Assembly: GCA_963930775.1 (NCBI GenBank)
Contig: OZ005703.1
Location: forward strand, 5,828,001 to 5,892,000
Direction of reading: 5' to 3'
DNA from: Cliona cf. orientalis
Lineage: Eukaryota > Porifera > Demospongiae > Clionaida > Clionaidae
Length of the DNA stretch: 64,000 bases
Below are positions 1 to 64,000 of this stretch, piece by piece (the first letter of the stretch is position 1; each line of letters starts with the position of its first letter). The position numbers and the translations under genes were made by a program. The notes beneath the pieces were generated by a model. That model did no database searches. It had not been told where the DNA came from and saw only the letters and a list, made by a program, of their open reading frames with translations.

Positions 1-3000
1 TGATTGATATCCCTCACCTTCGTGAAAGAACCTGCAATGATAGCACAACTGCTACATCTGTGCTTACAGTAGACAATTTTCGATCCAGTGATGATGGAAC
101 ATACCAATGCATGACTATGAGAGGAAATGACACAGGCGAAGGTGGTAGCATTGAACTGAGAGGTATATTTCAAAACTTGTAATAAATCTTGTCCAATTGC
201 AACTTCAGACACCATACATGTATGCATATTAAATAATTATTATTCTGGTTAGTACTGCATCCTTCATATCATGCAAGAGTGTATTAGAAAGAGTGCAATA
301 AACTGTACATAAAGTAGTAGTAAAGTCATCTCTTTCTTGGATATCACACCATGTCTGTGCTTGCATGTATATTATTATGAATATGTCATTCATTAGCAAG
401 TGCTTAAAGTATAGGAGATTTGTACGTGATTCAGAAGATCAAAAAAAGTGTAGAATCCTGAGCAAATATACTTAAATCCTAGCACCAATGCCCAATTAAA
501 CTTGATCTTCTATGGATAGATAACCAATCAGATCACAACGTATTTGCATCATACCATAATTCACCGGCATGGGTTATAATGGGTGTTCGTACTTATATTT
601 TACAGCTGCCATCAATGGATCTCTTACTATTATACGTCATCCAACTGAAGATGAAGAATTACTTGAAGGAGGGTTACTCAGTAAAGACAATAGGACAGGG
701 ATAGTACTGGGATCACAAGTCAGCATAAACTGCATAGCTGAAACATTTAATTTAAACAATGCCCCACATATACAAATCTCATGGATTAGAGATGGAAATA
801 CCATTGTCGAGGATTCTACTCATTATATTAATACCATAGATCTGAATAGCAACCTTCAAATTACTGATTTTTCTTTACACGATATTGGAGTGTATCAGTG
901 TATATATGCTGAGACTACAGAGCTTATAACCACCATACCTTTCAAACTGCAAACTGGTGAGTAGCTTCAATGGATAATTCTTAATAATTATGTAGCTAAG
1001 CCAGACTTGAACACACAAACTGAAATATGTACAGATATTATGGATGATCATGAACATCTGAATCATGTAACTACAATTTCTCTTGAAAGAGTTTCTCCAG
1101 AGGTTATCTTGCTTCGTCCACCTGAGAAGCTGGTTATTGAGATCAAGGCTACTGGACGATATAGAAGGATAGTGTGGCATAAAAATGGATTTTTACTGCC
1201 ACATCAGTTTCCTAACTATAACGAGATACTCGTTTATGGCACCACAACACAAGATGATCTTGGACTATATGAAGTTAGCCTATTTCCAGTAAATCCCATT
1301 CAGCGAACTGTCCCCAATGAATTGGATTTCTTAATTGTTCCTCCTGGTATGCATGTGATTTGCATTATATAAATTTAATATTCGCAGGTAGCTACACTTG
1401 ATTTTAGTGAAAATTGGGCAAATAGCTAATTTCGCTAAAGTTAACAAAATTTATGTTCAAGGTAGCTCTTTCCATTCCTGTGTATATTATGACTTGTTGT
1501 ATCCGATATTTGATTGCTTACTCTACTAGCTCGTAATGGTTATCAATGCAGTTGATGCAAATACTACAATCACTAATGGATCAGACATTTCAGTTAGAGA
1601 GGGAGAGTCTCTCACCATCTCATGTATCTCAACTGGTACTCCCACTCCATCCATCTCCTGGGAATTTAATGGTCAGCCTGTGATGTTCCAACCAATGGAA
1701 AGTGTCATGGGGGAACAGGTTGTTATTACACGTGATCCTCTGACTAATGATGTTATTCCCAACATTGTATTGGGCACTATCACTTCAAACTTGTTGATAG
1801 TAAATGCCCAGTATTCAGAGTATGATGGAGTCTTCACTTGTATTGGATCTAACGATAATTTAACGATTAACATCAGCAGTGCTATGGTTAATGTGCACAT
1901 TCTCGGTAAGTGAAAAGACTATTAATAATATAATATATCTCTCTGAATGTTAATAATAATACAGTAACTATCAAAGTGGTAGTATGTTATAATAATAATG
2001 TTCTCAATATAGGTCATATTATATCATTGGCTACAGTAGTGATACACTTAGTTTATTGGGGTCCTCTTTGATAATGCATGCATGTAATTTTTCAGTTACT
2101 ACAGAATCATTTTTTCAGTTGAGAATATTTCCAGTTGATGATTGTGTCAGTTGGACTGTAAGTGAAAGCTTATTTTCAGAAAAATGTGACTATGTTATGT
2201 AATGATTTAGGAGCGAAACAACGATCAGAAACAGGGTGACATAAGAGCCCATGTTGCCGATGTAATCGACAGTGCCTGCTCTTGTGGTTTCTCAGCAACC
2301 AACATCACCGAGTCAGTATTCAGCTGTCGAAGTTCAGAAACTCAGGTTGTTTTCAAAGCACGCCTCAGCTATACAAGTCCAGCTGGAACCCAAACAGCTG
2401 AGGACCTAGTCATGCTCTTCTCATCGTGGGTTAGTAGTGGACCATCTCTGACTGTGACTGGTACAGTACTGAGTGTAGATCCAACTTGCCCAGTAGAACT
2501 TGGGTCACTAACTGATGAAGACTGTTTGAGGCCAAATCTTCCCATGGTATCGGATGCACTGAATGTCACTATCATATGGGCAGGGACACTTGGTGGTGTT
2601 CTTGCAATCGCTATTATGATTGTGATTGTGATTATTGTGCTAATATTGGTACGATATTCTTGGCGAACAAAGATGTTAAATATTTCAAGGTAAGCGTATG
2701 TAAGGAGAAAAGCCAAGTCTTCAATGATGTTTGATTATCTTAGCTGCTGTATGTATATGCATGCTTGCAGATCATATGAGCTTCAGCCTGTAGATGAGAA
2801 GTCTGAAGCAGAAGGCACTTCACAAGAGTATGAAGTAATACCAGCATTCAGTGAGGCCAACAATCCAACAGTGCAGTCAAACATTGCATATGGAATGATT
2901 CAACTACCAAAGGCCAATAACCCAGCTGTAGTGTCGAGTATCCAACAGCAAGAATGTGAATCAAGGAGAGGAGACAAACAAACATCAGCAATGCAAGAAT

Positions 3001-3101
3001 CCATTGCTGCTGCCAATTCACCCCAAGATTCAGGATATGTTAATCCTAGCACCCAAGCAGATGGAACAAACGAGGAAGAATCTACTTATGATGAAATATG
3101 A
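1..3101 (+). CDS. Ig-repeat transmembrane receptor, copy A (5' part outside window)
   Basis: Single-pass cell-surface receptor; ligand unknown. Exons read 1..162 (partial), 606..956, 1035..1346, 1552..1905, 2096..2157, 2211..2689, 2771..3101, all with GT-AG borders and mostly phase 1. The first four carry Ig domains (Cys, then Trp, then Asp-x-Gly-x-Tyr-x-Cys, e.g. GVYQC near 890). Next is a membrane-proximal cysteine domain (2096-2560), a membrane segment near 2574-2665 (WAGTLGGVLAIAIMIV), basic stop-transfer residues, and a tail with motifs YEVI, YGMI, YVNP and terminal YDEI. No lesion is visible, so it may be functional. It is about 75-90% alike to copy B but lacks B's Ig5-Ig7 exons; the join remains in phase. 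The signal-peptide exon lies upstream of the window. It converges on the minus-strand sushi-receptor pseudogene. The family assignment is from domain pattern; no ortholog name is recognised. Confidence 0.8.
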
Positions 3102-3625
3102 CAAGTTACTATCCATAATCACACACTAATAGCTAGATACGGGACACAAACTGTAGGACAAAAGATTCATTTTTGTTTAGTACTCATAATTAGGTAGCTC
3201 TAGCATGTAATACACAGTCAAGTAGCTATGAACACAATAAGCAAGGATGGTAAATTAATGTACTACCATTCTAACAACAAGGTTAATTTATGACAAAATT
3301 TACCTCACAATGACTATTTTTTGTCGATACTAATGTTTAATATTTTTGCGGATTTTGTACCCGTTATGTGCACTGTAGAACATTAGAATATTATGTCAAC
3401 CCTGTACCATTTTCGCATATAAATCGCAAAATTTAGTACTTGCAAAATGTGTTTCAAGCCAAGTCACAGAAAAATGTGCCTGCAAATAATTGTCACCCTA
3501 ATGTATATCACAATAGTAATATCAAAGCATACCAAAATGATTGTTCTGTTTTATTTTATTAAGTAGTAGGTGCCAAGTGAATACCATGGATCGAGCAACT
3601 AAGTTTCATGGATACTTGCAAAGTC
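3102..3625. other. Convergent 3' intergenic spacer of copy A
   Basis: About 520 bp between the stop codons of the two converging genes. It is clearly alike to 22777-23258 and 52902-53443, so it was duplicated with the gene pair. It must hold both 3' UTRs; a minus-strand AATAAA lies near 3551-3556. I see no other gene. Confidence 0.65.
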
Positions 3626-5338
3626 CTACAATGTCATGCTATAGGCAACGTTTGTATCAGTATTTAGGTCAATATTCTCATATATAGGACCTATTGTCTC
3701 CTTTAATTGTTGAAGTTCCAATTGTAGCTGTCTTTTTGAAATATAAGTAGCAACTAGCAAACCAATCACAACAGTTGTTCCAATAATGAAGCCCATAAGT
3801 AAAATACCAAAAGTGATAGTAACTTCAAAAAACCATGGGCTCTTCACTATTTCCACATTATCAGGGTTACGATCAGAGAAATTCGTTGATATTATCGTGC
3901 TGGTAACATTTGGGATACAAGTATCGTCGTTATCAGTAACATTTTGAGCGACAATGTCATGGTTGCAATTGCAATTGCACTGGGGAATACTTCCAGTCCA
4001 GCTTCCATTAAGTAGGCATATGCATGTTCTGGTTGAATATCCTTTAATGGAAGTGAATCCACAATTGAGGCAAAAGTATACTGCAGTGGATCCACTCTTT
4101 GTTTCACTGTAGCAAGCAATCCCGTTGCTAATACCAAGGGAATGGTAAGGTGGATCACACGAAATGTTTGAGGGAAGTGATGTGTTATCACCAAAAAGAA
4201 GAGGATCACAAGCTATAAGAAAATGTCCAAAATGTTATCACTAGCTTGATAGGGTATCAGTGGTTAGTAGTGGCTTACCAAAGTTGATAATTCCAGTGAT
4301 ACCAACTGTATACATCACATTACTGGCTGTAGCTGAGAAGCAGTATCATGGTTCTATCACAGGCTCAATTGAAACATCAACCAGTACTGTATCATTAGTT
4401 GAATTTGCTTCACTTGATCGTGAAAGACTGTTATAATCATCACCTGGCCCATATCGAATACTACAAAACTTATTGTTAGATCCTTGTTCGTTCAGAAATG
4501 TACAAACAAAAGTGCCAATGTTGGGATCAAACCTGATGCTTACAAAACGTGTGACATTACCTACTTAGAAATAGATGAATTTTGTAAAACTATACTATAG
4601 CCCTTGACATGCAAGTTATAGCTAAATGAGGTTTTAATGGTCACATTTAAAGCAGGTTAATTGCGCAGGAGGTCCCCGCCCCGCGCGTGCGGGCGCTCCG
4701 CGCATGCGCGCGCAGGGGCAATCCATAAGCAAACGGGCGTTATCAAGAAATGGCGACCTGCTGTCTTGTCGCTGTCGATTCTGAGGGTGTATTGTACTAC
4801 CTCAGCTCATGATTCAGGAAGTTCATGTTCTGTAGTATACGTACGTAAGCATGAAGACGCAGCGATGGTCGGACGGAATGTGGTGTCGCGGAACTGCCTG
4901 TGGACTGAAGGTGATGGGGCGCTCTAATTGGACTTATCATACCATTGGTCAAATGGTGCCGTGTCTGCTAGAGAACTGCCTTAGATCTTTTGGTGCATTG
5001 TGAGATTTTGTGTCACTCACATTTATCTGATTTTTGAGCTTAGTCACTTATTGTGTGTGTATTGCTTAGGCAATCCCTTTTCAGGGGCAGAATCAATCAA
5101 TTAATCATTAATCATCATAAGGCGCCACGCGCGGTCTAAGTATAATTGATGGACGCCAAAACATACATAGCTGTTTATTGACAATAATAAACATTGTACT
5201 GTTCAATAATAATAACAATAAGAGAACGAACATAGGCACCCCTTGCGCCTGTCGAAACCAGTGCCAGGGCTGGAAAGAACGCAGCGTATTTAATTAAGCA
5301 GTGGCAGGCACAACCAGCATGTGCGTTAGGCCATATAA

Positions 5339-5578
5339 AGTAACTTACTTGATTCTCATCCACCTTTTTCCAAAAAATAGGGGCGGGAGGAGGCATTTTA
5401 TTTTTATTTTTTACTCATCAGAACACTAGAAAGAGCAGTATCTGGAGCATATTTTCGAGGTATTTGGTAAAGGGTCGCTACTGCGCACGCGCGATAGCAA
5501 TAAAATTCATAGAGGCGGCCTGTAAAAATTGGGACGGGCGGGGATGAGAATCAAGTATATAAGCTATTTTATATGGCC
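5339..5578. mobile_element. Harbinger-like MITE (GGCC ends, TTA target duplication)
   Basis: Inverted termini of roughly 33 bp begin GGCCATATAAA and carry ACTTGATTCTCATCC on both arms. The element is flanked by TTA at 5336-5338 and 5579-5581. The 3-bp TWA duplication and GG-starting termini are typical of PIF/Harbinger elements. It is nested within the 4626..6041 insertion and related to elements at 12384, 13833 and 37176. Confidence 0.75.
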
Positions 5579-5678
5579 TTAGGTTGAGTAAGAGAGCTCA
5601 GTTTGTTACCCGGCAAGAAGAGCTGCGGAGCTAGGAGCTTATTACCCCACCCTCCCTCCACTCATAGATACGAGATTG

Positions 5679-5746
5679 GTTACATGTTTGTTTGTCTGTG
5701 TATTTGTTTGGTTGCCTGTTTGTTTGTTTGTCTGTTTGTTTATGTG
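5679..5746. repeat. TTTG-rich simple repeat
   Basis: Imperfect run of GTTT/TTTG tetranucleotide units with interruptions, inside the 1.4-kb insertion. No gene is implied. Confidence 0.7.
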
Positions 5747-6082
5747 TTCTCTCCGCCGACTTGCTCGGCGTAATTAGCCCTTTACAGTAGTGCTGGATGC
5801 GGGGGAAGTGACGCCACTCCCCCTGGTGTTATGGACCCCAAGCCTTCAGCGTTGGGAGGCGCCCCCTGCCGCACCGGGATCATGGGGACTGGAGGACTCC
5901 TCTCGTCCCCCACCTGGTGGCTGAACAGCAGGGTGGAGGTCCTGCAGACAGCTCACTGCTCAGGGGCTTCCACCAAACACTTAACTCTGGTGACAGACCA
6001 GCGGACTCAGTCGGGATTACCCCAGGGAGTTACCCTACAATTAATTAGACCTAACCTTGAATAATTTTTCTCAACTGTGATC

Positions 6083-6148
6083 TAGCCTCGTCCCCAGGCC
6101 ACTCCCGATTTTTCAATGTTGCACGGGAGTGGCCTGGGGACGAGGCTA
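6083..6148. mobile_element. 66-bp hAT-like MITE in a coding exon
   Basis: Perfect inverted arms of 24 bp starting TAGCCTCGTCCCCAGG enclose an 18-bp loop. An exact 8-bp target duplication CTGTGATC lies at 6075-6082 and 6149-6156. The intact paralog (near 54465) shows the uninterrupted exon, so the insertion is proven by comparison. An 8-bp duplication fits the hAT superfamily. It disrupts the FN3-type exon of the pseudogene. Confidence 0.85.
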
Positions 6149-6429
6149 CTGTGATCCAGATCCTAAAGGATTTCTTGCCAATACAGTTACAATGACATCA
6201 GTGGTTGGGGGACACGTTAATGAAGGGATTTGCAGGATATGTCTACAGAGGTGGTTGTCACAGGATGAAGCAGGGATGGTTGCTTCACCTCCACAACTGC
6301 TACCAGGCAAAACTGAGTCAGAGTAGGTGATTAAGAAAGATGAGCGATCAATAAGTCGTGAAGGTAAGTAGCTAATCCTGCATATATAATCAGTATCGGC
6401 AGATGCAGTGATTGATAATCGTATTACAG

Positions 6430-6760
6430 CATAGGCGTAGTAAGGTTGGAGGGGCCAAAAAGATAGCAGCACGCAAAGCGTGCGCGATTTTTGACCACAC
6501 CCACATTTATTTCGAACCACGCCCATTTTCGCATTAACGAGGCTGTGTGACAAGTGAGGCAAGAGGTTTCCTGGCTGTAGAACGAGCAGTAAGTCAAGTA
6601 GAGCATACTATTTAGCTATTTATTCATGAAGTTTCATAAGTTGACTCAGTTAGGCCTGTGAATCTGTTGATAGGCTGTATCTTGGGCTCTCTGGCCAGCA
6701 ATCAGTCAGATGGTTGGGGGGGCCATGGCCCCCCTGGCCCCCCCTATTCCTACGCCTATG
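6430..6760. mobile_element. MITE with CATAGGCGTAG termini
   Basis: Inverted ends CATAGGCGTAG / CTACGCCTATG, with a C/G homopolymer-rich right part, flanked by TACAG at 6425-6429 and 6761-6765. It is absent from the same intron of copy C, which confirms insertion. The superfamily is not assigned. A related element may be 40665..40929. Confidence 0.75.
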
Positions 6761-8599
6761 TACAGTGGCCACAATAACTTACTGGTTCACGTTGAAATTC
6801 AACCATTAGTGTTGATAAAACGTCTGCAGCATTACAGTAACTGTTCATCCTTGAGTAGTGAGGTGTAACAGTCACATCCATAATTTCGGGAACTGAAAAT
6901 AATGACACGATATTAATGACAATCATGATTGAAAAAATAAGGTGTTCAGCTGCTATTAATAGTAAATTAGTCAAGAAAGGCAACTATCAGTAATATCATA
7001 AGAATACACCTGGACAGCAAAACATTATTTTGCAAAAATTCTTTTCGTGATGGAATTCTGAAGTGGAAATAATGTGCTTACGTTTTAGTGTTACAGTAGC
7101 CACATTGCTGAAATTTCCTGCAGTGACACCACAAATTACAGAAGTTCTGCATAGAAGAGACAGACCCTGCCATCAATAACTGGATTACTACACGAGACAG
7201 CCATGTGAACCGTAGCAATGGGGCATATGCCACAGTTGTCTGTATGAAGATTATACTTTATATTACGACAGTCAGATGTAATAGCACTCCAGCTGAAAGT
7301 TATGAACATTGAAGAGATATCAGATATGTGTACATTAGTAGGAGATCGAACTGGTTCTGTAAGCAAGTAGGTGAATAAAACAAAGAAACAAAATGATTAG
7401 TATTATTACCTGTAGGCAAACTTGCATTAATCATAATTCTTCCAATAGGTATTAATTGAGAGCCATCAGAATAAACACATTCGATCATTTTGTTTTGGTA
7501 GTAAGAGTAACTAGAATTCACGATGACATTGAGAATTGAAACATAGGTGGAATTAGCAGCAGAGACACTCTGTCCATGTATATCATGACCATTGCATTCC
7601 CCACTGGAATTGCCTGATGTGTATTGACTATGATGAAGAACAACAGCATTGCTTGTGCTTGGGCAATTGAAGGCACTCCCCCTCCAAACTGTTGCTATTC
7701 CAGCGGGAACTGAACACTGATATGTTACAGTTTCACCAGGACACAAACAACCAGCTACTTGAGTCAGTCCATAGAACGGCACTACATTACTTTTTGATTC
7801 TGTATGACATAAAACCAAAATGAATCTATCTCAATGAGCTGTATATGAAACACATAATCAGCAATAGAAATCACCTATTTTGATTTGTAGTGCATTGCTC
7901 CAGTTGCTTATAATATTAATTTTGTGAAAACAACAGTTTATACAGAAAATAAGCACACTGTTCCATCCGTTGGTATATCTGTACAGGAAACGTTTGTGCC
8001 TTGTCAATGAGTGAATGTTGGGCAGCTACCACAGTTCACGTTGAATATGTTGTAGTAAAGTGATGGACAGTCTGTAGCAGAAGCATTCCAAGTGAAGATA
8101 AGCTCTGTATTATCTTCAGTATGACTGAGTTCCCAGTCAATGTTAATTGGTGACAATGCATGGTGCTAAAAATTAAGACATCAACAATAATATTATTTGT
8201 TTTCACGCAACAACATTTAAATTTGATGTAAACACAGTTATATGGTATTAATCTCACCTTTGATACTTGCTTCTGAAGGTACTGAAAAGGTACCAACCAA
8301 TGTACTTGCTACTCCATCATCACTAAGCGGCAATTAATTATCCTCCCAATCACATCAGGGGTGATAAATGTGACATTCAGTATTGAAGTATAGCAATTAC
8401 TCTCAACAGAAACACTTTTTGCCACTATAACTCCATCATTGTATGATCCATTGGTCCCACTAGTTGTGTTAAAACGACTGTGAAGTAGAGGTATTTCATC
8501 ACAATTTAAGATACTTCCTTGAAACATATGGTAGTTATTCCTCCCAGAACTCGACACTCAAATGCTACACTATTCCTCAATTGACAGTCATGATCATTA

Positions 8600-8639
8600 G
8601 TGGATAACACCACAAATTTGTGGATAACACCACAAATTT
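8600..8639. repeat. 20-bp tandem duplication
   Basis: GTGGATAACACCACAAATTT occurs twice back to back, at the 5' edge of the pseudogene's first Ig-like exon. The intact copy has a single related unit. Confidence 0.85.
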
Positions 8640-8643
8640 GTGT

Positions 8644-8705
8644 CGCGCGGGCCATACAGAGTGTATTCCACTTTAAAGTGGAATACACTCTGTATGGCCC
8701 GCGCG
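8644..8705. repeat. 62-bp perfect palindrome without spacer
   Basis: Every base from 8644 to 8674 pairs with its mirror from 8675 to 8705 around the centre CTTT/AAAG. The arms contain GGGCCATACAGAGTGTATT. The palindrome marks the point where similarity between the pseudogene and its paralog ends. No open frame is involved. Confidence 0.9.
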
Positions 8706-8987
8706 CGACTGCAGCAGCGTGACCAACCTGAAGTTTGGAAGGAATACTGTGCTGTCGAATTCGTCTCTGTGATTGAAGCATCGAAATCTGTCGCTATCAA
8801 GGCTGAGAGTCGATCTTAGACGCCATGGCATCTCCATGATTTCTGGGGCGAGCATCGATCGATGTGTACGCATTCTATTGACGACCTTTTTTTTTGTTTA
8901 TAATAAGTTTAGCAATAAAGCAAGGACACACAGAAGCATACAATATTGCTTATAATAATGCATCCTACACAAAAATGTAATGATTAA
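8706..8987. other. Likely LINE 3' flank, no gene seen
   Basis: About 280 bp between the palindrome and the stop codon of the minus-strand reverse transcriptase. It is probably 3' untranslated region of that element, since it ends in AT-rich short repeats (TATAATTATAA near 8960-9000). I see no protein-coding signal. Confidence 0.4.
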
Positions 8988-10443
8988 TTATAATAAAATA
9001 TAATCAGACAAATGACGTTTAAAACATGTTAATGAAGTACAGTTACGTAATTTATTAGGCAATTGGTTCCAAATAGTGATTGCCAACGGAAAAAATGAAT
9101 TTTGATAGGAGCAGGTTCTAAATGTTGGCACTGACAAGGTTTTTGCAACTGTTGATCTACTGTTGTAATTAGATTGACGAACGCTCACTGGTGCTTCTGG
9201 GAAGTCAGTTAGATCATTAATAATTTTAAACAGATGGCAGAGAGATGCCTGTATTCTCCTCAGTTGTAACGATGGAAGTGATGCTTCACGTAAAAGATCA
9301 TCATAACTTACATCCCATGATTTCAAACATACCTTCAATGCATACTTTTGCACCTTTTCAAGTGCTTCCACTTCTCCCTTTAGATAAGGATTCCACACGG
9401 CTGACGAGTACTCAAGACGGGGTCGAATGAAACTTATGTACAGCTTCAACAGGGTATTTGAGCTAGCATGCTTGTAAAAGCGTCTGTACAACAAACCAAT
9501 TAGCCTTCTACTTCTATTACACAGATTAGTAATGTGAGGGGTCCATGATAAGTCAGATGTAATGATCACACCTAGATATTTGTATTCTTGAACCTGAGTA
9601 AGAGCTGTATCATTAATAGTCAGGCAAGGGGGTGGTAGGGAGTGAATTTTCTTCCTTGTAATGAACATTAATCTGCACTTAGCAGTATTGAATTGGAGAT
9701 GTTTACCTGAAATGCATGATGAGATGGAATTTATGTCATGTTGAAGATGATCATAATCAGTAGAGGTTTTAATTATGCGATAGAGCACTATATCATCTGC
9801 GAATAAATTGATTCCACTTTCCGGTGAAACAACTAAAGGTATGTCGTTGATATAGCATATGAACAGAAGTGGTCCTAGGACTGACCCTTGAGGGACTCCT
9901 GAAACAACTGGCAGTGTACACGAGTTGCACCCTTCAACAGCTACAAACTGAGATCTGTAGAGCAGGTAACTCCTGATCCATCTAAGAAGATATCCATTGA
10001 GCCCTAACTTCTCCATGGATTGCAGGAGAGGGAGATGAGGTACTGTGTCGAAGGCTTTGCGGACATCAAAAAATATTGCACATACTTCATAGCCTTGGTC
10101 AAGTGCACTGTTCCAAACATCAATAACATTGATCAAAGCAGAGACAGTTGAACGTGACGTCATGAAGCCCCACTGTCGTGGAGAAATGGGAGTATTCTCC
10201 AGAAGATGTTTTTCTGTGATGCATTTGACATGCCGTTCCAACAGTTTACTTATAATAGGGAGAATTGAGATCGGTCTGAACCCAGAAGGCAAAGATTGGT
10301 TATTTCCTTTAGGTATAGGAACAATTCTTCCAGTCTTCCATTCTGATGGGAAAACACCGGTGGTAATTGAGAGGTTGAAGAGTTCTGTAAGGGAAGGTGT
10401 GATGCTCTCTGCCGTACATTTAAGCATCTTTGCTGAGATATCG
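8988..10443 (-). mobile_element. 5'-truncated non-LTR retrotransposon, reverse transcriptase domain
   Basis: An open frame of about 480 residues encodes the RT of a LINE of the jockey/CR1/L2 type. Visible RT motifs are FRPISILPIISKLLER, a fingers motif with QWGFMTSRST, catalytic Asp in FFDVRKAFDTV, GVPQGSVLGPLLF, the FADDIVLY catalytic box, and YKYLGVIITSDLSW. The C-terminal block FFPLAITIWNQLP is typical of these elements. The frame opens after a stop at about 10441, so the endonuclease and ORF1 are missing: a usual dead-on-arrival 5' truncation. The RT itself has no internal stop, suggesting a fairly recent insertion. It lies upstream of the copy A' pseudogene. Confidence 0.9.
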
Positions 10444-10571
10444 TCCTTTTACCACATGCACCATTACACTATGCAGCTACTGGGGAGATGGTCAAGGGTT
10501 CATATTAATATTAAGTGTATTATGAGTAAACGATAATAATATAATATTATAGTGAGAAATAATAATAGTTG

Positions 10572-10741
10572 TTAACTACAAAAAAGTACATTACTTAACT
10601 GCCTCCTGAACGAAAACATACTTGGAGTTGAAGCAACACAGGTTGGAAGTGAGTTCCATTGTGGAATAGTTAAGGGAAAAAAGTTTTAGCAGAGTATGAG
10701 TATGCATTCTTATTATTATGGGAGAATTTTAAGTGAGGTCA
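10572..10741 (-). pseudogene. C-terminal fragment of a second LINE reverse transcriptase
   Basis: The minus strand reads TFFPLTIPQWNSLP, then a Phe-Arg-Arg-Gln-Leu block and a stop at 10572-10574. This matches the C-terminal signature of LINE polyproteins and differs from the neighbouring element, so it is a separate relic. An in-frame stop upstream bounds it near 10741. Confidence 0.6.
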
Positions 10742-12383
10742 AAGGTCACATGTAAATCTTTGCTCCAGTTACTGTTAGCCATCAGTATTATATCATATTA
10801 TGGCACGATTTTACACCACTTCAGTACCTGTGGTGGTAGTGATTTCCAACCTCTAAAATTAGCTGTGTTTTAAGGATATTAGAATCTCGGATTAAATCGT
10901 GAAGTACTAACTCCTCCAAGACCTTGCTTTAAAAGCGCGATGATAGGCGATCATTTTGGCTTTTGTTTCGCGAAAATCGGTCAAGTAGTTTAGGAGTTAC
11001 GCGCGCGTCAAATTTCATTCCGCGAAAATGCTATACAAAACATATGGGAATAAAATTCTTCCAAAAAATACATTGCGTTTGCGGCACCGCCCATATGACC
11101 ACCTAAATTTAATTTCCGCGAGAGTATAGGCTACGCTGGGGTTATTTGACCGATCCTGGGCAAATCGGAGGTGCTGATTTCGAATTTGATGACTGTTCTT
11201 GGCCAAAATGCACGTATGTACCACTATGCGGGCTAAAACAAGAATAGAGATAGCAAAATAAGCTATAACCAACGCGTATTTACCTGCATCACAGGCGGGC
11301 GATATCTTAGGAGAGCAAAGTCAATCCACTCACAGCAGTATTATTGTAATTAATGAGCTTCACAATTCCGGAAACATAATAGAAAAGTGTGGTGATGGAA
11401 TCATAGGGCAAATTTTTGATAGCCATATTTCGTGATCGTGGCATTTATCGCAGCCGACCATTACCAGTTCAGCCGCAAGCAATATGAAGGTAGGATAAGA
11501 GCAGGTGTGTTTAAGATCACTGCTTGAGCAGGTTCAAAGAAGATTTAGCTAGCTAGAGCCTAGGCTATAACTTATAGCTAGCTAGTTCATCCATCTTTGT
11601 ATGCTTGTATTTTAGCTACATACAACGAACTTGAATTTTTAATAGTTAGCCGCCTCAGTCTTATTCTAATGAACTCACACCACATCTCCCTGGTTCCATG
11701 TTATACTTTTAATCAGCATTAAACCAAGTCAAGTCACCACTCAGACTAGGGTACTACAATATTATCATATTGATGTTCAACAGAATACAAGAAATGAGTC
11801 TTATGATATTAAATATTCATGTGACTGCAATTTCAGTATTAATTTTCGGGACTTTCCACTGAGAATCAAGCCCTGCAGTAGTACATCCATGCACACATAA
11901 CTGGCTACTTGTGATCATTATATAAAATAGCTGTAGCTATAATAATTATTGATGCTGTTTATGGCCAGAAACATTGGATTAAAAGTAAGCATTTCGTGTT
12001 GTACGAAGGGTAGAATATGATGTATGAAGCCATACAGTTTAATTATGTGACATCACTAATAATAAATTAAATCTTTATTAGAGGTTTGGTGTAAGTTTCA
12101 TCTTCATAGCTTGTTCTGAAGTGAAGTTATTGATAAAAGAAAAAATACCATTTTTTGCTGTATATAGTCATGGTGCCATGTTCTGATGGAGAACGTGAAA
12201 AAGCAAAATTCCACTTATTTAATCATAACTTGGGTTTAGAATGAGATATAAATGTCAAACTTGCACCAATATGTATCTTTTGAGCTAAAGAAACTACCTG
12301 AGCACAATAGCTATTGTATTTGTATGGTTTCAATTTTGGTTGGAAATGGCTAGTGGTGGCAACTGGTGTAAAATCGTCCCTTA
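10742..12383. other. Intergenic stretch, no gene seen
   Basis: About 1.6 kb without a supported exon. A CpG-bearing segment (10830-11120) shares short modules with 41270-41740 and, inverted, with 50480-50780, which suggests a dispersed repeat family. The rest is AT-rich. Confidence 0.5.
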
Positions 12384-12649
12384 GGCCAAATAAAATTGAA
12401 TATTAGTTTCTCATCCCCGCCCGCCTCTAGTTTTTCCTCCGCCTGACTACATTTTAATTCATGAATATCATTAAAACTATCACTAAAAAAATGCACGAGG
12501 CATTACGTCATAGACTCGCCCATTTTTAAATGAAATTCATGATGACATTTAATGATATTCATGACAAAAAATAAAATAAAAAGCCACCCTCCCGCCTGGG
12601 GAAATTCCTGAACATAGGATGAGAAACTAATAATCAATTTTGCTTGGCC
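12384..12649. mobile_element. Harbinger-like MITE with TTA target duplication
   Basis: Inverted termini of about 35 bp start GGCCAAATAAAATTGA and share ATTAGTTTCTCATCC. They are flanked by TTA at 12381-12383 and 12650-12652. Same terminal family as 5339, 13833 and 37176. Confidence 0.8.
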
Positions 12650-12782
12650 TTATATATAGCAGAGGTAAGTTTAATATATGGGAGAATTTTACATGAGTAA
12701 GCCCCTTAATTTTGATGTGGTGTAAAAATCCTCCCTTAATAATATGCTTGGCATACAATAAATACTCAGGATTTTACACCAA

Positions 12783-12896
12783 TTTTGCTGGTGTAAAATC
12801 GTCCCATGAGTTACTCTAGGTTGTATTGGTGTAAAATCGTCCCATGAGTTACTCTAGGTTTTGCTGGTGTAAAATCGTCCCATGAGTTACTCTAGG
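12783..12896. repeat. 38-bp minisatellite, three units
   Basis: Three nearly identical 38-bp units starting at 12783, 12821 and 12859, each containing GGTGTAAAATCGTCCCATG. The core GTGTAAAATCGTCCC also stands alone just before the MITE at 12384. Confidence 0.9.
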
Positions 12897-13375
12897 TGTA
12901 AAACTCTATTTTACACTAAAATATGTAGGACCTATATGTGTGTTATGTGTGTTGATGATGCATGTTGTTATGATATTAATTAATCAGTAGCATGACGTTC
13001 GCACGAACGATTGCTGCACAGCCACCCTGCTGCGCATGCGCAATACCATATCGTACTTCGACTACCCCGGAGTCCGGGTTTATTGCACAGCCATGGGCAA
13101 GTGATGCTTCATTGCAGTTATCATTTCTGTATCTTTTTGGGAGAGATTCTGAAACCCGGATTCCGGTGTTGTCGACCGTGGGATCCGGAGGTGGCTCGAT
13201 CCCGGGACCCGGAGTCCGGACTTAAGAAGTGCCGGATCCGCAGCTAGTCCGGGGTGTATCACGTGGAGATCAGCGGACGCCGGCCGGAATGCTTCTCTAT
13301 GGTGCTTCTCGATTCGTAAACGAGCTATAACTGCTGTGAACGTCATAATATAGGACGGAAAAGTAGCCTACTACC

Positions 13376-16300
13376 ATGGAGTGGATGTTCAAAATAATAA
13401 TTCTGCTTTCACCTCTCATTTCAGTTGGTAAGTTGAATCAACCATGGATTTAATATAATTATTACTTCATTATCAGGCCCGGGCCCATGATAGTATAGTT
13501 CCGAGCGAAGTGAGGTTCCCACTTCGGTCCTGGTTGCACTTGCGTAGTTTCCCAAATTTCTAAAATCTCGCTCTCGGCCACCAGAGCATCACAGGCCAGC
13601 CATTGCAGTTTATCAACTGTTGATCAGATTGCTAACCCTAGCTGCTACTGAGTACCACAAAGCCGTGCAATGCTTCGTCTTGCCTAAGTGTATGTACCGT
13701 GGCCCATTTGAAAAATTGTGCGCCTCCCTTAATTAAGCTCGCACTCCACTGTCACAGTTGTGGCCCCAATTTCATTACTTCTTACAGATTAACTGACAAT
13801 CGGCCCACTCTTTGAACATGTCAAACTGATAAGGCCATGGCCACTCCAAATAAATTTCCTGTTTCCCGTCCTGGAAACAACTAACGTAGTATGCGGGCGG
13901 GCGGTATATTCCATTATTTACATAGTAGCAAGGCCTGCAGGAAACACTTAAACTAATTAATTATCACTCACTTGAGGCAAGTATACTACGTGTACAAAAG
14001 TAAATGCGGATATTGCATACATGCAAAAGTACTAATAATGGAAAATTTCGTGACATACCAGAAAAGGATGCGGGCGGTGGATGGGAAATAGGAAATTTAT
14101 TTGGAGTGGCCTAACCTAGCTAAAAATTGGACTTACTGTGTGGGCGTAATGTTACGTCCGTGGAGTCTTAGCTATTCGCACATATCCTGTAGTCCCTTTG
14201 TCAGTTCCTTCACGAACATAGGAGATGTCTAAAGCCGGTACCTATCCAATACTAAACTTTCAGACTCCTAGTCTTAACTAGCGCCTTGCCAGAGACAGTC
14301 AAACAGATCTACAGGACGCAAGGATTTTAGCACCGTCTGACTAGTATTGAGGCAACCTTGCTCCACCCTAGCTAGAGCCTCGTGTTTTGGCACGTGCCAA
14401 GCACAAGGCTAGCCCCACCCAGCGCTCGTTGTGCAGTGTGCATGTACTGGGTAAGGAATGTGAATCCGGTATCGCTCACCGCATCCTTAACCAATAATTA
14501 GCTTGTGCGCTGAGCGAGGAACTTGATTCCTGCACTCACGTGTGTCCCTAGTAGCCTACTGATAACCATACGAAATTTTCTATATTGATAGGATGTACTT
14601 ACATCCATAAATAATGTTTTTAGCCTTGCTGCCAGACAGTATAACGATTTATATTCTTATAAGTGATTAACTGACCTCCTTAGTATTAAGTGCACCTATC
14701 AATGTATTTCCCCACCTACCACCCCACTGGCAAAAGGGTGAGGATTTGATTGTGTTCCAATAAACATGCCCTGGATCAGGGGGATTTGATCAATATTATA
14801 TTTTACAGATAACAGGGGGAAATACTAATGGAAGCATTAATTTTGATCTTAGCATTCGCTCCAGGGGAGGGGCAATTGATTTCACATATTAGGTCAAATC
14901 CCCCACCCTTGCCTGTGGGGTGGTACCTGGAGCAATACATTGATAGATGCATAATTGATCTGCTTTGAGATATTATACTGACATTGTTGCATCATGTATG
15001 CGTAGCCTATATAAGGCCATGGTAATAAAATAATTGGTTTCTCAGACACGTAGAAGCTCTCATAGCATGCGGGAGGGCGACGATTTTCAAGTTTTATTCC
15101 GAGCAAAGCAAGGTCTCTACTTGGACTCAGACTGAAAAAGTATGGCTTCACCCATATTCCTCGCGTTCTTGTAAAATGTTGTTCTTTGCTCGTTGCATTG
15201 AATTCCCATCGCCGACTTTCAGATTGCCAAACATGGATTTCTATTTTCAAGAGAATGCAGAGCAGCTTAATAAGTCAGCAGATATTCCGGTTTTTACCTA
15301 TCTTGCTCAAAAGTTTGCATTGGCTTTAAATCTTCGAATTCGCTTATCTTCCCAATCGCCTCTTGCTGCTTCTTTATTCTCTTCAAAGACGTCAAACATG
15401 GATGTCTATTCTTGAAAACTTGATACCACCAACACTCTGCCAGTTTTGACGAACTGCACTCCCTCGATGGGTCTAATGTGCGACCCACAAAAAATAGTCA
15501 CCCGTTGTTAAATCGTGGTTGCTGACACTTTCACCAACAGTCATAGATAGTATAAACTATCTTGTCTACAATTATATAAACTGATTCCTAGCTTTAGATC
15601 TTCTACAAGTGCCGTTTAGAAAGCACTTTTGTTGCACCTATGTATCACAAGATTTGTTTACCTCGCATTATGCAGCACTGAACAGCAGGGAGTTCCCTGC
15701 AAGTACATGGTTGCCGTTGCGCGTGAGCACGTGCACTGTCTCCCAAGAGCTGAGCGAGGAAGCCCCTGCACGCAGTGTACTGCTAGTTTTTTTATGTGCC
15801 ATAGGATCATAAACTGCATGCACAAAAAAGTTCATGATCCTATCATAGCCTTACCAGACTGTGAATATCAATCAAAATATAATATTACTTTCTGTGGAAT
15901 TAACCTTATGGACACTCCTTTTAGTCTGTCACCGGTACAAACATCGTAGGTAGCTAACAACTGGACTAGCAGCTAGCTAACAGCTAGCTGTAGCTACACT
16001 TTGTGCATAAACATCCTCACTGAGCTCAAATAAGCGGACATTATCATGATACGCAGCTCGGCTGGTGCGCATGCACAATTAAAAAGGCCATGTGACATTA
16101 GACAACTAGGGACTCTCCCTTGCAATTGACCGTGTAGCTACCATGCGAGGTCTAGTCAGTACAGAAACTATTGCAGGCATAGATTCTACAAAAATTTCAA
16201 TTGACTGACACTGGTGATAAGGCTAATACCGTAGATCGCAAAATTTTCGCTGTTAAAATTTTCGTCGATGACCTTTTCCGACAAAAATTAAACATGCAAA

Positions 16301-19300
16301 ATATTTTGTGTAACGTACATCGACCTAGCTATACCTATTTTGGTCATTACAGTCTGGCAACGAAATATAGACTACGTGAAAAATTTACAAGCGAAATATT
16401 ATTTTACTGGTGAAAATATACTGATCTACGGTAGTTAGCGAGTGCATACCCATCAACCTTTGCTACAGCTGGTGAAAGCAAAGGACCAAGCAGGCTCAAG
16501 CCAAGAATGAGCAAAGAGTTTAGATGTCGCGAAAATGAGTTCAATGGGAGAATGGAGTTTGGCAATACTACAGCAATGTGACAGCTGTGAAAGTTCCAAA
16601 AGATAGAAAACCATGCATGTTTTATGCCTGTTACCACCAAAAAGAGTTTAACGTCGATGTTCACCAAGGAGGGCGACGATTTAAGGTCGATGTACAAATT
16701 TTCTTGGTGGGTCACGGAGTCCGGGATGACCATAGACTTACGCCAGGCTGCCATCTTTCTTTATGAAAGTAGCTCACTTTGTTTAACATCCTTGGAGCTG
16801 GACTCACTGTAGCAAGCGAGAACGAACATTTAGAAGCTCACAAAGAAGCCATACAAAAATCTATCGAGTCCGGGTAGAAATCTTGCTTCGTTCAGAATTA
16901 TTAGCTACTTCGAGGTCAAAGGTGCAATCGCGTGATCATTTTGACCTTTGACCTACAATAAAAAATGAGCTGAAAGTTGAAAAGAGGATGTGGGTGGGTC
17001 TGAGAAACCAGTAATAATATTGTTACTATGACCTAAGTCATATTGATTGTATAGTCAAATTGTCAAATTGCAAGTTAACGCAGTGTGCATGTGATCTCTA
17101 GCTACATAGTATAACTGACCCTGACTCTATACTGGTTCACTGCCCTGGGACCATGCATATAATAATTATGTGTAGTGAAACAACACTATCGTAAAAATTT
17201 CCAAGAAATTTTCTAAATAAAATGTTCTTAGCTAGCTACTCTCATATCAGAAATTTAGTTGTGGCCATGCATGCAGCTTTCAGTGTTGACCAAACATTGC
17301 AGGTCCTGTAAACGAAGTTAATAGCTCTGCATCATAAAAGCAAACTGTCAATTCGTAAAGTGTTCACATGATTATGACATGCATATACATGACATGTTTA
17401 TTCATGCAGGTATCCGAGCGCAATCACCAAGTCTTATGGTGACGTCACTTCCAGCAGTCCTATTCCAGACCAATGGAGGAGTACACAACATCACTGCTGG
17501 TTCAGTGATACAACTCTACTGCTCAGTACAGTCCACTACTGCCTCCTTCTCCTGGACCAAGGATGGGAGGCCAGTGGTGATAGACATCCCTCACCTTCGT
17601 GAGAGAAGATGTAATGATAGTACAAGTGCTCAATCAGTGCTGACACTGGACAACTTTCAATCCAGTGATGATGGAGTGTACAGGTGCACGGCCATGGATG
17701 GAAATACCACAGGGCAAGGTGGCAGCATTGAAATGAGAGGTATTATATAATAATTGTACACAACTATGCCCACCTACAACACGTACAGTATAAATGATGC
17801 GTACACGTACAATGTCACTGTATGTTTGCATGCTGCATGGTACAAATTAAACTATTAAATTAGCCATAATAATTATTGTGCATGCACACTCGTTCATAAT
17901 AATTATTATGATAATAGCTATTATCAATGGATCACTTACTATTATACGTCATCCAACTGAAAATGAAGGAACATTTGCAGACAACAGGACAGGGATAGAA
18001 CTGGGATCAGGAATCAGTATAAACTGTGCGGCTGAAACATCAAATCATCCACTGTCAATACAAATTTTATGGATTAGAGATGGAAAGACGATTGACGATG
18101 ATTCTTCTCATCATATTTATACAACAAATCTGACCAGCAACCTTAACATTACAAATTTTAAAAATGCTGATGCTGGAGTTTATCAGTGTGTTTTCAATGC
18201 AGAGAAAGAACTCATAACAACCATACCATTCAGACTGCAAACTGGTTAGTAAATTTTATTGTAATGATATTATTGTTATTCAGCCAATTTCACTTATTAT
18301 AAATACTGAACAGATATTATGCGGGATGTACATGGTAGAAACACAATCTTTCTTAAAAGGATTTCTCCAGAAGTTATCTTTCTTCGACCACCTGAGAAAC
18401 TGATAATTGAGGTCAAAGTCTCTGGACGATACAGAAACATACAATGGCAGAAAAATGGTTTTTCACTCACTATACAGCCACAACAGTTTCCTAACTATAA
18501 TGAAATACTCATTTACAGTACAACAACACAAGAAGACATTGGATTATATGAAATAAGTGTATTCTCTAATCCAATAACCCAGATAGTGTCTCCATCAGAA
18601 CTGGATTTCCATGTAATAACTCCTGGTATGTAAAGCAAATACAATTATGAATACAGTGGAACCTCTAAAGCAGACACCATTGGGACCAAAAATTTTGTCC
18701 GCTGTAACAAGGTGTCCTTAGCTCAGGGGTTAGTGGTTGACCATGCCCCTCCTACAATCGCGGCCAGCTATGATAAAGCACTACTGTGGATGACGAAAAA
18801 GACCGTATTAATTGATGAGAGATCTGTCAACTGACAGCTTCTAAGCAAGAATTTGAGACATATTTAGGCTTACTGTAGTTACTGGTCGCTGAAACCGACC
18901 GATTTTAATGGTGGGTGTGGCCTAACTGTCTGTTATGCGAGGTTGTTTACTACTGCGCAAGCTCAAACGGGACCAAAATAAGTGTCTGTTATATGGAATA
19001 GCAGGGTGTCCACTGTCGAGGGGGTTTGAATATAATATCGAAGTCTATGGAAATATAATCCGGACATTCAGAATTGTCTGTTAGCTATATCACAGGTGTC
19101 TGCCATTGAGGGGTGTCTGTTAAGTGGGGTTCCACTGTATTATAATACCGTAGAATCCCGCGATTACGCCCCCCCCCCTTTGTGCATGCTAGGATTGGGC
19201 AAAAGTGGGGAGGGGGCTTATACGCGGGATCCTTACATTTCCGTGTGACGACCATTACCGACCGTCGAATGCCACGTGGGCGCGCGATCTCTGTACTTTC

Positions 19301-22300
19301 TCTGGTTGTTTGGTGGGCAAGACTCGAGAAAAACGACAAAGTAAGACATAATATGACACAAATAGCTAGTTTGCTAGCTGTAGCTACTGTTTTTGTTGAT
19401 TTATGGGCTCCATTTTACAGTCAGGGAGAGGGGGGCTTATACGCGAGACAAAAGTACCTATGCAGGAACTTGAGCTAAAAATGGAGGGGGGGGGGGCTTA
19501 TGCGCGAGGGGGGGCGTAATCGCGGGATTCTACGGTAATATTATTGTGATTGAACGATCAACATGATTGTATGACCAGGTCACTGCAGTGTAAGCAACTG
19601 CTGGACCAAAAGTATAATTGCCATGGTCTGTGTGGGCAATTTGATGATCCACTTATAATATATTATTTGCATGGTTACTATAGACTTAGGTTATGACGTG
19701 TATCCATATGTAACTGTTAATGGAGGACTACCTATAATTAATTTTGCCATAATTATAGTTGATGCAAACACTACAATCACCAATGGATCTCATATCAGTG
19801 TTAGAGAGGGAGACTCAGCTACCATCTCATGCATATCAACTGGTATTCCCACTCCATCCATCTCGTGGGTACTGGATGGTCAGCCAGCGCCATTTCAATC
19901 AATGGAAATCACTATAGAGGGAAGGAACACACTAATTCGTAGTGATCCCAGTGATCCTGCCAGCCCTTTAATTCCTGAGAGTTTAAGTATGATCACTTCA
20001 AACTTATTGGTCGTGAATGCCCAAAATCCTGATCATGATGGAGTCTATGTCTGCACTGGATCAAATGATAAATCTATGGTTAACATCAGCCGTGCCATGA
20101 TCAATATACAAGTTGTCAGTAAGTGGATCTGATACTAAACTATTACAGCATTAATACTCGTGCAGGATATGTGCTATTGGGGCTAGCCGAAGAGAGCCCC
20201 ACACTTATCACTCATGTACATAGAATAAGTTACAGCCTAAACTACACACTACTGAGGTTATCACACATACACGAGGTGGTTGTGGAGGCAGATCTGAGCC
20301 GAAGTGTTATTTGCATAACCACCTGAGTATGTGTGTGATAACCTCAGTATGTATAATTATAGTGTGTATAGTTTGTCTGGCTTGTACTATTATTTAACTA
20401 TTATGTATGTATAAGCTAGTATAACTGCCCTTATTAGTAGTTATAATATAGACTGTATACACCTTGATGGTCCAGGTTAGATAAACACTAGGCAGTGCCT
20501 TTGATGCACCCACACACTGTAGTACAATTATTCTTCGATTTTGGTTCAGAGAGCCATGATACTATTGTTATGCATGGACCGTTGACTATTTTTATAGTTC
20601 CCCCTGAAGTTGAAGTGGTTGCCTCTTCTTCACGAGTCATCCTGGGAGGGTCAACCACACTCACTTGTAATGTCACAAGAACAAATCCAGAAGTTGCTGA
20701 TATACAATGGAGAAATGAAAACACAGGAGAGAGGATTCTTGAGACTTCAGACATATTGCTGTTGGATCTTTCAGTAGTGACTGACTTTGGTACGTACAGC
20801 TGCACAGTGACAAATAGTGCGGGAGAAGTGGGAACGGGAAATCTTACGATTACACAAGGATGTAAGTTCATAATATCAAACTTGGTTCATTACGTCCCTG
20901 ATATAATTATAGTGAAAGTTGAGAAAATTTTTGTCTACTCAATCTTGCTCATAAATTCTGCATTGCAGTTTCACCATTGGTTGCACTCGTTCAGCATCTT
21001 CCTGGGAATCCAGTCATTATTGGCACTACCATTGAACTGATCTGCACCATGGCAGGAAAAGATCCCCCAAGGACTATCACATGGACATACAATGGTGTTA
21101 AAATTGATACTGGATCAGAAATAACTTCATTCAACATCTCCAGGCAAATATCCAGTTCAGACTATGGTGTGTACACCTGCTCAGCATCAAATGAATTTGG
21201 ATCTGATAGTGAAACTATTGAAATTATACAAGCAGGTAAGATTGATTTTTATATCTTGTATGCATAAGGATATTATAATATCCTCTCTGCTGAAATATTA
21301 TAGTCGCTCCAACACTCGTACCTATAACCACTGATGTTGAGGTGGAGGTCGGTATGTCACTCACTCTCAGTGTTAACATAACTGGATTCAACTTAGAAGT
21401 CACAGATATTGTTTGGCTGAATAGCAGTGGCACAGTTGTGTCACAAACTAGTGGAATTTACATGATCATAAACTCCAGCCTGGATGCACCTGTGGGGACA
21501 GCTATGCTGTTTGTTGAATCCGTTACCTCACCAGTGGTGTACGGAGGAATCTATCAGGTCATCGTAACTAATCCTGCTGGATCGGACTCATCAACTTTCC
21601 ACGTGTCAATCATTAGCTATAGTGAGTTCAAGGCAGTGCATAAGTGACTATTCACCAGAAATCACCACCAATGTCATAAATCATAAATACTTTGTATCAT
21701 TGGCTACAGTAATGATAGCTACACTATTGGTGCCCTCTTTGATAATGCATGACATTGTATGTATACAATTTTTCAGTTACTACAGAATCATTTCTTCAAT
21801 TGAGAATATTTCCAATTGATGATTGTTCCAGTTGGACTGTAAGTGAAAGCTTATTGATATAATATAATGTGCTCCGTCATGTAATGATTAATAATTTTAG
21901 GAGAGAAACAATGATCAGAAACAGGGTGATATAAGAACGCATGTTGCCCAAATAATCGCCAGTGCCTGCTCTTGTGGTTTCTCGGCAACCAACATCACCG
22001 AGTCAGTATTCAGCTGTCGAAGTTCAGAAACTCAGGTCGTTTTCAAAGCACGCCTCAGCTACACAAGTCCAGCTGGAAGCTATACAGCTGAGGACCTAGT
22101 CATGCTCTTCTCATCGTGGGTTAGTAGTGGACCATCTCTGACTGTGACTGGTACAGTGCTGAGTGTGGATCCGACTTGCCCAGTAGAACTGGGGTCACTA
22201 ACTGATGAAGACTGCTTGAGGCCAAATCCTCCCATACTATCAGACGCAGTTAATATCACTACGATATGGGCAGGGGCACTTGGTGGTATTCTTGCAATTG

Positions 22301-22776
22301 CTATCATGATTGTGATTATGGCTATTGTCCTAATGTTGATACGATATTCTCGGCGAACAAAGACATCGAATATTTCAAGGTAAGTGTATATAAGGAGAAA
22401 AATAATTGATTATCTTAGCTGCTGTATGTACATTCATGCTTGCAGATCATATGAGCTTCAGCCTGTAGATGAGAAATCTGGAGCAGAAGGCACTTCACCA
22501 CAGTATGAAGTAATACCAGCATTCAGTGAGGCCAACAATCCAACAGTGCAGTCAAACATTGCATATGGAATGATTCAACTACCAAAGGCCAATAACCCAG
22601 CTATAGTGTTGAGTATCCAGCAGCAAGAATATGAATCAAGGAGAGGAGACAAACAAATATCAGCAATGCAAGAATCCATTGCTGCTGCCAATTCACCCCA
22701 AGATTCAGGATGTGTTAATCCTGGCACCCAAGCAGATGGAACAAATGAGGAAGAATCTGCTTATGATGAAATATGA
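13376..22776 (+). CDS. Ig-repeat transmembrane receptor, copy B (complete)
   Basis: Complete 11-exon model, 1033 aa: 13376..13427, 17410..17739, 17918..18244, 18314..18625, 19759..20118, 20598..20861, 20969..21235, 21304..21621, 21777..21838, 21901..22379, 22446..22776. Exon 1 encodes the signal peptide MEWMFKIIILLSPLISVG; a 4-kb intron follows. Seven Ig domains occupy about residues 20-743, one per phase 1-1 exon, with paired Cys and D-x-G-x-Y-x-C (GVYRC, GTYSC, GVYTC). A membrane-proximal cysteine domain (about 744-880) precedes a membrane span (about 884-912) and a 110-residue tail with YELQ, YEVI, YGMI, CVNP and terminal YDEI; the YVNP of copies A and C reads CVNP here. Exon lengths sum to exactly 3102 nt. 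CpG-rich sequence at 13000-13330 upstream may be the promoter. Role: adhesion or recognition receptor, ligand unknown. Confidence 0.85.
13833..14111. mobile_element. Harbinger-like MITE with TAA target duplication
   Basis: Inverted arms GGCCACTCCAAATAAATTTCC at both ends; the left arm has an extra GGCCAT. It is flanked by TAA at 13830-13832 and 14112-14114. It lies in the first intron of the copy B receptor. Confidence 0.8.
14112..16228. other. Intron 1 sequence of copy B, no exon seen
   Basis: Roughly 2 kb of intron. Short open frames in both strands lack splice or domain support. Phrases such as TTCCGAGC(A/G)AAG occur at 13500 and 15095, hinting at dispersed repeats. Confidence 0.5.
16229..16431. 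mobile_element. MITE with CCGTAGATC termini (TA target)
   Basis: Ends CCGTAGATC / GATCTACGG are flanked by TA on both sides (16227-16228, 16432-16433). Tc1/mariner-type duplication. It shares the CCGTAGA terminus with 19148 and 58933. Intronic in copy B. Confidence 0.7.
18654..19137. mobile_element. Mariner-like MITE, CAGTGGAACC termini
   Basis: Inverted ends CAGTGGAACC(T/C)C / GGGGTTCCACTG extend about 35 bp with mismatches, flanked by TA duplications. Intronic between the Ig3 and Ig4 exons of copy B. No transposase frame. Confidence 0.8.
19148..19535. mobile_element. MITE with CCGTAGAATCCCGCG termini
   Basis: Inverted ends CCGTAGAATCCCGCGATTAC are perfect over about 30 bp, followed by poly-C and poly-G, and flanked by TA. 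It lies 10 bp from the preceding MITE in the same intron. Confidence 0.85.
20235..20385. repeat. Imperfect hairpin in the Ig4-Ig5 intron
   Basis: The arm TACTGAGGTTATCACACA is followed about 70 bp later by its near inverse TGTGTGATAACCTCAGTA. It is probably a foldback MITE; no target duplication was identified. Confidence 0.6.
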
Positions 22777-23258
22777 CAAGTTAATTACTATCCATAATCA
22801 CAAACTAATAGATACTGGACACAAACTGTAGGACAAAAGATTAATTTTTGTTTAGTACTCATAATTAGCTAGCTAGCTCTAGCATGCAATGCACGGTCAA
22901 GTATGAACACAATAAGCAAGGATGGTAAAATTAATATTATAATACTACCATTCTAACAAGAAGATTAATTTATGACAACAACTGCCTCACAATGACTATT
23001 TTTTGTCGATACTAATGTTTAATATTTTTGCGGATTGGGTATATAAAATTTTGTACCTGTTATGTGCACTGTAGAACATTAGAATATTATGTCAACCTTG
23101 TACCATTTTCGCATATAAATTGCAAAATTTAGCACTTGCAAAACGTGTTTCAAGCCAAGTCGCAGAAAAATGTACCTGCAAATAATTGTCACCCTGATGT
23201 ATATCACAATAATAATAATGATCAAAGCACACCAAAATGATTGTTTTGTTTTATTTTA
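22777..23258. other. Convergent 3' intergenic spacer of copy B
   Basis: Paralog of 3102-3625 and 52902-53443. It holds the 3' UTRs of the converging genes and no other feature that I can support. Confidence 0.65.
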
Positions 23259-24171
23259 TTAAGTAGTAGGTGCCAAATGAATACCAGTCATGCTATAGGC
23301 AACGTTTGTATCAGTATTCGGGTCAATATCCTCATATAATATTGGACCTATTGTCTCCTTTAATTGTTGAAGTTCCAATTGTAGCTGTCTTTTTGAAATA
23401 CAAGTAGCAACTAACAAACCAATCACAACAGTTGCTCCAATGATGAAGCCCATAAGTAAAACACCAAAAGTGATAGCAACTTCAAAAAACCATGGGCTCT
23501 TCACTATTTCCACATTACCAGGGTTACGATCAGAGAAATTTGTTGATACTATTGTGCTGGTAACATTTGGGATACAAGTGTCGTCATTATCAGTAACATT
23601 TTGAGTGACAATGTCATGGCTGCAATTGCAATTGCACTGGGGAATACTTCCAGTCCAGCTTCCATTAAGTAGGCATGTTCTGGTTGAAAGTGAATCCACA
23701 ATTGAGGCAAAAGTATAATGCAGTGGATCCACTCTTTGTTTCACTGTAGCAAGCAATCCCGTTGCTAATACCAAGGGAATGGTAAGGTGGATCACACGAA
23801 ATGTTTGAGGGAAGCGATGTGTTATCACCAAGAAGAAGAGGATCACAAGCTAGCTATAAGAAAATGTCCAAAATGTTATCACTAGCTTGATAGGGTATCA
23901 GTGGCTAATAGTGGCTTACCAAGGTTGATAATTCCAGTGATACCAACTGTATACGTCGCATTACTGGCTGTAGCTGAGAAGCAGTATCGTGGTTCTATCA
24001 CAGGCTCAATTGAAACACTGACCAGTACTGTATCATTAGTTGAATTTGCTTCACTTGATCGTGAAAGACTGTTACAATCATCACCTGGCCCATATCGAAT
24101 ACCACAAAACTTATTGTTAGGTTCTTGTTCGTTCAGAAACATACAAACAAAACTGAAAATGTTTGGATCAA
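23259..24171 (-). pseudogene. Sushi receptor remnant, copy B'
   Basis: Only the last two exons of the minus-strand receptor survive (23920..about 24171 and 23259..23849). Relative to copies A' and C', 14 nt are missing near 23686 inside the CCP domain, which shifts the frame and leads to a stop. The C-terminus is also altered: the usual stop is lost and translation would run to GIHLAPTT. Similarity ends abruptly at about 24171, and protein-tyrosine-phosphatase exons follow. The membrane-span frame is still open. The long frame here that begins MILFFLVITH is not the ancestral reading frame of the ectodomain. Confidence 0.85.
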
Positions 24172-24501
24172 ACATGAGTGAGTGCGTGTCGACAAATTAG
24201 ATTAGCCATGATGCAGGGGGAAGGAGGGAGGGCCGGGGCAAGGGGGAGTTTTGGTGTTACTTATGGAGACTGAGGGAACAGAGATTATAGATATATTATA
24301 GAGAGACCAGGAATGAGTAAGGGAGGGGTCAAACTGATGTGGCCTATTGCACTTCTTATGAAAGTATAGTTTGGAGAGGCCCATGCAGCCAATGGAGACC
24401 ATTGACCACTGTAGCTGCAAGAGTGGCCATCCTGGCCTACCCTTACAGTTAGCCTGTCTAGCTGATCTGTTATATCTAGTGGGTGGGTGAGTGTCTCTCA
24501 C

Positions 24502-25107
24502 CGTTCCTCCCTCAGTCAGGTCACACAGCATGACGATGCATTTGCTCTTGAACTCCCAAATCATTCTCCAGAAATCTCCGACAGTGTTTAGCAGAGGAGC
24601 CTGAGCAGCGATGTAAGCATTACGCTTCTTGTAACCCTGCAAGACAAATGCAGAGATTGGTTGAAATGACATCATGCTACGTAATGAATCAACATAATTG
24701 TAAGTATGGTAGCCATGGTTCTTACATCAATGAAGCTTGCATTGACGTAGTCTGCTCCCGGGGTACCAGTTGGTCGAAGGCGGGCACAATTCGTGTTGAC
24801 TGAAGACAAAAAGAATCAATGAGTGAGTTTTGTGTGTACTTTATGCATGCATTATTATATTATTATAATAATATTATTATAAGCAAGTGTAAAAGCATGC
24901 AAGAGTGTGTGTACGTATGTGTATTTAAAAGACAACAGTACTGCTAATTACATTACTGATTTCAGAACAGCATAACAATGAATGTGAATGTGTGTCATTT
25001 CCCTCACAAGGTAGTCTGTCCTGGTATCTGTTCTTAGTGCTGTTGTAGTGTTGTAGAGCATCAGATTGATCCTTGTCTGTCGGCTGACGACTCACTGAGC
25101 CAAGAAG
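24502..25107 (-). pseudogene. Receptor tyrosine phosphatase, N-terminal half of catalytic domain (fragment)
   Basis: Three joined exons on the minus strand: 25008..25107, 24726..24799, 24502..24636. They read NRYQDRLPF, then DYVNASFID, then GYKKRNAYIAAQAPL, DFWRMIWE and IVMLCDLTEGG: the hallmark N-terminal motifs of the classical PTP fold (substrate pTyr loop, core strands). Splice junctions are clean and in phase. The rest (WPD loop, HCX5R loop) is missing to the left, where copy B' begins. It lies about 400 bp downstream of, and on the same strand as, the large ITAM receptor, which has its own stop codon, so I treat it as a separate broken gene. It could be an alternative 3' end, though phases do not join directly. 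Confidence 0.75.
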
Positions 25108-25510
25108 CTGAAGTGACACAAGGCAACACAGACAGGGAGGGAGGGAGATACATGTGTTGTAGCACATATATGGTTAAATTACAGCTACCACAAGTGCTGG
25201 TACCTATGTATGTATGCACACTGTATATGTGACTATGTGCATGCGCGAAGGTGAGCAGATAGGAAATTCAAGTTCATATGTCAGGTTCAATTGTATAATA
25301 TTATACTGGCCATGGTTAATTCAGTAGTAGCTGACGCTATATTATTATTATAATATATGCACTAGCTGATGAGATAAAAATTATGAGTAGCACTCCAAAA
25401 ACTATCAAAGGTGTTCCTATATCTACAATGACCGACTATCCCCCTAATAATGTTACAATGCAGTAATAATGAATTATGGACTGTCATTGATCATCTTGTG
25501 CGGCAGTTGG

Positions 25511-28500
25511 CTAAGTTAAAGGAGTCTCAGCAGCTTTACTAGTGTTGCCATGGATACTGGTGGTTGTCATGGGGACATAGAGTGGGCACTGGATGAACCC
25601 ATAGTCTTCAGTTGATGCCATTGGCTGCAGGTACACTGCCTCCACCTCTGTGGGCTGGGGCTTAGCCAGGGGTGGAATTTTAACATTCTCATAAGTAGCT
25701 GTAGCCTGATTATACTTGTCCAGTATTTCATACTCATGATCAGTGGTTTCAATGGTTTCATAAACCTCTCTGTCTTCGTCAGTGGTGAGAGACAGATCAC
25801 TTAACATCACACTCCCTGACACTTCGTATGGTAAGGGTCTGTTTAAGAGAACAGCATTAAAAATTATTAGAAATTGATCTGTTGAATATATTTACTCTTG
25901 ATTTGGACTGAATTGAGATCTTTGGCTTCTAAGTACCAGGGCAACAATAACAATTATGGCTATGGTTGCTGCAATAATGAGCACCACAGCTATCACTCCA
26001 CCTACAACTCCACCTATGATACCCACTGTGTTGTCAGAGCTGGATGGGGTAGCAATGGACATTCGATTTCCAGGACGCACAGGAGCTGTAAAAATAGAGA
26101 GATTGATGCGTGTTAAACAATGTCATTATGCAACAAAAGAAAACAGGGAGGCAGATAACAATAAGAGTAGCTGTAACTCTTTGATGTTCAGTTACCTGAC
26201 ATTCCAGCTACTGTCGACGTTCTAACAGTGATATCGTATTCAGCTCCTGATTGGAGTCCTGAAATAACAGCTTGATTCTGTGTCCAAGGAACAGTCACGG
26301 TTCCTCCTAATTCACTCTGCCTCTTCCTAGAGTCAATGATGATGGTGTATGTGACAATATAGTTAGCCAATCCCTTCAGCTCCACCAAAGTGAATTTGTT
26401 CCAGCTCACTCCTATGGAGGTAGGGTTAAATCTCACAAATACAACATTCTCTGGTGGAGGGGGCACTGAAATGAAAAAGGAATATTATGTGAACCTTTAT
26501 ACATTGTCTCTGATCAATGAATTGCTTACCTCCTTCCTGGATGAAACAATAGGTTTGATTTTCTTCCCCACATCCAGCCAGATTGATGGCCTTCACTATG
26601 ACACTGTAGGGCACTTCAGCAGCTGAAAAATTAATGTGCAGCAATGATACTATAATATGCATAATCTAATACAGCAATATTATACCGAGTCCAATGACGG
26701 ATGCCTCTCTTCTATCAACAAACTGCTTATCCACAGCAGACTGGATGACCTCCCTGGTGCCTGGCCTGTGCTCTAGTCTGTTCACTATCACTTGATAGCT
26801 GACCACTTCACTGCCCAGCAGGGTAGGCAGATCCCAGGAGAAGGAAAGCTCAGATGGCGAAGAACTCACAGCACAAACCAAGTTCCCAACCTTACCAGGT
26901 ACTACAATTAATGATAAAATTTTATGAATTTTTGTACTACAAGGTGCATAGGAACTCACAGTCAGTATTAACTTGCACTGTATCCGTACCAAATGTATAA
27001 CCGTCAATTCGAGCCTCTGGGATGTTTACGACAGAGCGACAATTGTACAGGCCTCTGTTTGTTGTTGTAATGTCACTGAAAATGAGCTCTCTAGTTTGAG
27101 GATTCATTCGTGGATTACTGGACTCTATAGTGGGCACTTCAGAGCCACCAGGGGCCACCCATACGATGGTGGGTGGAGAGAAAAGATTCTCCACTTGAGT
27201 AGCAGTGCAATTGAGGGTCATGACCTCTCCACATCCATCCAATTGACGACGAGACACAATGGAAATAGTAGGAGGTCGGGAGGGAAGAGCTAGAGATGTT
27301 TGAAAACAGAATGAATCATGAGAATTATTAACATGCAACATTAGCTTACGTTTCACTGCCAAGTTATAAGTTGCAGTATCACTATTGCTGATGATTAGTG
27401 GAAAATTGTCTGTAGGTCTAACAGAGACGGTCAAAGTGTACTCTCCTGAACTATTACTGGTGGCAGGTAGAAATGGTAGGAGAATTCTGTATGGTGGAAC
27501 TGAGGTCTCTTGTGGGGTATCGTCTCCAGACCATGTCCCGGTAACAGTGACATCAGTGTCCACACTTGGATCCAGCTCAACTTCACCAATAACAGTGAAG
27601 TTGGTTCCATTGTAGGAATTTTCTGGAGGAGAGGGAACTCCCACATTGAGAATGGAAACTGGAAAGAGAATGAATCATAATTAATGCTCTAAAGGAAGAT
27701 TCTGAAGCTTACCCCGAACACTGACATTTTGTTTTGCGCTACTATTTAGGGGTTAATACCAGCTTGAGGTATGACAATCCGGGCTCGACAGCTGTACTGA
27801 CCAGCATGGGAAGAGCGGACAGGGTTAAAGATCAACAACCTTCTTGCTGCTGTGTTGGAAGTGTCCATTTGTTGTCCCTCAAGGACTCCAGACCTAGCAC
27901 CAACAAAGTCCCAATTCAACACAGGCACTACCAACACATAGTCTTGAGTGGAAGCAAAGCAGCTGAGGGTATGAGACTGGCCAGCAAGAGGTGGTGGACC
28001 AGCTTCGATGCTCACATCAGGAGGAGGCAGTCCTAGGAGAGAGAAATACCAATAACCTAGCTACGGTGATATTTACTGCTTAGCTACTTGTAACATTGAC
28101 TTCAACTTCAGTCATATTTGCATCACTTGGGTCAACATTTGAAACTTGGGCAGACACTACAATGGCTGAACAGGTGAAGGTTCCAGCATTGCTCGTCGCC
28201 AGAGGGTTGGAAGATATGAAAGAAAGAATAGTCTGGAACTCCATATCCGTAGTCATGGTAACCCCTGATGGCGTTGGTGCCCCAGGTCCAGAGAAGGTTG
28301 GAACAGTAACCATGAATCCAGTGTCCACTCCAGTCCTGTTGGGAGTGATGGTACAGGTGAGAGAGAAAGTGGTCCCTTCATAGAGAGGAGCGCCACGACT
28401 CAGCTTAATACGGACAGATTCAGGAGGTGGCACTATTGGTGCAATATGATAATGCATAAAAATTTGATTATTCTTATTATACCAGGCTTACATTTCACTG

Positions 28501-31500
28501 ACACAGTGAATGTTTGATCAATGGTGTGGTTGTCTACTATCGCTGGGATGGTTAGCAGTGTCTTGCATGAATACCCTCCTGCCTGAGAAGTGTAGAGGCT
28601 GTTAAAAGTGAGTCTGCTAGTGAGAACAGTGTTGGTGGTTGGACCAACGTCATACACAGTAAAGTTAGGATTGCCTTCACTGATAACGGCATCATTCTGA
28701 TCAAGCCACTGCACAGCCAGAGTAGCTGAAGGAGATAAAAACCGATTTCTGCTGACATTGCAGATGAGTGTGTATCCAGAGAGCCCAGCAATTGAGCTGC
28801 CTTCATCAGTGACGGGGACAACAGTTTGAACTGGAAAATCTGATGTTAAATATAAAGGCATTAATACACTACAGTAGAACAAAAACATCACTTTTTATGT
28901 ACCTCCAATAATTATATTTCGTGACACTGCATATGTTGTCCCAGTGACATAGGTATCATTCTCAGGAGTAATTGTAACTACACATGTGTATGTTCCAGTG
29001 TCATTGACTATCAAGGGGTTGAGCCTGACAGTAGTGGTGTATGGAGGCATGTACATTGGGGCGCTCATCACAATGATCCGATTCCCATCATTAGTCAGGC
29101 TGGTCCCGTTCCTATTCCAGGTTCCCAGTACTGTGACTGGGGTGTTCACAGCAGTATCCAGAGTAATGCTACAAGTAAAGGTGAGATCTAACCCATCAAA
29201 GAAGCCCTCGTCCAAAGGAGAGCCAGTGTTGACCACCAGATCACGGCGTGGAGGAACTGAAAGAACAAACTATGAAACTTATTATTGTGCAGGAGATCCG
29301 TACATACTTTGCACTACAAGGATTGTTGTATTTGTCCCTCGAACAGTAGTAGTCCTTGGAACAGAGAGCGTGGCAATACAGGTGTAGACACCTCCGTGAG
29401 CAGTAAGCAGAGAGGAGAAGGAGAGGGAAAGAGGACCAGAGGTGCCTTCACCAGACACTTCAACTCCAGGTTGACCAACTCCTGGTCCCTCCCATCGTAA
29501 AGAGGGGGCAGATGAGAGACCAGGGATGACTATTGCTGAGCAGGTCAGGTTGTGAGGTAGTCCAGCAGTGGATGAACCAGAGGACACAATCGATACACTC
29601 AGAGCAGGAAGAACTGAAAGAGAAGAGAAAATTCAATAAGCTAGAGTACTTATTGTGGTAACTTACTCTCACCTGGAATGTTAACAGTTTGTTGTCCTAT
29701 CTCACTCATAGTGATAAAGCCAGGTCCCAGTGGTGGTCTAGCCACAGCTCGGCAGGTGAAGGTAGTATCTTCAGTGCTGAGTGGAGTCAAGGTGAGCTGG
29801 CTAGTGAAAATTGGTCTGGAACCCTCAAGAGCAGAGAGAGTGTCTCTACCACCACTCTGCAGTTGAGCATTTCCTCTGAGCCATGTGACATCTGTATCCT
29901 CTAATCTAATGTCACTATCAGTAGCGGTATTAAGGTAGATGGTGCAAGTGAGAGTGAGAGAGACTATCCCAGCATAGTGAGGACCAGAGGGAACAGTGAT
30001 GTTGATAGCAGGAGTAGAGACTGTAAAGGAAAGAGTTATTATGAGTTAGCAATAAATAGGACAGACTACTTACTTTGGACAGTGATTCTCACTTGCATAT
30101 CAGTGGTCTGTGGTGTTTCAAGAGCTGCTGAGGCTATAGATCCACCACAGGTATATACATCACTATGAGAGGTCCTCAGTGGGTCAAATATCAAAGTAGA
30201 CAGTGCAAATAGAGCACCAGTTAAATTAGAGAGAGTGATACCACTTCCATTGGTTGTATTTATTGCTCTTCCTCCAACAGTCCAAGCAACACTTGGTGGA
30301 TTGACAAAGCCACTAATGGCTGATACATTACAGGCCAGTGAGTACATCTCCCCAGCTGTGGCAATGCCTGAACGCTCAATACTGACTTGGATAGCATTGG
30401 AAGGAACTAAGGAAAAAATTGAGGTAAAACTAAAATCTGAGTGCATAAAGAGCTTACCGTTTACTTGTACAGTGAAGTTTTGTGAGACTGTCACTGAATC
30501 TCTAGTGACTCTGCACACATAGACCTGATTATGGATACTGTCATTGGCTACAGAGAACATCTGATTGAGCTCTTGGATACTGGTAGAGGCAATACTAGCA
30601 ACCACTTCTCCATTCCTGAGCCACTCGATCCTAGTAGCTGGAGTGACACTCCTACAAGCGGCAATGGCTGGCTGACCAACATAAAACTGATCATGAGCAA
30701 TGGATACACCTAGTAGTACATGTACACATGAAGCATGCACTTCACAGATAGTAGTAGCATATATATACACATGTACCATTCAGCTCCACAGTCTCTTCAA
30801 ATGAACCTCTGACATTACTGATTTCACAGGTAAAACTACCCAGAAAGTTTGCAACATCATCATTAAATAGAATGTTCTCATAAGTTGAATTCTCAGGGAA
30901 TATCAGCCTCTGGCTCCGCTCGTAGACAGAGTCATCCACCAGAATACCATTCTTCTTCCAAGTAACAGTAGTAGGAGGGCCTCCAGTGGAGGTACAAGTT
31001 AGGGTAGTGTTAGGATCATACAATAAAGAAGTAATCACAGGAGAACCTGCAGTGAGTGATTGTACTTCACATTTAGATATAATATTTGCATATAAAATTA
31101 TCGTGGTCTAGCATGCACTCCTTGCATCCCTTATGAACTGAAAGTTTGGGAGAGAAAATGCAAATTTTGGACTGTTCAGCATTAGCACTGTCAAAAGTAT
31201 ATATATGTACATGAATGTTAATTAATTCAACTGCAGCTTACCAGCTCCCTGAGAGTATACTCCGACATAGATGTTCTGGCTGGTTCCACTAGTATCAGGT
31301 ATCTCACAGCGATACACTCCACTTGGAGATGTACCTCCACTGCGATATAAAGCCACAGCACTGGAAACTTGCTCTCTGCTAAACACAGTACCAGCAGAAG
31401 GCACTGGTGTGCCATCAGGTAAGTACCACTCCCTGGTCACACTGGCTGCATTAGGTGTCTCACTATCGCCACAACACTCCAAGCTGGGAGTCAGGCAGAA

Positions 31501-34500
31501 CAGAGCTGACATGAAGAAACTACTGCCAATATCAGTCACAGTCACAACACTGTTGTTACCATAGAGCTGACCATCCAGGAGAAAACCAAGGTCTGGGAGC
31601 AGTTTATAGAAGTCACAGCATAACCAATAATACCTTAACAGCTCACCTTGTGGTTCTGAGGTATTAACAGTCAAATTGACAGAAAAAACTTGATCGAAAG
31701 TGAGATGATTAAGGCCTTCAATCTTAAAGATATAGCTGGTTCGTGGTGGCAGTCCAATAGCTGTGTATTCTCTGCTACTCTCACTAAGAGAAGCAACACG
31801 TCCAGCACTCGGATCAGACAAAGGATAGTAGATTACGTGATAAAAGAAATAACTGTCAAATGGCTGATTAAGATCCTGACACGGAATGGGGTCCCACTGG
31901 ATGGTGACACTGGTGACACTAACAGAACTGGCTGTTGGAGGTGGAGGCGGCCCAGAAGCTGTGATATCATCATTATATTATTATCATCATAGTTCAACAC
32001 CCAGTACATAAAACTCACCAGCTATCATAGTGGTAGCTGTAGCACTGTTGGATAGTTCACTGGTGTCAACTCTATTCATAGCTCTAAGTGTGATAGAGGA
32101 ATACATACTGTCCTCCTCCACTGGAGTGTCAGAACTGTTCTCAATGGTGTATTCTCTCAGTGAACCATCAGTTATTATCGCTTGGACTGGTGGAAAGATG
32201 CTTTCATTGCCACTGCACTGGTTAACTGTGAATTGATAAGTGAGAATATAACTGTCGACCGATCCTTCTGGCTGCTCCCAGGTCAAACGAATGGAGATGG
32301 TCATACCAATTGCCATCAGGTTGGTGGGGGCTGGGAGGGGAGCTGTAAAAGAAGACAATACCTGAAGTACAGAGAAAGGAATAAAGAGATGGAAATATAC
32401 CAACAGTGACATTCGCTGAACCAGACATTGTTCCACCAGAAGAGATGGTAGCTTGGCAGGTATAGCTACCACTTCTAGCTGCATCAATTGTGACAGTGCT
32501 GGTGTATGTTGCAATGTCTATCATCACAGCAGGTACTATTCTATGTGGTAGAAATATTATCCTCTCAGGTCCACTCCATTCGGTACTAACATTCACTGGA
32601 ACATCTATTGCTGGACTTAACTGCACAGTGCAGGACAGGTTGGAGGATGATCCAGCAATTACTCTCATGGGATAAGTGACCCTCACATTCACAGGGGCTT
32701 CCACTAAAGAATAATTTTGAATCAATAACATACAAACTAGCTATACGAGTGTAACTGTGAGTTACACAGCAATATGTTAAGGGATGCAAAAAAGGTAAAG
32801 ACTCTATTATTATGATACGGTGTACAAGTACTTACAATTGATGTTCACAGTAACACTTCCCTCCAGCACCTCCCCCTCTACGGTGGCTCGACATGTATAC
32901 ACTCCAGCATCAGACACCCTCAGTGGAGAGAACTGAAGTTGACTGGTGTTAGCAAGCTGAGTACCATTGCTATCAAACCATTGATAAGTTGCTGGATTAG
33001 AAGTGCCACTGACAGAGCAGTCCAATGAGTAGGTCTGACCAGCAGTAGGAATGCCAGCAGCAGAAGGAGTGATCACAACATTCACTGTGGATAAGAGCAG
33101 GTAGAACTAGAGCTCTCTCGAGCACAAAGTGATCCTCAGCGCGTTGCATGGCATTAGCTACTTGCTTCAACAGTGGCATGCAGAAAAGTGGGTAGCTCAG
33201 AATTATAAGGGCTGGGACTGGGGCGAGACAGAGATGAGGCTAATAATAATAATATTATACTTGCACAGCAGTATTATTCAAGGTTCAACCGCTCATAGCA
33301 GCAACAACGTTAACCCTGGTGTGTTGTATCGAACTCCACACTGTGGTGGCGACGTAAATTCAACCTCCCTCACTGTAGCCTAACCTCCAATTCTTGGGGA
33401 CTTAGCTAGCTACATCTCAACTTGAAGGACTATGATGCAAAGCCTTGCCACAAGACTGAAGTACACTGAGTAATTACCCAATATTATTGCAACTCACTTG
33501 GGTTCAAGCACTGTAATGCCATGCATGCATACAAGCCAGAGAGTCGAAGGGTACCACAAGGATACAGGCAGCTAAGCGATAGAGTTGAAAAGAAGCCACT
33601 GTCATCCCACGATCGTCAAAAGCTCACCAGTGGATTGAGCGGTGGGACTGATGCAACCGCGCATGCGCTGGGGGTTATAGATGTATATACCGTATATAGC
33701 ACACAACCTATTTAGCTATACGTTAAGTCATGGCTATTGCTAGCTTGGGCAAAGTCAAGAAGCATAGAATCGGCAAATGACGCCAAAACTGGCTAACAAA
33801 GTATTTTTGGAGAAATCCACACAAATCATGCATTTGGAACGCCATAAGGAACCTTACAAAACTTCAAATTGGACTCGAAAACGAGGTATGTAGCAGCTAG
33901 CATGGTGCTTCAGTTGTTGATGCCTCAGTAGAGGTCTCCGTTGTTTGTACCTCAGTTGAAGACATTTCAGTTGTTTCAGTTGTTGTAGGTACAATGGTAG
34001 TGGTTGCTATAGATGTAGCTGGCGACTTAGTGGTAGTCTATGATGGCGACTCAGTGGTAGCCTCGGTGATTTGGCGGTAGTTGGTATTTCAACTGAAGTT
34101 ACAGTCTCTTGTAATCAATACTAAAAGTCCTAGAAAGGGAAGGACCAGGGGCACTCTCTCGGCGACTCCTATTCGCAGTGCAGAGAAGTTTTCCCAGGTA
34201 TGTACATGGATGCTATATATCAGTGCATTGACTGCTCCATGTCTGTTTGTTTGAGTATCACATGCAGCTCTAACGGCAACTTACTGACGGAACAGAGCTA
34301 AGCAGAGATCCACCTGACCGGACTAGATCTATACTCTAATGGACAGAACTCACCCCTTTTTTGTTACCAGGGATGTTGTAATTCGTTTTTCTTTCCGGGC
34401 TTTTCCTCTCTCACAGTTTTTCCTTAATCAAAGGTTTTTTAGGTGTGAGAGGTTTTTTCACATGGGTATAGTTGGCCGCATACCCTAAAACTGTGTACAG

Positions 34501-37072
34501 TCTGGTGCACAATTATGTTTTCATTGGCCCATCCCTGCTTATTCCAGCTACTAGTAGTCATTTTTATGTAGCTGTTTGTATGTGATAGTGTGTTGATGTG
34601 GTTGTTGCATTGTTGTATTGTTGTGTGGCGGACTTTTTCTGCACTCTCTGTCGCCCGATACCCAATTATAATTGATTATGAACATGTTGGTGAGTGGTTG
34701 CATGGGGTGCCATGCATGTAGTGGGATTAGATGAGAGACTCTGTATTCAATTAACTGGTGGCAAGTGTGAGATTTTGATCAAGAAAAGCAGCATAATTGA
34801 GTTTGTGTGTGTGTGTGGGTCGGGGGGGGGGGGGGAGGGGAGAGGGGGGGAGTGGAATTGATAAGTTACTGTATAGTGAAATTTTTGAGGGAGAAACCTT
34901 TTAGCAAGGGAGCATTTCACAGAGAAAATTTTCATGGAATGTTAAACTAATTGCATAGATAGGTAAGGAATGCCTAAAATTTCGTGGAGGAACTTTCACG
35001 GGTGGCTATAAAATTGCAAAATTTGTGAAAGTTTTCTCCCTCGAAAGTTTCCTACTATATAATAGATAATGCAAAAATTAATGAGAAACCTTAATTGTGT
35101 CACCTGCTAAGCCAGGAGAGGAGTCTTACGATAAGTAATTAGTCACAGAAATGAGGACCATTTAAACCCAAATCCATCAAGAATGGTACAGCATTTGTGG
35201 TGGCCATGGATTCTATTATTATTATAAACGGTTCCATTTCAACCAGCAACAATATGGGCTAGCTGAAATGCTGTGCAAGTCATATAGAAAGGTTCCAAAA
35301 GGGAGAAAGGAGGAGGTATGTCTGGCAAGTAAAATTGTTGAGAAGTATGATACTGACTCTAATAATATTTATGGCTTATGCCTTCTCAACCTACGGCAGC
35401 TTGCATTCTCTTCATATTAGAAACTAACCTTCAGTATTCCATCATGCAACAACATTTAAATTTACTGATACATACCTCCTACAATAAGCCCAAATGATCT
35501 AGTCACCTCTGTGCTGCCCAGTGTAGCTCTACATGTGTATGTCCCAGCATGAGAGACTGACAGTGGGTCAAATATCAGTGTGCTCACGCTACCATTGGTC
35601 ATCACTCCAGATGTGATCATGTTGTTCATAGGACCCATCAGCCAGGTGATGGTTGGCTGATCATTTGACCCAGTCACAATAGCAGTACACTTCAGACTGT
35701 AGCTCTCCCCAGCAGTGGCAGTACCAGAAGAAGTGATGGAGACATCAGCAGCGTTATCACCAGATTGAGTAATGGTGACAAGTATGTCAACTGTAGGTTG
35801 TAAATTGATATATTATACAAATTGATGAATTATGCAATTATATTTACCAATGTTTATAAACAGGTCAGCAGATGGCCCATTGGCTTGAGGAATATTACAT
35901 CGAAACTGTCCAGTAATAGTACCAGGAGATCTGCGGTTCAGGAGGATATGCTGAAACCCCCTGCTCCTGTAGTAGCCATTTGTAGTAGTATCCTGAAGAA
36001 GTACTATGTCATCATTAGGCATATAAAACTCTCCACCACGCATTTCACCCATAGTATTAGTACAACAAGTGGTGCTGTCAGTAGTACACTGAAGGGCATC
36101 ATCTCCCTCTCCAATATCAGTCCTCAGTAGTGTGGAGCCGTCAGGGTAGGGTACTCCATTGAGGTAGAAGCCAAGAGTTCCAGCTGAGATGGATAAGACG
36201 ATACCACTATTCAACATTATTTTACAGACACTAAGATCAGTGGCATACCCAGGGGGTGCTTGGGGTGCTGGAGCACCCCCATCAGCTCTGGCACAACAGC
36301 CAGTTCCGAGTAGCTCAGTGACAAAAAATTAATATTGTTACTGATAATCGATGACTGGAAGCTACTACCACCAATAAACTTACTGGCCTCTAATATTCGC
36401 TCCCAAAACAGCAGTTTCTCGTCGCTATTTGGCCTAAAACAGTCTTCTTTGTCAGCCAGCTACCCTCAAGAACATGTTTAATTAGGGATGTGGTCAACAT
36501 TTTGGGGGCATGGCTAAAAATTTTGCACACGCGCTTTGTGCATGAATGTCTTAGCACCCCTTCCCTCAAATCCTGGGAACACCACTGCATCACTGTAAAA
36601 ATTGAAGGATTACTTTAACCCAGTTGGGTTACCCCAGTTGCATTAATTTTAACTGACCACCAAGCATTTGAAGCAGCCATGGAAACCACTTAGCCTCTGA
36701 TGATCAATGGCGCCAGATCCAATTACAGACTGCACTTGCAAATGCATTCCAGGATCACCATGCACCTTATGTAGCTATGCAGTCTGGGTAACCCAAACTG
36801 GGTTAAAATAACCTTTCAATTTTTACAGTGTCATGAAGATTAATATATCTCTATAATAATATCATATATGTAGGAACTTTGATAGGATTCAATCATGTAG
36901 CTATGTATGTAGCTATGTATATAAAATGTATCGAGACTCTCATTTAACACTATGCACGATTACTGACAACTTATATGCACATTGAGATTATCTCACCTTG
37001 AGCATTGGTCATGTTGACAGTGACAGTCACCAATATTGCCACCATACACACAATTTGCAGTACCTTCCCCAT
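25511..37072 (-). CDS. Large Ig/FN3 transmembrane receptor with cytoplasmic ITAM
   Basis: 24-exon receptor, about 2290 aa. Exons: 36997..37072, 35848..36183, 35476..35790, 32836..33084, 32401..32703, 32019..32342, 31647..31958, 31242..31592, 30777..31046, 30458..30709, 30074..30406, 29673..30020, 29308..29613, 28903..29256, 28492..28839, 28088..28432, 27713..28032, 27350..27658, 26960..27289, 26686..26901, 26530..26622, 26196..26465, 25896..26085, 25511..25838. Order: signal peptide (MGKVLQIVCMVAILVTVTV), cysteine domain, three Ig, two FN3, second cysteine domain, eleven Ig or Ig-like, FN3 (two exons), FN3, membrane span (about 2141-2170), tail. Nearly all exons are phase 1-1. The tail has VYETIETTDHEYEIL (ITAM spacing), YENV, YLQP and YVPM. 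Exon 27713..28032 lacks one base (frame break near 27747). A minus-strand TATA-like site lies near 37130. Ligand unknown. Confidence 0.85.
33898..34130 (-). pseudogene. Decayed Thr/Ser-rich (mucin-like) coding relic
   Basis: The minus strand reads TTTIVPTTTETTEMSSTEV followed by more Thr/Ser/Glu and a stop near 33898, with upstream TESPS and TAKSP blocks broken by a TAG and a frame change. It lies in the 2.4-kb intron between the first two Ig exons of the large receptor and on its strand. It may be an old stalk exon or a fragment of another gene. Low-complexity coding sequence only; no domain. Confidence 0.35.
34801..34852. repeat. GT and poly-G simple repeats
   Basis: A short (GT)n run is followed by G-rich tracts, including 13 consecutive G. 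Intronic in the large receptor. Confidence 0.8.
34869..35060. mobile_element. MITE with CTGTATAGTGAAA termini
   Basis: Inverted ends of about 28 bp with mismatches (shared GAGGGAGAAA), TA at the left border. Similar in style to 40001..40202. It sits in the intron between the second and third ectodomain-module exons of the large receptor. Confidence 0.6.
36239..36586. mobile_element. MITE with AGTGGCATACCCAGG termini
   Basis: Left end AGTGGCATACCCAGGGGGTGC, right end with GCACCCCTT...CCTGGGAACACCACT in inverse orientation. Intronic, before the first ectodomain exon of the large receptor. The target duplication is not clear. Confidence 0.55.
36591..36830. mobile_element. MITE with CACTGTAAAAATTGAA termini
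   Basis: Inverted termini of about 45 bp begin CACTGTAAAAATTGAA and share TTTAACCCAGTT. The interior is 150 bp without coding potential. It is adjacent to the previous element in intron 1 of the large receptor. Confidence 0.75.
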
Positions 37073-37175
37073 CGCTACCTTGAACAAAAGGTTATAGCTA
37101 CCAGAAATAATCAGACTGTCAGTCTTATTTTTTATAAATTTAGATACATAACAGTATCACATTATGTATACCTTA

Positions 37176-37549
37176 GGCCATTCAAAATTAATTAGTTGTT
37201 TATCGGGCCCGACCGACCCGATTTTTCAGCTTTTGCATTTACAAATACAAAAATTTTGAAATTTGGATAAATAGATAAAACCATAGTGAAGGTGACTGTA
37301 CTGTGTGGAAAGCAGGTTTGCTAGTCTTAGTTCCAGCTCTTGTCTTGTTTTTGTGATGAAACACGTGAACTATAAGTCTGCTCCTGGTTCATGGGTAGGA
37401 AGATCATGGCAATACAAAGCACCTTAAGTTTGTACCTTTATTTTTCGACAGCTAGCTAATACATTTTTCTTTTCATTTTCATGCCTACCTACCGACCCTA
37501 TTTTTTTGACAAGGTAGCCCGATAAACAACAAATCAATTTGGTATGGCC
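37176..37549. mobile_element. Harbinger-like MITE with TTA target duplication
   Basis: Inverted termini of about 33 bp start GGCCAT and share TTGTTTATCGGGC, flanked by TTA at 37173-37175 and 37550-37552. It lies just upstream of the large receptor's start codon, in its putative 5' region. Confidence 0.85.
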
Positions 37550-37843
37550 TTACAGTATGTATAGCTAAAAAGGTATATTTTCTATCATTGTCATAACTGT
37601 TATGACAGTGTGATGTTGCCGAAGATATTATTCATTCATTTACAGTTTATGCTATTGCCCAATGAAAACTCATTCAGTAAAGATTCAGTCAGCATAGCAA
37701 TAATATAAACCCGGTAGCTATAGTACTATGTTTGCATACTTATGTCATAATTAATTAAACCGACACACACAAAGTAGCTAAGCTTGCTCTCTTCATATGC
37801 TGTGAATTGGCTGTCACAAGCAAAACTATATTATACCTAACTA

Positions 37844-38125
37844 GTTTCGAGCCCAGCCCCTTCTACGCAAAAAGGTCTGGTGAAAAGGGTTGCACTATCG
37901 TGTCAATCCGGAATGCAATAATTGTGTATGTTTAAACCATACCGTGCATGTGCATAGGTCGGGCATACGCATACAACAGCCTAGTAATTACATTCCAATA
38001 GTCATGTGACTACGCTACTGCAATCTGATTGGCCACGTACAATTTTCAACGTGGGGACACAGTAGTGTGACCCTTTTCACCAGACCCTTTCTCCCTTTTT
38101 GTGTAGGAGGGGCTGGGCACAAGAC
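37844..38125. mobile_element. MITE with GTTTCGAGCCCAGCCCC termini
   Basis: The left arm contains GAGCCCAGCCCCTTCTACGC and GGTCTGGTGAAAAGGG; the right arm is its inverse with small gaps. TA flanks both ends (37842-37843, 38126-38127). Confidence 0.75.
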
Positions 38126-38598
38126 TAATACTGTACTTAATCTAATACTACGTATGGAAAAAAATAATGAAAACAACGCGTTCTTCTGGTAAAGGTCGTC
38201 TATCGCACATATAAATTGGGCTATTCCAGGATACACCCCTATGGAGGAAGTTGATTAAGAGTATTGAGGGGTTGATTTCTCAAAATTCAATTATTATACT
38301 GAGGGGTCATATACCAAGAATTAATTGAGTTTACTAAATTAGAGGGTCATCCATACTGAAGTAATTTGTGTACTTGGGGTACGTTCATTCTAATTGGGTC
38401 GAGGGGTTACCGTAGCCGATCTAATTAACATGCCCGTGATACATGCACCACCTTGGCCTGAAGTGCACCATTTACACTATTTAATATTATTAGATATTTA
38501 ATTAATTAATTAATTAACTCATGATACACTTGCATAATACCAATTATGTGTCATAATAATAATATTATACCTATACTGTAATTATATCTATGTTCAAG

Positions 38599-38780
38599 CA
38601 GGGTTTATTTCAGGATTTCGCTTAAGAGGGGGCAAAGACTAAGCAAGCAGCAAATTTCAAGTGGGGATATCCACCCTCTTGCAAATTGGCTTTCCCTATA
38701 TTTTAATATGGGATTGCCCCTTCCCCCCTCCCCCCACCCTTGGGGTGAAAGTACCCCCTGGTCCCCTGAAATAAACCCTG
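38599..38780. mobile_element. Short MITE with CAGGGTTTATTTCAGG termini
   Basis: 16-bp perfect inverted ends CAGGGTTTATTTCAGG / CCTGAAATAAACCCTG around a G- and C-run-rich interior. Nested in the 2.2-kb element. Confidence 0.75.
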
Positions 38781-39245
38781 TTAAGTTCATATGTATTATT
38801 TTTTAGGAATAATAGTGACAACTAGAGCTCCAAGAGCACATACCCCGCGCGCTTGCACAACGCATGTTGCATCTGCAGTATCTTACAACTCCGATCTATG
38901 CTGTCGACGACCTGTACCTACGTGTACACCATTGAACTATAATTACAGAATTCTTGACAAGGCTATTCAGTCTTTAAAGCACCCAATCCATTCTGTCATT
39001 TTCTGCTCAAAAATTATGCCTTCATTTTCATCGTCCCTCTCACATACTCTGGATGTATAGACGTTGGCCAAACTCAGCTGACCTGACCTCACTTGGCTTC
39101 CTATATTATATAATTTATGGTAATAGACTATTAGCATCTAAGTGACACTGTACCATGGTCGCGGTAACATTCTGACCAATTAGACTGCTCCTTAGGAGGT
39201 GGCTAAATCACTTATTCACCTCATACATAACCTTACTTGTCCAGC

Positions 39246-39347
39246 CTGAGGGATGATTTAGAGATCTAATATTAGGTCTCTAAGTTAATTAGTTGGCCTA
39301 AGAGATAACTCAGAGACCTACTAGCTTCTAAATTATCCCTCATCAGG
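39246..39347. repeat. Foldback (imperfect palindrome)
   Basis: CCTGAGGGATGATTTAGAG and its near inverse (CTAAATTATCCCTCATCAGG) flank AGGTCTCTAAGTTA-type inner arms. A hairpin of about 100 bp, probably a tiny foldback element. Confidence 0.6.
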
Positions 39348-40000
39348 CAGTGTTGCCATGGCATAGACAGTTTTCAACATAATCCAATTAATCATAGTAA
39401 TTAACACAGTATTCACTCTACCACACGTAATTATGTCAAGCATGCATGCCAGTCTGGCATATTTGCACATACTTCTTGTCCAGTTTTGAAAACTATCATG
39501 GGACAATTAAGTAGTAGTGCAAGTAATATTATGCCAGTTTGTTATTAACAAACTCACATGTTTGACATACAATGACATGTAGTTATGTATAGTGGATCCG
39601 ATCAAGTGAATAGTTCCGATTAATCACTATGATTAACTGAGTTATTTTGGGAACCATCATGGGAGAAGGTAGTGCATGTGCATGCAACTTAGGCAACCCA
39701 CTTGTTTTGGCTGTGAGGTATATAGCTGTTGCAAATGTAATAAGATTTTTTTCATTGGGTTGGGAGAGATCGAGGTCGATAGGAGTCTCAAATTCTCAAG
39801 TCATCACTGGGTCCACCAAGTGCCTGGGTAACTTTACAAGTCTAGATATGCCACTGGTGCCAGGTGGCACACTATTAGGGCATAAAAATTGCCTATTACA
39901 AGGTGACATGCAAATTTGTACACAAAAGTGTAGGGGTGCATTTAAGTGCTATGGGGTAGTATTCAAGTTCTAATCATTGTATCAGAGATCCATTGAGTTA

Positions 40001-40202
40001 CCGTATAGCTGGAAAGCAATAAGTTTGGTGAATTGACTCTCAGAAGATATTTTAGCGAAATTTAAATTTTGGTGATCTGAATTTTTAGTGCCATAGGTGT
40101 GCATGCAATAATCTATATTGGTGAAATGTTTTATTTGGCGATCTTCACCGAATTCGCCAGATCGCCAAATAAAAAACCTTTCCAAAGTTTCCCGCTATAC
40201 AG
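40001..40202. mobile_element. MITE with CCGTATAGCTGGAAAG / CTATACAG termini
   Basis: Inverted ends (CCGTATAGC / GCTATACAG) of about 25 bp with mismatches, TA at both borders. Nested in the 2.2-kb element. Confidence 0.65.
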
Positions 40203-40664
40203 TAATTAATTAAGTACTGAGGGGTACAATTCAAGTTTTAATCATCGTATCATAGGGATCCATTGCGTTAATTAAGTAGTGAGGGGTAGAATTCAAGTTT
40301 AATCATTGTATCATAGGGGTACAATCAGTTAGTTAAGTGTTGAGGGTATAAATGCCCAAACTGCTCCTCCATAGAGGTGTATCCTTATTAACTGGAATAG
40401 CCCATTATGAGAATTTGCAAAAATTAATGCTAATTTCTTATGTTAGATTGGATCATACATTGTATTCGACTAACTACAGTATGCACCTTGCATAATAATA
40501 TAATTACATGTACGGTTGATATGAAAATTATAGACCCTATTTAGCTAATAATAATAATATTATTATTAGCTATTAGTAGTAGTAGACTGAAGGGCAAGCT
40601 ACTCCTGGCAACGACCACACTAGCCTCAACATGCCAGATCGCTCCAGTACGGTCATAGCTAATA

Positions 40665-40929
40665 CATAGGTGGCAGAAGCAGGGGGCACCAGGGGCACGT
40701 GCCCCCCCCCCTTCCAGAGCCACGTACTGAAGCCATGCACACACATATGCTATCAGTATATTACCGCCATTGTTGTTTGATTCTAGCTGGTATCGTGAGT
40801 AAGTCAGGCAAAACCCTGGACTAGGTCACATTATTATAAAAGAATGAGTGATTAAAAGGGCAGCGTTATGGATTATAATTCTGTACAATGTCATGGTAAC
40901 ATGTGCCCCCCTTCCTCCGCCTATTTATG
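40665..40929. mobile_element. MITE with CATAGGTGGCAGAAG termini
   Basis: Left end CATAGGTGGCAGAAGCAGGG, right end CCTTCCTCCGCCTATTTATG in inverse orientation. Poly-C in the left part. Probably related to 6430..6760. Confidence 0.55.
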
Positions 40930-41780
40930 ATAGGTTGCCTGCTTCAATGAGCTAACCATGATCGACCAGCAACAGAATCGTTTTATGGGAACCTACTACC
41001 TAGGAATGCCAACGGCCCGGCCGGCCCGCTACAGTGAACGATCATAGCACAACCCCTTGCAATGATAGCCACCGTTTACGTATAGCTAATTTTTATGCAT
41101 CATAACAAAGACACTCGCTAGCGCTATTGGCTGTCTACGTATACCAGCTGCAGCCTTGGCACATATTATCACTGAGCTTCCCATCAATACTTACGTGTAT
41201 ATCTTCTGATGAGCTGTGTGGCTACAACTTGCAATTGACCATGCAGTGAGATGTCAAAAATGCGATTGATCAAGAGAGGTATTAATACTCTTGGTAGCGA
41301 TTTCAGACCTCCAAATTTCACCGATTTTTCCGCGGATTATTTTAAAGTGGAATATCAATGTTCGAGTATCAGAAAGTAGCTCTCCACGAGCTCTATCCAA
41401 CTGCATTCATATTAGTGTGTTTCACTATTTTGTATATCCCTTGCATTTGTTATGCAAAAACATTTCATAGACATTACACACTAAGTAGAAAAAAAAAGCA
41501 AATTTAAATAATTAAATAATTAAATAATCTAATTCATGGGGGATTTGGGAGCACTTGGGGGGACAATTTTTACATGGGCACGCAGAATGGGTCGAAACTA
41601 GAGATTTGATGGGACAGATTTTTGATTCACACCTTGCAATCAAAGTTATGGCCCTTTGAAGTTTTCCCATATGTTTGTATAGGAAGCCATGCATTTGCAA
41701 TGTTTTCCGCCCACGCGCTACGTGATGGGCGTGGCTAAGCGGGCACACGAACGTGACGACCTTTTCCTCATTGCTCGTTC
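40930..41780. other. 5' flank of the Helitron, no gene seen
   Basis: It contains CpG-rich stretches and short modules also present near 10830-11090 and, inverted, near 50480-50780. The Helitron 5' terminus must lie here or further left; I cannot place it. Confidence 0.4.
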
Positions 41781-41787
41781 TATAAAA
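41781..41787 (+). promoter_or_regulatory. TATA-like box upstream of Helitron ORF
   Basis: TATAAAA lies about 190 bp before the first ATG of the Rep-helicase frame, followed by CpG-containing sequence. A plausible core promoter by position and sequence only. Confidence 0.4.
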
Positions 41788-41973
41788 AGCGTGTGCGCAT
41801 GCGTTTATGCTCTGTTCCTCGTGTGTCTTCTTGACTGCCGTTTCTGAAAGAATCAAGTTCAGGAGGCCACAATCGAACTTTTCTTCGTATATAAACTGTT
41901 GTAAGTGCTAAAGAAAGAAATCATTTTGACAGATTTGAATTTTTTCCTACCTGTTTGTTGACTATTCCAATCA

Positions 41974-44900
41974 GTGTGTATTGTACCGGTGTACGTAATG
42001 TCTTGCTCTACAAAGCCGTGTAAGGAATGCGGGGAAGCCAATCACTTTCGTGCTATTGCTTGTATTAATTGTGGGGAGAGTTTTAGGAAGCGAGGTAGAC
42101 CACAGAAAACGGCTGAAGCTGATGGCTTTTCGGTAGGCCGTAATGGTGGTAGACCTCGCTATACTACTAGAGAAAGCGGCTCCTTTGTTAGTGATGGTCG
42201 TCCCCGTGGCACCACCCAGGAAGCAGGCTTTGGTGTTAGTGATGGTCGACCGCACGGCACCACCCAGGAAGCAGGCTATGCTGTCAGTGATGGTCGACCA
42301 CGTGGTACCACCCAAGAAGATGGCTTTTTTGTTGGTGATGGTCGACCACGTGGTACCACAAGAGAGGCTGGTAGCAATGTAAGTGGTGGCCGACCACGCA
42401 ACACTAGGCAATGCCCAGAATTTGACAATACCATACAGCTTCCAACTGATTGGTGTCACTCAAGTGAATTGGTGAATATTGATAATGATCTACTAGATAT
42501 GTGTGCACGTAGAATTTCACAGCAACGTACCTTTGATAGGAAACCACTGGGTTTGGCTGTGTGTTACGGGTGTGGGCATCTGTTGTGGAGTACTGTTGAT
42601 GGTGTCCACACCTTTCTTGTGAACAAACCCAGTGGTATGAGTGAAGATGATGCACCAGCAAGTGCTTATCTACGAGCTGTACCTAGCTGTACAGCGGGAT
42701 TTATGTATACTGAGAGGGGTACATCAACTAAAGAGCGATGGTATTCATGTGCCTATTGTAGATCCAGTACTATTCCATCCAGCCAGCATGTTGGCTGTGT
42801 CCTTGATTCTAGCTTAAATGTGAAGCCTGTGGATGAGTGGGATATGAGCTTTCCTGCTGAAATACAGTCACTAACAAACCAATATGAGCGTGGACAGATG
42901 TCCATCTGTGGCCTGTTTTCCAGCACTGTCAGGGAGGCAAGTATGACTCAGTATCGCCATCTCCAAGGTGAAGTGAATGCTATCACAAAACTAGACAAAC
43001 ATTACCATGGCCTATTTGGTTTCCTAGCTGTTAAAGACAGTGATATTTGGGAGAAGAGCCCCTCACCTGCATCATCCATGCGTATTAAAAGAGCAGTACG
43101 GTGGATGCATGCTAACAACCACCTTTATTCCAAATTTTTCTCCCAGTATGAGACACTCATGCGGTACTGTAAGCCCAGCTTCATCAATCCCAAACTTTTA
43201 GAGGACCAGAGCATATCACTTGAAAAGCTTTTGGAAGATGAGGCTGCTGCTATGGCTTTCCCATTGAATGCAAAATACTTTGATGATTTTCCTGTCATAC
43301 GGGGGGATATGCATGATGACATTGCTGGCCGTCAGTATCCCCGTCCTGAATTAGCAGAAAGTTTAGTAGGCCTATGCAAGGCTAAGTATGGTGAAGAGTT
43401 CCTTGACTGTAAGGCTTTTCCACACCTCCACCCATGGGGCTATGGGGGATGGTATCACAAGTGCCCTGTTCCATTTAATGCCCATGTGAAGATGAGGCTC
43501 TTTGATGTGCGTGGGTTTTATGCAGAGGATCGTTTCTATCCTTTCTTTAAGTATGACTACATGCTGAAAGTCCGCCTCCGCATGCATGAGGCCCGTAAAG
43601 TTGTGAAAGTACAAAGTCTATCTGAACCCCTGACTGCAGAAAGAGTATCTGGCCCATCTGATCCATACTCAGTCTATGGGACTGAAATTCCAAGGATTAT
43701 TCCTGGTAGCAAGGAGTTCTGGAGGTCATTTGGCCTTGATCTTGTGGCCTTTGTAGAACAGAGGGGTTTGCCTAACTTTTTTCTCACCCTCACAGCCTAT
43801 GATGGGTGGCCCCAAGTACAAGCCACTTTGAGGGATGGGTGGGGTGCACGTGCTAGTGAGCTTGAGGTGCAAGATCTGGCCAAAGACCTCTCTGATAGGC
43901 AGCCTGTTGGATTCAAACCTCAAATCTCTGTACTAGCTGCAGAGAAGAGATATGACTGGTTTATGAGTATTTTGAGATCACCTGAAGGTGGCCCACTTGG
44001 TGTAGTAACAGATTCTATTGTCAAGAAAGAGTACCAGCGCAGAGGTGCAGTTCACTGGCACATGTTGATCTGGGTAGAGCCAGGGACTGCACCTCCGCAT
44101 GCTGTGATGGCAGAGATGCCACGTGCAGCTGATACTAGTGATGTCAGGGCTGCTTACCTTAGGAAACTTGTTGAAAACATGCTCCAGCACAAAACATGTT
44201 ACCCATCCCGTTGTTTCAAGGGTAGTCATGGGAAGGTACTGTCCAAGTGCAAATATGGGTTTCCATTTGAAGTCCCCCATGAAACGGTCTGTCTTGATGA
44301 AGATGGAGTTAGGTACTTGTATGTGCGTCGACATGATGAAGACAAAAATGTAGTACCTTACAACCCTGAGATAGCTATCCTCTGGGGTGCAGCTCACAAC
44401 GTGCAGATAGTGTCCAAGCATGGTTTTGAGATGTACTTGGCCAAGTATATCTCAAAACCTGAGCCTAGTCTGAAGATAGAGCTCCCAGAGAAGTGTAGTG
44501 ATCCCCAGAGATTCCTCAGAACCCGTGTTGTCGGCTCAGTGGAAGTGCTTGATGTGCTCATGGGCTTCCACCAGAACCAGATGTCTAGGCAAGTGATATT
44601 TCTGCAGACTGAGCTTAATCCTTGCCAAAGAATGCTGAAGCCAAAGTTTGAGCTTGATTCACTCTCTGAGGATAGTGAGGACATTTACTTGCAGACCAAG
44701 CTGCAAACATACCTGAAGAGGCCTACTCAGCTTGATTCGCTCACTTATCCCGAATTTTATCAGTGGTGGCGTTCTGCCAACCAAGATGAGCAGAAAAAAG
44801 CAGCACGGGCGAATAGCCAGCGTGTTATCAAATGCAAGGGTGCTGATGATTTCAGTGGTTACTTGGATGCCAAATCAGCCTTAGAATCAGCTCAGGCACT

Positions 44901-46569
44901 CCTTGCTGATTTACTCTCAGAGTGTAGCTTCCAGATTCAGTGTGGTTATGATCTTTTAGCCTTGAAAAGGTGCTTGAAGGCACATGATGTAGCCCCCATA
45001 GTAGTTGAAGCTGTTATGCAGTTTTATACCGAATCTGGAATAGATGAACAGAGTGAGGAATGCAATGATTTCCCCCTTGAATCCATTATTACTGCAAATG
45101 GCATTTTTGAAGCAGTCGACTTTTACCACCCTGACCTAGAGAGTGGTCTGAATTCAAAACACTGGCTTATGGAAGCCAATCCCAGAGATGAATTGGTGTC
45201 TGTTTTGAGCACATACCCCCCTGGTACCATGTTAGCTGACAGAGTGGGTCACTATTGGATTAGGCGGGCCAAAATGGTCATTACTAGACACCGATTCATT
45301 AGTTCCGTTGGTGATGATACTGAGAAGTACTATCAACAGAAGTATCTACTCAGTGTGCCCATGACAGAAGACCATGAGGTTGTTGTGAATCCTCCCAAGT
45401 CTTGGGTAGAGCTCTGTGCCGAAAGTGGAATGTGTGATGCCCACCTTGATGCATTATCTTGCTTGCAGTCGGCAATCTCAAGGGGGTTTCACACAGACCA
45501 GTTGAGATCCTTAGCACAGTTGTATATTGAGCATGGCTTCTTATCTGAAGAAGAAGCAGACACATTTTTGAGTGATATTCCTGTTCTTGGTGAGCAGGAT
45601 GAGCCTGAGGCTACAGTAACTGACCAAATGTTGAATCACCCTCACAGTGATACAGGGGACCTACTCCCTAACAGTTCTGGTGTTGATTTGAGCATCCTTG
45701 TTAATACTTTTACTGAGTCCCAATTAAGAGCCTACAGGTGGGTGGAGGGTCAGTTCAACCACAACAAACTGGTCCATGCAGCCATAGTGGGGCCAGCTGG
45801 AACTGGCAAGTCCTATCTATTGAAGGGTTTAATTGAGTTGGCCAGGTCCAAAGGCCTAGTTGTTACAAAGGTGGCTCCTAGTGGTGTTGCTGCCCACCTC
45901 ATAGGAGGTACAACTCTACACAATTTTTTTTCCTTGGATACTGAGTGCCACAGCACATTAGAGAATGGCACTGTGGAGGTAACCAAACTGAGGAAGACTG
46001 ATGTAATAGTCATTGATGAGTTTAGTATGCTGGACTATTACCTTTTCCGTGTAGCAGAGGGCCTCTGTAGAAAGTTTGCCAAACATGGTGCATCTAGGCT
46101 ACCCTGGGGTGGTAGGCATGTTGTTATGCTTGGGGACCCTGCCCAGTTGCCTGCTGTGGGTAGAAGTGATTTGTTTGGTACCCATCTTTGGCGTACATTT
46201 TCAATTTTAGTCCTCAGAGAGATCAAAAGGTCCCAGGATCCTGTACTTACTAGTGTCTTGACTAAAGTCAGGATGGGTGTGTGTGACCAAGAAGTCACTG
46301 ATGTTCTGAGAAGTATAGTTCAACCTCGGGATGTGGATAACATACAGTTAGACAGGACTGTGGTGATCTGTAGCACTAGAAAGGAGTGTGATGAGGTTAA
46401 TGACCTCTGTATCAACAGAATTGATGGAAGAGAGAGTGTGTATGAAGCCTTAGACACTGACCATCATGGCCACCCACTAAGAGAGGCGGACAAGCAAACA
46501 GTTCTCAAGTATCGTGAGCGCCTTCCCGATAAACTAGTACTCAAAGTGGGTGCCCCCGTGTTGTTTTAA
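41974..46569 (+). CDS. Helitron Rep nuclease plus N-terminal helicase half
   Basis: 1531 residues; the start may be Met at 41974 or 41998. Residues 10-35 have CKEC/CINC pairs (zinc ribbon), then GRPR AT-hook-like repeats (about 57-146). The Helitron_like_N/Rep domain has the HUH motif in [15 protein letters not shown] (about 686-700) and the two catalytic tyrosines in [10 protein letters not shown] (about 816-825), both intact. The PIF1-like helicase has Walker [12 protein letters not shown] (about 1273), Walker [12 protein letters not shown] (about 1345) and [10 protein letters not shown] (about 1386). The frame ends at VGAPVLF then TAA; family helicases continue, and the lost C-terminal motifs are in the next frame. 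Rep nicks and rejoins DNA at a replication origin; the helicase unwinds the strand. Confidence 0.9.
42142..42411 (+). repeat. 48-bp coding minisatellite in the Helitron N-terminus
   Basis: About 5.6 tandem 48-bp units (starts 42142, 42190, 42238, 42286, 42334, 42382), each encoding a 16-residue unit such as [20 protein letters not shown] is an AT-hook core. The frame is preserved in every unit. Confidence 0.9.
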
Positions 46570-46598
46570 GGCGTAATATCAACATTGATGGAGGTTGG

Positions 46599-48470
46599 GT
46601 GAATGGTACTCTGGCTGTTGTCACCTCCCTCCATCCTAGTTGCATTGTTATAGCCAAGCTTGCCAATCCAGCCCACAAGTATCCTGTCCCTAGGTTCAGA
46701 CAGCGGATTGAAGTCCGTGGGGCATCCTACAGCATACTACGTCAGCAGTTTCCCCTTCAGTTAGCCTATGGTGTGACAGTGCACCGAGTTCAGGGCTGCA
46801 CTGTTCAAAAGGCAGTAGTATGCTTGGGTGAAAGATTTTTTGCCTCTGGCCAAGCTTATGTAGCTCTAAGCAGAGTCAGAACTCTGAATGATCTAGTCTT
46901 ATGGGAGTTTGATCCCTCTGCCATCCACCTTGAACCCTTCTACCAACAGCTATTGCAGTGGTGTGATAATGTTGATGTGATTCGTCCCACTCCCCCAATT
47001 TGCGTAGTTGAGCACCCAGAAAGATCTCACGATTTGTTGAGTAATGAACCCATTCCAGAGCCATCTATGAATGATGATAACTCTAAACCAGGGTCCATAC
47101 AATTTGATTTTGATCCTTCAAAAACCGATACACAGTATAGCTCAACCAAGCGAGGGAGGGGACGTCCCCGTAAAAATATTCCATCGGAGACATCCACTCA
47201 AACACAGCCCAAACGTGGTAGAGGACGTCCTCGCAAATCAGATCAGCCCAAATCTGTGCCCGTACAAGTGGATTCTGATCCTTCAAATATTCATCCACAG
47301 AGTACCTCAGCTAAACGAGGGAGAGGTCGTCCCCGTAAAAATACTCCTTCAGATTCATCCACTAAAACACAGCCTAAACGTGGTAGGGGACGTCCTCATA
47401 AATCTCAGCCTCCAGACAGTAATACATTAGGTGCTACATCTAATGTTGATACAGCAAAGCCACAGGCTCCTGACAATATTCACCCTCCAGAATGTGGGAG
47501 AGGGTATCCACCTACATGTAAGAGAGCCAATAGTGATAGCAGTGGACAGCCCCCTAATAAAATGCTTAAGGTGAGCACTCCCTTTAATACTCCTTCCACT
47601 GATGAGCCCTTGGTTCATCGTAATGTAACTAGTGCCTGTGTTGATTTGCTGCAAAGAGTGCAAAGGTTACTTGATGCCTCTCCACAGAGTGTACTGGCCA
47701 CTACACTATCATTAAATTCCATACAGGAGGTAATTGATTCTTTGAATGGTATGCATGAGGCTTTTGAAGCCATTGCTCAAGCTATTAATGCACTACCTCC
47801 AGTCTATGCTTCTCATTTTCCAGCTTTACCCACTGCTATGTCTGTTAGCAACCAATGCCACCCACTAATGTTGCAAACATACAAGCCTGTGTTGACAACA
47901 GGGGATGGGGACTGCATGTACCATGCCCTCTCTAGAGTGGTGTGTGGTAGTGAGCAGCTTTCAAGGGTTTTCAGATTGTTGATTGCATATGCAACTGTGA
48001 AATACAGGGATGTCCTAATTCAAGCCCTGCAACATGCCTTCCCTACAGACCCCTGTGAGAATCATGTCCGTAAAGCCAACACCCTTATTGTACATGCATT
48101 ACGAATTGGAACCTGGGGAAGTGATTTCCACTTATTTCCATTGTCACTTCTCCTTGACAGGCCAATATTCACATATGTTTATTTCTACACCACTAGTGAG
48201 GACTGCGTGAGGACACTCATGCTAGCAGATATTGACAATGTTCATGTGTTTGCTCAGAAATTTCTTGCATTTGCTTCAGGTACAAGACAACACCTACAGT
48301 GGTGCAGTAGTGCACAAAGAGCCTTGCTTATGTCAGGTGATGTTACAACACTACCACACTTGCCACTAGCACTGTTTTTTGCACACAGTCACTTCACAGC
48401 ACTAGTGCCTTTGTCATCTGCTGTCCTCCAGCATCTACCCATCCCATTTGGTAAACTTTTGGATGACTAA
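46599..48470 (+). CDS. Helitron helicase C-terminus, AT-hooks and OTU protease
   Basis: 623 residues from the first Met; the frame is open from about 46557, giving [18 protein letters not shown] before that Met. It carries helicase motifs V-VI (YGVTVHRVQGCTVQKAVV, AYVALSRVRTL), four AT-hooks of form KRGRGRP(R/H)K (about residues 183-272), a linker, and an OTU cysteine protease with catalytic loop TTGDGDCMYHALSR (about 431) and C-terminal His in HSHFTALV (about 598). An OTU protease cleaves ubiquitin-like conjugates or self; its job in Helitrons is not known. It is separated from the Rep frame by a one-base loss, so the natural product is probably one polypeptide. Confidence 0.85.
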   Translation: MNGTLAVVTSLHPSCIVIAKLANPAHKYPVPRFRQRIEVRGASYSILRQQFPLQLAYGVTVHRVQGCTVQKAVVCLGERFFASGQAYVALSRVRTLNDLVLWEFDPSAIHLEPFYQQLLQWCDNVDVIRPTPPICVVEHPERSHDLLSNEPIPEPSMNDDNSKPGSIQFDFDPSKTDTQYSSTKRGRGRPRKNIPSETSTQTQPKRGRGRPRKSDQPKSVPVQVDSDPSNIHPQSTSAKRGRGRPRKNTPSDSSTKTQPKRGRGRPHKSQPPDSNTLGATSNVDTAKPQAPDNIHPPECGRGYPPTCKRANSDSSGQPPNKMLKVSTPFNTPSTDEPLVHRNVTSACVDLLQRVQRLLDASPQSVLATTLSLNSIQEVIDSLNGMHEAFEAIAQAINALPPVYASHFPALPTAMSVSNQCHPLMLQTYKPVLTTGDGDCMYHALSRVVCGSEQLSRVFRLLIAYATVKYRDVLIQALQHAFPTDPCENHVRKANTLIVHALRIGTWGSDFHLFPLSLLLDRPIFTYVYFYTTSEDCVRTLMLADIDNVHVFAQKFLAFASGTRQHLQWCSSAQRALLMSGDVTTLPHLPLALFFAHSHFTALVPLSSAVLQHLPIPFGKLLDD

Positions 48471-48473
48471 GCA

Positions 48474-50180
48474 TTACCCACCTGTTAGTTACTTCAGGTG
48501 CAGACAATTATGTCACAAGATGGCGATCGCCACCATGCATGCACACACACTGCTCTCTGGGGACCATGTACCTGGATATGAGTGGCTCGCCTCTATCACC
48601 TGATATGAGAACAGAGGCAGATCTCTTGTGAATCATTGTCACATCTGTGTGCTCCAACTTATTGCCAGCACTTAACTAGTGCAGTTACATCTGTAATCTT
48701 TTCACATGTACATGTACCTTCATGTACCTTAACTAATATCACATCTAGTTTGAGCCCATATTGTACTATAATATGCTCTGTGTGTATTTCTGTCAGCCAT
48801 GCAGATCATGCTGCTTCTGGGGTGAGAGCTGTGTTTACCCAGATTTGTTCTTTCATGTTGTGTCTACAATAGCACCACTCACTCTGGCTGCCCAGTACTC
48901 TCATTAATGTGGCTCAATATTGTGCACTGTTTCACCTGTTTACCGCTACTAATAAACAAGTATATGTGCACTGAGCAACAATGATTGAGTACCCTCTCTA
49001 GTTGGTACAACTAGATTGAGGCTGGCAGCCAACCATTCCTAACATTCTTTCACATACAAATACTTAGTATTACACAGGTACGTACAGAATGTTGTATTGT
49101 ATTGTATAGAAAATTAAATGTGATTTTACTACAGATTAAGGTGTCCTACCCTGATGGTATGTGTACATAATATTTTAATCACACTTGCTCTGTACTTGTC
49201 CTGAAACCTGCATACAAGTGTACATACACACACACGTACACACGCACCCTGGGATCAAAACTGAATGTGTACGACTTATACTAGACTATCGAGTACAAAC
49301 ATACACCAGTTACAGGTTTCTCCAGTGAGAACAGTGAGGTCACTTAAAAGTTTCTGCCAGTGGACATTCTTCATGCAGTGATTCAGACTACCGAATTTTG
49401 TTGTATCCTCATTATAGTACTTTCATGTATGCTGGTAGGTCGTACTGACGAGCTCCAAAAAGAGCGAAACGCACTGACCTGAAGGCAGTGTGTCTACGAC
49501 TCCAGCTATAAGTGGAGCACCAGGGATAATTAATACCATGTGACTAGTACTCTCCCACATGTATAACCATACTGTAGGATGGAGTACCACTCTCTAGCTG
49601 AGCTAGATTGAGTGCTGTCACATGCACAATATTATTTCAAATTTAATTAACTGCTCAGGCAAAATTAATTATAATAGTTATACTAGTTTATTTCTCTGAT
49701 CCACTTGTACATCTGTCAAACTTTAATTATTCATGAGTGATGTATGTTGAAGGTGTAGCTCCCATTTCACTGATAGACATTTGCTCATACCCTACCATGG
49801 TATTTGTGCTGATCACAGTCCAGGATATCCATTCACTCTAAAATTCATGTGAACATCAACTGAATTGCTACACGCCACGTCTCACCGTTGTCAACCAGAT
49901 ACCTGATAGTCTGTGACCCTTCATCAGGTCCACTTTTGGTGCTAATACTGTGCAAGCCTGCCTTAGTCCTGAACCACAGCATGGACAACACTTCAACCAC
50001 ACGATTCTGTAATACACCTCAATATTAACTTAAAATTTTTGTAAAATCTATTTAAATTAGCACTTAGCACCACATGATTATATCTATATCAACACAGTGG
50101 TACTAAATCGATCTGCATGGTAAAGGGTCACTAGCATTAATACTCGGATGACTACTGTAGTGTGTGAATATTGGTACTTA
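48474..50180. other. 3' flank of the Helitron, no gene seen
   Basis: About 1.7 kb without a supported exon. It contains a CA-rich microsatellite near 49220-49250 and small hairpins (e.g. CTCCAGCTATAAGTGGAG near 49500). One of them may be the Helitron 3' hairpin, but I cannot confirm a CTRR-type end. Confidence 0.4.
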
Positions 50181-50369
50181 GTCTAGCGAGTTATGCCCTC
50201 TTGCTCGCCGCTTAGTGGGTGTGGTTTTGAAAGTGCGAGCTTTCAAAACCACACCCACTAAGCGGAGATCGTGGTTTCAAAGCCACACCAACTAAGCGGA
50301 GAGTGAGAGTCACGCTTTCAAAACCATACCCACTAAGCGGCGAGCAAGAGAGGGTTTATCTCACTAGAC
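50181..50369. mobile_element. MITE with GTCTAG termini and internal inverted repeats
   Basis: Termini GTCTAGCGAG / CTCACTAGAC extend to over 50 bp of inverted similarity and are flanked by TA. The interior repeats CCGCTTAGTGGGTGTGG in both orientations four times, so it can fold into several hairpins. Mariner-type target. Confidence 0.85.
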
Positions 50370-51077
50370 TAACTGTTCTATATATTAAATGCATGCTTCT
50401 AATTATGTGCGGCTCTTTTTTTTTCTGCTTAGTGTGCACGGTAGCTTGAAAAAAAAAAAAAAAAAAAAAAAAAAAACGGCGCTTGTAACGTGTCCGTACG
50501 TAAAACCGTTACGTAGCCACGCCCACCTAAACTTTCCCCATAGAAACTTAATACAAACAAAAACGAAGCTAGCGGCGGTTCCGCTGAACCAATTTACACA
50601 GTTAAGGCATCAGTAGATAGCTCATTCAGTGAGCTAGCCAGCGCAATTTTTTCTGTGGGTGTACTTCTAGCCAGATCCGAGATGTTTTTGATTTACTGGA
50701 GGCCCTTGGAGGTCTGATATCGCTACTCTTGGATTGATCGATCTTGAATACTATCTCTGACGTGTGCGTAAAAATATTAATTCCGTGCGCGCGCCGCACA
50801 TTATGACAATGCTAGTGATGCTATTCTCCTAGAAAAATAATGTACACACCATCATACAAACAAAATGAACAATAATACGTCATACACAAAAGTTAATGTA
50901 GAGTATCGAATATTTTTCACTATTCTCTTTCATTTGACAACTCATAAAATTAGCTGTGCCAAGGTCTTTAAAGTTGGCACATGTCTCAAACATGTCAAGA
51001 AAGTCTGCCAAAGTATGGTAACAGTAGATGTAGTATTCCTGCAGCAGAGAGAGATAGCAATGCCTAGTGGGTCAGGC
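50370..51077. other. Intergenic, no gene seen; carries a 28-bp poly-A tract
   Basis: A28 at 50449..50476 could be the tail of a retrotransposed sequence, but I find no recognisable retroelement before it. The rest shares short modules with 41270-41740 in inverse orientation. Confidence 0.45.
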
Positions 51078-51224
51078 TCACCAGCTCTGAGACAAGGTTT
51101 GCGGCCGTGAAATTCTCGATGAGTTTACAAATTGGAACACATCGATCACTCCTTCAGTTTTCACCCTCTCTAGTTGAGCATGGATGCAGATAAATGTACC
51201 AGTGCGACCTATACCATCACTGCA
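51078..51224 (-). pseudogene. Receptor tyrosine phosphatase, C-terminal catalytic fragment
   Basis: The minus strand reads HCSDGIGRTGTFICIHAQLE, the PTP signature loop HC(X5)R with Asp after Ser, then VIDVFQFVNSSRISRP, the following helix and core motif, ending at TGA 51078-51080. Intron-like pyrimidine-rich sequence and CTGCAG precede the loop, so the exon probably starts at 51219. The residues after the RP motif are shortened. It abuts the truncated copy C receptor at 51281. It complements the N-terminal half at 24502..25107 but lies 26 kb away in the wrong order for one gene. Confidence 0.75.
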
Positions 51225-51280
51225 GTGAAATAAAATAACCAAAAAATTTACGTAACTAAACAAATGTTATTTTTACATAA

Positions 51281-52901
51281 GACTATGGTGTGTATACTTG
51301 TTCAGCATCGAATGAATTTGGATCTGATAGTGAAAGTATTGAAATTATACAAGCAGGTAAGGTTAATGTTTGTATCTTGTATGCGTAAGGATATACTCTC
51401 TGCTAAAGTATTATTATACGTAGTCGCTCCAACACTCGTACCGTACCTATAATCATTGATGTTGAGGTGGAGGTTGGTATGCCACTCACTCTCAGTGTGA
51501 GCATAACTGGATTCAATTTAGAAATCACGGATATATATTGTTTGGCCGAATAACAATGGCACAGTTGTATCACAAACTAGCGACGTTTTCATAATCACAA
51601 ACTCCAGTCTGGATGCACCTGTGGGGACAGCTACGCTGTTTGTTGAATCCGTTTCCTCTCCAGTGGTGTATGGAGGAATCTATCGGGTCACTATCTCTAA
51701 CCCTGCTGGATCAGACACATCAATTTCCACGTGTCTGTCATTAGATATAGTGAGTCCAAGTAGCTAGTTCAAGGCAGTACATTTTATTATGTGACCGTAC
51801 ATCAGAAATCACCACTGTCATAGGCAGAAAATTTTCATGTCATTGCCTACAGTTAATAATGCATGACATTGTATATAATATGCAATTTTTCAGTTACTAC
51901 AGAATCACTTCTTCAATTGAGAATATTTCTAGTTGATGATTGTGTCAGTTGGACTGTAAGTAAAAGCTTAATATTGATTTTGAGAAGTAATGTGCTACGT
52001 CACAATTATTTTTGGAGAGAAATAATGATCAGAAACAAGGTGATATAAGAGCGCATGTTGCCCAAATTATCGCCAATGCCTGCTCTTGTGGTTTCTCAGC
52101 AACCATGCAACATCACCGAATCAGTATTCAGCTGTCGAAGTTCAAAAACTCAAGTTGTTTTCAAAGCACGCCTCAGCTACACAAGTCTAGCTGGAAGCTA
52201 TACAGCTGAGGACCCAGTCATGCTCTTCTCATCGTGGGTTAGTATAGTGGACCATCTCTGACTGTGACTGCATGCATGGTACAGTGCTGAGTGTGGATCC
52301 GACTCGCCCAGTAGAACTGGAGTCACTAACTGATGAAGACTGCTTGAGGCCAAATCCTCCCAAACTATCAGACATACTTAATATTACTACAATATGGGCA
52401 GGGGCACTCGGTGGTATTCTTGCAATCGCTATCATGATTGTGATTATGGTTATTGTCCTAATATTGGTACGATATTCTCGGCGAACAAAGACATCGAATA
52501 TTTCAAGGTAAGTGTATATAAGGAGAAAAATTGATTATCTTAGCTGCTGTATGTACATTCATGCTTGCAGATCGTATGAGCTTCAGCCTGTAGATGAGAA
52601 ATCTGCAGCAGAAGGCACTTCACCAGAGTATGAAGTAATACCAGCATTCAACGAGGCCAAAAATCCAACAGTGCAGTCAAATATTGCATATGGAGTGATT
52701 CAACCACTGAAGGCCAATAACCCAGCTGTAGTGTTGAGTATCCAACAGCAAGAATGTGAATCAAGGAGAGGAGACAAACAAATATCAGCAATACAAGAAT
52801 CTATTGCTGTTGCCAATTCACCTCAAGATTCAGGATATGTTAATCCTAGCACCCAAGCAGATGGAACAAACGAGGAAGAATCTGCTTATGATGAAATATG
52901 A
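51281..52901 (+). pseudogene. Ig-repeat receptor pseudogene, copy C (5'-truncated)
   Basis: Paralog of copy B that begins in the middle of the Ig6 exon (51281..51355) and continues 51424..51749, 51894..51955, 52015..52507, 52571..52901. Lesions relative to B: 4-nt gain near 51535, 1-nt loss near 51722, acceptor AG lost before 52015 (TTTTG in place of TTTTAG), gains of 4, 2 and 8 nt near 52105, 52243 and 52270, and a Cys to Arg change in the membrane-proximal domain (TRPVE for TCPVE). In contrast, the membrane segment and the whole cytoplasmic tail exon (YEVI, YGVI, YVNP, YDEI) remain open. No 5' Ig exons or signal peptide are present. Confidence 0.85.
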
Positions 52902-53443
52902 CAAGCTACTATCCATAATCACACACTAATAGATACGGGACACAAACTGTAGGACAAAAGATTAATTTTTGTTTAGTACTCATAATTAGCTAGCTAGCTC
53001 TAGCATGCAATGCACAGTCAAGTATGAACACAATAAGCAAGGATGGTAAAATTAATATACTACCATTCTAACAACAAGGTTAATTTATGACAACAACTGC
53101 CTCACAATGACTATTTTTTGTCAAAATCAATGTTTAATACTTTTGCGGATTGGGTAAATTTTGTACCCATTATGTGCACTGTAGGACATTAGAATATTAT
53201 GTCAACCCTGTACCATTTTCGCATATAAATCGCAAAATTTAGTGCTTGCAAAACGTGTTTGAATCAAGCCAAGTCGCACAAAAATGTACCTGCAAGTAAT
53301 TGTCACCCTAATGTATATCACAATAATAATAATGATCAAAGCACACCAAAAGTAATGATTGTTTTGTTTTATTTTATTAAGTAGTAGGTGCCAAGTAAAT
53401 ACCATGGATCGAGCAACTAAATTTCATGGATACTTGCAAAGTC
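52902..53443. other. Convergent 3' intergenic spacer of copy C
   Basis: Paralog of 3102-3625 and 22777-23258; carries the 3' ends of both genes of the pair. No other feature seen. Confidence 0.65.
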
Positions 53444-56400
53444 CTACAATGTCATGCTATAGGCAACGTTTGTATCAGTATTCGGGTCAATATCCTCATA
53501 TATAGGACCTATTGTCTCCTTTAATTGTTGAAGTTCCAATTGTAGCTGTCTTTTTGAAATACAAGTAGCAACTAACAAGCCAATCACAACAGTTGTTCCA
53601 ATGATGAAGCCCATAAGTAAAACACCAAAAGTGATAGTAACTCCAAAAAACCATGGGCTCTTCACTATTTCCACATTACCAGGGTTACGATCAGAGAAAT
53701 TCGTTGATACTATTATGCTGGTAACATTTGGGATACAAGTGTCGTCATTATCAGTAACATTTTGAGCAACAATGTCATGGTTGCAATTGCAATTGCACTG
53801 GGGAATACTTCCAGTCCAGCTTCCATTAAGTAGGCATGTTCTGGTTGAATATCCTTTAATGGAAATGAATCCACAATTGAGGCAAAAGTATACTGCAGTG
53901 GATCCACTCTTTGTTTCACTGTAGCAAGCAATCCCGTTGCTAATACCAAGGGAATGGTAAGGTGGATCACACGAAATGTTTGAGGAAAGTGATGTGTTAT
54001 CACCAAGAAGAAGAGGATCACAAGCTACAAGAAAATGTCCAAAATGTTATCACTAGCTTGATAGGGTATCAGTGGCTAATAGTGGCTTACCAAGGTTGAT
54101 AATTCCAGTGATGCCAACTGTATACGTCGCATTACTGGCTGTAGCTGAGAAGCAATATCGTGGTTCTATCACAGGCTCAATCGAAACATCGACCAGCACT
54201 GTATCATTAGTTGAATTTGCTTCACTTGATCGTGAAAGACTGTTACAATCATCACCTGGCCCATATCGAATACTACAAAACTTATTGTTAGATCCTTGTT
54301 CGTTCAGAAACGTACAAACAAAAGTGCCAATGTTGGGATCAAACCTGATGCTTACAAAACGTGTGACATTACCTAATTAGAAATAGATGAATTTGTAAAA
54401 CTATATTATAGCCCTTGACATGCAAGTTATAGCTAATTAGACCTAACCTGGAATAATTTTTCTCAATTGTGATCCAGATCCTAAAGGATTTCTTGCCAAT
54501 ACAGTTACCAGGATGTCAGTGGTTGGGGGACACGTTAATGAAGGGATTTGCAGGATATGTCTACAGAGGTGATTGTCACAGGATGAAGCGGGGATGGTTG
54601 CTTCACCTCCACAACTGCTACCAGGCAGCACTGAGTCAGAGTAGGTGATTAAGAAAGATGAGCGATCAATAAGTCGTGAAGGTAAGTAATCCTGCATAAT
54701 ATGATTTCAGCATCGGCAGATGCAGTGGTTGATAATCGTATTACTATAACAGTGGCCATGACAACTTACTGGTTCACGTTGAAATTCAACCATTAGTGTA
54801 GATAAAATATCTGCAGCATTATTATTCATCCTTGAGTAGTGAGGTGTAACAGTCACATTCATAATTTCAGGTACTGAAAATAATGACACTATATTAGTGA
54901 CAGTCATGCAATGCATATCAAAATTGAAAAAACAAGGTGTTTAGCTGCATGCTATTATTAGCAGTAAAGAAAGGCAACTACCAGTAATATCATAGGAATA
55001 CACTGCATGGGGCAGCAAAATGTTATTTGCAATAATATTATTATCCTGATGCTCAATATAGATGAATTCTGAAGTGGAAATAATGAGCTTACGCTTTAGT
55101 TTTACAGTAACCACATTACTGAAATCTTCTGCAGTGATACTACAGATTACAGATTCTGCACGGAAGCGACAGACCCTGCCATCAATAACTGGATTACTAC
55201 ACGAGACAGCCGTGTGACCCGTAGCAATGGGGCATATTATGCCACAGCCTTCTGCATGAAGATTATACTTTATGTTACGACAGTCAGACACCACAGCACT
55301 CCTGGACCAGCTGAAAGTTATGAACATTGAAGAGATATCAGATATGTGTACATCAGTAGGAGACCGAACTGGTTCTGTAAGCAAGTAGGTGAATAAAACA
55401 ATTGAAAGAAACAAAATGATTAGTATTACCTGTAGGCAAACTTGCATTAATCATAATTCTTCCAATAGGTATTAATTGAGAGCCATCAGAATAAACACAT
55501 TCGATCATTTTGTTTTGGTAGTAAGAGTAATTAGAATTCACGGTGATATTGAGAATTGAAACATAGGTGGAATTAGCAGCAGAGACACCCTGTCCATGTA
55601 TGTCATGACCATTGCATTCCCCACTGGAATTGCCTGATGTGTATTGACTATGATGAAGAACAACAGCATTGCTTGTGCTTGGGCAATTGAAGGCACTCCC
55701 CCTCCAAACTGTTGCTATTCCAGCGGGAACTGAACACTGATATGTCACCGTTTCACCAGGACATAAACAACCAACTACTTGAGTTAGTCCATAGAACGGC
55801 ACTACATTACTTTCTGATTCTGTATGACATAAAACCAAAATGAATCTATCTCAATGAGCTGTATACAAAACACATAATCAGCAATAGAAATCACCTATTT
55901 TGATTTGTAGTGCATTGCTCCAGTTGCTTGTAATATTTATGAAAACAACAGCTTGTACAGAAAATAAGCACACTGTTCCATCTGTTGGTATATCTGTACA
56001 GGAAACGTTTGTGCCTTGGGTGAATGTTGGGCAGCTACCACAGTTCACGTTGAATATGTTGTAGTAAAGTGATGGACAGTCTGTAGCAGAAGCGTTCCAA
56101 GTGAAGATAAGCTCTGTATTATCTTCAGTATGACTGACTTCCCAGTCAATGTTAGTTGGTGACAATGGTGCTAAAAATTAAGATATTAACAAGAATATTT
56201 GTTTTCATGCAACAACATTTAAATAATACAGTTGTATGGTCCAATTAGTATCAATTTAATTGAACCTCACCTTTGATACTTGCTTCTGAAGGTACTGAAA
56301 TGGTACCAATCAATGTACTTGTCACTCCATCATCTTTCAGGCATGTGATCATCCTCCCAATCACATGAGGGTTGATAAACGTTACATTAAGTGTTGAAGT

Positions 56401-57083
56401 ATAGCAATTACTCTCGACAGAAATACTTTTTGCCACTATAACTCCACCATTACATGATCCATTGGTCCCACTGGTTGTGCTAAACCGACCATGAAGTAGA
56501 GAAATTTCATCAGATGTTTGAACACAACTAAAAGCACTTCCTTGAAACACGGTAGCTGATCCTCCTAGAACACGACACTCAAAAGCTACACTATTCTTCA
56601 ATCGACAACCACGATCACTTGTGGATAACATCACAAAGTGTGGGATACAAGCTGTAAGAAGTACGACACTTACACTAACAGCAAAAAGTATAAGGTTGCA
56701 GTATAGATGGCTAGCCTAAAACTTTCAAGGTTGGAAATTTTCATGGATTTCATGGATATGTATAACCTCAAACTTTTCTCCCCACAAAGTTCACGCTCAT
56801 AACAGATACAAGGCCTGTGTGGAACCTTGATCTTAAAAATTTCTTGCATTTGAGCGGAATAAAATAGTGAAATAGTTAGCTACTCCACGAATATAAATCA
56901 CATATAATAATTATATCAAAATAACACTCAAAGTCCAGGGACCAAGCAGCTCTATTAATAATACTGCATATTATTAACAATAATATTATCATATTTACAT
57001 TGCTTACCTGCCAATACTTGACATATTACAGCACCAAGTATTAAGACAGCCTGAACTGCATGCACAGACTGCAGCACCTGCAT
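53444..57083 (-). CDS. Ig/FN3/sushi transmembrane receptor, copy C' (complete)
   Basis: Complete 9-exon model, 871 aa: 57008..57083, 56271..56651, 55895..56170, 55430..55819, 55093..55374, 54770..54873, 54448..54691, 54091..54372, 53444..54024. Exon lengths sum to 2616 nt, an exact multiple of three. Order: signal peptide (MQVLQSVHAVQAVLILGA), Ig-like, FN3-like, Ig-like with CPGETVTYQCSV and ECVYSDGS, FN3 (EPVRSPTDVHISDISS), FN3-type module over two exons, cysteine-bearing module, CCP/sushi domain (SCDPPYHSLG ... SWTGSIPQC), membrane span (about 803-833), 38-residue tail with YEDI and YSM. It is the only intact minus-strand member of the three pairs. Many N-glycosylation sequons. Probably a cell-surface recognition or adhesion receptor; partner unknown. 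Confidence 0.88.
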
Positions 57084-58473
57084 TCTTTCCACAAATGCTG
57101 AAGATGATGAACTAATAGTATTACCACTTCAGAAAGAGAACCATAACCAAATTAATTACTGCAACTATAGCCTTCTCACATTGAAAGCACACTATGGGCA
57201 GTGTAGTTCACATGATCATTTTCCCAAAAATGCCGTAAAGCATAAGCATCACAATGCCCAAACTATAATACTGTATCAATGCAATGTTGTCCAATACCAG
57301 TCTTAGACTACTGTAACTATACTTTCAGATAAAAGTTACTCACTGATACAATAGGATTGATATAGAATCAGATGCTTAATACCATATTATCTAAAACTGG
57401 CTGTGTCCCGCATCATGTCAATTTTTATGGAAATCTGGTGCAATAACAGCTAGCATGATCATGTCTGAGCTATGTTATTTTATCCTTTATCCTGTTAAGT
57501 ATTCCTCAAACGCGCGGTGAGATTTTGTCTGTTAAACTGCCCTTTATAATACTACTAATACTACTTCGTAAAGGACCTAGTCCTTGTTTGCATTCACATT
57601 AGTAATGTGATTGCAAATAAATGTGCTACAAAAACACCTGGGGATTCCATTATGATAGCAACTTTGCAGCAACTGTTGTGTGTGTTATTGTAAGACTAGT
57701 ATATGTAGCTAGGGCTACAAGATGTCTAGAATCAACAGTACTATCATATCAAAGCAGGATGACAAACACGTCTACTTCCCAAAGAATAGATTGTGAGGTC
57801 TGCATGCAAGTACACAAGAGATGAGACACCTTCATGCAGGCATGTATGCATGCGCACATCACATGAGATAGTGTCCGTAAGGGCAAATTGAATATCAATG
57901 TATGCCAATTAAGACGCTCATTGATCAAAGCTATAGATCTATAACATCTGACATTTTATACCCTTAATTATAAGTCAGACAGGGTTTGGTTGACTTTTCT
58001 GGACTTGTTAGGTTGGACTTCAGTTAATTAAAGAATGTGTCTATAGCTATATACCAGGCAGGAAAGTTCATTAGCACCACTCTAGGAATAATCTGTTTTT
58101 GTAACAAATTGTTATGGAATAGATTATAGATTAGGGGCTTCCTCGTTGACTGCTTGTATACAGTCAATGAGGAAGAGCCTATGCAGTACAAACTCATAAC
58201 AAAATATTATGTGCTCACCAGATTCTTAGCTCGCTATAATTATAGTATCGCAATACTCAAATAAATGTGATAGAAAAAGCATCAGGAATAAACTGTAAAC
58301 TTAATAATAACATTACTAGTACTGGATCATGATAATATTATGTGAAATCAAATGAAAGAGAGTTGGTAATATGTACGACTAGGCATAACTTAAGTGTATC
58401 ATACCTGACAGAGTTACTGAAAATCGCAACCATTAACAATTTACTGGTGAGTATACAGTATCATCAGCGTCAA
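57084..58473. other. Intergenic between sushi receptor and WRN, no gene seen
   Basis: About 1.4 kb upstream of the receptor's start codon and downstream of the WRN stop, so it should hold the receptor promoter and the WRN 3' UTR. A 17-bp-arm hairpin (TTCCTCGTTGACTG / CAGTCAATGAGGAA) is at 58136..58179. No exon can be supported. Confidence 0.5.
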
Positions 58474-61400
58474 TCACCAAAATTTCTTACTCTTGGTCTT
58501 AGGCTTTCCTTCATAGCTGGACTGGGAACTGGACCTGAATGATGATGGGAGCTTCCTCTTTGTCCCCTTATTCTGCCAATTACTGCTACCCCACTGACTC
58601 TTGCCGCTACTACCACTCTCTCTAGCACCATAACTGGAGCTGGGCTGAGATTTTGAGCGGCTAAGGGAAGGAGATGGCGTGTAAGTACTGCTGGAGGGCT
58701 GAGAGCCAAAAGGTGGGGACTGTGTCATCGTTGGCTTGGGAGGGTAGGTCTTTTGAGGACGGACAAAACCAGTCATGACGGCAATAATTGCTATCGTGAG
58801 GTTAATATCACCATAGGATATGGTGTCGGGGAGTAGCTCTTTGATTGGCTTCAGTCTGCTGATATCTGAGTATATATATGATGTGTGTTGGTGCATGTTG
58901 TTGTCAGTGATAATTATTGTTAGGTACAAATACCGTAGAAACTGGTTATTAAGCGCTGCTCGCTGTTAAGCGCATACTTTTTATTAAGCGCATGGTTTTG
59001 TGCGAGCTTTACCGCTCTTTGTTAGGCGCATATACCCAGCAAGCCAGCCAAACGACGAGCGATCGTTTACATGAGCCCAGAAAGAAGGCTAGAAGTAAGC
59101 TGGAGAAGAAAACGTCGAGAATTACGCTCTATGGTCGCTTCTTGGCCACCGTTGTAGGCCTTTCGACCCTTGACACGTTCTTTACGCACGCCCCACCTAC
59201 CGTGTTTTAGCGCTTTTAATTAAGCACATGCTTCCTGTTAAGCGCATACTTTTTGTTAAGCGCATATTTTCTTGCTGCCGTGTGTTAAAAGCTTAACAAC
59301 CAGTTTGCTGCCGTGTGTTGCCGTGTGTTATAAGCTTAACAACCAGTTTCTACGGTAGTTTCACATACACTTATGATAGCATGTGTATACACTGCAAAAG
59401 TTCTTACCAGAACAGATTGGTTCCTTTCTAATGACATTTCGAATCATTGACTCATTCTCCAAAGTCAAACCAGCTGTAAAGGATCAACATTCAAAGCTCC
59501 ATGTCATAACTACCTACAAACAATAATTAGCTAGCATCGTCCATACCTCTCCTATAGTCAACAAAATGCCCAGCCTCCATAGCCATGGCAAGATGATTCA
59601 AAACTGTTTGAGGGCTCAGTCCTCTTTCCTTAGCTACATCTTCCTGCAAAATATGGTGGAAAAACATGGTTTTCATACTATAGCTACATACGTTAATTGA
59701 TATTGATGACTTACGGCACTCATTTGACTATCAGTGAAGAGCTGGTATGAGATTTGCTGTGTGGTAGACAACCCACCAATTTGTGAGCACCTTGTAATAA
59801 TATGAAACTGCACATTAAATATAACATCAGTAACAACATTAATATCTGGAATAATTAATAATTTTTCACTGAATGATCTCATATCATCATTAGATAGTAT
59901 TGCAACTAAATTAATGTCGGATACATATCCTTGAATCTACTTCCTACTTTACCTGGACAAGCTGTTCTTGAGGCTGAGTCTGGTTGGGTAGAACAGGGAA
60001 TGTGTCTCTCTCAACTGGTTCTCCTTTCCCCTGGCAAAAACTGTCAATCTTTTCTAGCACCTTTGCACCATACTGCTTCAGCCATGCCTCTGATACTCCT
60101 TCCACTTTCATCATCAGCTCCAGGGTTGAAGGCCTGCAAAGCAAAGGTAGCTTTATTATAATATTATTATGATAATATTTCAAGCATAGCAGTGATCATT
60201 GTGAGCATAGAGATAATAATATTATTATCACTGTGCCAATACATGTCAAACTGATCAGAATTACGAGGCTATAACTACATAACTTGACTGATTTTCAGAA
60301 TAGCATATCACAACAGTAACAGCCAACTATTTTTATTCTATTTTTATTCTACATGCACTAAAAGTCATTGATGCACACAATCATTACAGTCCATCTACCC
60401 AAACCTGGGCCAACTCGCATTATAACTATTATTTCATAAACAATCATTATAAACTGAGAATTGGATTAAACATCGATATTTAGTCCTAATATTTCCTTGT
60501 GTGAGTCTCTCTCGGGTGGAAAGAGCATGTAGTAGAGTTCCAACTCTGGAGCTAGTTTCTTTACAATCCTTATCTTCTGATCGTCACTCAGCTCCCCATA
60601 GTACTCCTCAGCTAAGCTGTCAAACAATGCAGGAATAGGCATGTGAGGATGGTCATCTACTACTCCAATTCGCTCCATCAGCATTTTTGCATCTCTTTGA
60701 AAACTTTTGAAGTTACCATAATAGTCATAATGGACCAGGCACGGTCTGCATAGCCGTACTATTGGATTGAAACGAGTGTGAAGTGTCAGACTTTCAGAAT
60801 TTAGCCAGTAATCAATGAAAACACTAAATGTAATATTAACAGCGTAGGATTCGTCAGCAGCCTTCCATTTACGGTAATCATATGGATACGAATCGGAAAT
60901 GATATTTCTTTTGTCTTGAATGAAAAATTCGTCTCGAATATCTCGTTCACTTTCAGCGTTTACCTGTGTCTTCACAGCCTCACTCATTTTATTCTTGTAT
61001 GCTCTGAACAATCTCTCCAATGGATTTCTAAACATCATAAATTTAAAATATCCTTTCATAACGTTGTTCCACTGCGAGCTACTAAGCTTGTTGAGCAAGG
61101 TTTTATGCACCAGCTGAGTGACGTTTGGATGCTTTTTACTCTTGTGGTGCAAGACATCATCAGAAATTAGTCCTTGAGCATGAAGGACATGGAACTTGAA
61201 CATGGAGCATGCAGACTCAGGGATGAGACAGAAGGCCAGTTTACGAGACTCTTGAATCATGATTTGCCCGGCTGGTAACTGCTCAGATGCATTTGGTGGG
61301 TGCATCGCACAGTATTTTTCCACTTGCCTCTTCTGAAACTGCAAATCATGAAAAATAAATACTAGCATCATACATTATGTATTTACACATACCTCTGATC

Positions 61401-63963
61401 GTTTCTTAAGACTTGTACTCCAATAAGCATCAGAATAAAAGTCAGGGTTCATAACCTTCTCGGGGTCTTCTTTAAAGATTTGCTCCGCCATCTTACTCTC
61501 AGTCTGGTTCTCACTCACTTTGAAATTCTCTTCAACTCTCTCCGCAGCATACCCGTCACTGGTGACCAGCACTGGTCCAGGGGTCAGGGTGGGAACTATG
61601 ATTTGCCTTGACACATGTCGAGAAATACCGAATAGTATGAGAAAAGCAGCACAAAGTGCTAGTACAACTGGGCAACTTCGTGATCTTTGTCCAAGCATCA
61701 TTACTCAATGTATTTGCCCAACACTTCAGTCTCTCTATTACTCGCTATAGCTACACTATGACCCCTGACTCTTTTGTTGGCCACCAGTATAATTTTGCAC
61801 TAATTACATGTTTAGCGCAGACTGTAGTCTGAAGAAATTATATACAGAATACACCAGTAGTAAAAGCTTATATCTATAACGAATAACATTAAAATTTGTA
61901 GACATAGCTGAAACGTGCTTGGCTACATGTATAATGCATGAATGTAATCCCATCACATTCAACCCTCTCTAAATTAATTATGTAAAAAGGGAGATAAACA
62001 TACAACTGCTACAGTAACTACTATGACATTGTGATAGCTCACATAATATACTCCTCATATGTTTCTCTAAGTTTGGCCTTTATATCCTTCTATGATCCTA
62101 GGTTTTCCCAGGCTCATACACAGAAAGATATTGAACAAGTGGCTGGGACGAGGCCACCCTGCTCATATGTTACCATGTACATGTACATGTACAGCCCAGT
62201 GCACTCACCTTGTTCTTGCTAGCTCTCCTAGAATTTTATTATTTCCAACGTGAAATGGTGCTACGCCCATCTCATGAGCAAGTATCCCACGGAAAGAGAT
62301 TAGATCGTTGTATAGCAGGTTCTACATGGGGAAAAGTCAATACAAATTACATATAGTGCACACACATTGTACGGTAGTATTAATTTTTTAAGTTCACACA
62401 TCTAACATCAGTCATTTTGACCGTAATACAGCTTAATTACATGGCCCACTATGTAAGTGCATCTTGGAGAGGAAGGCTAAGACTAGCCTCGTCCCCAGAC
62501 TCCATGATCTTTTTCAACATTGAAAAAACTGGAATTGACCGGGAAACAAGGCTACCAAAGCAATTGACTTATGCTTTCACATGTAGGGCCTTCTATTGGT
62601 ACCTCGTAACTCTACTACGTATACCTCCAGCTCAATAGTCCTTGCATCCTTGACGGGCTCAACAGGTGGAGGCACTACAACCTTCCTCTCCACCACAACT
62701 GTCTTGTAGGCATCACGGTTCTCCGCAGTGGGTAGATAGAGAGGTGGGGGGCGGCTATCGTCACCAGCACCACTAACCTCAGGGGTCAACAGGGAGGTGT
62801 CAAAAGCAGCTGCTGCTCCACTTGTGCCGGCTGGAAGATATGACCTGTTACAAAAATGGTGTGACAAAGGGTAAGAGCGTAGAAAGGTGCATGTAAGGAG
62901 CCAGGTATAGGTACTTTGTAGGCACTAGAATTTTTGTATGCCCAATACAATTCTCCTTCCAGCTGCATGCATTGCTTCATATCCAGGCTTTCTATATAAT
63001 CTTTACAGAACATAAACATTTAAGAGATAGCTACGAGGTTATCATGCACACTTAACAGTAATTAATATGCCTTAATTATGTCCAGATTGAAGTATTCTAG
63101 TCTCTTGAGCACCTCCCTGGCTCATATCTCTATAGTGTACGTCATGCTGATTCTCAAACGTATCTTTGTATCCAAATTCAGCTGTATAGCTAGTTACTAC
63201 AAGAAGTTAGTTTAGAATAACCTTGGCATTCGTGGTTGAGGTTGTGATGGCCTCTCAAGCGCGAGCATAGTTGAGCTGGGGGTGATGTTGAGGGCAGGAG
63301 GGGTGGCGTTCTTCTTTGCCTTATTTAGCCACCTGTGCCCTTTGCTGGAGAGCTTAATGACAGAGCCGGCATAGATACCAACCACTGCACACTCCTCAAG
63401 GTATCCAGCCATCTTTAACTGAAAACCTAGTGCAGAGGCAAGTACTCATGGAGCAGCAATAAATCACACAATGCATCTTAAAAAGAATGTTAACAAAATC
63501 CTGATTCTACTGTGCCATAAACACTCCTATAATCGGATAGATGATGAAAAGTTATCATCAATTTTAGTGTGCATGGTATCCTTAGTGTGTGCAGTAACAT
63601 CCACTCTGGCTCACCAAATTCCTTCCACCACTGCTCAGGACGATTCCTGCATTTACATGCATGTATATAGAACACATGATTGTATGCTTAAATCGCAGTG
63701 GTACTAACTCACGTTCCAGCTCCATAGCTGTTGTGGGACTTGCTCCACAAAGGAATCTTTTGATTGGTCTGAATAAAAAGATCTCATTCACAAACAATGA
63801 TGTCTAGCTATAATAATCATGGATCCTATATACTTGTAGAATAACACTGATTACTAAATCTATGCTATGCTTGTCAGATCAAGCCAGCGTATCTAGAACT
63901 CACAGATCCTCTTAAAATCTTTGCATAAGTACCAAGCCCAAAACTTCTACTCCGTGGACAATC
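58474..63963 (-). CDS. WRN: Werner-type RecQ helicase, C-terminal part
   Basis: 3' part of a RecQ helicase of the WRN type (DNA repair and replication-fork helicase, nuclear). Exons: 63904..63963, 63713..63768, 63615..63646, 63222..63426, 62625..62844, 62209..62321, 59953..60133, 59715..59807, 59547..59643, 59408..59473, 58474..58865; 505 codons with stop, in frame throughout. The RQC winged-helix part has FGLGTYAKILRGS, EQWWKEF and SSKGHRWLNKA (human WRN has WWKAF and SKKGRNWLHKA-like sequence). HRDC is split over two exons: LYNDLISFRGILAHEMGV then RPSTLELMMKVEGVSEAWLK. An HTH_40-like region has ERGLSPQTVLNHLAMAME. The C-terminus is Ser-rich with a basic KRK/KTKSKK tail, probably nuclear localisation. 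The 5' exons (nuclease, helicase) lie beyond the window. Confidence 0.88.
58933..59355. mobile_element. MITE with CCGTAGAAACTGGTT termini
   Basis: Perfect inverted ends CCGTAGAAACTGGTT, flanked by TA, with TTAAGCGCATACTTTTT-type internal repeats and a duplicated right terminus. Third member of the CCGTAGA-terminus group. It lies in the last intron of the WRN gene. Confidence 0.85.
60466..61701 (-). CDS. Golgi carbohydrate sulfotransferase (CHST8-14-like), nested gene
   Basis: Two exons (61393..61701, 60466..61338), 393 aa. Residues 8-25 form a type II signal anchor (VVLALCAAFLILFGI); a stem follows, then the Sulfotransfer_2-type catalytic domain. The 5'-phosphosulfate loop reads FCLIPESACSMFKFHVL (about 140) and the 3'-phosphate motif FKFMMFRNPLERLFRAYKNK (about 197). 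HYDYYGNFKSFQRDA matches the C-terminal block of the HNK-1/chondroitin/dermatan sulfotransferase group. Such enzymes move sulfate from PAPS to Golgi glycans. Odd: the family's usual Pro-Lys in the first loop is Pro-Glu here. The gene lies wholly inside the 2.1-kb WRN intron (60134-62208), on the same strand, with its own start and stop. Confidence 0.85.
62484..62554. mobile_element. hAT-like MITE, relative of the exonic 66-bp element
   Basis: Ends TAGCCTCGTCCCCAG / CAAGGCTA with a mismatched right arm. Same terminal sequence and size as 6083..6148 but more diverged. No clean 8-bp duplication. It lies in the WRN intron between 62321 and 62625. Confidence 0.65.
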
Positions 63964-64000
63964 CTGAACACAAACAATGAATTAATAGCCAAGTCAGGTA

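Follow-up and report, generated by a model that had tools for sequence, protein, structure and literature searches.

The window analysed here is the whole stretch of 64,000 nucleotides taken from contig OZ005703.1 of Cliona cf. orientalis. Ig-like and FN3-like exons of a large receptor gene span about 36.3 kb to 26.2 kb on its minus strand, on which all features of this gene lie. Nearest to the membrane are an FN3 exon (26196..26465; 86-98% identity in 13 of 20 paralog loci), the first of two exons of a further FN3 domain (26687..26902) and an Ig domain (26961..27293) that is 80-91% identical in 11 paralog loci. Beyond a block of seven Ig-like exons (27351..30018) and three more (30072..31071) follow a conserved Ig-like exon (31240..31593; identity 69-92% to 13 paralogs but 30% to L028) and two FN3-like exons (31648..32343), one fn3 stretch of which passes Pfam by itself. 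Additional Ig-like exons upstream (32500..36328) are probably part of the same receptor gene. The host had been taken for a non-bilaterian animal, a sponge, and its genome bears this out: two exons read QGxCGASYAFS and are silicatein-like, with serine in place of the cathepsin active-site cysteine, a signature which we take to be a mark of demosponges.

Similarity to individual paralogs changes along the ectodomain. The block of seven Ig-like exons is 80-94% identical to L012, 42-76% to L021 and about 24-60% to other paralogs; in the three exons next to it identity to L012 is only 52-66%. The share of differing synonymous sites between the window and L012 was 0.13 in the middle Ig block and 0.49 in the next one, and between the window and L009 it rose from 0.16 close to the membrane to 0.60 in the middle, for blocks that were picked after a first comparison and with some best matches in divergent blocks being other Ig domains of the paralog. 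Judged from these alignments, the ectodomains look like mosaics, the likely cause being exchange of Ig blocks within the family.

The transmembrane exon (25896..26085) is predicted to be joined in frame to the cytoplasmic tail exon (25511..25838; 108 amino acids plus stop) across a 57-base GT..AG intron, from 26085..25896 to 25838..25511. An AG acceptor was present at the same site in 18 of 18 tails with a readable junction (21 tails in all), and in paralog L025 transmembrane segment and tail form a single uninterrupted reading frame with no intron between them. On this gene model the tyrosine motif described below is placed in the cytoplasm behind the transmembrane segment. L025 (3655..995, minus strand) carries a mucin-like, T/P-rich ectodomain on the transmembrane and tail module common to the Ig/FN3 family.

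The tail peptide encoded by the minus strand is VYETIETTDHEYEIL in the window sequence. It contains YETI-x6-YEIL (25721..25762), an ITAM-like core whose Y1 and Y2 are tail-exon residues Y26 and Y36, and satisfies the ITAM consensus YxxI/L-x6-8-YxxI/L. The YxxI, six residues and YxxL that the first-pass annotation had reported in the receptor tail are thus present in the cytoplasmic exon, at 25762..25721; the interval given for them, 25740..25800, is shifted by about 20 bases and leaves the second half of the motif outside. An ITIM is defined by I, V, L or S at position -2 before the tyrosine, and neither core tyrosine has such a residue, the -2 position being E for YETI and H for YEIL. Y1 is preceded by V at -1 and followed by I at +3. 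These flanks match the substrate preference of Lck and c-Src, which according to an excerpt of PMC5889215 favour I, L or V at -1 and a bulky hydrophobic residue at +3. The window tail is 9 residues shorter than that of several close paralogs: a TAG (25513..25511, minus strand) replaces their Gln codon, past which they continue for about nine residues (QPTAAQDDQ). As a chain, the tail is expected to be disordered.

Additional tyrosines lie downstream of the core on the same strand. YENV (25682..25693) marks a third site, which takes the form Y[DE]DV in 10 of 20 aligned tails; a third YxxV/I site is often found 6-9 residues past the core and often supplies a pair with a 6-8 residue gap. YENV had been annotated as Grb2-like and YVPM (25568..25579) as PI3K-like, together with YLQP (25622..25633). 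All three occur in the window tail, but they are not conserved as such in the family: among the 20 aligned tails, Asn is found at +2 of the YENV site in only 2, the Tyr of YLQP is restricted to the window copy, and +3 of YVPM is Met in 4 and Val in 13. A second conserved box near the C terminus, DYGFIQCPLYVP (25571..25606; tyrosines Y79 and Y87), has the common family form DYEFTQCPAYVP. In a 10-row alignment several residues of this box (DYEFTQCPAYV) were invariant. Its dN/dS of 0.57 across 17 aligned tails is explained by the small number of synonymous changes seen.

The genome (216.8 Mb, 149 contigs) was searched with the window tail, which yielded 28 rows including the window; the list of paralogs obtained in this way is a lower bound. 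We examined the window, 20 paralog loci and four weak loci. Three of the latter (L040-L042) are homologous, giving 24 homologs located on several contigs. The weak row C3:9871745 was left out of this set, and the row at C11:5141534 (L043) proved not to be homologous on reading. L027, which has a broken frame, was left out of the alignments. A tail alignment search found no relatives in genome_contigs or viral_contigs, which hold prokaryotes and viruses only and make this a weak test.

Both YxxI/V and YxxL are kept in 16 of the 24 homologs (window, L009-L018, L020-L024). The gap between Y1 and Y2 in these intact pairs is five residues in 9, six in 6 and seven in 1, and hence spacing is not constant across the family, 9 of 16 pairs falling outside the classical 6-8. 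At least four changes of the gap were counted on a 16-row tree of three membrane-proximal exons, only 3 of whose 13 inner branches are firm. When the third site is counted and V is accepted beside I and L, 16 of 24 homologs (window, L009-L012, L015-L024, L042) have a pair spaced by 6-8 residues; when I and L alone are allowed, the number is 9 of 24. No 6-8 pair is present in L013 and L014, whose gaps are 5 and 9. Y1 is absent or lacks I/L at +3 in L019, L021 (V), L025 (V), L026, L028 and L040-L042, and L025 additionally lacks Leu at +3 of Y2. The YxxL of Y2 is retained despite a missing or altered Y1 in L019, L028 and L040-L042. The deep homologs read YELP-x7-YERL (L040, L041) and YEVL-x6-YEDV (L042). 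The claim of exactly the ITAM spacing therefore holds for the window copy, with its six residues, but not for the family.

Selection on the tail was evaluated in 17 aligned tails, L025, L026 and L028 being left out besides L027; for the count of column conservation L022 and L024 were also left out. dN/dS was 0.14 for the 14-codon core, 0.12 for a 19-codon box and 0.45 for the tail minus its two boxes. A pN as low as that of the core was reached by 52 of 5000 random 14-column sets, and the core ranked 9th of 95 sliding windows by pN. The 14-codon windows with the lowest pN begin at residues 33-34, around Y2 and the subsequent LDKY. Of the 20 aligned tails, 19 have Tyr at Y2 and 17 at Y1. Synonymous variants occur at the Y2 codon (TAT in 15, TAC in 4), and the codon of L39 likewise changes while the residue stays constant. 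All 17 tails with a Y1 use TAT for it, so that no synonymous change argues for selection at this position. For the window copy, whole-tail dN/dS was 0.76 against L012 and 1.09 against L009, to which its core is identical. Among the paralogs of this genome, the motif stretch is under purifying selection while the remaining tail drifts more freely.

The bare motif is not beyond chance expectation. The pattern Y..[IL].{6,8}Y..[IL] matched 5 times in the window's 662 open frames that are 40 amino acids or longer, whereas 200 shuffles gave 5.5 matches on average, and the same pattern arose in 2.1% of shuffles of the window tail. Since window and shuffled matches are equal in number, rarity of the pattern, weak evidence by itself, was dropped as an argument; it is conservation in the paralogs, not the motif itself, that carries the evidence.

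Between two receptor genes, 0.45-1.0 kb below the tail stop, lies a fragment of a PTP domain (25059..24505, minus strand) that covers 79 of the 234 positions of the Pfam Y_phosphatase profile. Neither WPD nor HC[SA]xG was found in the minus-strand frames from 20.0 to 26.5 kb. The fragment was not found in the 20 paralog loci, 9 of which (about 2 kb below the tail) provide a proper test, the other 11 holding about 1 kb. A receptor tyrosine phosphatase was considered and rejected because the tail has its own stop, the PTP piece is partial and catalytic motifs are missing nearby. The fragment is probably a relic, and an alternative transcript may join it to the receptor gene. Two neighbouring receptor-like genes (21901..22776, plus strand; 23259..23849, minus strand) have transmembrane segments and tyrosine-rich tails (YELQ, YEVI, YGMI, YDEI; YEDI, YSMT). 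Neither gene is matched by the ITAM pattern, and no Pfam match was obtained in the two pieces scanned.

Possible partners were sought in the same genome by SH2 and kinase scans and with approximate queries for parts of human SYK. L030 encodes two SH2 regions, ankyrin repeats and a kinase in the order SH2-ankyrin-SH2-kinase, a layout by which it is assigned to the Shark type, a tandem-SH2 kinase; taken by itself, its kinase domain has similar scores with ABL, ACK, ZAP-70 and SYK and does not single out SYK. For the kinase domain of L031, the best named families among solved structures were SYK (277 bits) and ZAP-70 (266 bits), followed by JAK-type chains (about 220 as the sum of two stretches), with ACK next at 213. 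One SH2 half was found beside this Syk-type kinase domain; a second SH2 was not found in the part of the locus read. An EGFR-named chain headed the match lists of both kinases and was disregarded because two different queries were both top-matched by it, in two stretches. Reading frames identify L029 as an SH2-SH2-PTP protein of SHP-2 type and L032 as Abl type, and the SH2 candidates on C9 and C8 were rejected as tandem-SH2 kinases, being read as Abl-like and SHP-2-like. The tandem-SH2 partners anticipated by the first-pass annotation accordingly have candidates in the genome, the Shark-type gene and the Syk-type kinase domain. Syk-family kinases of sponges are already published, as excerpts of PMC9486129 and PMC9601881 state. 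Other tyrosine kinase genes include a 2925-residue open frame that encodes an SH2 and, in tandem, ten tyrosine kinase domains (C17:2316556-2325288, minus strand), a 1326-residue frame with three such domains (C2:7894793-7897642) and a one-strand array of SH2-kinase pairs on C7 (about 1.89-2.14 Mb), with many single frames of about 380-430 residues.

Given the conservation of the core (dN/dS 0.14 versus 0.45) and the 16 of 24 homologs with both motifs, we consider it on balance somewhat probable that this large family of sponge Ig/FN3 receptors has in its tail an ITAM-like array of phosphotyrosines on which tandem-SH2 kinases dock. The constraint peak at Y2 and the lack of synonymous change at Y1 take slightly from the weight of this paired arrangement and add to that of tyrosines working singly and of a chance motif. 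Independent single-SH2 docking sites, hemITAM-like or for adaptors and with no paired ITAM, would suit a gap that varies between five, six and seven with at least four changes, the better conservation of Y2 than of Y1 and a Y2 YxxL that outlasts Y1 (L019, L028, L040-L042), but with both sites in 16 of 24 homologs, and some 6-8-gap YxxI/L/V pair in 16 of 24, partly via the third site, we regard such sites as rather unlikely. A motif arisen by chance in a tyrosine-rich tail with no signalling role is very unlikely: the low core dN/dS in 17 rows and the synonymous changes at the codons of Y2 and L39, whose residues are constant, speak against it, even though pattern matches in the window (5) do not exceed the shuffled mean (5.5) and the window copy has a truncated tail that changes fast over its whole length.

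YxxPhi is also the pattern of AP-2 type endocytosis signals, and YETI, YEIL, Y[DE]DV and YVPM all match it; the loose spacing would likewise suit single motifs. That these serve receptor turnover, with phosphorylation secondary, nevertheless seems improbable to us, given that the V and I flanking Y1 at -1 and +3 suit Src-family substrates (excerpt of PMC5889215). Moreover, several motifs in one conserved box would exceed the needs of an endocytic signal. The SH2-SH2-PTP protein read from the genome raises the idea of an inhibitory or SHP-2 binding tail, and proteins of SHP-2 type can bind two closely spaced phosphotyrosines, but I/V/L/S at -2 is missing at both core tyrosines and we give this idea little credence.

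If the tail acts as an ITAM-like array, receptor clustering would lead an SH2-bearing Src-type kinase to phosphorylate Y1 and then the neighbouring tyrosines. A tandem-SH2 kinase, of Shark type or from the Syk-type gene, would dock on two phosphotyrosines about ten residues apart, bridging pairs nine to eleven residues apart, and once docked would start an activating signal that a SHP-2-type phosphatase might oppose. Recognition of self, non-self or microbes would fall to the ectodomain. Tentatively, it is possible that a multigene family of ITAM-type receptors serves immunity or allorecognition in sponges, combining ectodomains of exchangeable Ig blocks with a conserved tail of three tyrosines that Shark or Syk would read. 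If true, the circuit of Src-family kinase, ITAM and tandem-SH2 kinase would date to the base of animals; the results suggest, short of proof, that paired-tyrosine signalling logic is very old. The receptors for self/non-self recognition in sponges are poorly known, and a family with mosaic ectodomains, a constrained ITAM-like tail and Shark- and Syk-type kinases in the genome is a concrete, testable candidate.

Among known systems, vertebrate CD3, Ig-alpha/beta and Fc receptors act with Syk/ZAP-70, and their YxxI/L-x6-YxxL consensus is matched by the window copy, whereas the gap is not fixed in the sponge family. In vertebrates the ITAM is usually carried by a short adaptor chain. A Drosophila circuit consists of Src42A, the Draper ITAM and, downstream of the latter, Shark (excerpt of PMC4503800). 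As in the sponge, the ITAM of Draper-I is in the receptor's own tail, and a Shark-type kinase is encoded in the sponge genome too; Draper, however, is a single receptor with an ectodomain of the CED-1/MEGF10 kind and not a multigene Ig/FN3 family. Oyster CgIgIT2 is a single invertebrate protein with Ig domains, a transmembrane segment and an ITAM of classic form, but the oyster is a bilaterian and the portion of PMC11999971 available describes five Ig domains and does not mention FN3. The IgSF receptors of the Botryllus fuhc locus combine allorecognition with tyrosine signalling motifs, yet these are ITIM and hemITAM, in a chordate (excerpt of PMC12065747).

Searched by title and start of abstract, the open-access literature gave no ITAM or hemITAM receptor in sponges among the matches listed. 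A sponge receptor family whose ITAM-like tails differ in spacing would, as far as the excerpted sources go, be a new form of a known system. The suggestion that ITAM-type logic exists in a non-bilaterian agrees with a motif stretch that is conserved and the most constrained part of the tail, but it is not new in itself: Hydractinia Alr is likewise a non-bilaterian IgSF family, of 41 genes (PMC11999971, in part), and the allorecognition genes of Hydractinia are reported in a 2025 review to carry both ITAM and ITIM (PMC12065747, in part). The sponge receptors differ in their very long Ig/FN3 ectodomain and in having copies on several contigs. From cnidarians, insects, molluscs and chordates, as covered in these partial sources, the ITAM circuit would be extended to the sponge lineage.
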